A stretch of 64,000 nucleotides of DNA, taken from contig NZ_CP042997.1 in NCBI RefSeq assembly GCF_008087625.1, forward strand, positions 4,774,001 through 4,838,000, given 5' to 3'. This DNA comes from Aquisphaera giovannonii. GTDB lineage: Bacteria > Planctomycetota > Planctomycetia > Isosphaerales > Isosphaeraceae. The notes beneath the pieces are model-generated. The model saw only the letters and a list, made by a program, of their open reading frames with translations, was not told where the DNA came from and did no database searches. Each line of letters starts with the position of its first letter. Position 1 is the stretch's first letter. The position numbers and the translations under genes are program-made. Below, one piece after another: positions 1 to 64,000 of this stretch.

Positions 1-443
1 GGGATCCCCTCCGCCGTCCCGGTGGCGAAGACCGGCACGATGTGCGGGTGGTCGAGGCTCGCGGCGGCCCTGGACTCGTTGCGGAACCTCCGGAGCTGCC
101 TCTCGCCGAACCGCCCCGAGACGTGGAGGACCTTGAGCGCGACCCGGCGGCCGAGCGGCTCCTGGACGGCCTCGTACACGACCCCCATGCCCCCGCGGCC
201 GACCTCGCGGACCAGCCGGAATTCGCCCAGGCGGCTGAGCCCCCCGGGGAGGGACGGCGGCGGCGGTTCCGCCAGCTCGCAGACCATCCTCAGGGCCGGC
301 AGCAGCTCGCGGACGACCTCCGCGTGCCGCGGGTACTCCTCCGGGCGCACGTCCTCCCCGCGCTGGAGCCGCTCGCCGACCTCCAGGGCGATCTCCGCGC
401 GCTCGATGTCGTCGGGGCCGGGGCCCGCCTCCGCATCGCTCAC
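1..443 (-). CDS. Serine/threonine protein kinase, N-terminal part (cut by window edge)
   Basis: The gene reads leftward off the window, so only about 147 N-terminal residues are visible. After an acidic leader of about 70 residues, the kinase domain opens with a glycine-rich loop (GRGGMGVVYEA), followed by the ATP-binding lysine segment VALKVL and an alpha-C helix region (RFRNESRAAASLDHPHIVPVF minus its last residue is a typical Hanks-kinase stretch). I chose the GTG start at 443 because it overlaps the stop of the upstream sigma factor gene by 4 nt (GTGA), which implies translational coupling. In planctomycetes such kinases are commonly co-transcribed with ECF sigma factors. It probably phosphorylates Ser/Thr residues in an envelope or stress signalling route; the substrate is unknown. 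The catalytic loop and any C-terminal sensor lie outside the window. Confidence 0.85.
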   Translation of the reverse strand, partial: MSDAEAGPGPDDIERAEIALEVGERLQRGEDVRPEEYPRHAEVVRELLPALRMVCELAEPPPPSLPGGLSRLGEFRLVREVGRGGMGVVYEAVQEPLGRRVALKVLHVSGRFGERQLRRFRNESRAAASLDHPHIVPVFATGTAEGI

Positions 444-1075
444 GGCATCGTCCCCGAGTCGTCCGCCTGCAACGCCCCGCGCAGCCGCTCGAGGGCCCGG
501 ACGTACCGCATCTTGGCGCAGCTCACCGAGATCTCCAGGATGCCGGCGATCTCGACGATGCGGAAGTCCTCGAGGTGCCGCATCACGAGGACCTCGCGGT
601 CCGCCGGGGCCAGCCGCGCCAGGGCCTCGCGGACGCGGCGGCGGCGCTCCTCGCGGGCGAAGGCCTGCCCGGGCGTCGTGTCCGTGGCCACCAGCCGGTC
701 CACGAGCAGCCCGGCCGAGTCGCCGAGGTCCGCGATCGGCTGCTCCCGCCGCGGATCCCCCTTCTTCGCCTGGAGCTTCCGGCGGAGGTCCGCCAGCCGG
801 TCGGTCGCCAGCCGGTGCAGCCACGGATAGAACGGCAGCGGCCGCTCCCGCTCGTAGTCGGCCAGCCTCCTCGCCGCCTCGATCATCGCCGCCTGGACCA
901 CGTCCGAGGCGTCTATCCGCGCCCTCACCCGCGAGTCCAGCCGCGACGCCACCATCCGCGTCAGCCTCTCCCGGTGCCTCTCCAGCAGGATCCCCAGCGC
1001 GCCCGGATCCCCGGCCGCGGCCTCCTTCAGCAGCCGCTCCGTCTCCGCCGCGTCGTCGACCGTCTTCGAATCCAT
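440..1075 (-). CDS. ECF-type RNA polymerase sigma factor, planctomycete family
   Basis: A 211-residue sigma-70-like protein. Region 2 lies around residues 15-85 (LLERHRERLTRMV, DASDVVQAAMIEAARRL, PFYPWLHRLATDRLADLRRK). Region 4 lies around residues 140-200 (LARLAPADREVLVMRHLEDF, then a helix-turn-helix ending VSCAKMRYVRALERLRG). The open frame extends far upstream, but residues before MDSKTVDD are low-complexity and unlike the family, so I start at 1075; no clear Shine-Dalgarno sequence supports it. It overlaps the kinase gene by 4 nt and is its probable transcriptional partner: the kinase may control the sigma factor or a partner of it. A 9-bp GGTGTGACC motif lies 43 nt upstream of the start and may be its own promoter element. 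Confidence 0.88.
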   Translation of the reverse strand: MDSKTVDDAAETERLLKEAAAGDPGALGILLERHRERLTRMVASRLDSRVRARIDASDVVQAAMIEAARRLADYERERPLPFYPWLHRLATDRLADLRRKLQAKKGDPRREQPIADLGDSAGLLVDRLVATDTTPGQAFAREERRRRVREALARLAPADREVLVMRHLEDFRIVEIAGILEISVSCAKMRYVRALERLRGALQADDSGTMP

Positions 1076-1747
1076 CAGCGGGCCCGCCAAGGAGAGATCA
1101 CGCGGTTGCGGCCACAAGGTCACACCAATTCTTGCGAAGCAACTTCTTGAAAGCCAATCCCCTCCCGCCCGGCATCGCCGATGTGGCGATTTCTCGACTC
1201 GAGAATCGGCGGGCGGTGTGACCATTTCGCGTGGCGTGCATGATTCCTCCCTGGATGGCCGATGCGAGCCGGCACGATCCCCCGGATGCGAAGGGAGGCC
1301 GGCTCGCCCCCCGAGCCGGCCCGCTCCCCGCCGCTTTCCCCGAGGATGACACCCGTGAAGTTCCAGAGGATGCATCGAGACGGCTCGCCCCCGAGCGGGC
1401 CCCGGAATTCGGACCAACCGGCCGGTCGCCCTCGAGGGTGACTCATCGAGGGCGCGACGCGGGGCGATCCGCGGGCGGGCACCGTCGGCCATCGAGGCCG
1501 GGGCAGCCCTGCGGGGCTCCGGGACGTGAATCGCCTCCCCCTCGACGCCGGACGCTCGACTTCAGGGATTCGGACCGCCCGCCCTCCGCGAACAGACGAA
1601 GGCGCCTCGGTTTCGACCAGCGACGACAACGTCTTCGATCATAACCGACCCCAACAGCCCGGAATCCCGCCCCCGCCGCGGCCCGACGAGGCCCGGCCGG
1701 GTCGAGGAGCCGGCCGAACTCGCACCCCCCTGTCGAAGGATCAACAG
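1076..1747. other. Intergenic region between divergent genes, no gene seen
   Basis: This 672-bp stretch separates the leftward sigma factor gene from the rightward giant gene. Open frames here are low-complexity, Arg/Pro-rich shadows. Apart from the paired GGTGTGACC motifs I see no defined element. The end of the region holds the ribosome-binding site GAAGGA at 1734-1739 for the giant gene. Confidence 0.5.
1118..1223. promoter_or_regulatory. Divergent pair of GGTGTGACC motifs (candidate promoter elements)
   Basis: The 9-mer GGTGTGACC occurs on the minus strand at 1126-1118, about 43 nt before the sigma factor start, and again on the plus strand at 1215-1223, facing the giant surface-protein gene. 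The spacing upstream of the sigma gene suits a -35-like element of an ECF promoter. That the sigma factor recognises it, and that both genes share it, is inference. Confidence 0.35.
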
Positions 1748-4700
1748 ATGAATCGATCTGCGAACCACCGGGATGGGCGGCACCGCACCCGCCGCGCGAC
1801 GTCGCGGCGCCGCAACGCGCAGCTCCGGCTCACGCCGCGTGCCGACGGCCTGGAAGATCGCACGATGCTGTCGATCTCGATCCTCGACCTCTCGGTGCTG
1901 GAGGGCAACGGCGGCCCCGTCCAGGTCGCGGGATCCTTCGAGGAGAGCACCGAGACCGACTACTACCAGCTCCAGGGGGCCGCCGGGCGGACGATCTACT
2001 TCGACAGCACCACGCCGGCCAACACGGGCGGATCGTGGTCCCTCTACAGGGCCGACGGGGCCTACGTCGGCGGCACGGGCATCACCGGCGACATGCGGCT
2101 GACCCTGCCGGCCGCGGGCAACTACACCCTGGCCGTCGCGGGCCCGGGCGGCTCGCCCGCCCTGACCGACTACAGCTTCCGGCTCTTCGACGTCACGGCG
2201 CCCGACGTCGCCCTCAGCTCGAATTTCAACCAGGTCGAGTCGGGGACGCTGGCCGCGGGCCAGTCCAGGACGATCACCTACACCGCGCCCGCCGGCCAGT
2301 CCCTCTTCTTCGACAACCTCGACGATTACGACAGCGACAACGTCGCCATCAGCCTGACGACCCCCTCGGGCGACTCGATCTTCAACGCCTACTCCTACAC
2401 CTACGACTCCACCGCGCCGATCCTCCTGCCCGATGCGGGCACGTACCAGCTCCGGATCACGGGGACGGGCGACTACAAGTTCAAGCTCTCGACCCTCCCC
2501 GCCGCGGCCACCGCGCTGACGATCGGCGCGACCGTCCAGGGGACCGTCCCCGATAACGAGACCGACCTCTTCAGCTTCACGGGGGCCGTCGGCCAGCGGC
2601 TTTCGTACGACAGCCTCGAGGCGTCGGCCAACGTCGACGTCTACCTGGTCGACCCGACCGGCGACGTCGTCTCGCTCAACCAGTCGGCGAACGCCGACCG
2701 CGGCGTCTTCACGCTGACCGAGCCGGGCAGGTACCTGCTGGCGATCCGGGGCCGGGTGGTGGGCGCGGCGAGCTACAAGTTCCGCCTGGTCGACGCGGCT
2801 CAGGCCCCGACCGTCGCCTACACCCCCGGCGCCGTGCAGGCCGGGACGATCGACCCGACCGAGACCGACTTCTACCGCTTCACCGCCGCCGCCGGCCAGC
2901 GGGTCTACTTCGACTCGCTGTCGACCTCGGCCTCCGGCGGCTCCTACTGGGCGATCTACGGCCCCAACGACCAGGCGCTGGCGTCCAACTACATCTACGG
3001 CAGCGGCTCCGGCGACGGCGAGTTCGTGGCGCCCGCGGCGGGGACCTACATCCTGGCGGTCGCCGGCCAGGGCGGGTCGGCCGCCGTCGACTACAGCTTC
3101 CGCATCAGCGAGACGACCGACTCGTCCGCGGCCCTGACGCTGGGCGCCCTGACGAGCGGCACGCTGGCCGCCGCCGGCGAGCAGGACGCCTACACCTTCG
3201 CCGGCTCGGTCGGCCAGCGGCTGGTCTTCGACGGCCGCTCCGGGGCGGGCATCTACGCCTCGCTCTACGGCCCCACCGGAGCCCAGCTCTTCTCGCGCCA
3301 GGTCACCGACGACAACGCCCCGGTGACGCTGACGCAGTCGGGCACCTACCGGCTGGTCCTCGACGGCTCGGGGGCGGCGACGGGGGCCTACCAGTTCCGC
3401 CTGGTCGACGCGGCCCAGGCGCCCACCGCCGCCTACACCCCCGGCACCGACCGGTCCGGGACGCTCGACCCGACGACCGAGACCGACCTCTACCGCTTCA
3501 CCGCCGCCGCCGGCCAGCGGGTCTACTTCGACTCGCTGTCGACCTCGGCCTCCGGCGGCTCCTACTGGGCGATCTACGGCCCCAACGACCAGGCGCTGGC
3601 GTCCAACTACATCTACGGCAGCGGCTCCGGCGACGGCGAGTTCGTGGCGCCCGCGGCGGGGACCTACATCCTGGCGGTCGCCGGCCAGGGCGGGTCGGCC
3701 GCCGTCGACTACAGCTTCCGCATCAGCGAGACGACCGACTCGTCCGCGGCCCTGACGCTGGGCGCCCTGACGAGCGGCACGCTGGCCGCCGCCGGCGAGC
3801 AGGACGCCTACACCTTCGCCGGCTCGGTCGGCCAGCGGCTGGTCTTCGACGGCCGCTCCGGGGCGGGCATCTACGCCTCGCTCTACGGCCCCACCGGAGC
3901 CCAGCTCTTCTCGCGCCAGGTCACCGACGACAACGCCCCGGTGACGCTGACGCAGTCGGGCACCTACCGGCTGGTCCTCGACGGCTCGGGGGCGGCGACG
4001 GGGGCCTACCAGTTCCGCCTGGTCGACGCGGCCCAGGCGCCCACCGCCGCCTACACCCCCGGCACCGACCGGTCCGGGACGCTCGACCCGACGACCGAGA
4101 CCGACCTCTACCGCTTCACCGCCGCCGCCGGCCAGCGGGTCTACTTCGACTCGCTGTCGGCCTCGGCCTCCGGCGGCTCCTACTGGGCGATCTACGGCCC
4201 CAACGACCAGGCGCTGGCGTCCAACTACATCTACGGCAGCGGCTCCGGCGACGGCGAGTTCGTGGCGCCCGCGGCGGGGACCTACATCCTGGCGGTCGCC
4301 GGCCAGGGCGGGTCGGCCGCCGTCGACTACAGCTTCCGCATCAGCGAGACGACCGACTCCGCGACGGCCCTGACGCTGGGCGCCCTGACGAGCGGTACGC
4401 TGGCCGCCGCCGGCGAGCAGGACGCCTACACCTTCGCCGGCTCGGTCGGGCAGCGCGTCTACCTCGACGGCCGCTCCGGGGCGGGCATCTACGCCGCCCT
4501 CTACGGCCCCACCGGCGCCCAGCTCTTCAACCAGGTCCTCACGGACGACGCGCGGCTCGCGTTGTTGACGCAGTCGGGGACTTACCGGCTGGTGGTCGAC
4601 GGCTCGGGGTCGGCGGCGGGGGCCTACCAGTTCCGCCTGGTCGACGCGGCCCAGGCTCCGACCGTCGCCTACACCCCCGGCGCCGTGCAGTCCGGGACGC

Positions 4701-7700
4701 TCGACCCGACGACCGAGACCGACCTCTACCGCTTCACCGCGACGGCCGGCCAGAAGATCGCCTTCGACGCGCTGACGAACACGGGCGACACCTACGGGGT
4801 CTACTGGTCGCTCTACGGCCCCGCCGGCCAGTTGCTGGCCGAGAACTACCTCTACGGCAACGGCTCGGGCGACGGCGAGGTGCTGGCCCCGGCGGACGGC
4901 TCCTACATCCTGGCCATCCGCGGCCTGGGCAGCGCAACGGCGGTCTCCTACTCGTTCCGGACGAACGTCACCGGCGGGGCGGGGACGACCGACAACTTCG
5001 GTGTATTGAGGACGGGGACGATCACCGCCGGCGAGGTGGAGACGTACACCTTCTCGGCCACGGCCGGCCTCCTGGTCTATTTCGACAGCCAGGACCGCGA
5101 CGGCGCGCCCCTGGTCGCGACCCTGGCCGACCCCGACGGGAATAACGTGGCGACGGCCTATGTGTCCTCCGGCGATTACGGGCCTTACCGCCTGCCGAAA
5201 TCCGGGACCTACACCCTCAAGATCCAGGGGCAGTACGCGACGGCCACCGGCTCGTATCGGTTCCGGCTACTGAACCTGGGCGCCGACGCGACCGCGCTGA
5301 CGCTCGGCCAATCGGTCGCGGGCTCGCTGCCCAGCTACGAGACCGACTTCTACAGGTTCACCGGCTCGCCCGGCCAGCGGCTGGTCTTCGACTCGTTGAG
5401 TGCCGCCAACAGCTCGATCGGCTACCTCCTCTACAACCCCGACGGATCGGCCGCGACCTCGAACAACGCGATCTACGACTCCGCCCCCTTCACGCTGACC
5501 CAGGCCGGATCCTACTTCCTCAGGTTCGAGACCTCGAGCGCCAGCGTCGAGGACTACAGCTTCCGGCTGATCGACGTGGCGCAGTCGCCGGCCCAGGCTT
5601 ACACTCTCGACACGACGAAGTCCGACACCCTCGACCCCGGGCTCTCCGCGGACCTGTATCGCTTCGACGGGACGGCGGGGCAGCGGGTCTACGTCGACAT
5701 CCTCTCGCCGGCCTCGGACTTCACCGGCCGCTGGTACCTCTACGACCCCAGCAACGCGCAAATCGCCGGCAACTACCTCAACGCCAGCTACGACGGCGAG
5801 GTGACGCTGGGGGCCACGGGCAGGTACGTCCTGGCCTTCCTCGGGGGGGCGGCGTCGGGGACGCTCGACTACAGCTTCCGAGTCACCACGCCCGAGGACT
5901 CGACCGCGGCCATGACGCTGGGCTCGGCGGTGTCCGGGACGATCGCCGAGGTGGGCGAGCGGGACGCCTACACCTTCGCCGGCTCGGTCGGCCAGCGGCT
6001 GATCTACGACGGCCTCTCCGGCGACCCCTCGCTCCAGCCCCACCTCTACTCGCCCTCGGGCGCCGACCTGACCAGCTTCCTCTACTACCCCTACGGCGTC
6101 AGCCAGGACACCGCCCCGTTCACGCTGACCGAGGCCGGGACGTACCGCCTCGTCGTCGACGGCTCGGCCGCGGCGACCGGCGACTACTCGTTCCGGCTCA
6201 TCGACGTGGCCCAGTCGCCGGCCCAGTCCTACGCCCTGGACACGACCCGGTCGGCGACCCTCTCGCCGGGGACCTCGGCCGGCGTCTACACCTTCGACGG
6301 CACGGCCGGCCAGCGGGTCTTCGTCGACATCCTCTCGCCGGCCTCGGACTTCACCAGCCGCTGGTACCTCTACGACCCCAACAACGCGCAGGTCGCCGGC
6401 ACCTACCTCAACGCCGGCTACGACGGCGAGGTGACGCTGGGGGCCACGGGCAAGTACGTCCTGTCCTTCCTCGGCGCCAGCACGGCCGGCGACCTCGATT
6501 ACAGCTTCCGCGTCACCACGCCCGAGGACTCGACCGCGGCCGTGACGCTGGGCTCGGCGGTGTCCGGGACGATCGCCGAGGTGGGCGAGCGGGACGCCTA
6601 CACCTTCGCCGGCTCGGTCGGCCAGCGGCTGCTCTACGACGGCCTCTCCGGCGACCCCTCGCTCCAGCCCCACCTCTACTCGCCCTCGGGCGCCGACCTG
6701 ACCAGCTTCCTCTACTACCCCTACGGCGTCAACCAGGACAGCAGCCCGTTCACGCTGACCGAGGCCGGGACGTACCGCCTGGTGGTCGACGGCTCGGCCG
6801 CGGCGACCGGCGACTACTCGTTCCGGCTCATCGACGTGGCCCAGTCGCCGGCCCAGTCCTACGCCCTGGACACGACCCGGTCGGCGACCCTCTCGCCGGG
6901 GACCTCGGCCGGCGTCTACACCTTCGACGGCACGGCCGGCCAGCGGGTCTTCGTCGACATCCTCTCGCCGGCCTCGGACTTCACCAGCCGCTGGTACCTC
7001 TACGACCCCAACAACGCGCAGGTCGCCGGCACCTACCTCAACGCCGGCTACGACGGCGAGGTGACGCTGGGGGCCACGGGCAGGTACGTCCTGGCCTTCC
7101 TCGGCGCCAGCACGGCCGGCGACCTCGACTACAGCTTCCGCGTCGTCACGCCCGACACGACCAGCACGCCCCTGACCCTGGGCGAGCGGACGACGGGCGC
7201 CCTTGACGAGCCGGGCGAGATTGACGAGTACACGTTCACCGCCACCGCCGGCCGGAAGATTGCCGTCGACCTCTTGTCGAACCTGGGCGGGAGCCTCCGG
7301 GCCACCCTGTACGACCCGCTCGGCAACCAGGTCTTCAGCACGAACTACCAGGACGACGTGAATTCGCTCACGTTGATCCGGTCGGGCACCTACCGGCTGG
7401 CGATCGACGGCTCCGGCGAGACGACGGGCAACTACAAGTTCCGCGTGATCGACCTGGCGACCGCGCCCACGCCGGCCATCGGGACGGACAAGGCCGTGGT
7501 GACGGTGGTCCTGTCGGCACCCTCCACCAGCCGGGAGTACGTCTACTACTCGACCGCGGACAGCACGGCCCAGGCGGGCTCGGACTACGTCACCCGGGCG
7601 GATTACGTCTACTTCGCCCCGGGGCTCACCACGCGGGTGATCGTGATCCCGATCGTGGGCGACACGACGGTCGAGCCGGACGAGACGTTCACCGTCAACC

Positions 7701-10700
7701 TGCAGAATCCGTCCTCGGGCCAGGCCATCACCGACGCCCAGTCGGTGGTGACGATCCTGAACGACGACACGTCGGTGACGATGGCGATCGACGACGTCGT
7801 CAAGGCCGAGGGGAGCGGCGGCGGGACCACCGCGTTCACGTTCACCGTCACGCTCTCGTCGGCGACGACGCAGGCGGTCACGGTGGCTTATCAGACGGCC
7901 GACGGCACCGCCGCGGCCGGATCCGACTACACGGCGGCGAGCGGCACGCTGACCTTCGCGCCCGGCGAGACCACGAAGACGATCACCGTCCAGGTGGCCG
8001 CCGACACCGATGGCGAGGCCGCCGAGACGTTCTTCGTGAACCTCTCGTCGCCGACGAACGCCCTGATCGCCGACGCCCAGGGGCAGGCCACGATCCTGAA
8101 CGACGACGCCCGCGTCTCGATCGGCGACGTGACGGTGACGGAGGGCGACTCGGGCACGGTCCAGGCCGTCTTCACGGTCACGCTCTCGTCGGCCAGCAGC
8201 CTGACGACCAGCGTCAACTACGCGACCGCCGACGGCTCGGCCGCCTCGCCGTCGGACTACACCTCGGCGTCCGGGACCATCACCTTCGCCCCCGGCGAGA
8301 CCTCCAAGACGATCAGCGTCGCGGTCCTGGGCGACGCGAACGTCGAGGGCGACGAGACGTTCTTCGTGAACCTGACCAACGCCGTGAACGCCGCGTTCAC
8401 CGACTCCCAGGGGCAGGCCACGATCCGCAACGACGACGCGGCCTTCTACATCGGCGACGCGGCGGTCTCCGAGGGGGACTCCGGGACGAAGCAGCTCGCA
8501 TTCACCGTCAGCATCCCGTACGCGACGACCAAGACGGTGAGCGTCAAGTACGCCACCGCCGACGGCACGGCGACGGCCGGCTCGGACTACAACGCCGCGA
8601 GCGGCACCCTGACCTTCGCGCCCGGCGAGACCTCCAAGGTCGTCAACGTGACGATCCGGGGCGACGCGACGCCCGAGGCGAACGAGACGTTCCTGGTGAA
8701 CCTCACGGATCCGACCAACGCCACCCTCGGCGACGCCCAGGCCGTGGGCACCATCTACAACGACGACACGACGATCTCGGTCGCCGACGCGTCGGTGGCC
8801 GAGGGCGATTCCGGGACGACCACGCTCAACGTCACGGTCTCCCTCTCGGTCGCCAGCAGCGCGACGGTGACGGTGGCCTACGCCACGGCGAACGGCACGG
8901 CGACGGCCGGATCGGATTACACCGCCGCCAGCGGCACCCTGACCTTCGCACCCGGCGAGACTTCCAAGACGATCGCCATCGCGGTGGCCGGCGACACGAC
9001 CGACGAGGCCGACGAGACCATCGTGGTCAACCTCAGCAACCCCACCTCGGCGATCCTCGCCGACTCCCAGGGGGTGGCGACGATCCGCAACGACGACGGC
9101 TCGCTGGGCGTCGTCGGCGGCACCGTGGCCGAGGGGGATTCCGGGACACGCACGATCGGCTTCGTGGTCTCGCTGGCCCATGCGACGGCCAGGACGGTGA
9201 GCGTCAAGTACGCCACGGCCGACGGCACGGCGACGGCCGGCTCGGACTACAACGCCGCGAGCGGCACCCTGACCTTCGCACCCGGCGAGACTTCCAAGAC
9301 CGTCAACGTGACGATCCGGGGCGACGTCCTCGTCGAGGACGACGAGACCTTCTACCTCGACCTGTCCACCCCGTCCAACGCGGTACTGGCGACCGCGCGG
9401 GGGACGGCCACGATCTCCAACGACGACGCGGCCCCCGCGCTCTCGATCGGCTCCCGCTCGGTCGGCGAGGGCCAGTCGGGCTCGACCCCGGCCGTCTTCA
9501 CGGTGACCCTGTCGACCGCGAGCAGCAAGACGGTGACGGTCGCCTACGCGACGGCGAACGGCACGGCGACGGCCGGCTCCGACTACAACGCCGCGAGCGG
9601 CACCCTGACCTTCGCGCCCGGCGAGACCTCCAAGGCCGTCAGCATCGACGTCCTGGGCGACGCGATCGACGAGGCCGACGAGACCTTCACGGTCACCCTC
9701 TCGGCCGCGACGAACGCGACCATCGCCGACGCCCAGGGCCTTGGCACGATCCTCGACGACGATTCGCCGCCGACGATCTCGATCGGCGACCGCAGGGTGA
9801 CCGAAGGGAACTCCGGTTCGACCGCGGCGGAATTCATCGTCAGCCTCTCGGCCGCCAGCGGCAAGACGATCACCGTCGCCTACGCCACGTCGAACGGCAC
9901 GGCGACGGCCGGGTCGGACTACACGGCGGCGAGCGGCACCCTGACCTTCGCGCCCGGCGAGACCTCCAAGGCGATCTCCGTCGCCGTCCTCGGCGACACG
10001 CTGGCCGAGGCCGACGAGGCCTACAGCGTCACGCTCTCGACGCCGACGAACGCCACGCTCGCCGACGCCTCGGCGACCGGCACGATCCTGGACGACGATG
10101 ACGTGCCGACCCTCTCCGTCGGCGACGTGACGGTGGCCGAGGGCGACTCGGGCTCCGTCCAGGCCGTCTTCACCGTGTCCCTGTCGGCCGCCAGCGGCGA
10201 GACGATCACGGTGGGCTATGCCACGGCGAACGGCACGGCGACGGCCGGCTCGGACTACACCGCGGCCAGCGGCACCCTGACGTTCGCCCCGGGCGAGACC
10301 TCCAAGACGATCAACGTCGACGTCCTCGGCGACCTCCTCCCCGAAGGGCTGGAGACGTTCCTCGTCCAGCTCTCATCGCCGACGAACGCCACGCTCGCCG
10401 ACGCTCAAGGGGAGGGGACGATCGTCGACAACGACGGGGCGCCGAGCCTGCTCGTCGCCGACGCGTCCGTGGTCGAGGGCGACGGCGGCGCATCCGAGGC
10501 CGCCTTCCAGGTGACCCTGACCAGGGCCAGCGGGCAGGCCGTCACGGTGAAGTACGCGACCGCATCCGGGACGGCCACCTCCGGGTCGGACTTCACGGCG
10601 GCGAGCGGCACCCTGACCTTCGCGCCGGGCGAGACGTCCAAGACCGTCCGCGTGTCCGTCCTCGGCGACGTCACGGTCGAGCCGGACGAATCGTTCACCC

Positions 10701-11977
10701 TGACGCTCTCCGACCCATCCAACGCCTCGCTCGGCGACCCCGAGGCGACGGGGCTGATCCGCAACGACGACGCGGCCCTGACGATTTCCGACGGCACGAT
10801 CACCGAGGGCGACTCGGGTTCCGCGTCGGTCAGCTTCACCGTCTCCATCGCCCAGCCCAGCGCCTTGCCCGTCACCGTCTCCTACGCCACGGCCGACGGC
10901 ACGGCGACGGCCGGCTCGGACTACACGGCGGCCAGCGGGACGCTGACCTTCGCGCCCGGCGAGACCTCCAAGACGATCTCCGTCGCCGTCCTCGGCGACG
11001 CGACCGACGAGGCCGACGAGACCTTCGCGGTGAACCTGTCCGCGCCGACCAACGCGACGCTGGCCGACGCCTCGGCGACCGGCACGATCGCCGACGACGA
11101 CGCCGCGCCCTCGATCTCCATCGACGGCGTGAGGGTGACGGAGGGAGACTCGGGGACGGTCGACGCCGTCTTCACCGTCTCGCTATCCTCGGCCAGCGGC
11201 AAGTCGATCCGGGTCGATTACGCGACGGCCGGCGGCACCGCGACGGCGGGCGTCGACTTCGAGCCGGCGAGCGGGACGCTGACCTTCGCCCCCGGCGAGA
11301 CGTCCAGGACCATCACGGTCCGGGTCAAGGGAGACGTCGCCATCGAGGCCGACGAGACCTTCACGGTCGACCTCGCCGCGCCGACGAACGCCAGCCTCGC
11401 GGTGGCCTCGGCCGCGGGCGTCATCCTCAACGACGACCACGCGGCCGACCCGGCCCCCACCGTCGCCTCGTTCGTGGTCGACGACGGCTCCGCCCAGCGC
11501 TCGATGGTGCGGTCGCTCACGGTGACCTTCAGCGAGGAGGTGACGGTCGGTCCGGGTGCCTTCGAGTTGCGGACGCCCGGGGGCGTCGCGGTCCCCGTCA
11601 CGGTCGACACCCGGGTCGAGGCCGGGCGGACCGTCGCCGTCCTGACCTTCGCCGGCGGCGGGATCGTCGGCGGCTCGCTGGCCGACGGGGACTACCGCCT
11701 GACCATCGTCGCCGCCCGGATCGCCGACTCGTCCGGCCAGCACCTGGACGGGAACCGGGACGGCACCGCCAATGACGCGGCGATCTTCGACTTCTACCGC
11801 TTCTTCGGCGACATGGACGGCGACCGCGACGTCGACTCCGCCGACTACGGCGCGTTGTACAAGGCCAGGAACCTCCAGGGCTACCTGTCGGCCCTCGACT
11901 ACGACTCCGACGGCGACGTCGACGCCGCGGACGTCGCCCAGTTCCTCGCCCGATACCGCCGCGTCCTGCCGCGATGA
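1748..11977 (+). CDS. Giant surface protein: PPC-like repeats, Calx-beta repeats, C-terminal dockerin
   Basis: A protein of about 3409 residues. The start at 1748 follows GAAGGA with good spacing. The N-terminus is basic and then reads ADGLEDRTMLS, the conserved motif of exported planctomycete giant proteins; there is no ordinary signal peptide. Residues about 45-1905 hold about 18 PPC-like beta domains of about 103 residues, each ending in DYSFR- or YQFRL-like strands. Residues about 1905-3230 hold 12 Calx-beta domains recognised by repeated AGSDYTAASGTLTFAPGETS and NDD motifs. A bacterial Ig-like domain follows (VTFSEEVTVG), then a type I dockerin from about residue 3354 with two calcium loops (DMDGDRDVDSADY and DYDSDGDVDAADV). 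It is probably a calcium-dependent adhesin or matrix protein. The next gene encodes a cohesin-like PEP-CTERM protein, a possible docking partner. Confidence 0.9.
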   Translation: MNRSANHRDGRHRTRRATSRRRNAQLRLTPRADGLEDRTMLSISILDLSVLEGNGGPVQVAGSFEESTETDYYQLQGAAGRTIYFDSTTPANTGGSWSLYRADGAYVGGTGITGDMRLTLPAAGNYTLAVAGPGGSPALTDYSFRLFDVTAPDVALSSNFNQVESGTLAAGQSRTITYTAPAGQSLFFDNLDDYDSDNVAISLTTPSGDSIFNAYSYTYDSTAPILLPDAGTYQLRITGTGDYKFKLSTLPAAATALTIGATVQGTVPDNETDLFSFTGAVGQRLSYDSLEASANVDVYLVDPTGDVVSLNQSANADRGVFTLTEPGRYLLAIRGRVVGAASYKFRLVDAAQAPTVAYTPGAVQAGTIDPTETDFYRFTAAAGQRVYFDSLSTSASGGSYWAIYGPNDQALASNYIYGSGSGDGEFVAPAAGTYILAVAGQGGSAAVDYSFRISETTDSSAALTLGALTSGTLAAAGEQDAYTFAGSVGQRLVFDGRSGAGIYASLYGPTGAQLFSRQVTDDNAPVTLTQSGTYRLVLDGSGAATGAYQFRLVDAAQAPTAAYTPGTDRSGTLDPTTETDLYRFTAAAGQRVYFDSLSTSASGGSYWAIYGPNDQALASNYIYGSGSGDGEFVAPAAGTYILAVAGQGGSAAVDYSFRISETTDSSAALTLGALTSGTLAAAGEQDAYTFAGSVGQRLVFDGRSGAGIYASLYGPTGAQLFSRQVTDDNAPVTLTQSGTYRLVLDGSGAATGAYQFRLVDAAQAPTAAYTPGTDRSGTLDPTTETDLYRFTAAAGQRVYFDSLSASASGGSYWAIYGPNDQALASNYIYGSGSGDGEFVAPAAGTYILAVAGQGGSAAVDYSFRISETTDSATALTLGALTSGTLAAAGEQDAYTFAGSVGQRVYLDGRSGAGIYAALYGPTGAQLFNQVLTDDARLALLTQSGTYRLVVDGSGSAAGAYQFRLVDAAQAPTVAYTPGAVQSGTLDPTTETDLYRFTATAGQKIAFDALTNTGDTYGVYWSLYGPAGQLLAENYLYGNGSGDGEVLAPADGSYILAIRGLGSATAVSYSFRTNVTGGAGTTDNFGVLRTGTITAGEVETYTFSATAGLLVYFDSQDRDGAPLVATLADPDGNNVATAYVSSGDYGPYRLPKSGTYTLKIQGQYATATGSYRFRLLNLGADATALTLGQSVAGSLPSYETDFYRFTGSPGQRLVFDSLSAANSSIGYLLYNPDGSAATSNNAIYDSAPFTLTQAGSYFLRFETSSASVEDYSFRLIDVAQSPAQAYTLDTTKSDTLDPGLSADLYRFDGTAGQRVYVDILSPASDFTGRWYLYDPSNAQIAGNYLNASYDGEVTLGATGRYVLAFLGGAASGTLDYSFRVTTPEDSTAAMTLGSAVSGTIAEVGERDAYTFAGSVGQRLIYDGLSGDPSLQPHLYSPSGADLTSFLYYPYGVSQDTAPFTLTEAGTYRLVVDGSAAATGDYSFRLIDVAQSPAQSYALDTTRSATLSPGTSAGVYTFDGTAGQRVFVDILSPASDFTSRWYLYDPNNAQVAGTYLNAGYDGEVTLGATGKYVLSFLGASTAGDLDYSFRVTTPEDSTAAVTLGSAVSGTIAEVGERDAYTFAGSVGQRLLYDGLSGDPSLQPHLYSPSGADLTSFLYYPYGVNQDSSPFTLTEAGTYRLVVDGSAAATGDYSFRLIDVAQSPAQSYALDTTRSATLSPGTSAGVYTFDGTAGQRVFVDILSPASDFTSRWYLYDPNNAQVAGTYLNAGYDGEVTLGATGRYVLAFLGASTAGDLDYSFRVVTPDTTSTPLTLGERTTGALDEPGEIDEYTFTATAGRKIAVDLLSNLGGSLRATLYDPLGNQVFSTNYQDDVNSLTLIRSGTYRLAIDGSGETTGNYKFRVIDLATAPTPAIGTDKAVVTVVLSAPSTSREYVYYSTADSTAQAGSDYVTRADYVYFAPGLTTRVIVIPIVGDTTVEPDETFTVNLQNPSSGQAITDAQSVVTILNDDTSVTMAIDDVVKAEGSGGGTTAFTFTVTLSSATTQAVTVAYQTADGTAAAGSDYTAASGTLTFAPGETTKTITVQVAADTDGEAAETFFVNLSSPTNALIADAQGQATILNDDARVSIGDVTVTEGDSGTVQAVFTVTLSSASSLTTSVNYATADGSAASPSDYTSASGTITFAPGETSKTISVAVLGDANVEGDETFFVNLTNAVNAAFTDSQGQATIRNDDAAFYIGDAAVSEGDSGTKQLAFTVSIPYATTKTVSVKYATADGTATAGSDYNAASGTLTFAPGETSKVVNVTIRGDATPEANETFLVNLTDPTNATLGDAQAVGTIYNDDTTISVADASVAEGDSGTTTLNVTVSLSVASSATVTVAYATANGTATAGSDYTAASGTLTFAPGETSKTIAIAVAGDTTDEADETIVVNLSNPTSAILADSQGVATIRNDDGSLGVVGGTVAEGDSGTRTIGFVVSLAHATARTVSVKYATADGTATAGSDYNAASGTLTFAPGETSKTVNVTIRGDVLVEDDETFYLDLSTPSNAVLATARGTATISNDDAAPALSIGSRSVGEGQSGSTPAVFTVTLSTASSKTVTVAYATANGTATAGSDYNAASGTLTFAPGETSKAVSIDVLGDAIDEADETFTVTLSAATNATIADAQGLGTILDDDSPPTISIGDRRVTEGNSGSTAAEFIVSLSAASGKTITVAYATSNGTATAGSDYTAASGTLTFAPGETSKAISVAVLGDTLAEADEAYSVTLSTPTNATLADASATGTILDDDDVPTLSVGDVTVAEGDSGSVQAVFTVSLSAASGETITVGYATANGTATAGSDYTAASGTLTFAPGETSKTINVDVLGDLLPEGLETFLVQLSSPTNATLADAQGEGTIVDNDGAPSLLVADASVVEGDGGASEAAFQVTLTRASGQAVTVKYATASGTATSGSDFTAASGTLTFAPGETSKTVRVSVLGDVTVEPDESFTLTLSDPSNASLGDPEATGLIRNDDAALTISDGTITEGDSGSASVSFTVSIAQPSALPVTVSYATADGTATAGSDYTAASGTLTFAPGETSKTISVAVLGDATDEADETFAVNLSAPTNATLADASATGTIADDDAAPSISIDGVRVTEGDSGTVDAVFTVSLSSASGKSIRVDYATAGGTATAGVDFEPASGTLTFAPGETSRTITVRVKGDVAIEADETFTVDLAAPTNASLAVASAAGVILNDDHAADPAPTVASFVVDDGSAQRSMVRSLTVTFSEEVTVGPGAFELRTPGGVAVPVTVDTRVEAGRTVAVLTFAGGGIVGGSLADGDYRLTIVAARIADSSGQHLDGNRDGTANDAAIFDFYRFFGDMDGDRDVDSADYGALYKARNLQGYLSALDYDSDGDVDAADVAQFLARYRRVLPR
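2901..4136 (+). repeat. Tandem 618-bp repeat, two copies that look identical
   Basis: Copies at 2901-3518 and 3519-4136 are indistinguishable by eye at nucleotide level (206 residues each, two PPC-like domains). A third unit starting at 4137 matches at first, then diverges, with the first codon change in the segment STSASGG to SASASGG. Identity at synonymous sites implies very recent duplication or gene conversion. An assembly collapse or expansion is possible here. Confidence 0.85.
5581..7140 (+). repeat. Second tandem array, 630-bp unit
   Basis: Units begin at the shared sequence encoding IDVAQSPAQ, whose tcgacgtggc segment ends at 5580, 6210 and 6840, giving a 630-bp period (210 residues, two PPC-like domains). 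The copies are near-identical with a few substitutions (for example SQDTAPF versus NQDSSPF), so they are older than the 618-bp pair or only partly homogenised. Confidence 0.8.
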
Positions 11978-11978
11978 G

Positions 11979-11998
11979 CGGCGCGGCGTCCCGCGCCG
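11979..11998 (+). terminator. Hairpin just after the giant gene
   Basis: A perfect 8-bp stem, CGGCGCGG / CCGCGCCG with a 4-nt loop, begins 1 nt after the stop codon. There is no T-tract, so termination is plausible but unproven. Confidence 0.4.
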
Positions 11999-12105
11999 AG
12001 GCGTCCGGATGAAGCGATATCGCAACACCGGCTTCCATCCTCCGCCTTTGGTGTTTATCATCATTGCACATGAAATTTCTTTTCATCTCAGCGAGTCTCC
12101 AACTA

Positions 12106-12780
12106 ATGAATCGAACCTTCGGAGTCGTCGTCGCGCTGCTCGTCGGCTGCTCGGCCCCCGTCGCCCGAGGCGACCTGATCTACCAGGTCGTCGCCGAGCA
12201 GGCGGACTACACCGCGGAGGTGGGGGCGACCGTCGACGTCAGGATCTTCCTGCGAGAGACCGCGACCGGCGGCGAGTCCTCGCAGATCGCGGGTGCCGGG
12301 AACGGCCTGCTGACGGCCGGCGTCCGGCTGGACTTCGGCGGCTCCGCCGCGGCGAAGGTGCTCTCGGCCGCCGACGTCTTCGAGAATGCGGGTTTCACGT
12401 CGGCCGCGACCCTGGTCAAGGATGTCACCGCCGGCTCGGCCGGCCTGGCCGAGGATGTCGACTTCCTCGATCCCGCGGTGCAGGGCATCGAGGTTTCGCC
12501 GGGCGTGGCGATGCTCGAGCTGGGGGTATTCCGATTCACGGCCCTCGCGGCCGGGCTCACCGTCGTGACGGTCGAGGACTTCGACCTCGGCCAGGTCAAC
12601 TTCGTGACCGCCGGGTTCGTGAGCCTGGACGATCCGCCTTCGGCGGTCGGCCCCTCCACCTTCAGCATCAACGTCTCGAGGAGCGGCGCCGTCCCCGAGC
12701 CGGCGAGCGTGGTCCTCGCGGCCTCGGGCCTGCTCGGCCTCGGGCTCTGGGCACGCCTCCGACGTCACCGGATCGTCTAA
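12106..12780 (+). CDS. PEP-CTERM protein with a cohesin-like domain
   Basis: A 224-residue exported protein. I chose the ATG at 12106 because MNRTFGVVVALLVG begins a normal signal peptide; an ATG at 12070 is an alternative. The C-terminus carries the PEP-CTERM sorting signal: VPEPAS, a hydrophobic segment and a basic end (RLRRHRIV). The middle resembles a cohesin fold: a GATVDVRIFL strand near the start, GLLTAGVRLDFGG then AAKVLSAADVF, and a late MLELGVFRFTALAAG strand. These match the usual order of cohesin motifs, but no search was run. It directly follows the dockerin-ending giant gene, so a docking role is a reasonable inference. Processing would need an exosortase, which is not encoded in this window. 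Confidence 0.8.
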   Translation: MNRTFGVVVALLVGCSAPVARGDLIYQVVAEQADYTAEVGATVDVRIFLRETATGGESSQIAGAGNGLLTAGVRLDFGGSAAAKVLSAADVFENAGFTSAATLVKDVTAGSAGLAEDVDFLDPAVQGIEVSPGVAMLELGVFRFTALAAGLTVVTVEDFDLGQVNFVTAGFVSLDDPPSAVGPSTFSINVSRSGAVPEPASVVLAASGLLGLGLWARLRRHRIV

Positions 12781-12977
12781 CCCAACCATCGCCGCTCGAA
12801 TCGCGGCCGGCCCGGCGGTGGACGCTTCCCCGCCGGCATGACCCCCTCCATCCGCCGCCGGCACCGATGGCGGGTAGAGGGGCCCGCCATCGCGCGTGGC
12901 CTGATCCTCCCCCCGCGGGCGGCGCGACGGCGGCCCCTCGCGGCCCGTTGAGACCGGCCGGATTCCGGAACACCGAC

Positions 12978-13013
12978 GATCGACCCCGGCGTGCGGAAGC
13001 GTCGGGGTCGATC
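12978..13013. terminator. Perfect 11-bp hairpin, intergenic
   Basis: GATCGACCCCG at 12978-12988 is repeated inverted as CGGGGTCGATC at 13003-13013. It lies about 200 bp after the PEP-CTERM gene and about 70 bp beyond the end of the leftward remnant at 13082, so it could end transcription in either direction. No T-tract is seen. The rest of 12781-13081 shows nothing recognisable. Confidence 0.35.
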
Positions 13014-13081
13014 GCCGTCGCACCGGAACTCCGCACATCCCTGATCCGGCAGGCCCCGGGGGGATGTCCGATCGGTCCTCG

Positions 13082-13414
13082 TCAGCCGCCTTCGATGCCG
13101 TGCGGGGGCCGCGAGCCTTCCTCGACGAGCCGTTCGACCACGCTCGGGAGGGTCTCCAGCACGAACTCGCCCCGGGCACGGACGTCGTCCTCCCGGTGGT
13201 AGCGGGGCCAGATGTCGTGCGCCCGCGTGTAGGGCCCTCCGACCGGCTCGAACTTCCTGGGGTACCACTCGCGGACGCTCTCGCCGATCTTCCACGCGAA
13301 GTGGTCGGCGGGCGGTCGCGTGAGCCGGGCGATGACCGCGTCCTGCCGCCGCCGGACCCGCTCGAGCGTGGCCTCGCGGGGAGATCCGAGCCGGGGAGGA
13401 TTTGAGCCACGGAT
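13082..13414 (-). pseudogene. Remnant of an unknown gene, start lost
   Basis: The minus strand from 13414 to 13082 is open and strongly coding-like in codon use. It reads through segments such as HFAWKIGESVREWYPRKFEP and DIWPRYHREDDVRARGEFVL, then EGGSRPP-like residues and a TGA. There is no ATG, GTG or TTG in frame before an upstream TGA at 13417-13415. The 5' boundary coincides with a small palindromic element that begins at 13407, which suggests that insertion removed the original start. I do not recognise the family. Alternatively, a frameshift upstream may hide the beginning. Confidence 0.5.
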
Positions 13415-13577
13415 TCACACAGATTCACACAGATAAAACAATCCGGGGAAGACGACCGGAAATCTCGACGCTCCATCCGCATGCGATGGCTCGCGACCCC
13501 TCCCGGAATCCGCCGCGACGCACCTCATCCCATCCGAACTGACCTCCCATCCGTGTTCATCCGTGTTCATCCGTGGC
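13407..13577. repeat. Small MITE-like element with CCACGGAT ends
   Basis: The left end reads CCACGGATTCACACAGATTC inward and the right end is its imperfect complement (repeated ATCCGTGTTC units ending ATCCGTGG). This gives an element of about 171 bp with terminal inverted repeats made of short tandem units. No ORF of its own is credible. The remainder up to 13791 is the leader of the next gene. Confidence 0.5.
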
Positions 13578-13791
13578 CAACTTCTCCTCGGTCTTCCTGC
13601 GCGGGTCGGACGGCCGGCATCTCGGGAAATCGGTGGAAGGGCCCGGCCTCTCGGTGCGATGATATCGCAGCCGGGCCCGAGTCGAGGGAGGCCAGATCGG
13701 TCCTCCCCGCTCCGGTCTCCGCCTCTCCCCGTCTCCGTGCCTGTGTGGTTCGTCCGATCCTCAACCCTGCCCGTCGGCCCGGAGCGTGCTC

Positions 13792-16371
13792 ATGACGTGG
13801 CTCCCCCTGGTCCTCTCACTGCTCGCGCAGGAGCCCGCGCCGCTTTCGGGGACGGCCGTCGATCGCGAGGGCCGGCCGGTCGCGGGCGTCGAGATCCTCC
13901 TGGCCCCGAGCCGGGCGAGCGACGGCACGGTGCCGATCCTCGGCCGCGTCACGACGGACGCACAGGGCCGGTACGAGCTCCCGGCGCCGGCCGCCGATCG
14001 AGGACCGACGCGGCGCATGGCCCCGTTCCTGGCCGCGTATCGGCCGGGGTCGGGGCTGGTGGTCTCGATCACCCTGCTGAAGGCGAAGGAGCCCGGCGGA
14101 TTCAAGCTGGCCTTCAATCCGGCCGGGAGGCGGACGATCACGCTCCGCGGCGACGATGGCCGGCCGATCGCCGGCGCCCGCCTGGCTCCGCTGAAGGTCC
14201 GGCCGCGGCCGGCGAACTACTTCTTAGACGTGCTCCCGCATGAGTTGACCGACCGCATGCAGGCGACGACCGGCGTCGACGGCCGCGCGGAGCTGACCTG
14301 CCTCGAGCCGACGACCGAGCTGTTCGCCGTGCTGGCCACGATCCCGGGCCTGGGGACCCACGCCCTGTCGCTGGCGGAGGAGCAGTGCCGTTCCGAGGCC
14401 GTCACCCTGGACCTGAAGGCCGCCGGCCGGCTCGCCGGGCGGGTCGTGCGCCGCGACGGCCGGCCCGCCGCGGGGGCCGAGGTCGCCGTCTGGTCGCTGT
14501 CCGGCCACCCGTCGCAGCTCATGCCGGTCCGCTTCGAGGCGGGGCCGATCCGCACGGCCGAGGACGGGACCTTCCGCACGCCCCCGGTGCTCCTCTCCGG
14601 CGTGAAGTACCGCGCCCTGGTCCGCGCGGAAGGCTCCCGTCCGGTCCTCACCGAATGGGTCACCCCCGCCGGGCATCGCGACGGCACGGCGAGCCTCGCG
14701 GACGTCGTCCTGATGCCGCCGAGGAGCATCTCCGGCCGCGTGGCCGATCGCCGGGGGCAGCCCGTCGCCGGGGCCGACGTCGTCGCGGGGGGCAGCGGAG
14801 TCTCCACCGCGACCGACGATCGCGGGGCGTTCCGGCTCGACGGCCTGCCGCCCGGCCCCGCGATGCTGGTCGTCCGCCGCGACGGCTTCCGCATCGACGG
14901 CCGGCTCGTCGGCGAGGCGGAGGGGCCCGTCGAGGTGACGCTCGCCCGGTTCGACGAGCCGGCCGCGTCCGCGATGACCACGCTGCCCAGCCCGATCCCC
15001 GTCGAGGAGCGTCGCCGGCTCGCCCGGCGCGTGCTCGACCCGTTCCTGACGAGGGTGCTCGCGAAGGGGAAGGACTCGCCCAAGTCGTGGGCCCTGCGGT
15101 CGCTCATGGTGTTCGACCCCGCCGCCGCCCTGGACGCCCTGGAGAAGACGCCGTTCGAGAAGACGGAGTATTACCAGAGCTTCCTGAGATCCGAGCTCGC
15201 CTGGGCGATGATGCGCGACGACCCGGACGAGGCGGCCGCGGTCGCCGAGGGCATCCCGCAGGCGTTCCGGCGGGCCCAGACGCTGGTCGGGATCGCGGCC
15301 AGCCTCCCCGACGAGTCGCGGGCCAGGAAGCGGGCGATCGTCGACCGCGTCCTGCTCGCCGCCCGCGCGGAGCCCGAGCCCAAGTGGAAGGTGTGGCAGA
15401 TCGGCGAGGCCGCCGAGCTGATGCTCGACCTGGGCGAGACGGAGCGGGCCCGGGCCATCTTCGCGGAGGGGCGGCCGATCGCCGCGCGGCTCGGGGCCGA
15501 TGAGGAGGCGCTCGTCGGGTACTTCGCGTCCCGATTCGGCCGCGTGGACCTCCCGGCGGCCCTCTCGCTGCTCGGCGGGCTCGACAGGGCCGCGGATCAT
15601 GTCCTGGCGATCGGCAACCTTGCCGCCCGGATCGCGGCGAGCGACCCGCCCGGGGCGGAGCGGCTGATCGGCCGGATCCGCGGCCTGCCGGACAGCTTCG
15701 GCGCGACGCTCCGGACCTGCCAGGAGATGGCCCGGGCGGACCTGCCCCGCGCCCTCCGGATCGCCAGGGAGCAGGAACGCGGCTGGCTGCGGGTCGGCTC
15801 GCTCGTCTTCGCCGCTTATGGCCTCCCCTCGGCCCAGAAGGCGGCCGCTCGCGACGTCGTCCGCGAGGCCCTGGCGGAGCTGGACCGGGGCGGCCCCGTC
15901 GCGGTCATGCCGGACTCCGCGGCCTTCATGCCCCTGGCGGAGTCGATCGACCCCGCGCTCGTCCCGGAGTTCTTCTGGCGAGCCGTCGCCGACCTGGCCC
16001 CCTCGGACGACCCGAGCCAGGAATACGGCCGGGGCGACGTGCTCGGCGAGGCGCTCCTCCTGGCCCGCTACGACCGCCGGATCTCCGCCGCCCTCTACGA
16101 GCCGGCGCACAGGGCGAGCGCCGCGAAGGGGGCGAGCTCGGGCCAGATGACCCCGAGCGAGGTCACGCTCCTGGGCGCGATCGATCCCCTCCGCGCCATC
16201 GAAGCCGTCGAGGCCATGCCCGAGCCGCCGGACCTGGAGACCAAAGGCGCGAACTGGTCGCGGATCATCCTCTCCGAGCAGCTCGGCCGCGACGAGACGA
16301 TCTCCTGGGACCGGATCTGGGGGACCTTCTCCGGCCTGGGCGGAGTCCTCGGCCGGCGCGATGTCTTGTAG
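13792..16371 (+). CDS. Secreted carboxypeptidase-regulatory-like domain protein with helical repeats
   Basis: An 859-residue protein. The start at 13792 has GGAG 7 nt upstream; a GTG at 13786 is possible. A short signal peptide (MTWLPLVLSLLAQ) is followed by three carboxypeptidase-regulatory-like beta sandwiches, seen as SGTAVDREGRPVAGVEILL, AGRVVRRDGRPAAGAEVAV and SGRVADRRGQPVAGADVV, each with a TDAQGRYEL- or TDDRGAFRL-like strand. From about residue 400 the chain is all-helical, with TPR-like stretches (LAWAMMRDDPDEAAAVAEGI, LGETERARAIFAEG). It is probably a periplasmic or surface protein-interaction scaffold. The substrate is unknown. Confidence 0.8.
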   Translation: MTWLPLVLSLLAQEPAPLSGTAVDREGRPVAGVEILLAPSRASDGTVPILGRVTTDAQGRYELPAPAADRGPTRRMAPFLAAYRPGSGLVVSITLLKAKEPGGFKLAFNPAGRRTITLRGDDGRPIAGARLAPLKVRPRPANYFLDVLPHELTDRMQATTGVDGRAELTCLEPTTELFAVLATIPGLGTHALSLAEEQCRSEAVTLDLKAAGRLAGRVVRRDGRPAAGAEVAVWSLSGHPSQLMPVRFEAGPIRTAEDGTFRTPPVLLSGVKYRALVRAEGSRPVLTEWVTPAGHRDGTASLADVVLMPPRSISGRVADRRGQPVAGADVVAGGSGVSTATDDRGAFRLDGLPPGPAMLVVRRDGFRIDGRLVGEAEGPVEVTLARFDEPAASAMTTLPSPIPVEERRRLARRVLDPFLTRVLAKGKDSPKSWALRSLMVFDPAAALDALEKTPFEKTEYYQSFLRSELAWAMMRDDPDEAAAVAEGIPQAFRRAQTLVGIAASLPDESRARKRAIVDRVLLAARAEPEPKWKVWQIGEAAELMLDLGETERARAIFAEGRPIAARLGADEEALVGYFASRFGRVDLPAALSLLGGLDRAADHVLAIGNLAARIAASDPPGAERLIGRIRGLPDSFGATLRTCQEMARADLPRALRIAREQERGWLRVGSLVFAAYGLPSAQKAAARDVVREALAELDRGGPVAVMPDSAAFMPLAESIDPALVPEFFWRAVADLAPSDDPSQEYGRGDVLGEALLLARYDRRISAALYEPAHRASAAKGASSGQMTPSEVTLLGAIDPLRAIEAVEAMPEPPDLETKGANWSRIILSEQLGRDETISWDRIWGTFSGLGGVLGRRDVL

Positions 16372-16453
16372 GATCTGTGCCGGAAGGCCGGAGGGGGGGT
16401 GAATCCCGGAATCCCCTGGCAATTCGACCCTGGTGAAGCCAGAGCACGAATTC

Positions 16454-16560
16454 GCTTCCCCCCTCACGAAGGGGGGACACAGGGGGGTGAATTCGACCGC
16501 CAGGGCTCGCACCATCCACCCCTCCGACTCCCCCTTCGTAAGGGGGAGAGCCGGATTGGT
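16454..16560. repeat. Palindromic intergenic repeat, family A, copy 1
   Basis: The element starts with CCCCCCTCACGAAGGGGGG, continues through a short variable centre, and ends with CTCCCCCTTCGTAAGGGGGA. Both ends are self-complementary and also complementary to each other. Related copies occur at 28871, 58070 and 60038, with degenerate ones near 53120 and 55525. It occupies most of the 243-bp gap between the flanking genes. Confidence 0.75.
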
Positions 16561-16614
16561 TTCCGCCCTTGCCGGGGCGGGATTCCGAGATAGACGCCGC
16601 GTGAGGTCCATCCC

Positions 16615-17829
16615 ATGACTTTCCTGACCATGCTCCTCGTCCTCCTGCTGAGGGAGCCCGCCGCGGCCTCGCCGAAATCCGCCTGGCGGTTCGTCGGCCC
16701 GCCGGCCGGCGACGCCTTCGAGCACCCGCCATGGCGCGCCATGAGCCTCGGACCGTCGCGGCCGGAGGACGTCGCGGAGAGGGTGGGCTATCGCGGCTCG
16801 AGGCGGCGATACGCCCAGCTCCGCTACGGCAGCCCCGGCTCCACGCGCGTCACGGTCGTGGTGGACGAGGCCGGGCCGGAGGACGTGGACCTGTACGTCG
16901 ACGCCGACCGCAATCGTCGGATCGAGGCGAGGGATCGCGTCGCCGGCCGCGGGCGGTCGTGGCGCCTGCCGCTGGGGCTGGCGATCGTCGAGGAGGACTC
17001 CACGCGGGAGATCCCCCGCGAGGTCGCGCTCCGGCTCGGCGCGACGGGGCGGATTCTGAGCGTCGCCGCCGTCGGCTACCTGGAGGGGACGGTCGAGATC
17101 GCCGGCCGCACGCACGCCGCCCGCCGCACCGACGGCGACGCCGACGGCTCCTACACGGGCCCCCAGGATCCGATCTGGATCGACCTGGACGACGACGGCC
17201 GCTGGGATCCGGCCGCCGAGCAGTTCCTCTACGCCGCGATCCTCACCATCGGGCCGGATCGATACGTCGTCCGCTCCGACCCGGCGGGTACGCGGCTGTC
17301 CTTCGCGCCGCTGGAGGGGACCGGCACGGTCCGCCTGGCCGTCGGGAGGCGGGAGACGCGAGAGCACCTGGCGGAGATCCACGCCCAGCTCATCGGCCGC
17401 GACGGCTCGGCGGTGAACATCGATGGGGGCCCTGGCGTGACCGTCCCGGTCGGCGAATACCGCCTCGGCGCCCTGACTCTGGTCCTGACCGACCCGGCCG
17501 GCGGAGCCCCCTGGCACTACGGATTCTCGGAGCGGCCCTTCGACCCGGGCCTGGCCTATCACGCGGTCGGGAAGGGGGCCGTCCTGGACCTGGACCCGCT
17601 CCTCGGCCTGGCGCTGCGGGCCGAGATCGAGGAGCCTCCCGGCGAGCGCAGGCCGGGCCGGCCGGTGACGGTCAACCCGCGGCTGACCACCGGCGACGGC
17701 CTGCTGATCAACTACGGCCACCGCGGCTCCGTGACCTCCCCGGCCGCCGATGAGGTCACAACCGTCCGCGTGTCGCTCGCCTCCGGCGACGGCCGGGTCC
17801 TCGACGCGGCCACCTCGGGCTTCACCTGA
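16615..17829 (+). CDS. Secreted protein of unknown function, apparently cut by an in-frame UGA
   Basis: As written the protein is 404 residues, starting at ATG 16615 with a signal peptide (MTFLTMLLVLLL). Beta-rich segments carry acidic, possibly calcium-binding turns (DLYVDADRNRRIEARD, IDLDDDGRWDPAAEQFLYA). I do not recognise a named domain; similar exported proteins are common in planctomycetes. The frame stays open after the TGA at 17827-17829 for 48 codons, with strong third-position GC, ending at a second TGA at 17974. The full protein was therefore probably about 453 residues. It could be a nonsense mutation, a sequencing error or recoding. Confidence 0.7.
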   Translation: MTFLTMLLVLLLREPAAASPKSAWRFVGPPAGDAFEHPPWRAMSLGPSRPEDVAERVGYRGSRRRYAQLRYGSPGSTRVTVVVDEAGPEDVDLYVDADRNRRIEARDRVAGRGRSWRLPLGLAIVEEDSTREIPREVALRLGATGRILSVAAVGYLEGTVEIAGRTHAARRTDGDADGSYTGPQDPIWIDLDDDGRWDPAAEQFLYAAILTIGPDRYVVRSDPAGTRLSFAPLEGTGTVRLAVGRRETREHLAEIHAQLIGRDGSAVNIDGGPGVTVPVGEYRLGALTLVLTDPAGGAPWHYGFSERPFDPGLAYHAVGKGAVLDLDPLLGLALRAEIEEPPGERRPGRPVTVNPRLTTGDGLLINYGHRGSVTSPAADEVTTVRVSLASGDGRVLDAATSGFT

Positions 17830-17976
17830 GGCACCTTCTGCCCGGCCTCGGTCCGAGTGCCCGAAGGTGTATCTCTCGAACGATGCCGCGCGACCGCGGA
17901 CTTCGACTCCGGCCCGCTGGCGGGCCGGCTGCACGCCGAGGCGGTGCTGGACGCCCCGCGGCAGTCGCGGCCCTGA
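17830..17976 (+). other. In-frame continuation of the preceding gene after UGA
   Basis: The 48 codons after the stop read GTFCPASVRVPEGVSLERC and then ATADFDSGPLAGRLHAEAV before TGA at 17974-17976. Most codons end in G or C, as in neighbouring genes. Just after the UGA, CACCTTC and GAAGGTG (7 bp) can pair around a smaller CTCG/CGAG stem. Whether this hairpin matters is unknown. The following 17977-18158 shows no gene. Confidence 0.5.
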
Positions 17977-18158
17977 AGCGGCCCGTCGGGCGAGTGCGAA
18001 TCCGGCGGGGGCGACCGGGCTCGGCCTCCGCGGCCGCGGTCGCTCCGTCGGAAACGGCGGGCCGGTGTGTTATCCTTGGCCGGTCGGGGTCGGTGCACCG
18101 GCGGACGTCTCCGCGCATCGCCTCACGTCTCCGGGTGCGGGCGAGGGGAAGGGCGAGG

Positions 18159-19454
18159 ATGGAGCTCACGGGCGGCCAGGTCGAGCGTCTCTGCGCGGCG
18201 ATCGTCGAGGCGCTCGACGAGAAATCCCTGGAGCAATTGCTCTACTTCAAGCTGGGGAAGGAACTGTTCAAGCTCGTCGGGAGGGGGGCGTTCAAGGACG
18301 TCGTCTTCGACCTGGTGCGGCTCGCGCAGCGGGAGGGCTGGCTCGAGGCCCTCGTCCGCGAGGCCGCCGCGGCCCGCCCGCTCGTCCCGGAGTTCCGGTC
18401 GCTCGGGGTGGCGGACGCGGCGACGCCCCGGGATCCGGCGAGGCTCGTGGAGGGGCCCGTCGTGGGGATCCAGACGCTGGTCGGCCTGGCCGACCGGCAC
18501 GACGGGGCAACGCTGCTCGCCGGCCTCGGGCGGATCCTCGGCCCGGACATCGACGAGGGGCAGAAGCGGTTCCGGCTGCTGAAGAAGTACAAGGTCCTGC
18601 ACGACATCCTCCACTTCCTCCAGTTCCAGTACCTGGAGCCGATCGCCGACGCGGTCAAGCGGTTCCGCGACGACGCGACGGCCTACCGGCTCCTCGACCG
18701 GTACATCCGGCAGCTGCGGGACCGGGTCGCGGACGCGAGGTCGGAGGCCGACGGCCTGCCCACGCAGTTCCTCGAGGAGGAGTGGATCGGCAGCTTCTCG
18801 GGGGCGCTCGACGACCTGGCGGGGGGCATGAAGCCGGGGGCGGCCGAGTCGTCCCTGGGCGCGGCGCTGGCGACCCTGCGCTCGCTCCCCGCCGAGGGGC
18901 CGCGGATCAACAGCGCGCTGGCCGTCATGGCCGGCCAGCTCCCGCTCTCTCACCTGACGGAGGCGATGCGCCAGGTCGACGGGGCGCTCCGGGCCGCGCA
19001 GGACGGCCGGGCGGACCCGAGCGCGACGAAGATCCGCGACGGCCTCCACGACCTGATCCAGCTCGAGCCGAAGCTCGGCGGCCTCGTCCGCGAGCACCTG
19101 GAATGGCAGTGGCTCGACAAGGAGATCGGGGCGGGCGACCTGACGCAGGGGGCCACGGCGGCGGAGAGGGTCCCCCGCTGGGCCAGGGTCCGGGACCGCC
19201 TCCGGGCCCTCTGCGACCTCTCCCCGCAGGAGGGCTGGTCGGGCGAGATCCGCACGCTCGTCGACGCGCTCGACGCGCCGGCGGCCGGGGGCGACCCCGC
19301 CGACTTCGCCCGATCGTTCAACACGTTCCGGGACGTGACCACCGAACGCTTCTTCTCGATCGACGACGAGCTACGGAAGCTCAGCGACGACATGCTCCGG
19401 ATCGCGGCCGAGCTCGACACCCTCCTGGAGGTCCTCCCCCGTGACGACCGCTGA
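18159..19454 (+). CDS. EAD1-like effector-associated domain protein
   Basis: A 431-residue protein; ATG 18159 follows a purine-rich GGAAGGGCGAGG. Residues about 3-75 match the pattern of an effector-associated domain of the EAD1 type, a small helical adaptor of bacterial conflict systems: LTGGQVERLCAAIVEAL, then LEQLLYFKLGKEL, then VVFDLVRLAQREGWLEALV. The remaining 350 residues are helical (for example KYKVLHDILHFLQFQYLEPI), with no enzyme motif that I recognise. Its end overlaps the next gene by 14 nt, so the two are co-translated. EADs normally recruit a partner carrying the same domain, often a protease or STAND protein; no second EAD1 copy is evident in this window. The EAD1 assignment rests on pattern reading only. 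Confidence 0.7.
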   Translation: MELTGGQVERLCAAIVEALDEKSLEQLLYFKLGKELFKLVGRGAFKDVVFDLVRLAQREGWLEALVREAAAARPLVPEFRSLGVADAATPRDPARLVEGPVVGIQTLVGLADRHDGATLLAGLGRILGPDIDEGQKRFRLLKKYKVLHDILHFLQFQYLEPIADAVKRFRDDATAYRLLDRYIRQLRDRVADARSEADGLPTQFLEEEWIGSFSGALDDLAGGMKPGAAESSLGAALATLRSLPAEGPRINSALAVMAGQLPLSHLTEAMRQVDGALRAAQDGRADPSATKIRDGLHDLIQLEPKLGGLVREHLEWQWLDKEIGAGDLTQGATAAERVPRWARVRDRLRALCDLSPQEGWSGEIRTLVDALDAPAAGGDPADFARSFNTFRDVTTERFFSIDDELRKLSDDMLRIAAELDTLLEVLPRDDR

Positions 19455-21534
19455 GCCCCCCCGCGACCCGGCGGAGGCCCCGCCGTTCCCCTCGCTCGAG
19501 GCGATGCGCGCGGAGCACGCCGGGCTGCTCGAGGCCCTCCCGCCGGACGGCCTGGACGACGCCCAGGTCCGGAAGGTCAACGACTTCCTGGCGCGCGGCG
19601 CGGCCCTCGGGCGGCTGCTCGACGCCCCCGCGGACCGGCAGGTCGCCCAGGGCCTCCTGAACTACTGGACGGCGACCCTCTACGCCGAGAGCCGGCTCAC
19701 GCGGGGCGGCAAGCACACCCCGCGGCCCCAGGTCCCGAGCGCCCTGCTCGCCGCGTTCGACACCGCCACGGCGGCCGAGGTGGCGGGCCGGGCCGAGCGG
19801 GCCGTCGAGGCGATGGCACCCGACGTCCGCGAGGCCGCGAGGCGCGTCCTCCTGAGGCTCGTGAGGCTGGACGCGGAGGGCGGCCGGTACGCGGCCGGCC
19901 CGGCGCGTCGGGACTCGCTCGGGGAGGACGACGCGACCCGCCGGGCGATCGACATCCTGGCCGAGGCGGGGGCCGTCCGCGTCGGCAAGGGCGCGACGGA
20001 CCGGGAGGATGCGATCTCCCTGTCCTCGGAGGCGCTGACCCGCCAGTGGGCGACCCTCGCCCGATGGCTCGAAGGCCGGCGGGCCTTCCGGGAGGCGGCC
20101 CGCTTCTGGGCGCAGTCCGGGCGGGACCGATCGGCGCTGCTCGGCCGCCCCCTCCTGCCCGAGGCCCTCGCCTACAACGACCGGGACGCGCTCGAGGACG
20201 AATTCATCCGGGCCAGCACCTCGGACGTGGTCCGCGAGGGTCGCATCCAGAACGTCGCGATCGCCGCGCTGGCGACCTGCCTCGCCCTCGCCGTCGGGAT
20301 GGCGTCCCTCGCGTGGAAGAAGTCGGGGGCCGCCAGCAGGGCCGCCGCGGAGGCCGTGGTGGCCCGCGAGGCGGCCGACGAGGACAGCCGGAAAGCCCGC
20401 GAATCCGAGTCGAAGGCCCTGGCCGCCTCCCGGATCGCCCAGGAGCGCTACGAGGCCGCGCTCAAGGAGAAGCAGGAGGCCGAGGCCGCCCGCGCCGAGA
20501 CGCTCAAGCTGGCGGAGACGCTGCTGCGGGAGCGGGAGCGGTCCGGCCAGCTCGCGAGGCAATTGAAGGATTCCCAGGAGCGCCTCCGGGCGGCCTTCTC
20601 GGAGTCGAGCCGGAGCTGGGAGGCCCAGGCGGCCAAGCTCCGCAGCCTGGCGGGCGTCGCCGGCAACAAGCAGATGAAGGAACTCCTGAACGGCTTCGTC
20701 GAGAAGATCGGGACCGCCCACGACAGGCAGGACTCCCAGGTGCAGGACGAGCTGCGCGGCCTCGAGCAGTCCCTGACCCAGAAGTCGCACCTCACGGAGA
20801 TCTCGCCCGAGCTCTGGAGCAAGTACGAGGAATTGAGCCGGACCATCCGCCGTCAGGAGGAGGATGTCCGGCCGTACCGGAGCCGGGCGCGGCCGCTGCG
20901 CCCGGGCGTGAGCCTGGGCCTGGAGGGGTCGCAATCCGGCGGCTCGCTCTGCTGCGCCGTGAAGGGGAAGGATGGCGAGGTATCCCTGCTCACGCTCGGC
21001 TTCGTGCTCGACGGGGCCGGCGATCGCGTGATCCAGCCGATGGCCTTCGACGGGGGCGGGCCGGAGGACGCCGTGGCGAGGCTCTCGCGGCCGGCGGACG
21101 CGGCCCCTGGCACGGCCCCGGACAAGAGGTCGGTGGCCCTCGCCGGCATCCTACCCGGCGTCGAGGTGCAGAACGTCGTCCCCGGCCTCGGGCCGATCGT
21201 CGGGGTCGCGGACGAGGTGGGCCCCGGCACGGCGGTCGTGCTCGTCGGGCGCGGCTCGGGGATGAAGCGGGGCAAGGTCCTCGCCATCGAGAGCGACTTC
21301 ATCCGGATCGAGCGGATCTCGTCCGTCGGCGACGCCGGCGGCCCGGTCCTGACGCAGGACGGCCGCCTGATCGGCCTCCTGTGGGGGGGGAGCGAAGACG
21401 CCTCGCTCGTCGTGCCCATCGGGCCGCTGCTGGAGAAGCTCGAGGTCGAGCTGCTCCCGCCTCCTGCACAGCCCGGGGGCGCGGGGGCGACGCCCGCTCG
21501 CGGCGGCGGCCCCGGCGGGCCGCCGCCGGGCTGA
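19441..21534 (+). CDS. STAND-like membrane protein without NTPase, with inactive trypsin-like domain
   Basis: A 697-residue protein from GTG 19441. Residues about 120-270 resemble the C-terminal winged-helix and helical part of nSTAND NTPases (AARRVLLRLVRL, SSEALTRQWATLARWLEGRR, ALEDEFIRAST). No Walker A or B motif precedes it. A transmembrane helix lies at about 271-293, then a coiled coil at about 300-400 (many EAEAARAE, RERERS runs). Residues about 480-680 resemble a trypsin-like domain of the type with a TxGCxV...NNHVL strand, but the histidine position is F521 (LLTLGFVL) and the serine motif is GDAGGP, with A632 in place of Ser. It is thus probably a pseudoprotease anchored in the membrane, acting as a sensor or scaffold with the EAD1 protein. 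Confidence 0.72.
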   Translation: MTTAEPPRDPAEAPPFPSLEAMRAEHAGLLEALPPDGLDDAQVRKVNDFLARGAALGRLLDAPADRQVAQGLLNYWTATLYAESRLTRGGKHTPRPQVPSALLAAFDTATAAEVAGRAERAVEAMAPDVREAARRVLLRLVRLDAEGGRYAAGPARRDSLGEDDATRRAIDILAEAGAVRVGKGATDREDAISLSSEALTRQWATLARWLEGRRAFREAARFWAQSGRDRSALLGRPLLPEALAYNDRDALEDEFIRASTSDVVREGRIQNVAIAALATCLALAVGMASLAWKKSGAASRAAAEAVVAREAADEDSRKARESESKALAASRIAQERYEAALKEKQEAEAARAETLKLAETLLRERERSGQLARQLKDSQERLRAAFSESSRSWEAQAAKLRSLAGVAGNKQMKELLNGFVEKIGTAHDRQDSQVQDELRGLEQSLTQKSHLTEISPELWSKYEELSRTIRRQEEDVRPYRSRARPLRPGVSLGLEGSQSGGSLCCAVKGKDGEVSLLTLGFVLDGAGDRVIQPMAFDGGGPEDAVARLSRPADAAPGTAPDKRSVALAGILPGVEVQNVVPGLGPIVGVADEVGPGTAVVLVGRGSGMKRGKVLAIESDFIRIERISSVGDAGGPVLTQDGRLIGLLWGGSEDASLVVPIGPLLEKLEVELLPPPAQPGGAGATPARGGGPGGPPPG

Positions 21535-21703
21535 TCGCCTCCTCTCCTGATCCCGCCATGCGGCCGCACTCGCCGGCGCCCAGGTCCCGGGGCGTCCACC
21601 TGCCGGGGCGTGCCCACGAGCAGGGCCCCTCGACCCTGGCCCGGCCCCCGGGAGTTGGTCGACCCTGAGATCCGGGCCTTCGTCCGGCCCGGCCGCGGCG
21701 GGG

Positions 21704-24067
21704 TCAGCCGAGGCCGCCGCGGAAGTCGACACGCTCGGCCCATTCGGGGTGGTCGATCAGCGGGTTGCGGTTGCCCTGGACCTCGTAGATCGCCTGGTTG
21801 CGGTGCCTCTCGTACTTGCCGACCGGCGACTCCTTGTGCCAAGCGAGGAGCATCGCGATCCGGTCCTCGGTGTACGTCGTCGGCCCCCGGCGGACGGCCC
21901 CGGGGTAGCGGAGCAGGAAGTAGAGCGTGGCCCGGGCCACGGCGCCGAGGCCCGCGGTGGGCTGGAACCGGTTCGCCTCGCGGCGGCCGCAGCCCGACCG
22001 GACGATTTCCTCCAGCGCCCGGAAGTCGAAGTAGGGCGTGTTGCCGCGGAAGCTGTTGCAGCCCGACTCGCAGGCGAAGAGGTGGTGGAGGTCGCCCCGC
22101 ATCGGCTCCCTCTTGCCGAACCACGACTGCGGGACGACGTGCTCGCAGTTGTACGGGAGGGTCGCCTCGAGGAGCGCCTCCTGGAGCTCCAGGCCGGCCG
22201 GCGAGGCCGCCGCCTCCGTCGCCCGGAAGGCCTCCAGCCGCTCCGCGCGCACGCGGTCGACCTCCGCGTCCATGTCGATGAGCTCGACGGGGTCGAATTC
22301 CTGCCCCGAGTAGACGCTCTTGATCCGCAGGCTCGGCTGGAGGTCCACCCAGGGGTAGAGCATCCGGCTCGGGGCGTAGGCGGGGCGGGCCTTGTGGGTC
22401 GATTCGAGGAGTTGCCCCAGCTTCTTGAACGAGGCGTCGGGGCTGCTCGCCGGGTCGAACCCGCGGTAGTACGAGGCCTTCGCCGCCGCCTCCGCGGACT
22501 CGTCCAGGTACGTCCGGCTGGCCGCCCGCCGCGCCTCGTCCCTGGCCGCGCGGACGGGGTCGTCATCCGGCCGGCTCCCGCCGGTCGCAGCACTCGGCCT
22601 CGACGGCGGCGTCGATCCCGTCGCGGGCGGGAGCGACGATGCTGGGCGCGATGGCGAGGCGGGCGAGGCCGGGCCGGCGGCCAATCCGCCGACCGGGACG
22701 GGAGCCCTCAGGACGACCGAGACCTCGAGCGGGATGATCCAGCGGGCCTCCCTCGCGTCGCCGGCGATTGGGGCGGTGATCGTCGGAAGGGCGCCGGAGC
22801 CGGGCGTGGTCCGCGAATGCGACTCGGGTTCGTCGAGCGGGGGTGACGCGATCGGCCGGGCGACTTCCCCCTGGCTGCCCCCGAGGATCGGGGCGACGAG
22901 CCGCCTCTCCCCGTCGGTCAGGTCCCCCAGCCCCTCGAGGAACGAGACGATCGCCCGGGCGCGGATCCCCTCGTTGGCGATCCAGTCGACCCGGTGCTCT
23001 CCCATCTCCTTCTTCCAGACCTGCCCGTCGATGGCCAGGATGTTCCCGCTCGCGTCCCGGCGCGGGAAGCCGGAGTGGTGAAGGGCCACGAGCTCCCACT
23101 GGTCGTTGTACACGGGCGAGCCGGACGAGCCGGGCGTGGTGTCCGTCTGGTAGTGGAGGAACCGGTCGCCCTCCTCGGGGAACTTGAGGACGAGGTTCTC
23201 GCGGAGGGCGATCTGCTTCGGCTCGCCGTTGGGGTGCTGGATGATGGTCACGCTCTCGCCGGCGAGGATCTCCCCCTCCAGGGCCCCCAGGGGGTTGAAG
23301 CCGAAGTCGGCCAGGCTCGCCCCGTCCTCCGACGACTCGGCCACGGCGACGATCGTGAAGTCGAGCTCGCTCGACGGGCTCGTGCGGAAGAAGGCGTCGG
23401 GCTCCAGCCGGAAGCGGACCTTGGGCACCGGACGGCCCTGCACGTCCTCCTGGAAATTGAACTCGATGATGCTGTTCCGCGCCGTCGCGGCATCGCCCAG
23501 GACGTGATTGTTGGTCAGGAGGAGCCGGGGCGTGACGAGGGAGCCGGTCCCGAACCCGAGGGTGTTCCCGCGCCCGTCCCGCAGCACCACGCGGGCGACC
23601 GCACGCGCGGCCGCCTGGCCGCCGTCCAGGTACTGGATGCCCAGGAGCTCGTTGCGGCCGATGATCCGCTCCAGGCCGAGCTGCTCCTCCGTCCCGGCCC
23701 CCGCCGCCGCCGGCGACAGCGACTCGAAGGCCGGCATCGACTCGCGGTCCAGCGCCCCCGCCGCCTCGTCGGCCGTGCCGGCCGGGATGCCGAGCCGCTT
23801 CAGTCGCCGCCTCATGGCCCCGGCGGGATTGGTCCGGAGCAGCTCCCTGGCCCTCCTCGCCCGCGGCCCTCCCGAGGACGGGGCCGCCCGCGGGGCCGAG
23901 GACGGGGCCGCCCTCATGTCCAGCGATTCGAACGGCGAGCGGACGGCCTCGGCCCCCGGGGAGCCGAGGGCCCTGAACCGCGCCTCCGCGTCGCGCATCA
24001 GGCCCTCGTCCAAGGGCATCCCAGGGGCCCGTCCGCCTCCCGCCCCGCCCGCCTCTCGCTCCGCCAT
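21704..24067 (-). CDS. Trypsin-like serine protease fused to endonuclease I-type nuclease
   Basis: A 787-residue protein; ATG 24067 follows a G-rich GGGAGGGGGGG. Residues about 160-400 form a trypsin-like protease with an intact triad: H188 in LLLTNNHVL, D236 in ELDFTIVAV and S315 in TPGSSGSPVY. A linker rich in Pro, Ser and Ala (about 400-500) leads to an endonuclease I domain (about 500-780) with the metal-binding histidine H643 in NCEHVVPQSWF, then GDLHHLFACESGCNSFRGN and a late NRNPLIDHPEWAERV. No signal peptide is seen, so it should act in the cytoplasm. It ends 169 bp from the convergent STAND-like gene. The protease may process a target or release the nuclease; this is inference. It resembles a self-destructive effector. 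Confidence 0.85.
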   Translation of the reverse strand: MAEREAGGAGGGRAPGMPLDEGLMRDAEARFRALGSPGAEAVRSPFESLDMRAAPSSAPRAAPSSGGPRARRARELLRTNPAGAMRRRLKRLGIPAGTADEAAGALDRESMPAFESLSPAAAGAGTEEQLGLERIIGRNELLGIQYLDGGQAAARAVARVVLRDGRGNTLGFGTGSLVTPRLLLTNNHVLGDAATARNSIIEFNFQEDVQGRPVPKVRFRLEPDAFFRTSPSSELDFTIVAVAESSEDGASLADFGFNPLGALEGEILAGESVTIIQHPNGEPKQIALRENLVLKFPEEGDRFLHYQTDTTPGSSGSPVYNDQWELVALHHSGFPRRDASGNILAIDGQVWKKEMGEHRVDWIANEGIRARAIVSFLEGLGDLTDGERRLVAPILGGSQGEVARPIASPPLDEPESHSRTTPGSGALPTITAPIAGDAREARWIIPLEVSVVLRAPVPVGGLAAGPASPASPSRPASSLPPATGSTPPSRPSAATGGSRPDDDPVRAARDEARRAASRTYLDESAEAAAKASYYRGFDPASSPDASFKKLGQLLESTHKARPAYAPSRMLYPWVDLQPSLRIKSVYSGQEFDPVELIDMDAEVDRVRAERLEAFRATEAAASPAGLELQEALLEATLPYNCEHVVPQSWFGKREPMRGDLHHLFACESGCNSFRGNTPYFDFRALEEIVRSGCGRREANRFQPTAGLGAVARATLYFLLRYPGAVRRGPTTYTEDRIAMLLAWHKESPVGKYERHRNQAIYEVQGNRNPLIDHPEWAERVDFRGGLG

Positions 24068-24307
24068 GCTCCCCCCCTCCCATTCGGCCCGTCCGCCGAT
24101 ATCCCCGGGCGCGTCGAGGCGGAGGCCGGGCCCGCGCCGGGCACGACGTCATCGGCCGTGACGATCCCGAGGGCGCGGATCTTCCCGGGGTCGGTCCCGC
24201 CACGCCGGGGCCCGCCGGCCACCCGGTGGTCGCCCCGCGGCCCCGGCATCCCGCCGGGCCGTGCGGCACCGACGCGGGAGCCCGCGGGGCCCGCCGCAAT
24301 GATCATC

Positions 24308-24350
24308 AAGGAATTGTGGCCCTCCGCCGAAGGGCCCCGAGAAATTCCTT
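24308..24350. terminator. Two-part hairpin in the 24068-24456 gap
   Basis: AAGGAATT...GGCCCT pairs with AGGGCC...AATTCCTT, giving 8-bp outer and 6-bp inner stems. It lies about 107 bp past the stop of the leftward glycosyltransferase gene and could end its transcript before the protease-nuclease gene. The rest of this 389-bp gap shows no gene. Confidence 0.45.
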
Positions 24351-24456
24351 CGGATTGCCCATGGCGAACAGCCCGGGGAGCAGGCCGAGGACATGCACGC
24401 GGATGGGCCGCCCGCCGACAGGCGGCGCCGCGGGATGAGCCCGCCCGCGCCCCCGA

Positions 24457-25389
24457 TCAACGCCCCCGCAGGGCGCAGTACAGCGCCCGCCACGAGTCGA
24501 CGTCCAGCGGCGAGTCGGCGACGCTCCGGAGGGCGTGCTTCCGGGCCGTCGCGACGTGGCGGGCGCCCAGGGCCCACCACGCCCACGTGCGGTGGATCTG
24601 GGCGTGGGTCCTGGGCCGGAGCGCCACGGCGCCCGGGCCGGGCGCGTACGGGGCCAGCCCGCGCCGGCGATGGGCATCGACGAGCGTCCTCTGCATGGCG
24701 TCGGCCTGCTGGGCGGTCCGCGCGTGGCCGACCTTGGCGAGGTGCTCGCGGTACTTGATCAGGGGCTCGGCGAGGTTGACGATCCGGCCGACCTCGGCCA
24801 GGCGGAGGAAGAGGTCCAGGTCCTCCGTCAGGTAATACTCGGCGCGATAGCCGCCGAGCCGGCGGACGGCGTCGGCCCGCATGATCACCGAGGGGTGGTA
24901 GACGACCTGCCCCAGCCCGCCCAGCAGCGCCGCGTCGATCTCCTCGTGCGAGAGCCACCCGCCCCCCATCACGTGCAGCGTGTCGCCGTCGGGGTCGATG
25001 ATCTCCGCCGTGGACCCGACCAGCACGACCCCCGGATGCTCCCTCATGTACTCCATCTGCTTGCGGAAGCGGTCGGGGTAGGAGATGTCGTCCGCGTCCA
25101 TCCGCGCCAGGTACTCGCCCCCGGCCGCGTCGATCATCTCGTTCAGGGCGACGAGGTACCCCGTGTTCGGCCGGCTCGTCAGGCGGATGCGGGCGTCGCG
25201 GGCCGCGTAGCGCTCGAGGATGGCCCGCGACCCGTCGGTGGAGCCGTCGTCGATGATCAGGAACTCGAAGTCGCCGAAGGTCTGGGCCAGGACACTCTCT
25301 ACCGCCTCGGCGACATACCGCTCGGCGTTGTAGACCGGCATGAGTACGGACAGCGGGCGCTTCGATTCTGTGGACATATCCTGACTCAT
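24457..25389 (-). CDS. Family 2 glycosyltransferase
   Basis: A 310-residue GT-A fold enzyme. The start MSQDMSTESKRP at 25389 is preferred over longer low-complexity starts; an ATG at 25377 is equally possible. Motifs: LSVLMPVYNAERYVAEAVES at the N-terminus, FEFLIIDDGSTDGS (nucleotide binding), and ARMDADDISYPDRF with the DxD metal site. Downstream, YYLTEDLDLFLRLAEVGRI is the acceptor-side ED motif. It would transfer a sugar from a nucleotide-sugar to a cell-surface glycan. No membrane segment is evident. No other glycan genes flank it, so the product cannot be named. Confidence 0.9.
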   Translation of the reverse strand: MSQDMSTESKRPLSVLMPVYNAERYVAEAVESVLAQTFGDFEFLIIDDGSTDGSRAILERYAARDARIRLTSRPNTGYLVALNEMIDAAGGEYLARMDADDISYPDRFRKQMEYMREHPGVVLVGSTAEIIDPDGDTLHVMGGGWLSHEEIDAALLGGLGQVVYHPSVIMRADAVRRLGGYRAEYYLTEDLDLFLRLAEVGRIVNLAEPLIKYREHLAKVGHARTAQQADAMQRTLVDAHRRRGLAPYAPGPGAVALRPRTHAQIHRTWAWWALGARHVATARKHALRSVADSPLDVDSWRALYCALRGR

Positions 25390-25769
25390 GGTGTGACGGA
25401 TCGGCGCATCGCCCGACGACTCGTCGAGGGCGGCCTTCACGCGGCCGGGCCCGCGGATCCGGGAAGACCTACCATACCGTATTGGTCGCAGTAATGCTCC
25501 CTCCCGGGTGGCGGCCCGGTGGCGCGACGTGCCCGCCCCGGCCCGCGGATCGGCCGACTCGGCGGGATCGCCCCGCGGGAAGGTCCCGCTCGGGCGGTGA
25601 TGATACGCCTCCCCCGCGGGGAGCGGGCCGGCCCCGCCCCGCCCGCCGTAGCCCGGATCGGGGGAGCCCGGCCCCGTGCCCCGAGGACCGCCCCGGCCCT
25701 CCCGGCCCCTCGGGACCTTGAGCGGCACGGATGGACGCGATAGCGTAAGACGGATCGGCGAGCGCGCGC
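25390..25769. other. Divergent intergenic region, 380 bp
   Basis: This gap lies between the leftward glycosyltransferase and the rightward lyase-like gene and must contain both promoters. A relatively AT-rich patch (ACCATACCGTATTGG at about 25470-25485) is the only promoter-like sequence. The remaining open frames are shadows rich in Arg, Pro and Gly. Confidence 0.4.
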
Positions 25770-26924
25770 ATGGCCGGGGGAGGGGGTCCGGTGAACCTGC
25801 TGGGAGTCTGCCTCGTCGCGACCCTGCTCGCCCCCGCGGAGGGGCCGTTGCGGATCGACTCCGTCGTGCCGCTGCCGGCCCAGCCGCACGCGAGCGACCC
25901 GGCCGTGATCTGGTACGACGACTTCGACGGCCCGGAGAAGCGGTACACCGAGGCCCGGGGCGGGCTCGACGATCGCGTCGGATTCGGCGGCGCGGGGCGG
26001 TCGATGACCTGCCGCTACGAGGAGGGCGAGCGGGGGGTCGGCGACCGCAAGGTCTTCTTCGGCGACAGCCCGACCGGCCGCGTCGTGCGCCGGGGGGAGA
26101 CGTTCACCGACGTCTACTGGCGCGTCTACGTCAAGCATCAGCCGGGCTGGGCCGGCGGCGGCGAGGCGAAGCTCTCGCGGATCACGTCGATCGCCTCCCC
26201 GAACTGGTCTCAAGCGATGATCGGGCACGTCTGGACGAGCGGCGAGACGCTGACCCTCGACCCCGCCACCGGCGTGCGCGGCGATCGCGTGGTCACCACG
26301 CGCTACAACGACTTCGCGAACCTGCGATGGCTCGGCAACCGCCCCCCGGCGAGGTTCCCGATCAGCAGCCCGGGCGAGGCGGGCTGGTGGGTCTGCGTCG
26401 AGGCCAGGGTCAAGCTCAACACGCCCGGCAAGCGCGACGGCCTGATGCAGCTCTGGATCGACGGCCGCCTCGAGTCCGAGCGGACGGGCCTCGACTGGCG
26501 CGGCCGCTACGACCGGCACGGGCTCAACGCCGTCTTCCTCGAATCGTACTGGAACGACGGCTCGCCGGTCGGCCAGACGCGGTGGCTCGACCAGTTCGTC
26601 ATCTCAACCCGGCCGATCGGCCCCGTCGTCGCCCCCCGGCGCCCCGTGCTCCTCGTCGGAGGCCCCTCGCCGGGGCCGCCCCGGGCCTGGGAAGCCGAGG
26701 TCGCCGGGGATGACGAGGTCGTCGCCTGGCGGTCGAAGCCCGTCACGGCCTCAACCCGCGTGACGGTCGACGCCTCCTCCGGTTCCTTCGCGGGGCCTCT
26801 GGCCGGTGCTGATCGACTCGCCGCCGGCGCGCGATACGCCATCCGCGTCCGATCGCTCGACCCGGCGGGGTCCGGTGCGTCATGGTCCGGCTGGCACCAG
26901 GCGTTCCGGACGGCCAGCGAGTAG
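25770..26924 (+). CDS. Secreted polysaccharide-lyase-like protein
   Basis: Up to 384 residues. ATG 25770 gives MAGGGGPVNLLG; a GTG at 25791 directly after a strong GGGGGAGGGGG gives a cleaner signal peptide (NLLGVCLVATLLAPAEG) and may be the true start. The body resembles concanavalin-type polysaccharide lyase-like proteins: WYDDFDGPEKRY, then TDVYWRVYVKHQPGW, WWVCVEARVKLNTPGKRDG, and MQLWIDGRLESERTG. A C-terminal fibronectin-like stretch follows (YAIRVRSLDPAGSGASWSGW). It probably binds or cleaves an acidic polysaccharide outside the cytoplasm. The 3' end overlaps the convergent D-aminoacylase gene by 45 nt. Confidence 0.65.
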   Translation: MAGGGGPVNLLGVCLVATLLAPAEGPLRIDSVVPLPAQPHASDPAVIWYDDFDGPEKRYTEARGGLDDRVGFGGAGRSMTCRYEEGERGVGDRKVFFGDSPTGRVVRRGETFTDVYWRVYVKHQPGWAGGGEAKLSRITSIASPNWSQAMIGHVWTSGETLTLDPATGVRGDRVVTTRYNDFANLRWLGNRPPARFPISSPGEAGWWVCVEARVKLNTPGKRDGLMQLWIDGRLESERTGLDWRGRYDRHGLNAVFLESYWNDGSPVGQTRWLDQFVISTRPIGPVVAPRRPVLLVGGPSPGPPRAWEAEVAGDDEVVAWRSKPVTASTRVTVDASSGSFAGPLAGADRLAAGARYAIRVRSLDPAGSGASWSGWHQAFRTASE

Positions 26925-28670
26925 GTCGGCCGAGCCGGAGAGCCTCGCCGAACGCCCCTCGCCCGCGGCCGGCTTCCGCCGCAGCGCCCGGCCCGGCCGC
27001 TCGCCGGTCGGCCGGCCGTTGTCCAGGGTAAGGCGGCCGTTGACGGCGACGTAGGCGATGCCCTCGGGGTAGAGGAACGGATCCAGGTACGTGGAGCGAT
27101 CGATGACGCGTCCCGGGTCGAAGACGGTCACGTCGGCGAACTGGCCGGGGAGGAGGAGGCCGCGGTCGACCAGGCCGGCCTTGGCGGCGTTGAGGGAGGT
27201 CATCTTCCGGATCGCATCCTCCAGCCTCAACGTCCGGCGCTCGCGGACGTAGACCCCCAGCACGCGCGGGAACGTCCCGAAGTTCCGCGGGTGGGGGTGC
27301 CCGCGGTGGAGCGGGCCCTCGGTCGCGAAGGCCGAGCCGTCGGAGCCGATCGAGCACCACGGCGGCGCCATCGCGAGGTTCATGTCCTCCTCGGTGTGAT
27401 GCGCGTAGATCGTGCCGATCGAGCCATCCTCCTCGATGAGGAAGTCGAAGAGCTGGTCGAGCGGGTCGGGGGCGGGTGACTTGCCCTCGGCGCGCAGGGC
27501 CAGGATGCGGTCCATCGTCTGGCCCTCGAATCGCCGGTTCGCCTCGCTCAGCTTCGCGCTGACGAGCATCCGGCCCCAGTCCCCGCCAACGGACAGGTAG
27601 TGGTTGTACCAGCCGGGGATCCCCGCCCGGATCTCCGCCTTCATCCGCTGGCGAGACGCGCCGTCGTTGAGCCGCTTCAGAAGCGCGGCGCGGCCCCCCT
27701 CGTGGGCCCAGGGCGGGATGATGCTGGCGAGGTCGTTGTTCCCCCTCGTGTACGGGTAGACGTTCGCCTGCACGTCGACGCCCCGCGCCCGGGCCCGCTC
27801 GATCAGCTCGATGATCTCCCTCATCCGGCCCCAGAGGCGTCGATCGGCGATCTTGAGGTGGATGATGTCCACGCGGATCCCCGCCCGTTCGCCGACGGCG
27901 ATGGCCTCGCGTACCGCGTCGAAGACCTCGCCCCCCTCGTTCCGGATGTGGGACGAGAAGAGCCCGCCCCGGTCGCGGAGGACGCGGCCCAGCTCGACGA
28001 GGTCGTCGGTCGTGCTGACCATCTCCCGGGGCGCGGCGAGCATCGTCGAGAGGCCGATCGCCCCGTCGTCGAGCGCCTCCGCGAGCAGGGCCTTGATCTC
28101 CTCCATCTGGGCCTTGTCGGGGTGGTCGAAGGAGTCCCCCATGACGCAGCCCCAGAGGTTCCCCAGCCCGACGTACGAGGCGACGTTCGTGGCGATCCCC
28201 CCGGCCTCGACGGCGTCGAAGTAGCCGCCGAGCGTCGCGATCTTCCGCTCGACGCCCTTCACCGACACGGCCCTCGGCGGCATCTTCCCCTTCTGGGGGC
28301 CGCCGGAGCTGTCCTCGCCGAGGATCTCCGTCGTCACCCCCTGGCGGACCTTGGACGGGGCGCCGCCGTCCTCGAGCAGGAGCCAGTCGGAATGCGAGTG
28401 CATGTCGATGAACCCCGGAGCCACGACCAGCCCGCGGGCGTCGATCGTCCGCCGGGCCGCCGCGTCCGCCGGGACGGCACCCACGACCGCGATCCGATCC
28501 CCGCGGATCGCCACGTCCGCATATCGCCATGGGTTCCCGGTCCCGTCGACGATCCGCCCGCCGCGGATGACGATGTCGTATGGCGCCGGGGGATTCGCCG
28601 GCGGCCCCGCCGAGCACGCCGTCGGCGAGGCCAGGGAGGCGGCCAGGGCCGCGAGCAAGCCGTATTTCAC
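26880..28670 (-). CDS. N-acyl-D-amino-acid deacylase (D-aminoacylase family amidohydrolase)
   Basis: A 596-residue exported metal-dependent hydrolase starting at GTG 28670, with GGGAG upstream and a signal peptide (KYGLLAALAASLASPTACSA). The family motifs are in order: YDIVIRGGRIVDGTGNPW, metal-binding GFIDMHSHSDW, SSHIRNEGGEVFDAV, VDIIHLKIADRR, SIGSDGSAF and a late GQFADVTVFDPGRVID. It hydrolyses N-acyl D-amino acids or related D-aminoacyl amides, perhaps from peptidoglycan or external peptides. The last 15 codons overlap the convergent lyase-like gene, and the Arg-rich C-terminal tail after VNGRLTLDNG is atypical. Confidence 0.88.
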   Translation of the reverse strand: MKYGLLAALAASLASPTACSAGPPANPPAPYDIVIRGGRIVDGTGNPWRYADVAIRGDRIAVVGAVPADAAARRTIDARGLVVAPGFIDMHSHSDWLLLEDGGAPSKVRQGVTTEILGEDSSGGPQKGKMPPRAVSVKGVERKIATLGGYFDAVEAGGIATNVASYVGLGNLWGCVMGDSFDHPDKAQMEEIKALLAEALDDGAIGLSTMLAAPREMVSTTDDLVELGRVLRDRGGLFSSHIRNEGGEVFDAVREAIAVGERAGIRVDIIHLKIADRRLWGRMREIIELIERARARGVDVQANVYPYTRGNNDLASIIPPWAHEGGRAALLKRLNDGASRQRMKAEIRAGIPGWYNHYLSVGGDWGRMLVSAKLSEANRRFEGQTMDRILALRAEGKSPAPDPLDQLFDFLIEEDGSIGTIYAHHTEEDMNLAMAPPWCSIGSDGSAFATEGPLHRGHPHPRNFGTFPRVLGVYVRERRTLRLEDAIRKMTSLNAAKAGLVDRGLLLPGQFADVTVFDPGRVIDRSTYLDPFLYPEGIAYVAVNGRLTLDNGRPTGERPGRALRRKPAAGEGRSARLSGSADLLAGRPERLVPAGP

Positions 28671-28870
28671 GCCAAGGCTCCCGTCACGCCACCGCCCGGC
28701 CGCCGTCCCGTCCGAGGTCGCGTCCGCCGCGGCGGAAGGTGAAGATTACCGAGTCGATGTCCCTGATGCCGGAGATCGGGCCGTCCGTCGCTCAGTGACT
28801 GTCCCACAAGTCCTGTACCGCAAGCAGCGTGTCGTCGCGACCAGCCTCCGGCAAGAGGAAGGTCCGGATC

Positions 28871-28980
28871 CGCTTCCCCCCTTACGAACGGGGGATACAG
28901 GGGGATGAGTTCGATCGCCTCGGCCCGGGCCAATACACCCCCTCTGACTCCCCCTTCGTAAGGGGGAGAACCGGGATTGG
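28871..28980. repeat. Palindromic intergenic repeat, family A, copy 2
   Basis: Arms CCCCCCTTACGAACGGGGGA and CTCCCCCTTCGTAAGGGGGA flank a centre containing GATGAGTTCGATCGCC. It closely matches copy 1 at 16454. The surrounding gap 28671-29118 (448 bp) holds nothing else I can identify. Confidence 0.75.
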
Positions 28981-29118
28981 CTCGCCTTCTTGAGAGGGAT
29001 TGCAGGAAGCGTTGCTTATGGGAAAGAGACTCGATCCTCACCCAGCTCCCCGGCCCGCGCATTGGACACCGGCCGGGGGCACATTCCAGCGAAAAGCCTC
29101 CGGGCTGCCGGACTCTTG

Positions 29119-30885
29119 TTAGAGGGTCCGCAGGTGGGCGAGCAGGTCGTGCAGCTCGGAATCCGCGAGGCTCACGCCGGGCGGGTGCTTGTGTTCGGAG
29201 AAGACGGCCTCGAGCGAGCCGGCACGGCCGTCGTGGAGGAACCGGGTCCGCTGGGCCACGCCGCGGAGCGAGGGCGGGTTGAACGCGCGGTTGCCGACGT
29301 CGTCGACGAGGCCCACGTCCTTCACCCCGTCCGACGTCAACGCCTCTCCGGCGTGGCAATTCGCGCACTTCTTCGAGCGGAAGACCAGGGCGCCGCGGTC
29401 CGCCGCCTCGCGAGGGGCGGCCGGCGGGGGCGGGGGCCGGAGCGACCGCACGTAGGCGGCCAGGTCGGCGACGTCCCCGTCATCCAGGGGCTTGCCGCGC
29501 ATCGTCGTCTCGATCGAGAAGCGGGCCTGGTCCTCGAGCGTCCCGAAATTGCCGAGCCAGCCCCATGGCCCGGTCGCCCCGGCCCCGAGCAGCGACGGGA
29601 CGAGCTTCGGGGCGCCGTAGGACTTGTCCCCGAAGGTGTCCACCGCGAAGCCGCCGGTATGCCCCTCCGCGTGGCAGCTCCGGCAGCTCATCCAGCCGTG
29701 GTGCGACAGCCGGGCGGAGTTGAAGAGCCGCTCTCCACGCTCGATGGCCGTCGGCCCGGGCCGCGGGCCGAGCGACGCCACTCGCCCCGCGCCGCCCCCC
29801 AGCGGCACGATCGCCACGGAATCCTCCTCGACGTCGGCGACGAAGGCGAGATCTCGCCTGGAATCGACGACGACCGCGGACGGGCGGGTCCCGGCCGGGA
29901 CGCGGACGATCGGCGAGGCGCGATCGCCGAGGACCGCGACCTCCCCCACGCCCGCGAGCGCCACGACGATCCGCCCCTTCGGGTCGATGGCGAGGTCCTC
30001 GGGGTCCCCCGCGGCGTGGCCGACCTCGTCGAGGTCCCTCGACGACGATCCCCGGAGGATGTCCGCCGCGGGGTCGAGGATCGCGTCCGCCCGCAGGGAG
30101 AGGACCTGGTTCTTCATCAGGTCCCCCCAGTGCACGTCGTCGAAGCTCGACGTCGCGAGCCGGCTGGACAGCTGGCGGGCCAGGACGACCGCCGCCCCGC
30201 CGTCCGCGATCGCCAAGCCCCGGAGGTTGTGGCCGGGGACCTCGCGGACGGACGCGATCGTGCCCCCGGCCGGGTCGACGACCGCGAGCCTGCCCCCGAA
30301 GGCGTCGGCCACGAGCAGGGCCTTGCCCTCGCGGAGCGGGAGGACCTCGCGAGGCGGGAAAAGGAGATCGATCGATCGGCGGAGCCGCAGGGCCCCCTCG
30401 CCCCCTCCCGGCCCGATGTCCACGATCGCGAGCCGCCGGCCCCATCGCGAGGCGACCGCGCAGGCCTGCCCGCCGGGCAGGATCGCGACGCGGATCGGGT
30501 CGGGGCCCACGCCCAATCGCGCCTTCACCGCAAGCCGCCCGGCGCGATGCTCCAGGAGCAGAAGCTCGCCGGCCTCCGGGTCGACCGCGGCGAACCGGAG
30601 GCCGTCCCCGAGCGGGGCGAGGTCGCCCAGGGCGCGGGCGACGGGATGCTCGGCGACCCGCGTCGCGGACGGGACGTCGATCTCGCTGATCGTGCCCGAC
30701 CGCCCGTTCGCGACCAGGAGCGCGGCCCCGTCGCCGGAAAGGGCGAGGGCGACGGGCCGGCGAGCCCGAGCTGCTGGCGCCTCGCCCGTCGCATGATCCT
30801 CCGCGGCGGACCCGCCCGACGCGATCGCGACCGTCGCGAGCACGAGGCCGAGGGCCGGCATGCCATTCTTCACGGCGGTCGTCAT
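29119..30885 (-). CDS. Exported beta-propeller protein with di-heme cytochrome c peroxidase-like domain
   Basis: A 588-residue protein. A signal peptide (about residues 1-28) is followed by a YVTN-like beta-propeller (PVALALSGDGAALLVANGRS, GKALLVADAFGGRLAVVD, RRDLAFVADVEEDSVAIVPL). From about residue 395 a cytochrome region carries two heme c motifs, CRSCH and CANCH, with ERGERLFNSARL and GALVFRSKKC before them, as in MauG/CcpA-type proteins. It would act in the periplasm in electron transfer or peroxide reduction. Its ATG (30885) overlaps the TGA of the upstream S41-like gene (ATGA), so the two form an operon. Confidence 0.85.
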   Translation of the reverse strand: MTTAVKNGMPALGLVLATVAIASGGSAAEDHATGEAPAARARRPVALALSGDGAALLVANGRSGTISEIDVPSATRVAEHPVARALGDLAPLGDGLRFAAVDPEAGELLLLEHRAGRLAVKARLGVGPDPIRVAILPGGQACAVASRWGRRLAIVDIGPGGGEGALRLRRSIDLLFPPREVLPLREGKALLVADAFGGRLAVVDPAGGTIASVREVPGHNLRGLAIADGGAAVVLARQLSSRLATSSFDDVHWGDLMKNQVLSLRADAILDPAADILRGSSSRDLDEVGHAAGDPEDLAIDPKGRIVVALAGVGEVAVLGDRASPIVRVPAGTRPSAVVVDSRRDLAFVADVEEDSVAIVPLGGGAGRVASLGPRPGPTAIERGERLFNSARLSHHGWMSCRSCHAEGHTGGFAVDTFGDKSYGAPKLVPSLLGAGATGPWGWLGNFGTLEDQARFSIETTMRGKPLDDGDVADLAAYVRSLRPPPPPAAPREAADRGALVFRSKKCANCHAGEALTSDGVKDVGLVDDVGNRAFNPPSLRGVAQRTRFLHDGRAGSLEAVFSEHKHPPGVSLADSELHDLLAHLRTL

Positions 30886-32441
30886 CCGGAGCCCCTCCCG
30901 TCGGCCGCAGGGACCTTCGCCTCGCCGCCTCGGCGGGCGGTCGCCGGCTCCTGGAGCGCCTTGCCGAGGACATCCATCGCCGCCCTGAGCGGACCGTCCC
31001 CGGCCCGGCCACCGGCCCCGTTCCCGGCTTGGCGAGCCGGCGGGACGGCGACGTCGGGCGTCACGCCGAGGCCCGCGTCCGGCCGCCGCGAGTCGGGCGG
31101 CTCATCGCCGAACGGCAGTCCGGCCCTGTTGGCCGGGGTGAAGTAGCCGATGGGCCGGCCGTCCGGCCACTCCAGGAGGCCCGTCACGAGGCTCGCCGTG
31201 CGGCCTCCATCGCCGAGGGGGATCGTGGACCGCGAGGCGCCGAGTCCGGCGGTGGCGGCTCCGACGATCGTGGCCCGCCCGTTCGCCTTCAGCGCGGCGG
31301 CGAGCCACTCGGCGTGATCCGAGGTCCCGCCATCGACGAGGACGGCCATCGGCCAGCCGGGGAACACCGAGCCCGGCTCCGCGCGGTAGGTCACCTCGCG
31401 CGAGGCGGTCCGGAGCCGGCCGATCGTGCCGGAATCCAGGAACTCGTCGGCGAGGAGCACCGCCGGGTGGCCCCCCGCGGAGTCCGGGCCGCGGGGCATC
31501 TGCCGCAGGTCGATCACCACGGCCTTCAGGCCCTCGGCCTCCATCTTCGCGGCGGCCTCCCGCACCTCGCGGGGGGTGCTCGCCAGGATCTCCTGGATCT
31601 TGAGGTAGCCGATGGGCCCCGCCCCCGCGACCCGGAAGCTCCCCGGTTCGGCGGCCCCGGGGCTCGGGCCGGGCTTCGTCGCCCCGGAACCGAAGCCCTT
31701 CGGCCCCGCGGGCCCGGAGATCGTGGCGTGGCGCATCGCCTCGCGGACCATGCGGAAGGTCCGGGGCTCCTTCTCGCCGGCCCGGCGGACGGCTACGGTC
31801 ACGGGCGTCCCCTCCTCGCCCCGGAGCCTGTCGATGTACTCGGCGAGCGTCAGTCCGCCGAGGGGCTCGCCGTCCACGGCCTCGATCACGTCCCCTTCCT
31901 TCATCCCCGCGCGCTGGGCCGGGCCCCCATCGAGGACGCCGTTCACCCTGGGGCGCTTCGTCTTCTCGTCCAGCGACACCGAGATCTGGATGCCGACGTA
32001 GCGGTTCCCCGCGATCTGCGCGGCCACCTTGCTCTCCTTGGCCTCCATGATCGCGAGCCCGCCGGGCACGCTCGCGGAGACGCCGTCGAGGAAGGCCCGG
32101 TCCAGGGCCGCCTCGGTCGCGGCCGCCGCCCTCGGCTTCGGCCGCACCATCTCCAGCAGCCCGGCGAACTGCTCGTACGTGGTGCGTTCGGAGATCTCCC
32201 TGCTGAGGCCGTCCGGCGTCGGCACCCTGACCGCGCGGTACATGGCGATGATCCCGGCGTGGAGCATCTGCTGCCGGGTCGGGGCCTCGACGTGATGGGC
32301 CTGCACCGCGTCGCAGAGGATGCGGAAGCGGTCCGCCAGGGACTCTCCGGGGGCGGCCAGGGCCGACGGCCCCGCCGCGAAGGTCAGGAATGCCAGGATC
32401 GCGCGTCGCACGTCACCCGTCTCCTGCTGGGGCACCGGCAT
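30882..32441 (-). CDS. S41 peptidase-like protein, predicted inactive
   Basis: A 519-residue exported protein; the start at 32441 gives MPVPQQETGDVRRAILAFL, and an internal GTG just before the hydrophobic stretch is an alternative. The order is that of carboxyl-terminal processing peptidases: helical N-domain, PDZ domain at about residues 150-225 (YVGIQISV, GGPAQRAGMKEGDVIEAVDG), then the tail-protease core (IGYLKIQEI, LKAVVIDLR). Where the family has G-T/S-A-S-A-S-E, this has GGTSDHAEW, placing Asp at the catalytic Ser. The usual GKxTFGK lysine segment reads GAATAGLGAS. It probably binds C-termini without cleaving. It is co-transcribed with the cytochrome gene. Confidence 0.78.
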   Translation of the reverse strand: MPVPQQETGDVRRAILAFLTFAAGPSALAAPGESLADRFRILCDAVQAHHVEAPTRQQMLHAGIIAMYRAVRVPTPDGLSREISERTTYEQFAGLLEMVRPKPRAAAATEAALDRAFLDGVSASVPGGLAIMEAKESKVAAQIAGNRYVGIQISVSLDEKTKRPRVNGVLDGGPAQRAGMKEGDVIEAVDGEPLGGLTLAEYIDRLRGEEGTPVTVAVRRAGEKEPRTFRMVREAMRHATISGPAGPKGFGSGATKPGPSPGAAEPGSFRVAGAGPIGYLKIQEILASTPREVREAAAKMEAEGLKAVVIDLRQMPRGPDSAGGHPAVLLADEFLDSGTIGRLRTASREVTYRAEPGSVFPGWPMAVLVDGGTSDHAEWLAAALKANGRATIVGAATAGLGASRSTIPLGDGGRTASLVTGLLEWPDGRPIGYFTPANRAGLPFGDEPPDSRRPDAGLGVTPDVAVPPARQAGNGAGGRAGDGPLRAAMDVLGKALQEPATARRGGEAKVPAADGRGSG

Positions 32442-32553
32442 GGTCCGTCGCGGCCCCGATCGGCCGCGTCCAGGAGCAGTCTATCCGCCGCGCCGGGGCC
32501 AAGTCACGCGGGACTTCCAGGACGGGCCCCGCGCGGGCCCTCGACCCCATGCC

Positions 32554-32582
32554 TTGCGGCCGGGCGGCCCTCCCGATAGAAC
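32554..32582 (+). promoter_or_regulatory. Candidate sigma-70 promoter of the ligase gene
   Basis: TTGCGG at 32554-32559 and TAGAAC at 32577-32582 are separated by 17 bp and lie about 50 bp before the ligase start at 32635. A small hairpin, CCCGCGTAACGCGGG, follows at 32586. The match is fair, not strong. Confidence 0.4.
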
Positions 32583-32634
32583 AGACCCGCGTAACGCGGG
32601 ACGATCCGCGTGTCCACACTTCGAGGGCGGCCCG

Positions 32635-33939
32635 ATGCCTGATCTACGCGACGGCGAGACCGTGGAGATGAAGGGCTCGGGGGCGAGGCCCTACATCCTG
32701 AAGAACACCGGGGGCGTCTACTCCTGCTCCTGCCCGGCCTGGCGCAACCAGTCGATCGCGATCGAGTCGCGGACGTGCAAGCACCTGAGGAAGCTGCGCG
32801 GGGACGCGGCCGAGGAGGCGCGCGTCGGGACCGCCCCCGCGCCGAGGCCCGAACCCGGGGCGGACGGGGGCGAGGCGAAGGCCGGCCCGCCGCTCCTGCT
32901 GGCCGAGTCGTGGGACAACGCCCAGGACCTGGCCGGCTGGTGGATGAGCGAGAAGCTCGACGGCGTCCGGGCGTACTGGGACGGCATTCGGCTGGTCTCG
33001 CGGCTCGGCAACCCGTTCCATGCGCCCGACTGGTTCCTCGAAGGGTTCCCCGAGACGCCCCTCGACGGCGAGCTGTGGATCGGCCGGAAGCAGTTCCAGA
33101 GGACCGTCGGGATCGTCCGCCGGCAGGACCGGAGCGACCACTGGAAGGAGGTCTCGTACGTGGCCTTCGACGCCCCGGCGTTTGGCGGCCCGTTCGAGGC
33201 GAGGATCGCCGCCGTCCGGGGCCACGTCGTGAGCCGTCGCCCGCCCCACCTACGCGCCCACGAGCACGCCGTCTGCGAGGGGATCGAGCACCTCCGCGCC
33301 GAGCTGGCGCGGGTCGAGGCCCTGGGAGGCGAGGGCCTCATGCTGCGGCAGCCGGCGTCGGCCTACGAGGTCGGACGCTCGATCACCCTCCTCAAGGTCA
33401 AGAGCTTCCTCGACGCCGAGGCCCGCGTCCTGGAGCACCTGCCGGGCGCCGGGCGGCACAAGGGCCGGCTCGGGGCCCTGCTCGTCGAGCTGGCCGACGG
33501 GACGAAGTTCTCGGTGGGCACCGGGTTCTCGGACGCCGAGCGCGAGCGGCCGCCGGCCGTCGGGTCGCTGATCACGTTCCGCTACCAGGAGCTGTCCGAC
33601 GGCGGCGTCCCCCGTTTCCCGTCGTTCCTGGGCGTGCGGGAGGACGTCGCCGCGCCCTCGACGCTGGTGACGACCGCGGCCCCGCCCGCGGCCGTTGCCG
33701 CGACGGTCACGGCCGCGGTCACCGCCCCGTCGGATCGCCGCCGATTCGAGCTGGTCGAGGGCGGCTCGGCGAAGTTCTGGGAGGTGGCGCGGGCCGGCCG
33801 CGAGGTCACCGTCCGCTACGGGCGGATCGGGACGGACGGGCAGGCGAAGGCGAAGACGCTCCCCGATGAGGCCGCGGCCCTCCGCCACGTCGAGGGGCTC
33901 GTCCGGGAGAAGACGGGCAAGGGGTATGCGGAGGTCTGA
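32635..33939 (+). CDS. ATP-dependent DNA ligase-like protein with SWIM zinc finger and WGR domain
   Basis: A 434-residue protein; ATG 32635 follows GAGGGCGG. Residues 25-55 form a SWIM zinc finger (C31-S-C33 ... C48-K-H50). Residues about 85-300 are a nucleotidyltransferase with the ligase motif SEKLDGVRAYW (lysine K107 would be adenylylated), LDGELWIG, and motif V LLKVKSFLD. An OB-like region follows (SVGTGFSDAERERPP, GSLITFRYQEL). Residues about 365-434 are a WGR domain (FWEVARAGREVTVRYGRIG), which in PARP-like proteins binds DNA breaks. The combination suggests a nick- or break-sealing enzyme that brings its own DNA-end sensors. It is a lone gene with no Ku or LigD nearby. Confidence 0.88.
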   Translation: MPDLRDGETVEMKGSGARPYILKNTGGVYSCSCPAWRNQSIAIESRTCKHLRKLRGDAAEEARVGTAPAPRPEPGADGGEAKAGPPLLLAESWDNAQDLAGWWMSEKLDGVRAYWDGIRLVSRLGNPFHAPDWFLEGFPETPLDGELWIGRKQFQRTVGIVRRQDRSDHWKEVSYVAFDAPAFGGPFEARIAAVRGHVVSRRPPHLRAHEHAVCEGIEHLRAELARVEALGGEGLMLRQPASAYEVGRSITLLKVKSFLDAEARVLEHLPGAGRHKGRLGALLVELADGTKFSVGTGFSDAERERPPAVGSLITFRYQELSDGGVPRFPSFLGVREDVAAPSTLVTTAAPPAAVAATVTAAVTAPSDRRRFELVEGGSAKFWEVARAGREVTVRYGRIGTDGQAKAKTLPDEAAALRHVEGLVREKTGKGYAEV

Positions 33940-33982
33940 ACGACGATCGGTCAATCGCCCCGGATGATGCGTCCCTGCGCCA

Positions 33983-34193
33983 GCCGCCGCGGGAACAACG
34001 ATGTCGGTGAGGGGTCAGCCCCGGGTGAGCCGAGGCCTAGAGGCCGAGCCGCGTGAGATTCGCCGGCCGCGTGGGAGCCGGCTCCGCCCGGCGACCGGCT
34101 GAGCCGTGTCGGCCAAGGTCAACCTCGGTCGCCGGGCGGAGCCGGCTCCCACGCGGCCGGCCCCGCGCCGACATCGTTATTCCCCCGGCGGCT
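33983..34193. repeat. Large palindromic element, family E
   Basis: Outer arms of about 25 bp (GCCGCCGCGGGAACAACG... and its complement ...CGTTATTCCCCCGGCGGC) enclose a perfect 35-bp inverted repeat at 34063-34097 and 34126-34160. Such a structure can form a long cruciform. No ORF inside is credible. The remaining sequence up to 34473 is the leader of the DUF1501 gene. Confidence 0.7.
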
Positions 34194-34473
34194 TAACCGG
34201 ATGCCCATGCGTCCGCGCCCCGCATAACGCACCGCCCCCCGCCGTGCCGCCGCGAATAATCCCGCCGAGCCGGACTTTTCCCTAGCCGAGGCGGCTACCC
34301 GGGGAATATCCTCGCAGGGGCCGGGTCGACCTCGATATGCGCCCGCCGGACGATGCCCACCACGCCTCGGTCCTCGACGCTCGATCAAGCGGGTAAACGT
34401 GCGGACCCCGCGAGCGGGCCGGCGGCCCTGGTGTGCCGAGGTCGCGCCGACGGCCTGGAACCGGAGCTCTCCC

Positions 34474-35850
34474 ATGCTGACGTTCACCGGAAGGGGCCGG
34501 GCCACGACGTGCGACGGCGTGACCCGCCGCGACTTCCTCCAGGCCGGCACGCTCGGGGCCCTCGGGTTCGGGCTCCCGCACTGGTTCGCGGCCCGGGCGG
34601 CGGGCGCGGTCCGGCCGGGGATCGACGACCGAGCGTGCATCATGATCTTCAACCTCGGCGCCCCGAGCAGCATGGACCTCTGGGACATGAAGCCCGACGC
34701 CCCCGCCGAGGTCCGCGGGCCGTTCAGGCCGATCGCGACGGCCTCGCCGGCGATCCAGGTCTCCGAGATCCTCCCCCGGCACGCCGCGATCGCCGACAAG
34801 TTCTCGCTCGTGCGGTCGGTCCACCACGGCGGCGCGGCGGTGCACGACGCCGGCTGGCAGATGATGCAGACCGGCCGGCTCTTCGCGGGGGGCGTCAACA
34901 CCCCGCACGTCGGCTCCGTCGTCAGCTACCTGCGGGGTCGGAAGACCGACCTGCCCCCCTTCGTGGTGCTGCCGGAGCTGATGGGCCGCGGCGGCGGCAA
35001 CCTCCCCAACGGCCAGGCCGGCGGCTTCCTCGGCAAGGCCCAGGACCCGTTCGCCCTGAACGCCGACCCGTCGAAGCCCGGCTTCCGCGTCCCCGACCTG
35101 CTGCCCCCCGAGACGATCGGCACCGTCCGGCTGGACCGCCGCCGCAAGATCCGGGCGCTCGTGGACGACGCCGTCTCCACCTTCGAGGCGTCGGAGGACG
35201 CCTCGCTGCTGGACGGCAACTTCCAGTCGGCCTTCCGCCTGATGACGAGCGCCCAGGCCCGCGACGCGTTCGACCTGTCGAAGGAGCCCGCGTCCGTCCG
35301 CGACCGCTACGGCATGACCCGGTTCGGCCAGTGCTGCCTGCTGGCGAGGCGGCTCGTGGAGAGCGGCGTGCGGTTCGTGACGATCAACACGTTCCTGACC
35401 GTCTTCGACGAGATCACCTGGGACATCCACGGGTCGAAGCCGTTCACCTCGATCGAGGGCATGCGCGACATCGTCTGCCCGCTATACGACCGGGCCTACA
35501 GCGCCCTGATCGAGGACCTCTCGGGCCGCGGGATGCTCGACACGACGCTCGTCTGCAACCTCGCCGAGTTCGGCCGCACGCCCCGCGTGAACCCGGCCGG
35601 CGGCCGCGACCACTGGCCGAACTGCTTCACCGTGGGCTTCGCCGGCGGCGGCGTGCAGGGGGGCCGGGTGGTCGGCGCCAGCGACCCCATCGGCGCCGTG
35701 CCGGCCGACCGCCCCGTCGAGCCGGCCGACATCGCCGCGACGATCTTCCACAGCCTGGGCCTCGACCTCGAGGCCAAGCTCCCCGGCCCCGCCGGGAGGC
35801 CGTTCCCGCTGGTCGACTTCGGCCATCGGGAGATCCGGGAGCTCTTCTGA
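34474..35850 (+). CDS. DUF1501 family exported protein (cassette 1)
   Basis: A 458-residue protein; ATG 34474 has GGAG 8 nt upstream. The N-terminus carries a twin-arginine signal (TRRDFLQAGTLGALGFGL). The sulfatase-like DUF1501 body follows: IMIFNLGAPSSMDLWDMKP, KFSLVRSVHHGG, GMTRFGQCCLLARRLVESGV, LVCNLAEFGRTPRVN and GRDHWPNCF. The family is abundant in planctomycetes and usually lies beside DUF1549/DUF1553 genes; the biochemical role is unknown, though its fold belongs to the alkaline phosphatase/sulfatase superfamily. The partner gene lies 1.5 kb downstream, separated by an IS110 element. Confidence 0.9.
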   Translation: MLTFTGRGRATTCDGVTRRDFLQAGTLGALGFGLPHWFAARAAGAVRPGIDDRACIMIFNLGAPSSMDLWDMKPDAPAEVRGPFRPIATASPAIQVSEILPRHAAIADKFSLVRSVHHGGAAVHDAGWQMMQTGRLFAGGVNTPHVGSVVSYLRGRKTDLPPFVVLPELMGRGGGNLPNGQAGGFLGKAQDPFALNADPSKPGFRVPDLLPPETIGTVRLDRRRKIRALVDDAVSTFEASEDASLLDGNFQSAFRLMTSAQARDAFDLSKEPASVRDRYGMTRFGQCCLLARRLVESGVRFVTINTFLTVFDEITWDIHGSKPFTSIEGMRDIVCPLYDRAYSALIEDLSGRGMLDTTLVCNLAEFGRTPRVNPAGGRDHWPNCFTVGFAGGGVQGGRVVGASDPIGAVPADRPVEPADIAATIFHSLGLDLEAKLPGPAGRPFPLVDFGHREIRELF

Positions 35851-35907
35851 TTGACTACTGGCCGGCGAGGATTCCTTCCCGAGCGAAGCGTCAGCGAGTC
35901 GATCTCT

Positions 35908-36066
35908 CCCTCTCCCGCTCGGCGGGAGAGGGATGGGGTGAGGGCAGGGCGAGCCTCCGATGACGAAGATGCAAGGCCTGGTCGAGAGGCGCTCGAGTAG
36001 GATGCCTGACCGGGAAGCCATGGCCCGGAGGCCCTCACCCTAGCCCTCTCCCGCCGAGCGGGAGAG
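35908..36066. repeat. Palindromic intergenic repeat, family B, copy 1 (IS110 target)
   Basis: The left arm (35908-35944) contains CTCTCCCGCTCGGCGGGAGA and the right arm (36032-36066) contains CTCTCCCGCCGAGCGGGAGA. The arms pair with each other and each also folds alone. The right arm stops at GGGAGAG, 2-3 nt short of the intact copy at 59793, exactly where the IS110 element begins. Confidence 0.8.
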
Positions 36067-36081
36067 CGACTGTGTTGGGAG

Positions 36082-39878
<3,797 letters not shown>

Positions 39879-39960
39879 CGGGGGATCATCCCGAATGCCG
39901 GCGGCAAGGCCTGGGGGTTCGATGAAGATGGATGCCGGGTCTCTCGGGTCGCAGGTCCGG

Positions 39961-40073
39961 GTGGCTGTGGTGGAGCGAAGCGACACCACGGGAACGCCGG
40001 CGCCCGGGTACGGCTCGCGTGGGTTGCCCACACGCGCGTGCCGTGGTGTCGCCTCCAGCTCCACCACGGCCAC
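39961..40073. repeat. Palindromic intergenic repeat, family D, copy 1
   Basis: GTGGCTGTGGTGGAGCGAAG followed by CGACACCACGG (39961-39991) is mirrored by CCGTGGTGTCGCC and CTCCACCACGGCCAC (40041-40073). Two related copies lie at 50061-50323. It fills much of the 272-bp gap before repeat C. Confidence 0.65.
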
Positions 40074-40177
40074 TGGGACGCCCAATGCGCGGGCCGGGGA
40101 GCGTGCATTCGGCGGCGAGAGCCGCTTCCTACGCAAGCGCGGGCTGAGCCATTCCGGTCCCCTCCCCCCACCGTGGG

Positions 40178-41462
40178 TGTATGGACCGGAGACATGGGTG
40201 GCGCGCGTTCGGGGACATGGGTGACGGGTCAGTGGAGGTCATTGTGCGCCCGGAGGTCGATGCCGGCAACCCGGTGGACGCCGAAGTAGACGCCGAAGGA
40301 GCCGTCGGCGTCGGCCGGCCGCACGGCCACGCGCTCGCCGCGGAACGCCTTGCCCAGGACGGCCCGGCGGCCGCGGAAGCTGATGGTCCCGTCGCAGGCC
40401 ACCTTCCGCACCGCGTCGCCGGGGCCGTACTCCCACGAGGGGGGCGCCTCGGGGTAGGGCCGCTCGCTCATGCGGTAGCGGCTCGCCGGCACCGCCAGCC
40501 CCAGCGCCTCGTGCGGCCGCCGGTGGTTGTAGGTCTCGCGCCACGCCTCGAAGCCGGACCGGCAGGCCTCCAGGTCGCGGAAGGCCCGCCCCTGGATGAC
40601 CTCCGCCTTGAGGGTGCGGTGGAACCGCTCGTCCTTGCCCTGGGTCTGGGGGTGGAACGGGCGGCCGTGGCTGACGCCGACGCCCAGCCGCAGCAGCCAC
40701 ACCGTCAGGCCCGTGTGCCGCGCCTCGCCGCCGCAGGGGCCCCAGGGCGAGCCGTTGTCGCAGAGGATCCGCTCGGGCAGGCCGTGGGCGCGGAAGGTGG
40801 CCTCCAGGAGGCGGCGCACCGTGGCCTCGCGCTGGTCGCCGCAGGCGTAGAGGCCCACGGCGTAGCGCGAGTGGTCGTCGAGGATCGTCAGCGGGTGGCA
40901 GCGGCCGGCCCCGGCGGCGAAGTGGCCCTTGAAGTCCATCTGCCAGAGGCGGTTGGGGGCGTCGTGCTCGAAGCGCACCCAGGGCGTCGCCGCCGCGGAG
41001 GCGGCCGGGTCGAGCCGGCCGTGGCGGCGGAGGATGGCGGTGATGGTGCTGGCGGCCGGGACGGCCGCCATCCCCATGGCGGCGAGGCGGGCGCGGAGCT
41101 TGCGGCCGCCCCAGGCGGGGTGGTCGTCGCGGAGGCGCAGGACGGCGGCCTCGAGGTCCCCCGGGCAGCGGGCCGGCGAGGAGGCCGGGCGGCGGGGGCG
41201 GTCGGCCAGGGCGTCGTCGCCGCCATCGCGGTGGCGGGCGATCCACTTGTAGGCGGTCTTGGGGCTGATGGCGAAGCGGCGGCACAACTCGCGGACGTTG
41301 GCCCCCTCGGCGGCGGCCAGGGCGACGAACTCGAGGCGCTGGGACATGAGCGACACATCCTTCCAGGGCATGGCGGGCCTCCTCGTTGTGGGGCCCGCCA
41401 TGATGCCACGATGTGTCACCCATGTCCCCGAACACCTGTTACCCATCTCCCCGGTCTATACA
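40178..41462 (-). mobile_element. IS481-family insertion sequence, intact, 1285 bp
   Basis: The ends are imperfect inverted repeats of about 48 bp starting TGTATGGACCGGAGACATGG (left) and TGTATAGACCGGGGAGATGG (right, minus strand). Both continue into GTTCGGGGACATGGGTGAC. A 6-bp direct repeat, CGTGGG, flanks the element at 40172-40177 and 41463-41468. The element contains one transposase gene and lies inside an arm of palindrome C. Confidence 0.9.
40229..41371 (-). CDS. IS481-family transposase (DDE integrase)
   Basis: About 380 residues from ATG 41371 (MPWKDVSLMSQRLEF); the internal ATG at 41347 is also possible. An N-terminal helix-turn-helix (ELCRRFAISPKTAYKWIARH) precedes the integrase core. 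Its DDE residues lie in WQMDFKGHF, LCDNGSPWG and QGKDERFHRTL. The C-terminal part ends NHRRPHEALGLAVPASRY and a short beta-rich tail. The gene is intact and runs against the surrounding cassette genes. It would catalyse cut- or copy-type transposition of the flanking element. Confidence 0.93.
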   Translation of the reverse strand: MPWKDVSLMSQRLEFVALAAAEGANVRELCRRFAISPKTAYKWIARHRDGGDDALADRPRRPASSPARCPGDLEAAVLRLRDDHPAWGGRKLRARLAAMGMAAVPAASTITAILRRHGRLDPAASAAATPWVRFEHDAPNRLWQMDFKGHFAAGAGRCHPLTILDDHSRYAVGLYACGDQREATVRRLLEATFRAHGLPERILCDNGSPWGPCGGEARHTGLTVWLLRLGVGVSHGRPFHPQTQGKDERFHRTLKAEVIQGRAFRDLEACRSGFEAWRETYNHRRPHEALGLAVPASRYRMSERPYPEAPPSWEYGPGDAVRKVACDGTISFRGRRAVLGKAFRGERVAVRPADADGSFGVYFGVHRVAGIDLRAHNDLH

Positions 41463-41797
41463 CGTGGGGGAGGGTTAGGGAGAGGGGGCGACCGCGAATG
41501 ACAGACGACAAGGCCCGGGCACGGGGCAGCCCTCCATCAACCGCATTTCGTGCCATCCTCGGCCTGCCCGTCCCCCCTCTCCCTAGCCCTCCCCCACCAG
41601 GGGGGAGGGGACCGAAATTGGCCTCCTCACTTGTGGATAAGGACAAGGCCACGGTGGGGGAGGGCATGGAACGTCGCTCTCTCACTCGCGAGGAACGATG
41701 AGCCTGGTGGGGGCACGAGGGCGGTGCCAACCATGGGGAACCCAGGGGCCGGAGCAGACCATTCGGTAACGTTGCCAATGACACGGGAGTGCCGCCG

Positions 41798-44605
41798 ATG
41801 TCGAGCCTGATGATCCTGGCCAGCCTGCTGGCCACGGCAGGGGACGCCCCGGCGCCCGATTACGCCGGGAAGGTCGCCCCGCTGCTGAAGAAGTACTGCG
41901 CGGGCTGCCACAACGACGAGGACCGCGAGGGCGAGTTCTCGCTGGAGAGCTACGCCTCGCTCCAGAAGGGCACCTCCCATGGCCCCGCGTTCCTGCCGGG
42001 CGACCCGAAGGGGAGCACGATCGTCCGCGTCCTGACCGGCGCCGCCAGGCCGAAGATGCCCCCGAAGGACGAGCCGCGCCCGGGCGACGAGGAGGTCGCG
42101 GTCCTGGAGTCGTGGATCGAGGCCGGCGCCCGCGGCCCGGCGGGGCAGGGGCCGGACCGGCTCGCCCTGATCGTCCCCAAGGTCCCCGGGCACTCGAGGA
42201 CGCGGCCCGTCCTCGCGATGGACGCCACCCGCGACGGCCGCTGGCTGGCCGTCGCGCGCGACGCGGAGGTGGGCCTCTACGCCCCGGGCGCCCCGCGCGA
42301 CGGCAGGCCCACGAGGACGCTCGGCCCGTTCCCCGGCAAGGTCACGGCGCTGCACTTCACGCCCGACGGCAATCGGCTCGTCACGGCCTCGGGCGTCGCC
42401 GGCCTGGGGGGCGTCGCCGCCATCTGGGACGTCGCGACGGGCCAGCTCGAGAGGAAATTCGAGGGGCACCGCGACATCCTCTACGACGCCGAGCTCTCGC
42501 CCGACGGCAAGACCCTGGCCACGTGCAGCTACGACAGGAAGATCGAGCTCTGGGACGCGGCCACCGGCGCCCCGCTGCGGACGCTGGAGGGGCACACCGG
42601 CGCCGTCTACGACGTGGCGTTCAGCCCCGACGGCCGGTCCCTCGTCAGCGCCAGCGCCGACGACACGTGCAAGGTCTGGCGGGTGCGGGACGGCCTCCGC
42701 CTGGACACCCTGCCGCAGCCGCTGAAGGCCGAGTCCACCTGCACGTTCAGCCCCGACGGCAACGCCATCGTGGCCGGCGGCGCCGACAACAACATCCGCG
42801 TCTGGCGGTTCGTCTCCCGCGACGAGCCGGCGATCAACCCGATGGAGGTCGCACGCTTCGCCCACGAGGCCGCGATCGTCCGCCTGGCATTCACGCCCGA
42901 CGGCTCCACGCTCGTCTCCCTGGCCGAGGACCGGACCGTCAAGGCCTGGCGCGCGAGCGACTACTCCGAGCTGAAGCTCTGGGACGACCAGCCCGACGTC
43001 GCGACGGCCCTGGCGTTCGCCCCCTCCGGCAAGGCGTTCGAGGTCGGCCGCATGGACGGCTCGGTCGCGAAGTATGACCTCCCCGCCGCGACGTCCTCGG
43101 GATCCGCCGACGCCCGGGCCCCGTCGGCGACGGCCGCGACGCCCGCGGGCGGGTCGATCGCCCAGGTCGCCGAGCACGAGCCGAACGACGAGCCCGCCGC
43201 GGCCAACGCGATCTCCCTCCCCGCGAAGGTCTCCGGCGCGATCCACGGGGCGGCGGGTCGGCCCGATGCCGACCTCTTCCGGTTCCGGGCGAGGGCGGGC
43301 GAGGCGTGGGTCTTCGAGGTGGACGCGGCCCGGTCCAAGTCCCGGCTCGACTCGTTCCTGGAGGTCCTCGACGCGAAGGGCCGGCGCGTGCCGAGGGTCC
43401 TCCTCCAGGCCGTCCGCGACTCGTACTTCACCTTCCGCGGAAAGGACGGGTCCGAGACGGACGACTTCCGCGTCTTCAACTGGGAAGAGATGCGGCTCAA
43501 CGAATACCTCTATGCGAGCGGCGAGGTCGTCAAGCTCTGGCTCTACCCCCGCGGCCCCGACTCCGGCTTCGTCGTCTACCCGGGCCAGGGGGAGCGCTGG
43601 GGGTACTTCGACACGACGCCCCTGGCCCACGCGCTCGGCGAGCCCTGCTACATCGTCCGGCCCCACCCGCCGGGCTCGAGGCTCGTCCCCAACGGGCTGC
43701 CGGTCTTCTCGCTCGATTACGAGAACGACGACGACGCCCACAGGGAGCTCGGCAAGGACTCGCGCCTGACCTTCACCGCGCCGGCCGACGGCGAGTACCT
43801 CGTGAAGGTCCGCGACGTCCGCGGCCTCCAGGGCCCGGAGTTCCGCTACACCCTGGCCGCCCGCCCGTGCCGCCCCGACTTCGCCGTCACCCTCGCCGGC
43901 GCCGACCTCGCCGTGGGCCCCGGCGGCGCGAAGGAGTTCAAGGTCTCCGCCCGTCGGATCGACGGCTTCGACGGCCCGATCCGCGTCGACATCGCCGGCC
44001 TCCCCCCCGGCTTCCGCGCCTCCACGCCGCTGATCATCGAGGCCGGACAGGTCGAGGCCCTCGGCGTCCTCATGGCCGATGCGAAGGCCGCCCCGCCGCC
44101 GGCCGATATCGCGAAGAAGAGCACCGTCCGCGCCTCCGCCCAGATCGGCGGCCGCGAGGTGGCCCACGACGCGAACAACCTGGGGACGATCAAGCTCGCC
44201 CCCGCGCCGAAGCTCCGCGTCACCATCGGCCCCGCCGAGGGCGGCCCCAGGCCCACCTCATCCTCCGGCGAGTACCCCGAATACGAAATCGAGCCCGGCC
44301 AGACGATCACGCTCACCGTGAAGGTCGAGCGATCCGGCTACGACGGCCAGGTCCCCTTCGGCACCACGGGCGCCGGCCGCAACCTCCCCTTCGGCGTCAT
44401 CGTGGATAACCTCGGCCTGAATGGCCTCCTCGTCCTCGAGAACCAAAAAGAGCGCACCTTCTTCGTCACCGCCGACCGCGACACCCCCGACCAGGTCCGC
44501 CCCTTCCACCTGACCACCACCGCCGAGGGCGGCCTGTCCAGCAGCCCGGTCCTCCTCCGCGTGAAGGGCCGCCGCCAGCAGGCCACGGAGGTGAGCCGAC
44601 GGTGA
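41798..44605 (+). CDS. Exported cytochrome-like, WD40 and PPC domain protein (cassette 1)
   Basis: A 935-residue protein; ATG 41798 has GGGAG 8 nt upstream. A short signal peptide (SSLMILASLLATAGDA) precedes a PSCyt1 heme-like domain (VAPLLKKYCAGCHNDEDREG, then KMPPKDEPRPGDEE). Residues about 130-430 carry WD40 repeats (ILYDAELSPDGKTLATCSYD, VYDVAFSPDGRSLVSASADD, VRLAFTPDGSTLVSLAED). From about 455 a PPC domain begins (VAEHEPNDEPAAANAISLPA), followed by beta-rich regions to the C-terminus. It completes a three-gene set with the DUF1501 and DUF1549/1553 genes upstream and is probably periplasmic or surface-associated. The function is unknown. Confidence 0.88.
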   Translation: MSSLMILASLLATAGDAPAPDYAGKVAPLLKKYCAGCHNDEDREGEFSLESYASLQKGTSHGPAFLPGDPKGSTIVRVLTGAARPKMPPKDEPRPGDEEVAVLESWIEAGARGPAGQGPDRLALIVPKVPGHSRTRPVLAMDATRDGRWLAVARDAEVGLYAPGAPRDGRPTRTLGPFPGKVTALHFTPDGNRLVTASGVAGLGGVAAIWDVATGQLERKFEGHRDILYDAELSPDGKTLATCSYDRKIELWDAATGAPLRTLEGHTGAVYDVAFSPDGRSLVSASADDTCKVWRVRDGLRLDTLPQPLKAESTCTFSPDGNAIVAGGADNNIRVWRFVSRDEPAINPMEVARFAHEAAIVRLAFTPDGSTLVSLAEDRTVKAWRASDYSELKLWDDQPDVATALAFAPSGKAFEVGRMDGSVAKYDLPAATSSGSADARAPSATAATPAGGSIAQVAEHEPNDEPAAANAISLPAKVSGAIHGAAGRPDADLFRFRARAGEAWVFEVDAARSKSRLDSFLEVLDAKGRRVPRVLLQAVRDSYFTFRGKDGSETDDFRVFNWEEMRLNEYLYASGEVVKLWLYPRGPDSGFVVYPGQGERWGYFDTTPLAHALGEPCYIVRPHPPGSRLVPNGLPVFSLDYENDDDAHRELGKDSRLTFTAPADGEYLVKVRDVRGLQGPEFRYTLAARPCRPDFAVTLAGADLAVGPGGAKEFKVSARRIDGFDGPIRVDIAGLPPGFRASTPLIIEAGQVEALGVLMADAKAAPPPADIAKKSTVRASAQIGGREVAHDANNLGTIKLAPAPKLRVTIGPAEGGPRPTSSSGEYPEYEIEPGQTITLTVKVERSGYDGQVPFGTTGAGRNLPFGVIVDNLGLNGLLVLENQKERTFFVTADRDTPDQVRPFHLTTTAEGGLSSSPVLLRVKGRRQQATEVSRR

Positions 44606-44905
44606 GCCGGACGGCGACAAGGAAGCCAGGATGGCCCCCACACCATCCATCCGCTCCATCGCCACGCCCGGAACAGAAGCCGGGGCGAGTCGCGAGGACG
44701 TCGGGGGCGCGGCGAAGGTGGCCGGACTCCGCGGGAAAAGGAGTCGCGACACCGACCTCGCGCGAGCATCATGTCGTCATCGACTTCGGCGGGCCGCATC
44801 GTACCGCCCCGGCGATTCCGCGGCCCCTCTGGTAAACTCGACGTCGGGGACCCGCAGGCGAAAGGGCTTGGGCCGGGCTTCGACGCGGCCGACGGGAGTT
44901 GGGTT
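44606..44905. other. Intergenic region, no gene seen
   Basis: This 300-bp leader of the antitoxin-like gene holds only low-complexity shadow frames. A GGTAAACTCG segment near 44830 could be part of a -10 region, but no matching -35 is convincing. Confidence 0.4.
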
Positions 44906-45157
44906 ATGAGCGCCGCCCAGTCGGAGGAAATGACGGACATCCTGAGGCGCATCCGGTCCTGGCCCATCGCGTCGCGGATCAGCCTGGCCCGGCGCATCCT
45001 CGAATCGGTCGAGGACGTCACCGTGGTCGAGCCGCCCCGGCGAGAATTCCCCGCGGATGCGCTGATCGGGCTGCTGAAGACGGACGACCCCCCGCCGACC
45101 GATGAGGAGGTCGAACGAATCATCGAGGAGGAGCGGATGAGGAAGTACGGGGCCTGA
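44906..45157 (+). CDS. Antitoxin-like protein of a PIN-type toxin-antitoxin pair
   Basis: An 83-residue protein starting MSAAQSEEMTDILRRIRSWP, with GGGAG 8 nt upstream. The pattern of an amphipathic N-terminal helix region (ISLARRILESVEDV) followed by ALIGLLKTDDPPPTDEEVER and IIEEERMRKYG is typical of small antitoxins paired with PIN-domain toxins in cyanobacteria and planctomycetes. The C-terminal acidic helix would wrap the toxin. Only a stub of the expected toxin follows, 1 nt downstream, so the antitoxin appears orphaned. Confidence 0.72.
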   Translation: MSAAQSEEMTDILRRIRSWPIASRISLARRILESVEDVTVVEPPRREFPADALIGLLKTDDPPPTDEEVERIIEEERMRKYGA

Positions 45158-45158
45158 C

Positions 45159-45254
45159 ATGATCCGCGTCCTCCTCGACCGCCTCACGCACCGGGTCGGA
45201 GTGGCCCAGCGGGTGCAGTGTGGTTGCCCCGATCCGGGTCCGGGAAGGAAGTGA
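45159..45254 (+). pseudogene. Probable stub of a PIN-domain toxin gene
   Basis: The ORF starts 1 nt after the antitoxin stop and encodes 31 residues. The first seven, MIRVLLD, are the usual first strand of PIN toxins, in which the last Asp is catalytic. After that the sequence (RLTHRVGVAQRVQCGC) no longer resembles PIN. The most likely explanation is loss of the rest of the toxin gene by deletion; a chance match cannot be excluded. Confidence 0.4.
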
Positions 45255-45299
45255 GGACGGGAAGGGGGTGTTGTCCCGCCCCCTCCACGCGCCTTCGGA

Positions 45300-45313
45300 G
45301 CCCTCATGAGGGC
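45300..45313. terminator. Palindrome between convergent genes
   Basis: GCCCTCATGAGGGC is a perfect 14-nt palindrome 4 nt beyond the stop of the leftward gene at 45318. A G-rich/C-rich pair (AAGGGGG ... CCCCCT) lies just upstream at about 45260-45290. Together they may act as a bidirectional terminator. No T-tract is present. Confidence 0.35.
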
Positions 45314-45317
45314 CTGC

Positions 45318-45725
45318 TCACGGCTTCTCGGTCTTCTGCCGCTTGGCCTCGATGTCCCATTCGCGCTTCTCGCCGCCGAAATCGGACTCGCCCTTGCCCT
45401 TGATCTGGTCTCCTTCGATCTTCAGCTTGTACTCGATGGTGATGCCGTCCTCCACCTGCGGCAGCTTGCGGACCGCGGAGAAGGTCAGCGTGCCGTCCTT
45501 GAACTTCAGGTCCTTGACCTTGGTTTCTTCCTGGTCCGGCCAGGCCATCGTGGCGGAGAGGTTGTCCCCGTCCTTCTTGACCTTCAGGGTGGAGGTCCGC
45601 TGCTGGCCGCCGATCTCGTACTCGCACTTCCATGTCCCGACCGGATCGGCCGCCTTCTCGTCCGCGGCGCCCGCCAGGCCGCTCGCCCCGAGGACCAACG
45701 CCATCGAGAGAATCGCGCTCATCAT
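45318..45725 (-). CDS. Small exported lipocalin-like hypothetical protein
   Basis: A 135-residue protein starting MMSAILSMALVLGASGLAGA, a clean signal peptide. The mature part begins DPVGTWKCEYEIGGQQRTST and continues in alternating beta strands (TLKVKKDGDNLSATMAWPDQ, IEYKLKIEGDQIKGKGESDF). This layout is common in planctomycete exported proteins of about 130 residues that resemble small beta-barrels. No catalytic motif is seen. Longer upstream starts lack a signal peptide and are low-complexity. Confidence 0.75.
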   Translation of the reverse strand: MMSAILSMALVLGASGLAGAADEKAADPVGTWKCEYEIGGQQRTSTLKVKKDGDNLSATMAWPDQEETKVKDLKFKDGTLTFSAVRKLPQVEDGITIEYKLKIEGDQIKGKGESDFGGEKREWDIEAKRQKTEKP

Positions 45726-46190
45726 CGCCTCCGAGATCGTGACGCGACGGGATCCGCCCGACGCGGGCGGCCACCCGACGCAGGCGGCGATTCTATCCGT
45801 GCCGCGGCCGGTTGCCAGGGGTTGGGGCGGGAAACGATCCCTCATCGCACGTCAAACGCGCCCGGTTCGCCGGCCATCGCTGACGGGGCGGCCAAGGGAG
45901 ACGGCTGCCCACAGGGTGGTCAGGAAAGGACAGCGGCTGGAGCGGCGAGCGTCGAAGAGCCGAGAAGCGGATCGGTGCCCGTCGCCGATCTCCGATCCCC
46001 CCATCCGCCGGCTGCGCTCCTCACTTCCAGGACGTGGCGAGATCCGGAGCGATGACGTTGCGGGGCCGGATCGAAAGTGCAGCGGGAGGAGCGGTCCTTG
46101 CCGCGATGCCGGCGATGCCCGATACTTGGTCGCGAGGCATCGCTCTGGCCGGGCCGCCCCCAAAATCCAGCAAGCAACGGAGGCAGGACG
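45726..46190. other. Intergenic region, no gene seen
   Basis: This 465-bp gap lies between divergent genes. The open frames are Arg/Pro-rich shadows. The ribosome-binding site GGAGG of the Uma2 gene is at 46179. No repeat or promoter stands out. Confidence 0.4.
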
Positions 46191-46781
46191 ATGACGGAGA
46201 CCATCGGACCGGCCGCGGTGGTCCGGTCCCCGGCGCCGCGAGGGCGGATGACCGTGGCGGAGTACGAGGGCCTGATCGAGTCCGGCGTGATCGACGAGAG
46301 AGCCCCGGTGGAGCTGATCGAGGGGAGGATCGTCGGCAAGATGACCAAGGGGCGGCGGCACTCGCGGGCGAGGATCAACTCCCGGCGTGCAATCGAGCGG
46401 GTGCTGCCGGCCGGTTGGCATCTCGCAGTCGAGGTCCCGGTCCGCCTGCCGACGCGGGACAGCCTCCCGGAGCCGGATCTCTACATCGCCAGGGGCGAGG
46501 CGGACGACTACGAGGATCACGACCCCGGGCCCGCGGACGTCGCCTTGGTCGTCGAGGTCTCGGACTCCTCACTCGCCGCCGATCGGGCACTCGCCGGGAC
46601 CTACCTCGGCGCCGGAGTGCCGGCCTACTGGCTCGTCAACATCCCCGACCGCATCCTCGAGATCTACACCCACGCCGGTCGCGACGACCTGGCCGAGGGA
46701 GACTCGGCCGAGGTGGTCCTGGAGGGGTCGGTGGTCGGCCGAATCGCTGTCGCCGACCTGCTCCCCCGACGGCCCAAGTGA
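46191..46781 (+). CDS. Uma2 family (DUF820) putative endonuclease
   Basis: A 196-residue protein; ATG 46191 follows GGAGGCAGGACG. The Uma2 motifs are present: MTVAEYEGLIESGVIDERAP, VELIEGRIVGKM, the acidic LPEPDLYIARGE and VALVVEVSDSSLAADR with the E-V-S of the PD-(D/E)xK-like core, then YLGAGVPAYWLVNIPDRILE. Uma2 proteins occur in many copies in cyanobacteria and planctomycetes. They are predicted nucleases of restriction-endonuclease fold, but their substrate is unknown. The gene stands alone. Confidence 0.9.
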   Translation: MTETIGPAAVVRSPAPRGRMTVAEYEGLIESGVIDERAPVELIEGRIVGKMTKGRRHSRARINSRRAIERVLPAGWHLAVEVPVRLPTRDSLPEPDLYIARGEADDYEDHDPGPADVALVVEVSDSSLAADRALAGTYLGAGVPAYWLVNIPDRILEIYTHAGRDDLAEGDSAEVVLEGSVVGRIAVADLLPRRPK

Positions 46782-46828
46782 CCGGCGCGGCGACCAAACG
46801 GTCCAAACGGGCCTACCCTCGGCGCATC

Positions 46829-46860
46829 AAAAAGCCCCGGGCCCTCCGTAGCCGCGGGGC
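46829..46860 (-). terminator. Intrinsic terminator of the small gene at 46923
   Basis: On the minus strand GCCCCG (46860-46855) pairs with CGGGGC (46839-46834) around a 15-nt loop, followed at once by TTTTT (46833-46829). This is the only hairpin with a clear T-tract that I found in the window. It lies 63 bp after the stop of the leftward gene. Confidence 0.6.
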
Positions 46861-46922
46861 GAAGGTAGCGGCTGGACCTTCGTGTCAGCCGGTCAGGCCG
46901 CCCGGATAACCTACTTCTCGCG

Positions 46923-47141
46923 TCAGGCGACCGACTCGGTCGGCTCCGGCGGGGTGGCCTCGAACAGCGGGTAGGACGGCTCCGGCTTCGGCGGGGCCGG
47001 CGGATTGCCCTGCACCGCGTTGATCTTCCGGCGGAGCCGGGCGCTGACGCCCGCATAGGCCGCCTTGCTCTGCAGGGTGCGGAAGAGCTTCGGGCCGACC
47101 ACCGGGCCATACTGCTGCACGTAGTTTTCGAGCCGCGTCAT
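46923..47141 (-). CDS. Small hypothetical protein, 72 residues
   Basis: ATG 47141 follows GGAGAGGGAGACGGGG. The first half is basic and helical (MTRLENYVQQYGPVVGPKLF, then AAYAGVSARLRRKI) and the tail is rich in Pro and Glu (APPKPEPSYPLFEATPPEP). I do not recognise it. The good ribosome-binding site and a terminator downstream support a real gene. Confidence 0.65.
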   Translation of the reverse strand: MTRLENYVQQYGPVVGPKLFRTLQSKAAYAGVSARLRRKINAVQGNPPAPPKPEPSYPLFEATPPEPTESVA

Positions 47142-47429
47142 CCCCGTCTCCCTCTCCGGCCCCCGGCCGGGATGCGTCCCTCATTTCCTTCCTTAAATAC
47201 GTCCCCGGCCAGGACTTGGTTCGGATTTCGGGGCAGCTTCGGGGCTGGTTTTCGGGCCCGATCTCCGGGCATTTTCGTCGGCCACGATGGGTCCAGGATT
47301 TCATGCCCGAGCCGGCCTCCGCAACGCATCCAATCATTCCCCCGCGTGCTCCGTCCACCCTGGCATCGGACGCCGATAACCGCGTACCGAGGCCGACGTC
47401 CGGCCTGCGAAGAACAAGGGGATGGAGCG

Positions 47430-47639
47430 ATGTTGTACAAGACCGTGATGGTTCTCGGCGTGCTGGCGATGGCGTGGAGCGCGACCTGGTTCTACCGGGT
47501 CTTCGCCGGGCTGGTACACCTCCAGGGTGCCGACATGATCCCGATGATCGTGGGCGGGATCGCCGGCGGCGTCGGTGCCTGGTACTTCGTGCCCCGGCTC
47601 TTCAAGTACGAGGCCGAGAGGCGTCGGGCGTTGAAGTGA
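47430..47639 (+). CDS. Small membrane protein, 69 residues
   Basis: ATG 47430 follows GGGGATGGAGCG. Two membrane helices are visible: YKTVMVLGVLAMAWSATWFY and MIPMIVGGIAGGVGAWYFV, with a basic end (RLFKYEAERRRALK) probably facing the cytoplasm. The function is unknown. The upstream 288 bp to the previous gene shows no other feature, and the following 150 bp is blank. Confidence 0.7.
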   Translation: MLYKTVMVLGVLAMAWSATWFYRVFAGLVHLQGADMIPMIVGGIAGGVGAWYFVPRLFKYEAERRRALK

Positions 47640-47791
47640 TCGGAGCGGCATTGGCCCCCGGCCGGCCAACCTGGCGGGGTGGCGGGCCGGGTACGTCACG
47701 AGGGGGGCATCGGCGATGTCACGGCCGCGAGCGGGCGGCACGCGGAACGCGGCGACGCGGGGCTGATGACGGGATGGCCATATACCGAGGG

Positions 47792-49270
47792 TCAGGGCCT
47801 CCGCGCCAGCGTGTAGGACGCGAAGATGTTCTTCTCCATGGCCGCCGCGTCGCCCCATCCCAGGGTCACGCCCATCTTCCTGGCCGCCTCGGAATCGTCC
47901 GCGTCGATCGCCTCGACCCGGAATCCGGCCCGCTCCCAGGCCTCGCGAGGGAAGGGGCAGCGGATGTCGGCCATGGGCAGGTAGTCCTTCCCGGGCGCGG
48001 GGCCGAGGTTGTAGATCAGGGCGTATCCCCCGGGCTTGATCGCGGCGCGGAGCCCCTCCAGGAACGCCGCGTCCGGCCCGAGGTCGATGAAGGCCTTGCC
48101 CCTGTCCGGGTGGACGTAGCCGCGCTTCAGGGTGTTCTTGGAGAGGAAGACGTCGAGGCCCGAGACCCTCGCCCGGATCGCCTCGTCCTGCGGGTAGCGG
48201 CCGATCGCGATGTCGACGTTGCCCTTCCCGAGCCTGCCCAGATCGTCCCTCCCGTAGAGGGCGGCCAGCGTCGGGTCGACGTCGATGCCGAGCGCATCGG
48301 CCCCCATTGCGGCCATCAGCCGGATCGGGCCGATCCCGCCGCAGCCGAGGTCCGCCACCTTCCTCCCGGCCAGGTCGGCGAGCCCGGCCCGGCCCAGGAT
48401 CTCCATGGGCCGGGCGTAGGCCAGGGGGGAGCCGTAGCGGGTGTTGTAGAAGAACGACTCGTCGACCGGGACCACCTTGAGGCCCGCCCGATCCGCGCGG
48501 AGGCCCGCCTCCCGGTCGGTCAGGTACGACTTGGAGGCCTGGTCGAAGTGCAGCGTGCGGGGTGCGACCGCCGGCAGGGAGTCGGCCGCCTTCAGGAACG
48601 CGCGGGCCAGGTCCGTCGAGGCGAGCGGGGCCAGGGCCCGGGCGTCCTCCCGGATGCGGGCGACCCCCGCGGGCGCGTCCCGGGATGCGGGCGCGGGGAC
48701 CTGCTTCGGGTCGTACTTCGAGCCCGCCGACACCTGCACCACGGTGATCCGCACCTTGGTGGGGAAGTATCGCTCCGGGTCCTTCCGCCTGTGCGCGTGG
48801 CCCTGGCCGCCGCTGTCGTCCTTGATCACCAGGTCCATCTGCTTGATGCCCTCCTCCCAGACGATCGACCGGTTCTCCCAGAACTCGGTCATCGCCACGT
48901 CGCGCTCGTAGATGCCCGCCTCGCGGTAGACGCCGGTCCCCATGCAGCCGTAGCCGTTGCTCCGGCCCTTGTTGGGGATGTAGCAGATGGTCCACGTCGT
49001 GGGAGCGCCGCCGGGGGGCTTCTCCAGGACCTCCAGGCGGACGTGGGCCGTGCCGTTGCGGTAGTCCACCGGCGCCGTCCAGTCGCGCGGGCGGTCCTTG
49101 TTGATCAGGTCCCCCTTGACGTAGAAGTGGGACTTGCTCGGCCTCGCGTTGTCGGCGTCGGCCTTGGTGTAGGTGAACGTGACGTCGAAGAGGACGAACT
49201 GCTCGGCGCGGGCCGCGGCCGGCATCGCGGCGAGGCCCAGGAGCAGCGCGGCTGGGGCGAGACGTCTCAT
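47792..49270 (-). CDS. Exported protein with a methyltransferase-like domain
   Basis: A 492-residue protein; ATG 49270 follows GGAGACCCGCC and opens a signal peptide (RRLAPAALLLGLAAMPAAARA). The first half (to about 170) is a beta-rich exported domain (FVLFDVTFTYTKADADN, TICYIPNKGRSNGYGCMGTG) that I do not recognise. The second half resembles a Rossmann SAM-binding fold: VADLGCGGIGPIRLMAAMGA is a motif I, GIDVDP a motif II, and AIKPGGYALIYNLGPAPG a motif IV/post-IV region. An extracytoplasmic SAM methyltransferase would lack its cofactor, so the domain may bind something else or the protein may not be exported. Confidence 0.7.
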   Translation of the reverse strand: MRRLAPAALLLGLAAMPAAARAEQFVLFDVTFTYTKADADNARPSKSHFYVKGDLINKDRPRDWTAPVDYRNGTAHVRLEVLEKPPGGAPTTWTICYIPNKGRSNGYGCMGTGVYREAGIYERDVAMTEFWENRSIVWEEGIKQMDLVIKDDSGGQGHAHRRKDPERYFPTKVRITVVQVSAGSKYDPKQVPAPASRDAPAGVARIREDARALAPLASTDLARAFLKAADSLPAVAPRTLHFDQASKSYLTDREAGLRADRAGLKVVPVDESFFYNTRYGSPLAYARPMEILGRAGLADLAGRKVADLGCGGIGPIRLMAAMGADALGIDVDPTLAALYGRDDLGRLGKGNVDIAIGRYPQDEAIRARVSGLDVFLSKNTLKRGYVHPDRGKAFIDLGPDAAFLEGLRAAIKPGGYALIYNLGPAPGKDYLPMADIRCPFPREAWERAGFRVEAIDADDSEAARKMGVTLGWGDAAAMEKNIFASYTLARRP

Positions 49271-49460
49271 GGCGGGTCTCCGGCGTTGCGGATGCGAGCG
49301 CGGGGCTGCCCCGCGAGACGACGAGTATATCGGGGCCGCGGGGCCGAAGGAGCCTGCCGGTCCCGCGTTGCAACGGGTTCCGCCGAAGGCCCTGGAGTCG
49401 CCCAGGCCGGCCGGCTCCGGTAAGATGGCGACCGGCCGATTCAACGGCGTGGAGGCCCGA

Positions 49461-49946
49461 ATGGGTTCCGGACGAAGGACGCTCCGCTACGAGAGCTTCG
49501 ACGAGGTCATGCCCGACGTCGAGCGGCTCCTCCGCGGGCACGTGACCGTCGGCAACTGGTCCCTGGCCCAGATCTGCCATCACGTGGCGGCGGTGCTCCG
49601 ACGCCACGTGGACCTGCCCGCCTCGACGCCGTTCGACCCGTCCGACCGGGTCCCGGAGGGCGTGAAGCGGCACATGCTGGAGGCGGGCATCCTGCCCCCG
49701 GACATCGAGGCCCCGGCCGTCACGCGGCCGGATGCCGCGGGTACGGAGCGCGAGGAGGCCGAGGCCCTGCGAGCCGCCATCGCCTACTATCGTGGGTCCC
49801 GGGGCCCGGCCATCACGCACCGGATCTTCGGCCCCCTCACGCGCGAGGAGTGGGACCGCTTCGAGCTGGTCCACCTCGCCCATCACCTCAGCTTCGTCGT
49901 GCCGGCGTGGAGCGAGGACGATGCGGGAGGCCGCGGCGAGGGATGA
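49461..49946 (+). CDS. DUF1569 family protein (DinB-like four-helix fold)
   Basis: A 161-residue protein; ATG 49461 follows GGAGGCCCGA. The family pattern is seen in FDEVMPDVERLL, then GNWSLAQICHHVAAVLRRHV with paired histidines, and a C-terminal FELVHLAHHLSFVVP with further histidines. These could bind a divalent metal as in DinB-like thiol-dependent proteins. The substrate is unknown. The gene is divergent from the methyltransferase-like gene. Confidence 0.85.
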   Translation: MGSGRRTLRYESFDEVMPDVERLLRGHVTVGNWSLAQICHHVAAVLRRHVDLPASTPFDPSDRVPEGVKRHMLEAGILPPDIEAPAVTRPDAAGTEREEAEALRAAIAYYRGSRGPAITHRIFGPLTREEWDRFELVHLAHHLSFVVPAWSEDDAGGRGEG

Positions 49947-50060
49947 TCCTGGGCTCTTCCGGCTGAAGCGCGTCCCGTGCCGGCCCTGATGCAGGGACGC
50001 GGAAGGCGGTCGACGCCGCGGGCGTGGCCTCGCGGCACGATCGGGCCGGCGAACCTCTCC

Positions 50061-50323
50061 GGGTGGCCGTGGCGGAAGCGCAGCGACGCCGCGGTCGGGC
50101 GGGCCGGCGAGAGGGTCAGAGCTCGGCTCACGGGCCGCGGCGATCCCGCGGCATCGCCTCCGGCTCTGCCGCAGCCACCCCGGGGGGCCGGAGACTCTTC
50201 CCGGGTGGCTGTGGCGGAAGCGCAGCGACGCCACGGGATCGCCGTGGCCGGCGCACATGGCGCCGGCCCCCCGCGGGTCGGTGCGGTCCTGCGCCATCGC
50301 CCCCGGCTCTGCCGCAGCCACCC
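50061..50323. repeat. Palindromic intergenic repeat, family D, copies 2 and 3
   Basis: Copy 2 has GGGTGGCCGTGGCGGAAGCG at 50061 and the complementary CTCCGGCTCTGCCGCAGCCA near 50160-50180. Copy 3 has the same left arm at 50203 (GGGTGGCTGTGGCGGAAGCG) and a right arm ending at 50323. The two lie head to tail within the 480-bp gap 49947-50426, which shows no gene. Confidence 0.7.
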
Positions 50324-50426
50324 GGCGCGAGGGCCATTGATGGCGAGCGCCAACGCCCCGAAGTTTCGAGGCACCAGCGTCGGAGGCTCCCGTTCGCTCC
50401 GCCGACCTCCGCCGCCCCTCGCGGGC

Positions 50427-51686
50427 CTATCGATTCGCCTTCAGGTGCTCATCGAACCAGGCGAAGGCGTCCCGCTGCATCTCCAGGTCGAACTTGTGGC
50501 CGCCCGGGTAGAAGTTGCAGCGGTAGGCGTCGGCCGCGCCGCCCTTCTCGAAGGTCGCGCGGAGGATGGCGTCGGCGCGGTGCATCTCGGAGGGGGTGTA
50601 GAGCGCGTCCTCGTTGCAGTTGAGGACCATCGTGGGCCGGGGGGCGCGCAGGGCCAGGATCTCGGGGAAGTCCAGGTCGCGGGGCAGGAGCGGGACGTAG
50701 GCCATCCAGGTGTGCGTATAGCACTTGTCCAGGAGGAAGTCGCGCCAGGTGGTCATGAACCCGACGGCCACCGCGCAGGCGATGCGGTCGTCCAGGCCGG
50801 CCAGGTAGACGGTCCGCATGCCGCCGCCGGACAGCCCGGCGCAGCCGACGCGCTTCGGATCCACCTCGGGACGGGCGCAGAGGACGTCCAGCGCCCGCTG
50901 GTCCTCGACGACGTAGACGCCGGGCCAGGTGGTGCCCGCGCTGATCAGGCTCTTCTCCATGACGTGCTCGTGGGCGCCGGCGAACTTGTTGTAGCGCGCG
51001 ATGCCCTCCGCGTCGCCCGGCTCCGGGTCGACCCCGCCCTCCCGGATCCGGGGCGGGACGTCGGCCGCCAGGACGCGGCGGCTCCCGAACGGGAAGGTGT
51101 CGTGGACGAGGACCGCGTAGCCGCGCCTCGCGACTTCGTTGGCCCAGGCGACGCCCCCGTAATAGTGGTCCTGGTGGGACGCGACCGTCTCCGTCAGCTC
51201 GTCGCCGGCCCGGGCGATCTTGCGCCAGCCCAGGTACTTGTTCCCGCCGTGGTCGTGGAGCCCGAGGATCGCCGGCAGCGGCCCGGCGGCCCCGGCCGGC
51301 CTCAGGAAGACCGCCTCGGTCCGCGGCCCGCCGGGGAGCTGCCACGACAGCCGCTCGACGTGCAGGCCGTCGTACTCCCGGGTCGACTCCACCCGGACCT
51401 CGGGCCTGCCCCCCCGGTCGACCGGCGCGATCCGGTCCCAGGCCCTCTCCCTCGCCACCGCCCGCCACGCGGCGAGCGACGGCCAGCGCCCCGTCCGGAA
51501 CGAGAGCCGCGCCGGGCCGTCCCCGAGCACCTTCCCGGAGAGCCAGGGCCCGTAGGCCCCCACCATGTTCGGTCGCACGTCGTCGCTCCCGGGCTTCTCC
51601 TGCGCGATCGCCCCGCGACCCGGGGCCGCCATCAGGACCAGGCCGAACAGCCACGCGACGCGACACGACCGGGCGATCCTCGACAT
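50427..51686 (-). CDS. Exported alpha/beta hydrolase (acetylxylan esterase/dienelactone hydrolase type)
   Basis: A 419-residue protein; ATG 51686 follows GGGATGGGAAT and opens a signal peptide (ARSCRVAWLFGLVLMAAPG). The hydrolase core shows the oxyanion region LPAILGLHDHGGNKYLGW, the nucleophile elbow GCAGLSGGGMRT, the acid NCNEDALYTP and the histidine YPGGHKFD. Thus Ser, Asp and His are all present. In planctomycetes such enzymes commonly deacetylate polysaccharides, but the ester substrate is not shown by the sequence. No carbohydrate-utilisation genes adjoin it. Confidence 0.85.
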   Translation of the reverse strand: MSRIARSCRVAWLFGLVLMAAPGRGAIAQEKPGSDDVRPNMVGAYGPWLSGKVLGDGPARLSFRTGRWPSLAAWRAVARERAWDRIAPVDRGGRPEVRVESTREYDGLHVERLSWQLPGGPRTEAVFLRPAGAAGPLPAILGLHDHGGNKYLGWRKIARAGDELTETVASHQDHYYGGVAWANEVARRGYAVLVHDTFPFGSRRVLAADVPPRIREGGVDPEPGDAEGIARYNKFAGAHEHVMEKSLISAGTTWPGVYVVEDQRALDVLCARPEVDPKRVGCAGLSGGGMRTVYLAGLDDRIACAVAVGFMTTWRDFLLDKCYTHTWMAYVPLLPRDLDFPEILALRAPRPTMVLNCNEDALYTPSEMHRADAILRATFEKGGAADAYRCNFYPGGHKFDLEMQRDAFAWFDEHLKANR

Positions 51687-52196
51687 ATTCCCATCCCCTC
51701 GGACGACGTCCGGGATGAACCCGGCGGTGAAGGCCCCGGCCGCGGGATGCGGGGGCCGTCTCCGCCCCCCCGCATCCCGCAGGGCGGCCCGGACGGACCC
51801 CGCCCCTCCCCTCACGATCCGGGGCAGCGGGCTTCACCATGCGGCACGGCCGCCGGCCGGTCAAGGATTTTCGTCCGCGGTCGTCGCGGCCGCGGTCGCG
51901 TTGCGGATCTCCCGTGCGCCGCTCCGCCGAGCCGGCCGCCGTGGGGCCCGCTCGGTGAGATTTCGCACAAGGCTCACGGAAATCACCGGACGGCCAATTA
52001 AATGCATCATTGAAAGATGCCAGGTAGGCGGCGAACCGTCCTTGGTCTAGTCTGACTCTGGCGACCGATCCCCCGTCGGCGAGGGGACGGAACAACGCAC
52101 GGCCCGTCGCGGAGAGGGACCGGCCCGACGGGCCGGGGCGTTCGCCGTCCGCGCCGCGTCCCATTCCAATGTTCTTGGCATCAGGACCTATCGACG
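51687..52196. other. Intergenic region, 510 bp, no gene seen
   Basis: This gap separates the leftward hydrolase gene from the rightward PEP-CTERM gene. An AT-richer patch (CCAATTAAATGCATCATTGAA at about 51992-52013, slightly abridged here) could hold the PEP-CTERM promoter. Long shadow frames occur but are low-complexity. Confidence 0.4.
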
Positions 52197-52862
52197 ATGA
52201 GAAAGTTCGTTTCTTGCCTCGCGACCGCGATCCTCCTGAGCGGGGCGTGCCGTATCCAGGCCGGCACGCTCCTCGACTTCAACATGGATTCGACCCATCC
52301 GGCCGGCGCCTCGATCCGCTATGCCGGCGGCGCGGCCCCGCTGGTGGGCGTCAACCTGTCCGTGGATTCGGTCACCGGCCTCGATGCGTCGCAGAACGAC
52401 GGTTCGATGCTCAGCCTGGCCGGCGGCTTGTTGAATTTCCAGACGGGCAACCTGATCAGCTCGGATGCCTCACACTGGGCCTTCGGGGCGGGCGGGTCGA
52501 TCTCGATCACGACCACCTCGCCGATCCTGCCTGGGGCCAGCGACCTGCTGCTCTCGGGCACCCTGAAGTCGGTCGACGTGGAGTTGGGCAGCGGGGTGTT
52601 CAAGGTGGTCATCGCGTCCTACGTCAACACCGTGGACAGCACGCTGGCGTCCTACTTCGGGGTCGCCCCCGGCTCCTCGTGGGAAGGGGACCTGAACCTC
52701 TCGTTCCGGGCCAAGGGGCTGCCCCCCGGCGGCTTCGAGAGCAGCCGGATCCTCAGCGGCGACGTGACGACCGGCGCGGTGCCGGAGCCGAGCTCCGTCC
52801 TGATGGGCGGCATCGGCGTCCTGGGCCTGGGCCTGCTCAAGTTGCGACGCCGCGGCCGTTGA
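52197..52862 (+). CDS. PEP-CTERM sorting-signal protein
   Basis: A 221-residue exported protein from ATG 52197, with signal peptide RKFVSCLATAILLSGACRIQA. The mature part is beta-rich (TLLDFNMDSTHPAGASIRYA, SISITTTSPILPGASDLLLS). It ends with the sorting signal VPEPSS, a hydrophobic run (VLMGGIGVLGLGLLKL) and RRRGR. An exosortase would cleave at the PEP motif during export or surface attachment. It is unrelated in its body to the PEP-CTERM protein at 12106. Confidence 0.85.
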   Translation: MRKFVSCLATAILLSGACRIQAGTLLDFNMDSTHPAGASIRYAGGAAPLVGVNLSVDSVTGLDASQNDGSMLSLAGGLLNFQTGNLISSDASHWAFGAGGSISITTTSPILPGASDLLLSGTLKSVDVELGSGVFKVVIASYVNTVDSTLASYFGVAPGSSWEGDLNLSFRAKGLPPGGFESSRILSGDVTTGAVPEPSSVLMGGIGVLGLGLLKLRRRGR

Positions 52863-53485
52863 CGGCATCCGCCGCACGGCGCGACCGCCAGCACCCCGTT
52901 ACCGGCCAGGATGGGGCCCTCTCGCCTCACCTCCCCAGCCCTGGCCAGTCCCTTCGCGTCGATGCGTCGATGTCCTGGTGACGGATTTTCTACGGGCGAC
53001 GAGGCCCGGTCCGCTCAGCCGACCCGGCCGCGAGCCCGCCCGTGTACCCCGTGCGTCCCATCAGCCCGGCGCGGGGCGGCCCGGAATCGCTCCGGCCCTC
53101 TCCGGCCGGGGGAAGGCCGGTCCCTCCCTCCCTGACCGTGGGGCGGCGGGGGGCGAGCTCGATCGCCCCTGCCCGCGTCATCCGCCCCCTCCCGACGCCC
53201 CCTTTCGTGAGGGGGCTGCTGGCCTGGATTCGCATCGCCCCTCCGGTGCAATCTTCCAGGGCCCCGGCTGATCGGAACGGACTTTCGGACTCCAAAGCTC
53301 CCGGCGGCTCCCCCGACGTTGGCGAGCGAGCGGCGGCCCGTTCGCGTCTCGTCGTGCACTCGCCCTGAATAAATGGCGAGTGGCGCAGAATACTCCCTGC
53401 AAGACGACGCCCACCGTGGCTGTCCGCATGGCATGACGGACGAATGCGGAGTCGTCGGGTTCGACCACGATCGGGGAGACTGGCG
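52863..53485. other. Intergenic region with a degenerate family A palindrome
   Basis: At about 53120-53222 a decayed family A element is visible: GTGGGGCGGCGGGGGGCGAG, GATCGCC in the centre, and GCCCCCTTTCGTGAGGGGGC at the right. The rest of this 623-bp stretch shows no gene. The ribosome-binding site GGGGAG of the next gene is at about 53473. Confidence 0.45.
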
Positions 53486-54592
53486 ATGCGGGCCTCAAGG
53501 CGACTGGTCTGGGCGACGGCCCTGGCGTTCCTCTTCTCGACCCCGGCCCTGGCCCAGAAGGGGCGCAGCTCGAGTTCGAGCCGGCCCTCGGGCGGATCGA
53601 GCCGGCCGTCGGGCGGATCGAGTCGGCCGTCGAGCGGGTCGAGCCGGCCGTCGGGCGGCTCCATGTTCGGCGGGAGCAAGTCGAGCACGAGCAGCAAGCC
53701 GCCGACCGCCGCGACCGGCGGGAAGGCCGCGACGGGGGCCGGCGGCTCGATGTTCGGGGGGAGCAAGCCGTCCACCACCCCCCACGCCGACAAGCCGAGC
53801 ACCGCCGGCGCGGGCGGCTCCTCGAAGCCGCCGGCGGGAGTCAAGCCGGGCCCCGCGTCCGCGGAGAACTCGACGAGCTCCAGGCCCACCTCCGGCGGCG
53901 TGAGCACCAAGGCGCAGGCGCAGCGGCGGGAGGAGAGCCGCCAGGCGTACATCACCACCCAGAAGGCGACGGCGCCTCCCCGGGGCGAGGCCGTGATCGG
54001 GGGGCGGTCCGTCAAGGTCGAGGCCTCGTCCCCCGCCGTGACGCAGCTCCGCGAGCGGCCCTCGACGTACATCCAGCCGGCCGTGCGCCGGGAACGCTTC
54101 GTCCAGCACGTGACGGTGTACCACTATGCCCATCCCTACGACTACTACTGGAGCCGCCCGGTCGGCTACGGCATCGGGCCGTACTCGGTCGGGTTCTGGT
54201 GGATGATGATGGAGTGGAACGCCGAGCGCCGGGCGCAGTGGCTCTACCACAACCAGGCCAGGCTGAGCGCCGAGGCCTACGCCGACGCCGCCCGCGACGC
54301 CGAGGTCCAGCGCCGCCTCGCCGCCCTGGAGGCCCAGCGGGTGCCCCGCGACGCCAACTACGTGGACCCGGAGTTCGCCGCCGACCCGACGGACCAGTAC
54401 GACCAGAATTACGTCGAGGCGGCCTACAACCCCGCGGCCATGCCGGAGCAGGACCGGGGCACGCCGGCCTACCCCGCGGCGGCCCAGCAGTCACGCGGCT
54501 CCGGCATCGGGACGCTGATGCTGTGGATCACCGGCGTCTGCGGCGCGGCCGCCGTCGCCTACGTGTTCTTCAACGTCCGCTGGGGCAAGTGA
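53486..54592 (+). CDS. Exported Ser/Gly-rich protein with C-terminal membrane helix
   Basis: A 368-residue protein; ATG 53486 follows GGGGAGACTGGCG. A signal peptide (RLVWATALAFLFSTPALAQ) precedes about 120 residues of low complexity built on the repeated unit SSRPSGG and two MFGGSK segments. A Tyr/His/Trp-rich region follows (YHYAHPYDYYWSRP, then SVGFWWMMMEWNAERRAQWL), and a membrane helix lies near the end (TLMLWITGVCGAAAVAYVFF). It is probably tethered to the inner membrane with a flexible periplasmic stalk. The next gene, 91 bp downstream in the same direction, encodes a cytoplasmic protein and may be its partner. Confidence 0.75.
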   Translation: MRASRRLVWATALAFLFSTPALAQKGRSSSSSRPSGGSSRPSGGSSRPSSGSSRPSGGSMFGGSKSSTSSKPPTAATGGKAATGAGGSMFGGSKPSTTPHADKPSTAGAGGSSKPPAGVKPGPASAENSTSSRPTSGGVSTKAQAQRREESRQAYITTQKATAPPRGEAVIGGRSVKVEASSPAVTQLRERPSTYIQPAVRRERFVQHVTVYHYAHPYDYYWSRPVGYGIGPYSVGFWWMMMEWNAERRAQWLYHNQARLSAEAYADAARDAEVQRRLAALEAQRVPRDANYVDPEFAADPTDQYDQNYVEAAYNPAAMPEQDRGTPAYPAAAQQSRGSGIGTLMLWITGVCGAAAVAYVFFNVRWGK

Positions 54593-54683
54593 CGGCAGCC
54601 CGCGGCGTGGCGCGGCGTGGCGTGGCAAGCGGGGACGCCCCGGCCGGACGGCCGGGCCGTGGAACTCGGCGAGGGGGGCGGAG

Positions 54684-55442
54684 ATGAGCTCGGCTAATGG
54701 CAAGGGCCGGACGTTGTTCGAGATGCTCACGGGCCGGAACAAGCGGGACATGACCGCCCAGGAGCTCCAGGTCCACAACCCGCTCCAGGCCAAGGTCGGC
54801 TGGTCCGTGAGCGTCAACTACGACCCCGACCTCTCCGGCTACCGGTTCTACATCGAGTCGATCTGGGTGTGGGAGACCCGCATCGGCGAGCAGACCTTCC
54901 ACCACACCGACTACAACCTGAAGGCGGCGGCGGCCGTCGGGCAGGACGGGCCGGTCCGGCTCAAGCTGCGGCTGATCCCCGACGAGGAGTCGCCCCACGA
55001 CCTCGGGCACCGGTTCCAGGTGCTCCGCCCGTACATGGACTTCGGCTGGAAGTTCGCCGAGGAGAACAACTTCCTGGACGTCCTCGCCGACGAGGAGGGC
55101 GTGTTCAAGATCCTCGCCGACCGGGACGGCAATCCGATCGACGAGGACCAGCAGCCGACCTACTGGCGCGTCGACGACGTCCGGGATCCGTACCGCTGCC
55201 GGGTGACCATCCTGGAGGACGCCGACGGCGACGGGTCCGTCCAGAAGGACGAGCTCAAGCACGCCGACTATCTGGTGTGGGACTACCACCGCGACACGAC
55301 CGACGAGACGACCCGGCAGGCCTACCGCGAATTCCTCAACGTCGAGGAAGAGGTGGAGTACGACGACGGCGACGCGCAGTGCGTCTGGTTCACGATCTAC
55401 ACCGGCCGCGAGGTCGAGCCCTTCCAGGTCAGCGTGATCTGA
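54684..55442 (+). CDS. Cytoplasmic hypothetical protein, 252 residues
   Basis: ATG 54684 follows GGGGGGCGGAG. There is no signal peptide or membrane helix. The protein is acidic and beta-rich with several conserved-looking Trp/Tyr segments (WSVSVNYDPDLSGYRFYIES, IWVWETRIGEQTFHHTDYNL) and an EF-hand-like acidic turn (EDADGDGSVQKDEL). I do not recognise a family. It is probably co-transcribed with the Ser-rich membrane protein. Confidence 0.75.
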   Translation: MSSANGKGRTLFEMLTGRNKRDMTAQELQVHNPLQAKVGWSVSVNYDPDLSGYRFYIESIWVWETRIGEQTFHHTDYNLKAAAAVGQDGPVRLKLRLIPDEESPHDLGHRFQVLRPYMDFGWKFAEENNFLDVLADEEGVFKILADRDGNPIDEDQQPTYWRVDDVRDPYRCRVTILEDADGDGSVQKDELKHADYLVWDYHRDTTDETTRQAYREFLNVEEEVEYDDGDAQCVWFTIYTGREVEPFQVSVI

Positions 55443-55748
55443 GTCGGGTGCGCCGCGCGTCATCCCCCCTCCAACTCCGTCTCGATAAACTCATCCTGAT
55501 CCGGAAGCGAGGCGGCCAGTTCTGGTCTCCTCCCCATGGTGTACCAGGGGGAAGGGGACCGGAGGGTTCGCCTCGCCCAGGGGCTTTTCCGCCCGGCCTA
55601 TGTGCCCCATCTCTTGTGGGAGAAGCATGGCTTCGTAAGGGGGAGAGCGAGATCCGCTTTCACGGGGCCTCGAGGAGCGGGAAGCCCGACCGTCGTTCCC
55701 GCCGGAAACCGGACCGGGCCGCACGCCGCGATGGGCGTCAAATAATTG
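55443..55748. other. Intergenic region with a degraded palindromic repeat
   Basis: Around 55525-55653, CTCCCCATGGTGTACCAGGG and GGCTTCGTAAGGGGGAGAG resemble family A ends, but the arms no longer pair well. No gene is seen. Confidence 0.4.
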
Positions 55749-55777
55749 TTGAAGAATCAGCCAAGGTCGGTTACAAG
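55749..55777 (+). promoter_or_regulatory. Candidate sigma-70 promoter of cassette 2
   Basis: TTGAAG (55749-55754) and TACAAG (55772-55777) are separated by 17 bp, 40 bp before the ATG at 55818, in an unusually AT-rich patch. It would start transcription of the DUF1549/1553 gene and its followers. Confidence 0.45.
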
Positions 55778-55817
55778 GGACGTCGATGTATGTTGGGGAA
55801 ACCGCCTTGAAGGGATC

Positions 55818-58019
55818 ATGATGCGACCCGCGATCCTCGGATTAGTCATGATCGTCGGGGCGGGTTGCCCGGCTCGGGAGGCGGGGGCGGCGGGGCCGGC
55901 GGCCCCGGTCACCTTCGAGCGCCACGTCGAGCCGATCCTGACCCGCGCCGGGTGCAATTCCGGGCCCTGCCACGGGAAGGCGAGCGGGCAGAACGGGTTC
56001 AAGCTGTCGCTCCAGGGCTTCGACCCCGCGTTCGACCACGTCGCGCTGACGCGGGAGGCGGGGGGCCGGCGGATCCTCCGCTCCACCCCCGAGGGGAGCC
56101 TGCTCCTCCGCAAGGCGACGGCGGAGCTGCCGCACGGCGGGGGCCGGCGGCTCGAGCCCGGCGGGCCCTTCTACGAGACGATCCGCCGCTGGATCGCCGA
56201 GGGGAGTCCCCGGACCCCGCCCGAGGCCCCGAAGCTGGCCCGGATCGGCGTCGAGCCGGGCGAGCGGGCCCTCAAGCCCGGGGAATCGTTCGACCTCCGG
56301 GTGATCGCCCGCTACTCCGACGGGTCGGCCGAGGACGTGACCCGGCTGGCGACCTTCGCGTCGAGCGAGGCGACGGCCGTCGCGGTCGAGCCCGGGGGGC
56401 GGGTCAGGGCGGGCAAGCTCGCCGGCGAGGCGACGATCTCGGCGCGGTACGAGGGGCTGTTCGCCAACTGCGACGTCGCGATCCCCCTGGCCGGCGAGGT
56501 CCCCGCGGCCGAGTACGAGGCGTTCCCCCGCTCGAACTTCATCGACGACCTCGTCCTGGCCAAGTGGAAGAAGCTCGGCCTGACGCCCTCGGCCCTCGCG
56601 GGCGACGCCACGTTCCTGAGGCGGGCCCACCTCGACGTCATCGGCCGGCTGCCGACGCCCGACGAGGCCCGCGCGTTCCTCAGCGACCCGTCCCCGGACA
56701 GGCGGGCCCGGCTCGTCGACGGGCTCCTCGAGCGCCCGGAGTACGCCGACCACTGGGCGACGAAGTGGATGGACCTGCTCCGGCCCAACCCCTACCGGGT
56801 GGGGATCAAGGCGGTCTTCAACCTGGACGGCTGGATCCGGGACGCCTTCCGGAAGAACCTCCCGTACGACGAGTTCGTCCGGCGGATCGTCACCGCCCAG
56901 GGGAGCTCCTTCGAACAGGGCCCCGGCACGATCTTCCGCGACCGTCGCGAGCCGATCGAGATCGCGCCGGTGGTCAGCCAGCTCTTCCTGGGCATCCGCC
57001 TGGAATGCGCCAAGTGCCACCACCACCCGTTCGAGTCGTGGGGCCAGGAGCAGTTCTACGAGTTCGCGGCCTTCTTCACCCGCGTGGGCCGGAAGGGGAC
57101 GGGGCTCTCGCCGCCGATCTCCGGGAGCGAGGAGATCGTCTTCACCGCGAAGTCGGGGGAGATCCGGCACCCGCTGACGAACGCGGTCCTTCCCCCGAAA
57201 CCCCTCTTCGGCGAGGCGAAGGTCCCCGACGACCCCGAGGCGGACCCGCGCGAGGCGCTCGCCCGCTGGATGACCGCGCCCGGCAATCGCTACTTCGCCC
57301 GGGTGATGGCCAACCGCGTCTGGGGCGACCTGATGGGGGTCGGGATCGTGGACCCCGTGGACGACATCCGGGCGACGAACCCGCCCAGCAACGGCCCGCT
57401 GCTCGACGCCCTGGCGGACGACTTCCGCGACCACGGGTACGACCTGAAGCACCTGATCCGGACGATCATGGCCTCGACCGTGTACCGGCTCTCGTCGGAG
57501 CCCAACGCGAGGAACGTCGCCGACCTCCGGAACTACTCGCGACACTACCGGCAGCGGCTCCGGGCGGAGACGCTCCTGGACGCGGTCGCCGACGTGACCG
57601 GCGTCCCCGACTCGTTCGCCGCCTCGCCGCCGCGCAGCCGGGCGACGGCGACGTGGACCAACCGCATCCCGTCCCTCTTCCTCGACACGTTCGGCCGGCC
57701 GGATCCGAACCAGGATCCCCCCTGCGAGCGGACGAGCGACACGGCGGTCGTCCAGGCCCTCCACCTCATGAACGCGCCGGGCGTCCACGAGAAGCTGACA
57801 TCCGACGAGGGCCGCGTCGCGGCGCTGGCCAAGGGCAAGGCGACGCCGCGTGAGGTCGTCGAGGAGGCCTACCTCCTCGCCTACGGCCGACGCCCCGACA
57901 AGGAGGAGGCCGACATCGCCGAGGGCCTCTTCCGCGAGCCGGGCAAGCCCCGCCGCGCCGCCGTCGAGGACCTCTTCTGGGCGCTGATGAACTCCCCCGA
58001 ATTCGTGTTCAAGGATTGA
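55818..58019 (+). CDS. DUF1549/DUF1553 (PSCyt2/PSD1) exported protein (cassette 2)
   Basis: A 733-residue protein. ATG 55818 (or the adjacent 55821) follows AAGGGA. A signal peptide (PAILGLVMIVGAGCPAREAGA) precedes a cytochrome-like segment (VEPILTRAGCNSGPCHGKAS), an Ig-like domain (DLRVIARYSDGSAEDVTRLA), DUF1549 (FLRRAHLDVIGRLPTPDEAR) with CAKCHHHPFESW, and DUF1553 (NRYFARVMANRVWGDLMGVG). It is a paralogue of the protein at 37362 but lacks that protein's first Ig-like domain. The DUF1501 gene follows, as is usual, with only repeat A between. Confidence 0.9.
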   Translation: MMRPAILGLVMIVGAGCPAREAGAAGPAAPVTFERHVEPILTRAGCNSGPCHGKASGQNGFKLSLQGFDPAFDHVALTREAGGRRILRSTPEGSLLLRKATAELPHGGGRRLEPGGPFYETIRRWIAEGSPRTPPEAPKLARIGVEPGERALKPGESFDLRVIARYSDGSAEDVTRLATFASSEATAVAVEPGGRVRAGKLAGEATISARYEGLFANCDVAIPLAGEVPAAEYEAFPRSNFIDDLVLAKWKKLGLTPSALAGDATFLRRAHLDVIGRLPTPDEARAFLSDPSPDRRARLVDGLLERPEYADHWATKWMDLLRPNPYRVGIKAVFNLDGWIRDAFRKNLPYDEFVRRIVTAQGSSFEQGPGTIFRDRREPIEIAPVVSQLFLGIRLECAKCHHHPFESWGQEQFYEFAAFFTRVGRKGTGLSPPISGSEEIVFTAKSGEIRHPLTNAVLPPKPLFGEAKVPDDPEADPREALARWMTAPGNRYFARVMANRVWGDLMGVGIVDPVDDIRATNPPSNGPLLDALADDFRDHGYDLKHLIRTIMASTVYRLSSEPNARNVADLRNYSRHYRQRLRAETLLDAVADVTGVPDSFAASPPRSRATATWTNRIPSLFLDTFGRPDPNQDPPCERTSDTAVVQALHLMNAPGVHEKLTSDEGRVAALAKGKATPREVVEEAYLLAYGRRPDKEEADIAEGLFREPGKPRRAAVEDLFWALMNSPEFVFKD

Positions 58020-58069
58020 GAGTCCATCCCATGAGCTGAGACATAGAGACGTCCCTCCCGATGGAGACG

Positions 58070-58182
58070 AATCCGGCTCTCCCCTTACCAAGGGGGAGTT
58101 GGAGGGGGTGTATGGCCCAGGCCGAGGCGATCGAAATCACCCCCCTGTATCCCCCCTTGGTAAGGGGGGAACGAATCCGCTC
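58070..58182. repeat. Palindromic intergenic repeat, family A, copy 3 (reverse orientation)
   Basis: CTCCCCTTACCAAGGGGGAG at about 58079 and CCCCCCTTGGTAAGGGGGGA at about 58152 bound a centre with GGCGATCGAAATCACC. Relative to copies 1 and 2 the element is inverted. It lies in the 283-bp gap between the two cassette genes. Confidence 0.75.
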
Positions 58183-58302
58183 TCCGCGGCCGAGGGCTGT
58201 CAGAGCGAGTCCGGGCCACGCGGCGCCGGGCTCATGGGACAGGCACTGAGCCGCGGGCCGGCCCGCGAGACCCTCCCCCCCACCCCCGCTTGGGCGACGA
58301 CC

Positions 58303-59625
58303 ATGGCCACCCCCCGGAACTGCGAATCCTCGATGACCCGCCGCGACTGCCTCCGGCTCGGCCTGGGTGCGCTGATGGGGGGCGGCCTCGTCGAGTCCCT
58401 CCGGGCCCGCGGGCTGGCCGCCGCGCCGGGCTCGCGGCCCTCGAGCTGCATCCTGGTCTGGATGGACGGCGGGCCCAGCCACTACGAGACCTTCGACCCC
58501 AAGCCCGACGCCCCCGCCGAGATCCGCGGCGAGTTCCGCCCCATCGAGACCTCGGTCCCCGGCATCCGCTTCGCGCAGCCGATGACGCGGCTCGCGGCGA
58601 TCGCCGACAAGCTGGCCATCATCCGGTCGATCCGGCACGACCAGGGGAACCACGGGGCGGGCAATCACTACATGATCACGGGTGCTCCGCCCAGGATCCC
58701 CGTCGGCTGCGGCGCGTTCGTGAGCTTCCACCCGAGCATGGGGGCGGTGACCGCCCACGAGCGCGGGGCGTCCGGCGGGCTGCCGCCGTACTTCTCGATG
58801 CCCAGCATGACCCGTTCCGGCGGGCCGAACTTCCTGGGGGCGAAGTACGCCCCGTTCGTCGTCCCCGACGACCCGAACTCGTCGCGGTTCCGCGTCCGCG
58901 ACGTCGCCCCGCCGGGGGGCCTGGAGGTTGCCCGCGTGGAAGACCGCCGCGGACTCCGCGAGCGGCTCGACCGGTTCCGCCGCTTCGCCGACAGGGCGAC
59001 CGGCGACCCGGCCCTCGCCCTCGACGAGTACTACCACCAGGGCTACGAGCTGATGGCCTCCCCCATGGCCCAGCGCGCGTTCGACATCTCCCAGGAGGAC
59101 CCCCGCGTCCGCGACATGTACGGCCGCCACTCCTTCGGCCAGCGCTGCCTGCTCGCCCGCCGGCTCGTCGAGGCCGGCGTCCCCTTCATCACGCTCAACG
59201 AGGGGGGCTGGGACCACCACGTCTCCCTCTTCGACGGCTTCCGCAAGCGCATGCCCCGGTTCGAAGGCGCGGTCGCCGCGCTCATCCAGGACCTCGACCG
59301 TCGCGGCCTGCTGGAGTCCACGCTGGTCGTCGTGCTCGGCGAGTTCGGGCGGACGCCGAAGATCAACAAGGACGCCGGCCGCGACCACTGGTCGAACGCC
59401 ATGTCGGTCCTGATGGCCGGCTGCGGCACGCCCGGCGGCCAGGTCGTCGGCGCGACCGACGCCCAGGGCTATGCCGCCAGCGATCGCATCCTCTCGCCGG
59501 AGAACTTCGTGGCCACGATCTACGCGAAGCTCGGCATCGACCCGGGCAAGATCCTCTACACCCCCAGCGGCCGCCCCACCTTCCTCGTCTCCGACCCCAC
59601 CCCGATCCGCGAGCTGATGGGATGA
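58303..59625 (+). CDS. DUF1501 family exported protein (cassette 2)
   Basis: A 440-residue protein. I chose ATG 58303 because residues upstream are encoded by repeat A; the twin-arginine motif MTRRDCLRLGLGALMGGGL follows shortly after. Body motifs match the family: CILVWMDGGPSHYETFDPKP, KLAIIRSIRHDQGNHGAGNH, RHSFGQRCLLARRLVEAGVP, LVVVLGEFGRTPKINKDAGR and DHWSNAMSVL. Histidine and aspartate positions suggest a metal-binding sulfatase-like fold. It is paralogous to the DUF1501 protein at 34474. Confidence 0.9.
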   Translation: MATPRNCESSMTRRDCLRLGLGALMGGGLVESLRARGLAAAPGSRPSSCILVWMDGGPSHYETFDPKPDAPAEIRGEFRPIETSVPGIRFAQPMTRLAAIADKLAIIRSIRHDQGNHGAGNHYMITGAPPRIPVGCGAFVSFHPSMGAVTAHERGASGGLPPYFSMPSMTRSGGPNFLGAKYAPFVVPDDPNSSRFRVRDVAPPGGLEVARVEDRRGLRERLDRFRRFADRATGDPALALDEYYHQGYELMASPMAQRAFDISQEDPRVRDMYGRHSFGQRCLLARRLVEAGVPFITLNEGGWDHHVSLFDGFRKRMPRFEGAVAALIQDLDRRGLLESTLVVVLGEFGRTPKINKDAGRDHWSNAMSVLMAGCGTPGGQVVGATDAQGYAASDRILSPENFVATIYAKLGIDPGKILYTPSGRPTFLVSDPTPIRELMG

Positions 59626-59792
59626 GGGCCTGTTCCGGCCGCAGGGCACGCCGGGGCTTGGACTCCCTCCAGCTCCCGGTTGGTGGCGGCTCCGCTTCTT
59701 CGCTCACCAAGGCCGTGCTTCACCCAAGAGTTAATCCCCACCGCGACCCCTTGAGACCTCCCTGAACCAAGGGCGCGAGCGTAATAGACTAT

Positions 59793-59958
59793 CCCTCTCC
59801 CGCTCGGCGGGAGAGGGTTGGGGTGAGGGTCTTCGATCGCCCTTGCCTCCGCAGAAGGCCTTCGACCCCGAAGTTCGCCAGATCGCAAGAGCAGGTGACC
59901 CTCCGGTGGAGGCCCGCTCCGCCCTCACCCCAACCCTCTCCCGCCGAGCGGGAGAGGG
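59793..59958. repeat. Palindromic intergenic repeat, family B, copy 2 (uninterrupted)
   Basis: The left arm CCCTCTCCCGCTCGGCGGGA... (59793-59829) is complementary to the right arm ending CCGCCGAGCGGGAGAGGG (59922-59958). It shows what the IS110 target at 36066 looked like before insertion. The centre is unrelated to that of copy 1. Confidence 0.8.
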
Positions 59959-60037
59959 AGATATTCTCTCGCGGTTCGGGGTTCAGGGTACAGCCTGACC
60001 GCCCCGGCTGGGGCGCCGACTCGCGGGTGGAGCAAAT

Positions 60038-60131
60038 CGTACGAACAGGGGATACGGGGGTGGTCTTCGACCGCGCCGGCCGGCCCAATACACCCCCTCT
60101 GACTCCCCCTTGGTAAAGGGGAGGACCGGAC
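60038..60131. repeat. Palindromic intergenic repeat, family A, copy 4
   Basis: The right arm CTCCCCCTTGGTAAAGGGGA is well kept, while the left arm (TACGAACAGGGGATACGGGG) has decayed. The centre retains GGCCCAATACACCCCCTCTG, shared with copy 2. With B copy 2 it fills the 548-bp gap 59626-60173, which has no gene. Confidence 0.7.
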
Positions 60132-60173
60132 TCGCCTCCCGTGCTCGAAGGAGGCTGCCAGGAGGCTTGCCCG

Positions 60174-61838
60174 ATGAGACACACCCTGAGGTTCCCTCGC
60201 CTAGCCGCCTCGCTGCTCGCCATCGCCCTGCTCGTCGCGTCCGGCGGCCCGTCGACGGCCAAGCCGCCGACCCTCTCCGCCCTCTTCCCGCCCGGCGCCG
60301 AGCGGGGCCAATCCCTCTCGGTGAAGGCGTCCGGGACCTTCGACCACTGGCCGGTGAAATGTTGGGTCGACGGGGACGGCCTCTCGGTCGAGCCCGCGAA
60401 GGAGAAGGGCGTGCTGTCGGTCGTCGTCGCGGCCGACGCCATGCCCGGCGTGCGGTGGATTCGCATCTACGACCGGGACGGGGCGACGGGCCTCCGCCCC
60501 TTCGTCGTGGGCCCTCTGCCGGAGATCGCGGAGGCGGAGCCGAACGACGACCCGCGCACGCCCCAGCGGATCGGGGCGGCCCGCGTCACCGTCAACGGCC
60601 GCCTCGCGAAGAAGGGGGACGTGGACGGCTTCGCGGTCGAGCTCAAGGCGGGCGCCGTGCTCGTCGCCGACGTCGAGGCCAACCGCCGCCTCGGCTCGCC
60701 AATGGACGGCGTGCTCCAGGTCGCCTCGGCCGACGGATTCGTCCTCGAGCAGGACGACGACGCCGGCGGGCTCGACCCCCGGATCGTCTTCCGGGCGCCC
60801 GCGGACGGATCCTACCTCGTCCGCCTCTTCGCCTTCCCGGCGACCCCGGGTAGCGACATCCAGTTCGCCGGGGGCAGCGACTACATCTACCGGCTCACCC
60901 TCACGACCGGCGGCTTCCTCGATCACGCCTTCCCGCTCGCCGTCCCGCCCGGCGGGCCGTCGAAGGTCTCCGCCGTCGGGCCGAACGTGCCCGGCTCCGG
61001 CCCCGACTCCGCCCTCGACATCCCGCCCGGCGACCGGCCCGAGCGGCTCACCCTGTCCCACCCCCGCCTGGCGGGGAGCGTCCAGGTCCGCCGGGTCCCC
61101 GGCGCGGTCGCGGTGGAGGTGGAGCCCGACGGGATCGACAAGGCCCAGCCGCTCGCCGACCTCGCGTCGGTCAGCGGCCGGATCGACCCGCCCGGGGACC
61201 GCGACGCCTATCGGATCGCCCTGAAGAAGGGGGAGACTCGCGTCTTCCGGCTGGAATCGCGCGCGTTCGGCCTGCCGCTCGACGCGGTCATGGCGGTTTT
61301 CGACGCCGGGGGCAAGCCCCTGGCCGAGACCGATGACGTCGGAGAGTCCAGGGATCCGGAGCTCCGGTTCACCCCCGCGGCGGACGGCGACTTCCGGGTC
61401 GTCGTCCGCGACCTCCACGGCCGGGGAGGGCCCCGATACGCCTACCTCCTGGGCGTGATCAGCCCCGAGCCCGACTTCGGCCTCTCGCTCGCGGCCGACC
61501 TGTTCGAGCTGCCGCCCGGGAAGCCCGCCAAGGTCGCCGTCACGATCGACCGCCATGAGGGATTCGCCGGCGAGGTCGAGCTGCACGCCGAGGGCCTCCC
61601 CGCCGGCGTCACATCCACGACCGCCGTGTCCCGCCCCGGCGACGCCTCCGCGAAGGCGGTGACGCTGGAACTCCAGGGCTCTGCCACCGCCCCGCCCGGC
61701 CCCTTCCGGATCGTCGGCCGCGCCGTGCGCGGAGACCATCGCGAGCGGCCGGCCCGTGCCAGGATCGCGGGCTTCGAGGCCGAGACGGACCGCCCCTGGC
61801 TCAGCGTCCTCCCCGCCCCCGCGCCGGCGAAGCCCTGA
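60174..61838 (+). CDS. Exported PPC-domain protein (cassette 2)
   Basis: A 554-residue protein; ATG 60174 follows GGAGG. A signal peptide (RLAASLLAIALLVASGGPS) precedes an N-terminal beta domain (LSALFPPGAERGQSLSVKAS). Two PPC domains follow: EIAEAEPNDDPRTPQRIGA with DVDGFAVELKAG, and VSGRIDPPGDRDAYRIALKK with DGDFRVVVRDLHGRGGPRYA. A terminal beta-rich region has FELPPGKPAKVAVTIDRHEG. It parallels the PPC part of the 41798 protein, so cassette 2 has the same three components as cassette 1 without the cytochrome and WD40 parts. Confidence 0.85.
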   Translation: MRHTLRFPRLAASLLAIALLVASGGPSTAKPPTLSALFPPGAERGQSLSVKASGTFDHWPVKCWVDGDGLSVEPAKEKGVLSVVVAADAMPGVRWIRIYDRDGATGLRPFVVGPLPEIAEAEPNDDPRTPQRIGAARVTVNGRLAKKGDVDGFAVELKAGAVLVADVEANRRLGSPMDGVLQVASADGFVLEQDDDAGGLDPRIVFRAPADGSYLVRLFAFPATPGSDIQFAGGSDYIYRLTLTTGGFLDHAFPLAVPPGGPSKVSAVGPNVPGSGPDSALDIPPGDRPERLTLSHPRLAGSVQVRRVPGAVAVEVEPDGIDKAQPLADLASVSGRIDPPGDRDAYRIALKKGETRVFRLESRAFGLPLDAVMAVFDAGGKPLAETDDVGESRDPELRFTPAADGDFRVVVRDLHGRGGPRYAYLLGVISPEPDFGLSLAADLFELPPGKPAKVAVTIDRHEGFAGEVELHAEGLPAGVTSTTAVSRPGDASAKAVTLELQGSATAPPGPFRIVGRAVRGDHRERPARARIAGFEAETDRPWLSVLPAPAPAKP

Positions 61839-61945
61839 GCACGCGCCCCGATCCAACGGGCCCGCCCCGTCGTTGGTCAGGCACGCTCCCTCGGGAGGCA
61901 GACGGACACGCAGACACGCCGGCTTGCAGGAGCCGACGGTCGCGG

Positions 61946-61973
61946 TTGGCATGCCGGGAATTCCGTGTATACT
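61946..61973 (+). promoter_or_regulatory. Strong sigma-70-like promoter, leaderless transcript predicted
   Basis: TTGGCA (61946-61951) and TATACT (61968-61973) are separated by 16 bp. Transcription would begin about 7 nt past the -10 box, at or next to the ATG at 61981, so the mRNA should have essentially no 5' leader. It is the best -35/-10 match seen beside a chromosomal gene in the window. Confidence 0.6.
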
Positions 61974-61980
61974 CCGCGGC

Positions 61981-62646
61981 ATGACCGTCGACCAGATCCT
62001 CGGACAGCTCGAGTCCCTCGGCGACGACGCCCGGCGTGCGCACAACGCGAGGGCCGGCGCGCCGGGCAACCAGTTCGGCGTGAAGCTCGGCGACATCCGT
62101 ACGCTGGCCAAGACGATCAAGGCAGATCGCGAGCTCGCTCTGGAGCTCTGGGAGACCGGCAACGTCGAGGCGCAGCTCCTCGCCACGCTCTTGATCAAGC
62201 CGAAGTCGCTCTCCGCGGACGAGCTCGACGCCTTGACTCGCTCCACCACCTGTTCGCAGGTGGCGGACTGGCTGAACGCCTACGTCGTCGCGCAGCATCC
62301 CGCGAAGGACTCTCTGCGAGAGGCGTGGATGAAGGCGGAGGACCGCTGGGCCGCCCGCGCCGGCTGGAACCTCACCGCCAGCCGCGTGAACAAGGGCCTC
62401 GACGGCCTCGACCTGCCGGCCCTCCTCGATCGGATCGAGCGGGAGATGCCGGGGGCGATGCCCGAGGTGCAGTGGACGATGAACAACACGCTCGCCGCCA
62501 TCGGCATCCACCACCCCGAGCACCGCGATCGCGTGATCGCGATGGGCGAGGCGATCGGCCTGTACCGCGACTGGCCGGTATCGAAGGGCTGCACGCCCCC
62601 GTACGTGCCGGTCTGGGTGGAAGCCATGGTGAAGCGTCAACGCTGA
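61981..62646 (+). CDS. DNA alkylation repair enzyme (AlkD family, HEAT-like fold)
   Basis: A 221-residue protein; ATG 61981 is supported by a promoter that would make the transcript leaderless. The family pattern is present: NQFGVKLGDIRTLAKTIK near residue 30, ELALELWETGNVEAQLLATL, then QVADWLNAYVVAQHP and AEDRWAARAGWNLTASRV, and MNNTLAAIGIHHPEHRDRVI. AlkD proteins are glycosylases that remove bulky or N-alkylated bases, usually N3- and N7-alkylpurines. The following DoxX-like gene starts 12 nt after its stop, so the two are co-transcribed. Confidence 0.88.
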   Translation: MTVDQILGQLESLGDDARRAHNARAGAPGNQFGVKLGDIRTLAKTIKADRELALELWETGNVEAQLLATLLIKPKSLSADELDALTRSTTCSQVADWLNAYVVAQHPAKDSLREAWMKAEDRWAARAGWNLTASRVNKGLDGLDLPALLDRIEREMPGAMPEVQWTMNNTLAAIGIHHPEHRDRVIAMGEAIGLYRDWPVSKGCTPPYVPVWVEAMVKRQR

Positions 62647-62658
62647 GGGAGGACGAAG

Positions 62659-63045
62659 ATGACGACGGATCCGGTCCCCAAGTGGCAGCGCATCACCGGC
62701 TGGGTGCTCTCCGGCCTCCTCGCGTTCGTGTTCCTGCCCAGCGCGTTCTTCAAGATCGCCCAGCCCGCGGGCTTCCTCGACGAGTGGTCCAAGACCTACC
62801 CGGCCGCCTCCGCCTTGCCCCTCGGGGTCATCGAACTGACGCTGTTCGTCCTCTACCTGATCCCGATGACCCGCTACGTCGGCGGCCTCCTCATGCTCGC
62901 CTACCTCGGCGGCGCGGTGGCGACCCACGTCCACGCCAACGACGGCATGTTCTTCGTGCCGGTGATCGTCGGCGTCGTCGCGTGGATCGGCCTGTACCTC
63001 CGCGACCGCAAGCTCCGCGCCCTCGTCCCCGTCGTGTCCGGGTGA
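62659..63045 (+). CDS. DoxX-like membrane protein
   Basis: A 128-residue protein, ATG 62659, with GGGAGGA in the 12-nt gap after the AlkD gene. Four membrane helices are visible: ITGWVLSGLLAFVFLPSAFF, ASALPLGVIELTLFVLYLIP, YVGGLLMLAYLGGAVATHV and FVPVIVGVVAWIGLYL. The first helix carries the SAFFKI segment typical of DoxX-like proteins. It probably sits in the inner membrane in a redox or detoxification role; the substrate is unknown. A YCII remnant follows in frame. Confidence 0.85.
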   Translation: MTTDPVPKWQRITGWVLSGLLAFVFLPSAFFKIAQPAGFLDEWSKTYPAASALPLGVIELTLFVLYLIPMTRYVGGLLMLAYLGGAVATHVHANDGMFFVPVIVGVVAWIGLYLRDRKLRALVPVVSG

Positions 63046-63183
63046 GCCAAGGAGGTCCTCGGCGGCTACGCCCTCTTCAACGCCGCGGGCCGGGAGGACG
63101 CCGCAGAACACGCGCGGCGCCTCCTCGACCATGCCGGCCGGGGGGCCCGGGAGACGGTCCGGCTTCACGAGAGGCCGGCCGGG
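63046..63183 (+). pseudogene. Probable C-terminal remnant of a YCII-related (DGPF) protein
   Basis: Directly after the DoxX stop, the same frame reads AKEVLGGYALFNAAGRED and AAEHARRLLDHAGRGA, then VRLHERP. This matches the last strand-helix-strand of YCII-related proteins (a GGY/F strand, a DEA-like helix and a final E-x-R-P strand). No start codon or N-terminal half is present. YCII-like genes often occur beside DoxX genes. The remaining sequence to 63274 is the leader of the next gene. Confidence 0.4.
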
Positions 63184-63274
63184 GTGCACAATCATCTCCC
63201 GACACCCGAGTCCCGGGGGGTTCCTCCGCGGCTTGCCGAGTCGCGCCGGGTGGCCGTTCTCGAAGGACACGACC

Positions 63275-64000
63275 GTGCGTCGATTCCCTTTGCGGTTCAC
63301 GGTGCGGCGACTGATGGCGGCGGTCGCGGTCGCGGCCGTGGTGATGGCGGCCTGGGCGATTTACTTCGACCCGGTCCGCCGGTGGCAATGGGCGGTCACC
63401 GATGACCAGGACGGCCCGGGGCGCTGGGAGGCCCTTCGCGAGGTTGGCCGCGGACGGATCGACAAGGCGACGGCCCTCGCCGTGCTGACGCACGCCCTCG
63501 GCTCGTCGAGCTATCGCGTCCGCGAGACGGCCGTCGCGGGCCTCGGCCAGCTCGGCCCCGCGGCGCGGCCCTCCGCGTCGGCGCTGATCGCGGTGCTGGC
63601 CGACCCGGAGCCGGTGATCCGGGCCCGCGCCGCGTCGGAGCTGATCCAGGTCCTGCCGCCCGGCGACCCCGGGCGCGACGAGGCCCTGCCCGAGCTCAGG
63701 CGATTGCTGGGCGACCCGTCCCCCCAGGTCCGCCTGAAGGCCGCCGGGACGCTCGCGGAGTTCGGCCACGGGCTCGACGGCCTGCCGATCCTCATCGATG
63801 TCCTGAAACGCCCGGAATACCTCGCGCGGGCCGAGGCCCTCTGGGCCATCGGCGTCATCGGGCCGTCGGCGGCCCCCGAGGCGCTGCCCGCGGTGAAGCA
63901 GCTCGAATCGGAGGTCGGGACGGCCGTCGCCCCCGACATGTCCCGCTTCCTGCGCGCCTACGCCCCCCAGGCCCGTTACCTCCTCGGAGACCGCGCCGGG
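63275..64000 (+). CDS. HEAT-repeat protein with N-terminal membrane anchor (cut by window edge)
   Basis: 242 residues are visible. GTG 63275 has GAAGGA 8 nt upstream. A basic start (RRFPLRFTVRRL) and a membrane helix (MAAVAVAAVVMAAWAIYF) anchor it. HEAT-like repeats follow: YRVRETAVAGLGQLGPAARP, VIRARAASELIQVL, PQVRLKAAGTLAEFGHGLDG and YLARAEALWAIGVIGPSAAP. It is probably a protein-interaction scaffold facing the periplasm. The C-terminus lies outside the window. Confidence 0.8.
   Translation, partial: MRRFPLRFTVRRLMAAVAVAAVVMAAWAIYFDPVRRWQWAVTDDQDGPGRWEALREVGRGRIDKATALAVLTHALGSSSYRVRETAVAGLGQLGPAARPSASALIAVLADPEPVIRARAASELIQVLPPGDPGRDEALPELRRLLGDPSPQVRLKAAGTLAEFGHGLDGLPILIDVLKRPEYLARAEALWAIGVIGPSAAPEALPAVKQLESEVGTAVAPDMSRFLRAYAPQARYLLGDRAG

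What the first reader, a model, noticed from the sequence alone, without database searches (positions are those of the whole stretch)
32635..33939. SWIM finger, DNA ligase core and WGR domain in one short protein
The adenylation lysine K107 is present. The protein carries two DNA-binding modules usually found in separate repair proteins; WGR is best known from PARPs. It may be a stand-alone single-strand break sensor and sealer.
Basis: partly seen in the sequence, partly recalled or inferred. Interest (0 to 1): 0.5.

Follow-up and report, generated by a model that had tools for sequence, protein, structure and literature searches.

The report
Lig E ligase with SWIM and WGR
A planctomycete-type bacterium encodes a small DNA-nick-sealing enzyme with a zinc-finger-like module at one end and a domain known from DNA-break sensors at the other; the core enzyme is known, but this many-domain form may link finding DNA breaks with sealing them.

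Summary
[quoted passage not shown] The core is 42-43% identical to three solved Lig E enzymes. Pfam scores SWIM below its cut-off, but the four putative metal ligands are invariant in 87 of 87 distinct bacterial sequences, the window's included, and a profile comparison with four other SWIM domains of the same genome gives 95.8%.

It belongs to a patchy clade in Planctomycetota, Verrucomicrobiota, Myxococcota, Obscuribacterales and large phages. SWIM is nearly constant; WGR comes and goes (60 of 87 bacterial sequences, 0 of 11 viral loci), with one to five copies. Classical Lig E mostly carries an export signal (PMC6144786, passages); a crude test found none here (0 of 87). One relative, L062 (a single metagenome bin), carries a complete WGR-PARP module in the same frame. 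Best reading: a cytoplasmic accessory ligase sealing 5'-phosphorylated nicks, gripping DNA with SWIM and WGR. Catalysis is well supported by sequence; break sensing is inferred. New variant of a known kind.

The parts
32635..33939 (+). gene for the SWIM - Lig E - WGR protein, 434 aa plus stop
32635..32832 (+). N-terminal SWIM-type module, residues 1-66
   Evidence: hhalign 95.8% against SWIM domains; Pfam SWIM sub-threshold; AlphaFold2 pLDDT about 87; no significant PDB fold match
32725..32784 (+). CxC-x14-CxH motif, C31 to H50, putative zinc ligands
   Evidence: four ligands invariant in 87 of 87 sequences
32890..33402 (+). ligase nucleotidyltransferase domain, residues 86-256, motifs I, III, IIIa, IV, V
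   Evidence: Pfam DNA_ligase_A_M; NCBIfam NF006592 332 bits against cut-off 200; PDB 4d05, 6gdr, 8u6x
32953..32955 (+). codon of adenylation lysine K107
   Evidence: invariant in 87 of 87
33403..33645 (+). OB domain, residues 257-337
   Evidence: Pfam DNA_ligase_OB_2 at 270-335, 99.8 bits
33610..33639 (+). motif VI, PRFPSFLGVR, residues 326-335
   Evidence: R327 in 86 of 87, F328 and P329 in 87 of 87, R335 in 75 of 87
33646..33732 (+). Ala/Thr-rich linker, residues 338-366, predicted disordered
   Evidence: pLDDT under 50 at 342-365
33733..33933 (+). WGR domain (YGR form at 395-397), residues 367-433
   Evidence: Pfam WGR 59.2 bits against cut-off 22; the only WGR found in the genome

Best explanation
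The protein is a cytoplasmic, accessory ATP-dependent DNA ligase of Lig E type. Steps taken as shown by sequence: K107 and motifs I to VI form a complete ligase active site with an OB domain, so it should adenylate itself with ATP, transfer AMP to a 5'-phosphate at a nick and seal it. Inferred: bare Lig E grips DNA only partly, without added domains; here the N-terminal SWIM module and the C-terminal WGR domain on a flexible linker add DNA contacts on both sides, WGR preferring 5'-phosphorylated breaks as the WGR-containing PARP-2 and PARP-3 do, so that the enzyme finds and seals nicks as a single polypeptide without a dedicated operon partner. The replicative NAD-dependent ligase and a LigD-type ligase are encoded elsewhere in the genome, so the role is auxiliary repair. 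The SWIM form probably circulates between large phages and bacteria, with WGR gained and lost in bacteria.
For: Lig E core: PDB 4d05 E 5e-65, 6gdr 1e-57, 8u6x 6e-56; NCBIfam NF006592; Foldseek on the model E 2e-29 to 1e-28, 42-43% identity. Catalytic residues K107, D109, G110, R112, E146, F178, E233, K254, K256 invariant in 87 of 87. SWIM by profile comparison and invariance. Check that does not start from SWIM: 7 of 294 genomes of the phylum have an OB_2 match over the cut-off, and those same 7 have the SWIM match, in one open frame in 5, on one contig in separate frames in 1, on different contigs in 1. No export-like N-terminus in 0 of 87 by a hydropathy proxy against 2 of 2 classical Lig E controls. 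Other ligases in the genome: one NAD-dependent ligase match and one further ATP-ligase match in an 835-codon frame. SWIM-Lig E in 11 of 80 viral loci examined and in a 485-kb phage record. Lig E lacks added domains and encircles DNA only partly: PMC6144786 (passages). PARP-2/-3 prefer 5'-phosphorylated nicks: PMC4081085 (passages). YGR instead of WGR is usual in bacterial PARPs: PMC5966428 (passages).
Against: No biochemistry. The window's WGR is closer to 2ra8 than to PARP WGR. 27 of 87 bacterial and all 11 viral SWIM-Lig E lack WGR, so WGR is not needed for the basic job. Foldseek finds no significant PDB match to the modelled SWIM module (best E 1.2). Lig E's DNA-binding motif GKGKF (PMC6144786) reads GAGRH here (271-275), so part of the Lig E grip is altered. 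The hydropathy test is crude and had two controls. Sampling: one search kept the best 80 of 185 relatives, so full-length, WGR-bearing relatives are favoured.
Confidence: 0.7

Rival explanations
1. An exported Lig E, as in proteobacteria, acting on extracellular or incoming DNA, with SWIM and WGR as extra grip.
For: The core is orthologous to Lig E, which is mostly predicted to be periplasmic (PMC6144786, PMC8455567, PMC10799422, passages).
Against: No hydrophobic N-terminal stretch in 0 of 87 sequences (highest 12-residue mean 0.99) against 2.09 and 2.12 in two classical Lig E. The conserved N-terminus is the SWIM module itself. Phages carry the SWIM form.
Confidence: 0.08
2. WGR (and SWIM) are protein-interaction or RNA-binding modules that place the ligase in a complex, not break sensors.
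For: WGR occurs in many bacterial proteins unrelated to PARP (plasmid matches annotated DUF4132 and STM4015 family; 2ra8); WGR is dispensable in the family.
Against: Repeated association with a DNA ligase and, in L062, of a whole WGR-PARP module with the same ligase favours a DNA-break role.
Confidence: 0.3
3. A recently captured phage ligase without a cellular repair role.
For: SWIM-Lig E in phages, several of them on basal branches of the tree; patchy presence: 13 of 45 genomes of the order, 7 of 294 of the phylum.
Against: No prophage genes among the six neighbours scanned by Pfam; conserved catalytic residues over wide divergence; WGR only in the bacterial members.
Confidence: 0.12

Closest known systems
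Lig E (Psychromonas 4d05, Alteromonas 6gdr, Neisseria 8u6x; NCBIfam NF006592)
   Same: Catalytic and OB domains, all ligase motifs, 42-43% identity over about 250 residues.
   Different: Classical Lig E has no added domains and mostly a predicted export signal (PMC6144786, passages); this protein has SWIM and WGR and no export-like N-terminus.
WGR-bearing bacterial DNA ligases as a conserved-domain entry (recalled from the CDD text on WGR domains, not checked by any search)
   Same: WGR joined to a ligase.
   Different: I could not check whether that entry covers Lig E-type or SWIM-bearing proteins.
Lig E of bdelloid rotifers with PBZ zinc fingers (PMC10665377, passages)
   Same: Lig E core with an added module tied to DNA-damage signalling; in the rotifer it is induced by radiation.
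   Different: PBZ binds poly(ADP-ribose) and sits at the C-terminus; no SWIM or WGR is mentioned in that paper (0 occurrences).
PARP-2 / PARP-3 and bacterial PARPs
   Same: A WGR domain.
   Different: No PARP catalytic domain in the window protein; WGR nearer to other bacterial WGR. Relative L062 does have one.

Membership tests
Lig E ATP-dependent DNA ligases | DNA_ligase_A_M plus DNA_ligase_OB_2 core close to solved Lig E | tested here: met
Lig E ATP-dependent DNA ligases | adenylation lysine, motifs I-V and motif VI | tested here: met
   K107 etc. invariant in 87 of 87; motif VI R335 in 75 of 87
Lig E ATP-dependent DNA ligases | Lig E DNA-binding motifs GKGKF and F-basic-IGSGFxD (PMC6144786) | tested here: inconclusive
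   window has GAGRH (271-275) and FSVGTGFSD (292-300): only partly kept
Lig E ATP-dependent DNA ligases | no added domains (usual, not strict) | tested here: not met
   SWIM and WGR present; hence 'Lig E-type', a variant
Lig E ATP-dependent DNA ligases | N-terminal export signal (usual, 144 of 208 in PMC8455567) | tested here: not met
   hydropathy proxy 0 of 87 against 2 of 2 controls; no SignalP available
SWIM domain (PF04434) | CxC-x(n)-CxH ligands | tested here: met
   87 of 87
SWIM domain (PF04434) | score above the Pfam cut-off | tested here: not met
   9.6 against 19.6 bits; profile comparison 95.8%
SWIM domain (PF04434) | zinc binding | not testable with these tools
   needs protein
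WGR domain (PF05406) | score above the Pfam cut-off | tested here: met
   59.2 against 22 bits
PARP | PARP catalytic domain | tested here: not met
   absent from the window protein; present in relative L062

The most novel reading that the evidence does not exclude
SWIM-Lig E is an unrecognised class of intracellular break-repair ligases, shared by large phages and several bacterial phyla, that repeatedly acquires break-sensing modules at its C-terminus: WGR in one to five copies, and in one acidobacterial lineage a complete WGR-PARP, giving a single polypeptide that would signal (ADP-ribosylate) and seal DNA breaks.
Probability: 0.3. Interest if true: 0.7.

Novelty: new variant of a known kind. 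Interest (0 to 1): 0.45.

Why it matters
Lig E is treated in the papers seen as a minimal, mostly proteobacterial and probably exported ligase. A clade with SWIM and WGR, without an export-like N-terminus and shared with large phages, would add an intracellular branch and a natural test of how a minimal ligase gains DNA grip by adding modules. If the ligase-PARP fusion is real, it would put in one bacterial protein two steps (break signalling and sealing) that human cells divide between proteins.

Tried and rejected
SWIM as a chance CxC/CxH pattern: rejected by invariance and hhalign, although Pfam alone and Foldseek do not show it. Conserved operon partner: in 81 loci (80 plus the window) the only widely shared neighbour cluster besides frames of the ligase itself was one that reads, by my eye, as a Ser/Thr protein kinase, in 18 loci, 12 of them one shared Myxococcaceae locus; others were confined to those 12 or to common planctomycete families such as DUF1501, 7 loci. 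Many loci are shorter than the full 6-kb flanks. Defence gene: no PADLOC match of the window protein at E 0.01; P0002 gave one weak one, WGR_XIII, E 0.006. More ligase-PARP fusions: PARP-type matches in 17 plasmid and 7 phage records, none of the listed plasmid records among the 19 with a ligase match; no viral contig; Pfam was run on 62 of the 87 sequences and found PARP in 1. Whether relatives of L062's genome share the fusion stayed open because the three searches failed. Literature: no paper in the held library joins the terms 'DNA ligase', 'WGR domain' and 'SWIM' or 'SWIM zinc finger' and 'DNA ligase'; searches listed nothing on such a ligase as far as titles and abstract starts show. Subscription papers, including the 2016 Lig E survey, are not held.

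Full report
What is there. The frame at 32635-33939 (+) encodes 434 residues. Pfam finds the ligase catalytic domain, the Lig E/Chlorella-virus type OB domain and WGR, all above cut-off. NCBIfam's DNA ligase NF006592 scores 332 bits against a cut-off of 200. The best solved relatives are the three Lig E structures 4d05, 6gdr and 8u6x; the AlphaFold2 model (mean pLDDT 87.9, pTM 0.67) matches them first by Foldseek. Motifs I (EKLDGVR 106-112), III (DGEL), IIIa (YVAFDAP), IV (GGEGLMLR), V (LLKVK) and VI (PRFPSFLGVR) are in place (the motif names are standard ligase names, recalled).

The SWIM module. Pfam SWIM is the only family to touch residues 1-68, at 9.6 bits against a cut-off of 19.6, and just 1 of 56 aligned relatives shows it even at E up to 5. 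Three things speak for it: the CxC-x14-CxH ligands are invariant in 87 of 87 distinct bacterial sequences (the window's included); they are invariant in an alignment of 37 N-termini that includes six from phage-like contigs; and hhalign of that alignment with four Pfam-positive SWIM domains of the same genome gives 95.8%, P 7.5e-9, aligning the Cys and His ligands and the preceding GSGxxPY strand. Against: Foldseek finds no significant solved structure for the modelled module. I treat it as a divergent SWIM module.

The family. Of 99 loci gave an open frame matching at E 1e-20 and 87 were distinct. The other four loci (L015, L016, L017, L019) are fragments and were dropped. One search kept the best 80 of 185 relatives, so the set leans to full-length, close relatives. 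Members come from Planctomycetota, Verrucomicrobiota, Myxococcota, Obscuribacterales, Acidobacteriota and Riflebacteria bins (record titles). WGR was found in 60 of 87 by a HMMER search with the window's WGR and in 40 of 56 by Pfam; copies range up to five (L055), with three in L057 and two in L065, L067 and L094 by Pfam. Of 80 viral loci, 11 carry SWIM-Lig E (L151 and L193 look like one protein), none with WGR; 69 have Lig E without SWIM. A 485-kb phage record also has SWIM-Lig E without WGR. On a quick tree of 105 rows thinned from 167, SWIM needs 2 changes and WGR 15 among SWIM rows; only 20 of 102 inner branches are starred, starred branches force at least 4 changes for WGR, the branch between the SWIM and SWIM-less sides has 84% support, and no proteobacterial Lig E was included. 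So one origin of the SWIM form with later loss in L137 is the simplest reading, not a proven one.

Distribution. 13 of 45 genomes of the window's order have a match, one of them (G038) in broken pieces. In the phylum, 7 of 294 genomes have an OB_2 match over the cut-off and the same 7 have the SWIM match: one frame in 5, separate frames on one contig in 1, different contigs in 1. An eighth genome (G064) has only small SWIM proteins.

Location. Lig E is mostly predicted to be exported (PMC6144786 and PMC10799422, passages; PMC8455567, passages: 144 of 208). The highest mean hydropathy over 12 residues within the first 35 residues is 0.12 to 0.99 in the 87 sequences; two classical Lig E proteins fetched as controls give 2.09 and 2.12. 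This is a proxy with two controls; it depends on start sites that I set by alignment.

Context. The gene is flanked by a divergent S41 peptidase gene (30885-32441, -) and a DUF1501 gene (34399-35847, +). No neighbour is conserved across phyla apart from members of common families. The genome has one NAD-dependent ligase match, one further ATP-ligase match in an 835-codon frame (LigD-type is my inference) and no other WGR match.

How it works. Bare Lig E binds nicked DNA without full encirclement and without added domains (PMC6144786, passages). PARP-2 and PARP-3, which share WGR, are activated best by 5'-phosphorylated nicks, the ligase substrate (PMC4081085, passages). The best reading is an intracellular nick-sealing ligase whose SWIM and WGR add grip and break preference. 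Shown by sequence: the catalytic apparatus and the two modules. Inferred: cytoplasmic place, DNA binding by SWIM, nick preference by WGR, repair role. The WGR here has YGR, the usual form in bacterial PARPs (PMC5966428, passages); of 67 WGR copies 23 have Y, 14 F and 9 W before GR, and 21 did not fit the pattern used. Yet by sequence it is nearer to 2ra8 than to PARP-1, so a PARP-like role is not established.

The ligase-PARP relative. L062 (Thermoanaerobaculia bin Bin_89R) has one open frame with SWIM, Lig E core, WGR (43.9 bits), PARP regulatory (67.1) and PARP catalytic (96.7) domains; its C-terminal half matches human PARP4 at E 3e-47 and PARP-2 at 2e-24. Residues at the His-Tyr-Glu positions are present (LFHGSR, GIYFGD, DDEYVVYK; reading them as the triad is mine, the triad itself is named in PMC5966428). 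G+C is alike in both halves and flanks, which gives no sign of a chimeric contig. It is the only PARP match in that genome, and 1 of 14 genomes searched had any. Its WGR is not of the kind found in the other ligases, so a whole WGR-PARP unit was probably joined. It is a single metagenome bin; G338 is the same assembly, not a second witness.

Comparison and novelty. It is a Lig E-type ligase in its core and a variant in its added domains and probable location. PMC8455567 (passages) counts fewer than 10 planctomycete or verrucomicrobial members among 208 Lig E sequences and does not mention SWIM or WGR. PMC10665377 (passages) describes rotifer Lig E with PBZ zinc fingers and radiation induction, an independent case of Lig E joined to a damage-signalling module. 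I recall that the conserved-domain literature mentions WGR in some bacterial ligases, so 'WGR plus ligase' alone is probably not new; no call shows it.

Noticed in passing
[quoted passage not shown]
   Followed up: partly
L055:6001-9489, L057:6001-8382: Obscuribacterales SWIM-Lig E proteins with five and three WGR domains.
   Followed up: partly
L124-L130: Genome G064 (same phylum) holds seven matches to the SWIM part, mostly in small frames of about 90-150 codons (one of 258), reading SCTCPGWCRRVA..CKHVRKV where examined (5 of 7); apparently a multicopy stand-alone SWIM protein.
   Followed up: no
window 34062-34161: Perfect 36-nt inverted repeat with a 28-nt loop, nested in a longer imperfect one (33982-34193), downstream of the ligase gene; its core occurs once in the window. 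Terminator or mobile palindrome not decided.
   Followed up: no
window 36085-37353 (-): IS110-family transposase gene between a DUF1501 gene and a DUF1549/DUF1553 gene.
   Followed up: no
L073: Record titled Comamonas sp. KCTC 72670 carries a ligase nested among Myxococcaceae in the tree and shares their gene neighbourhood; the genome may be mislabelled.
   Followed up: no
L132:9984-11387 (+): A phage-like contig with SWIM-Lig E also carries a nicotinamide phosphoribosyltransferase gene nearby.
   Followed up: no
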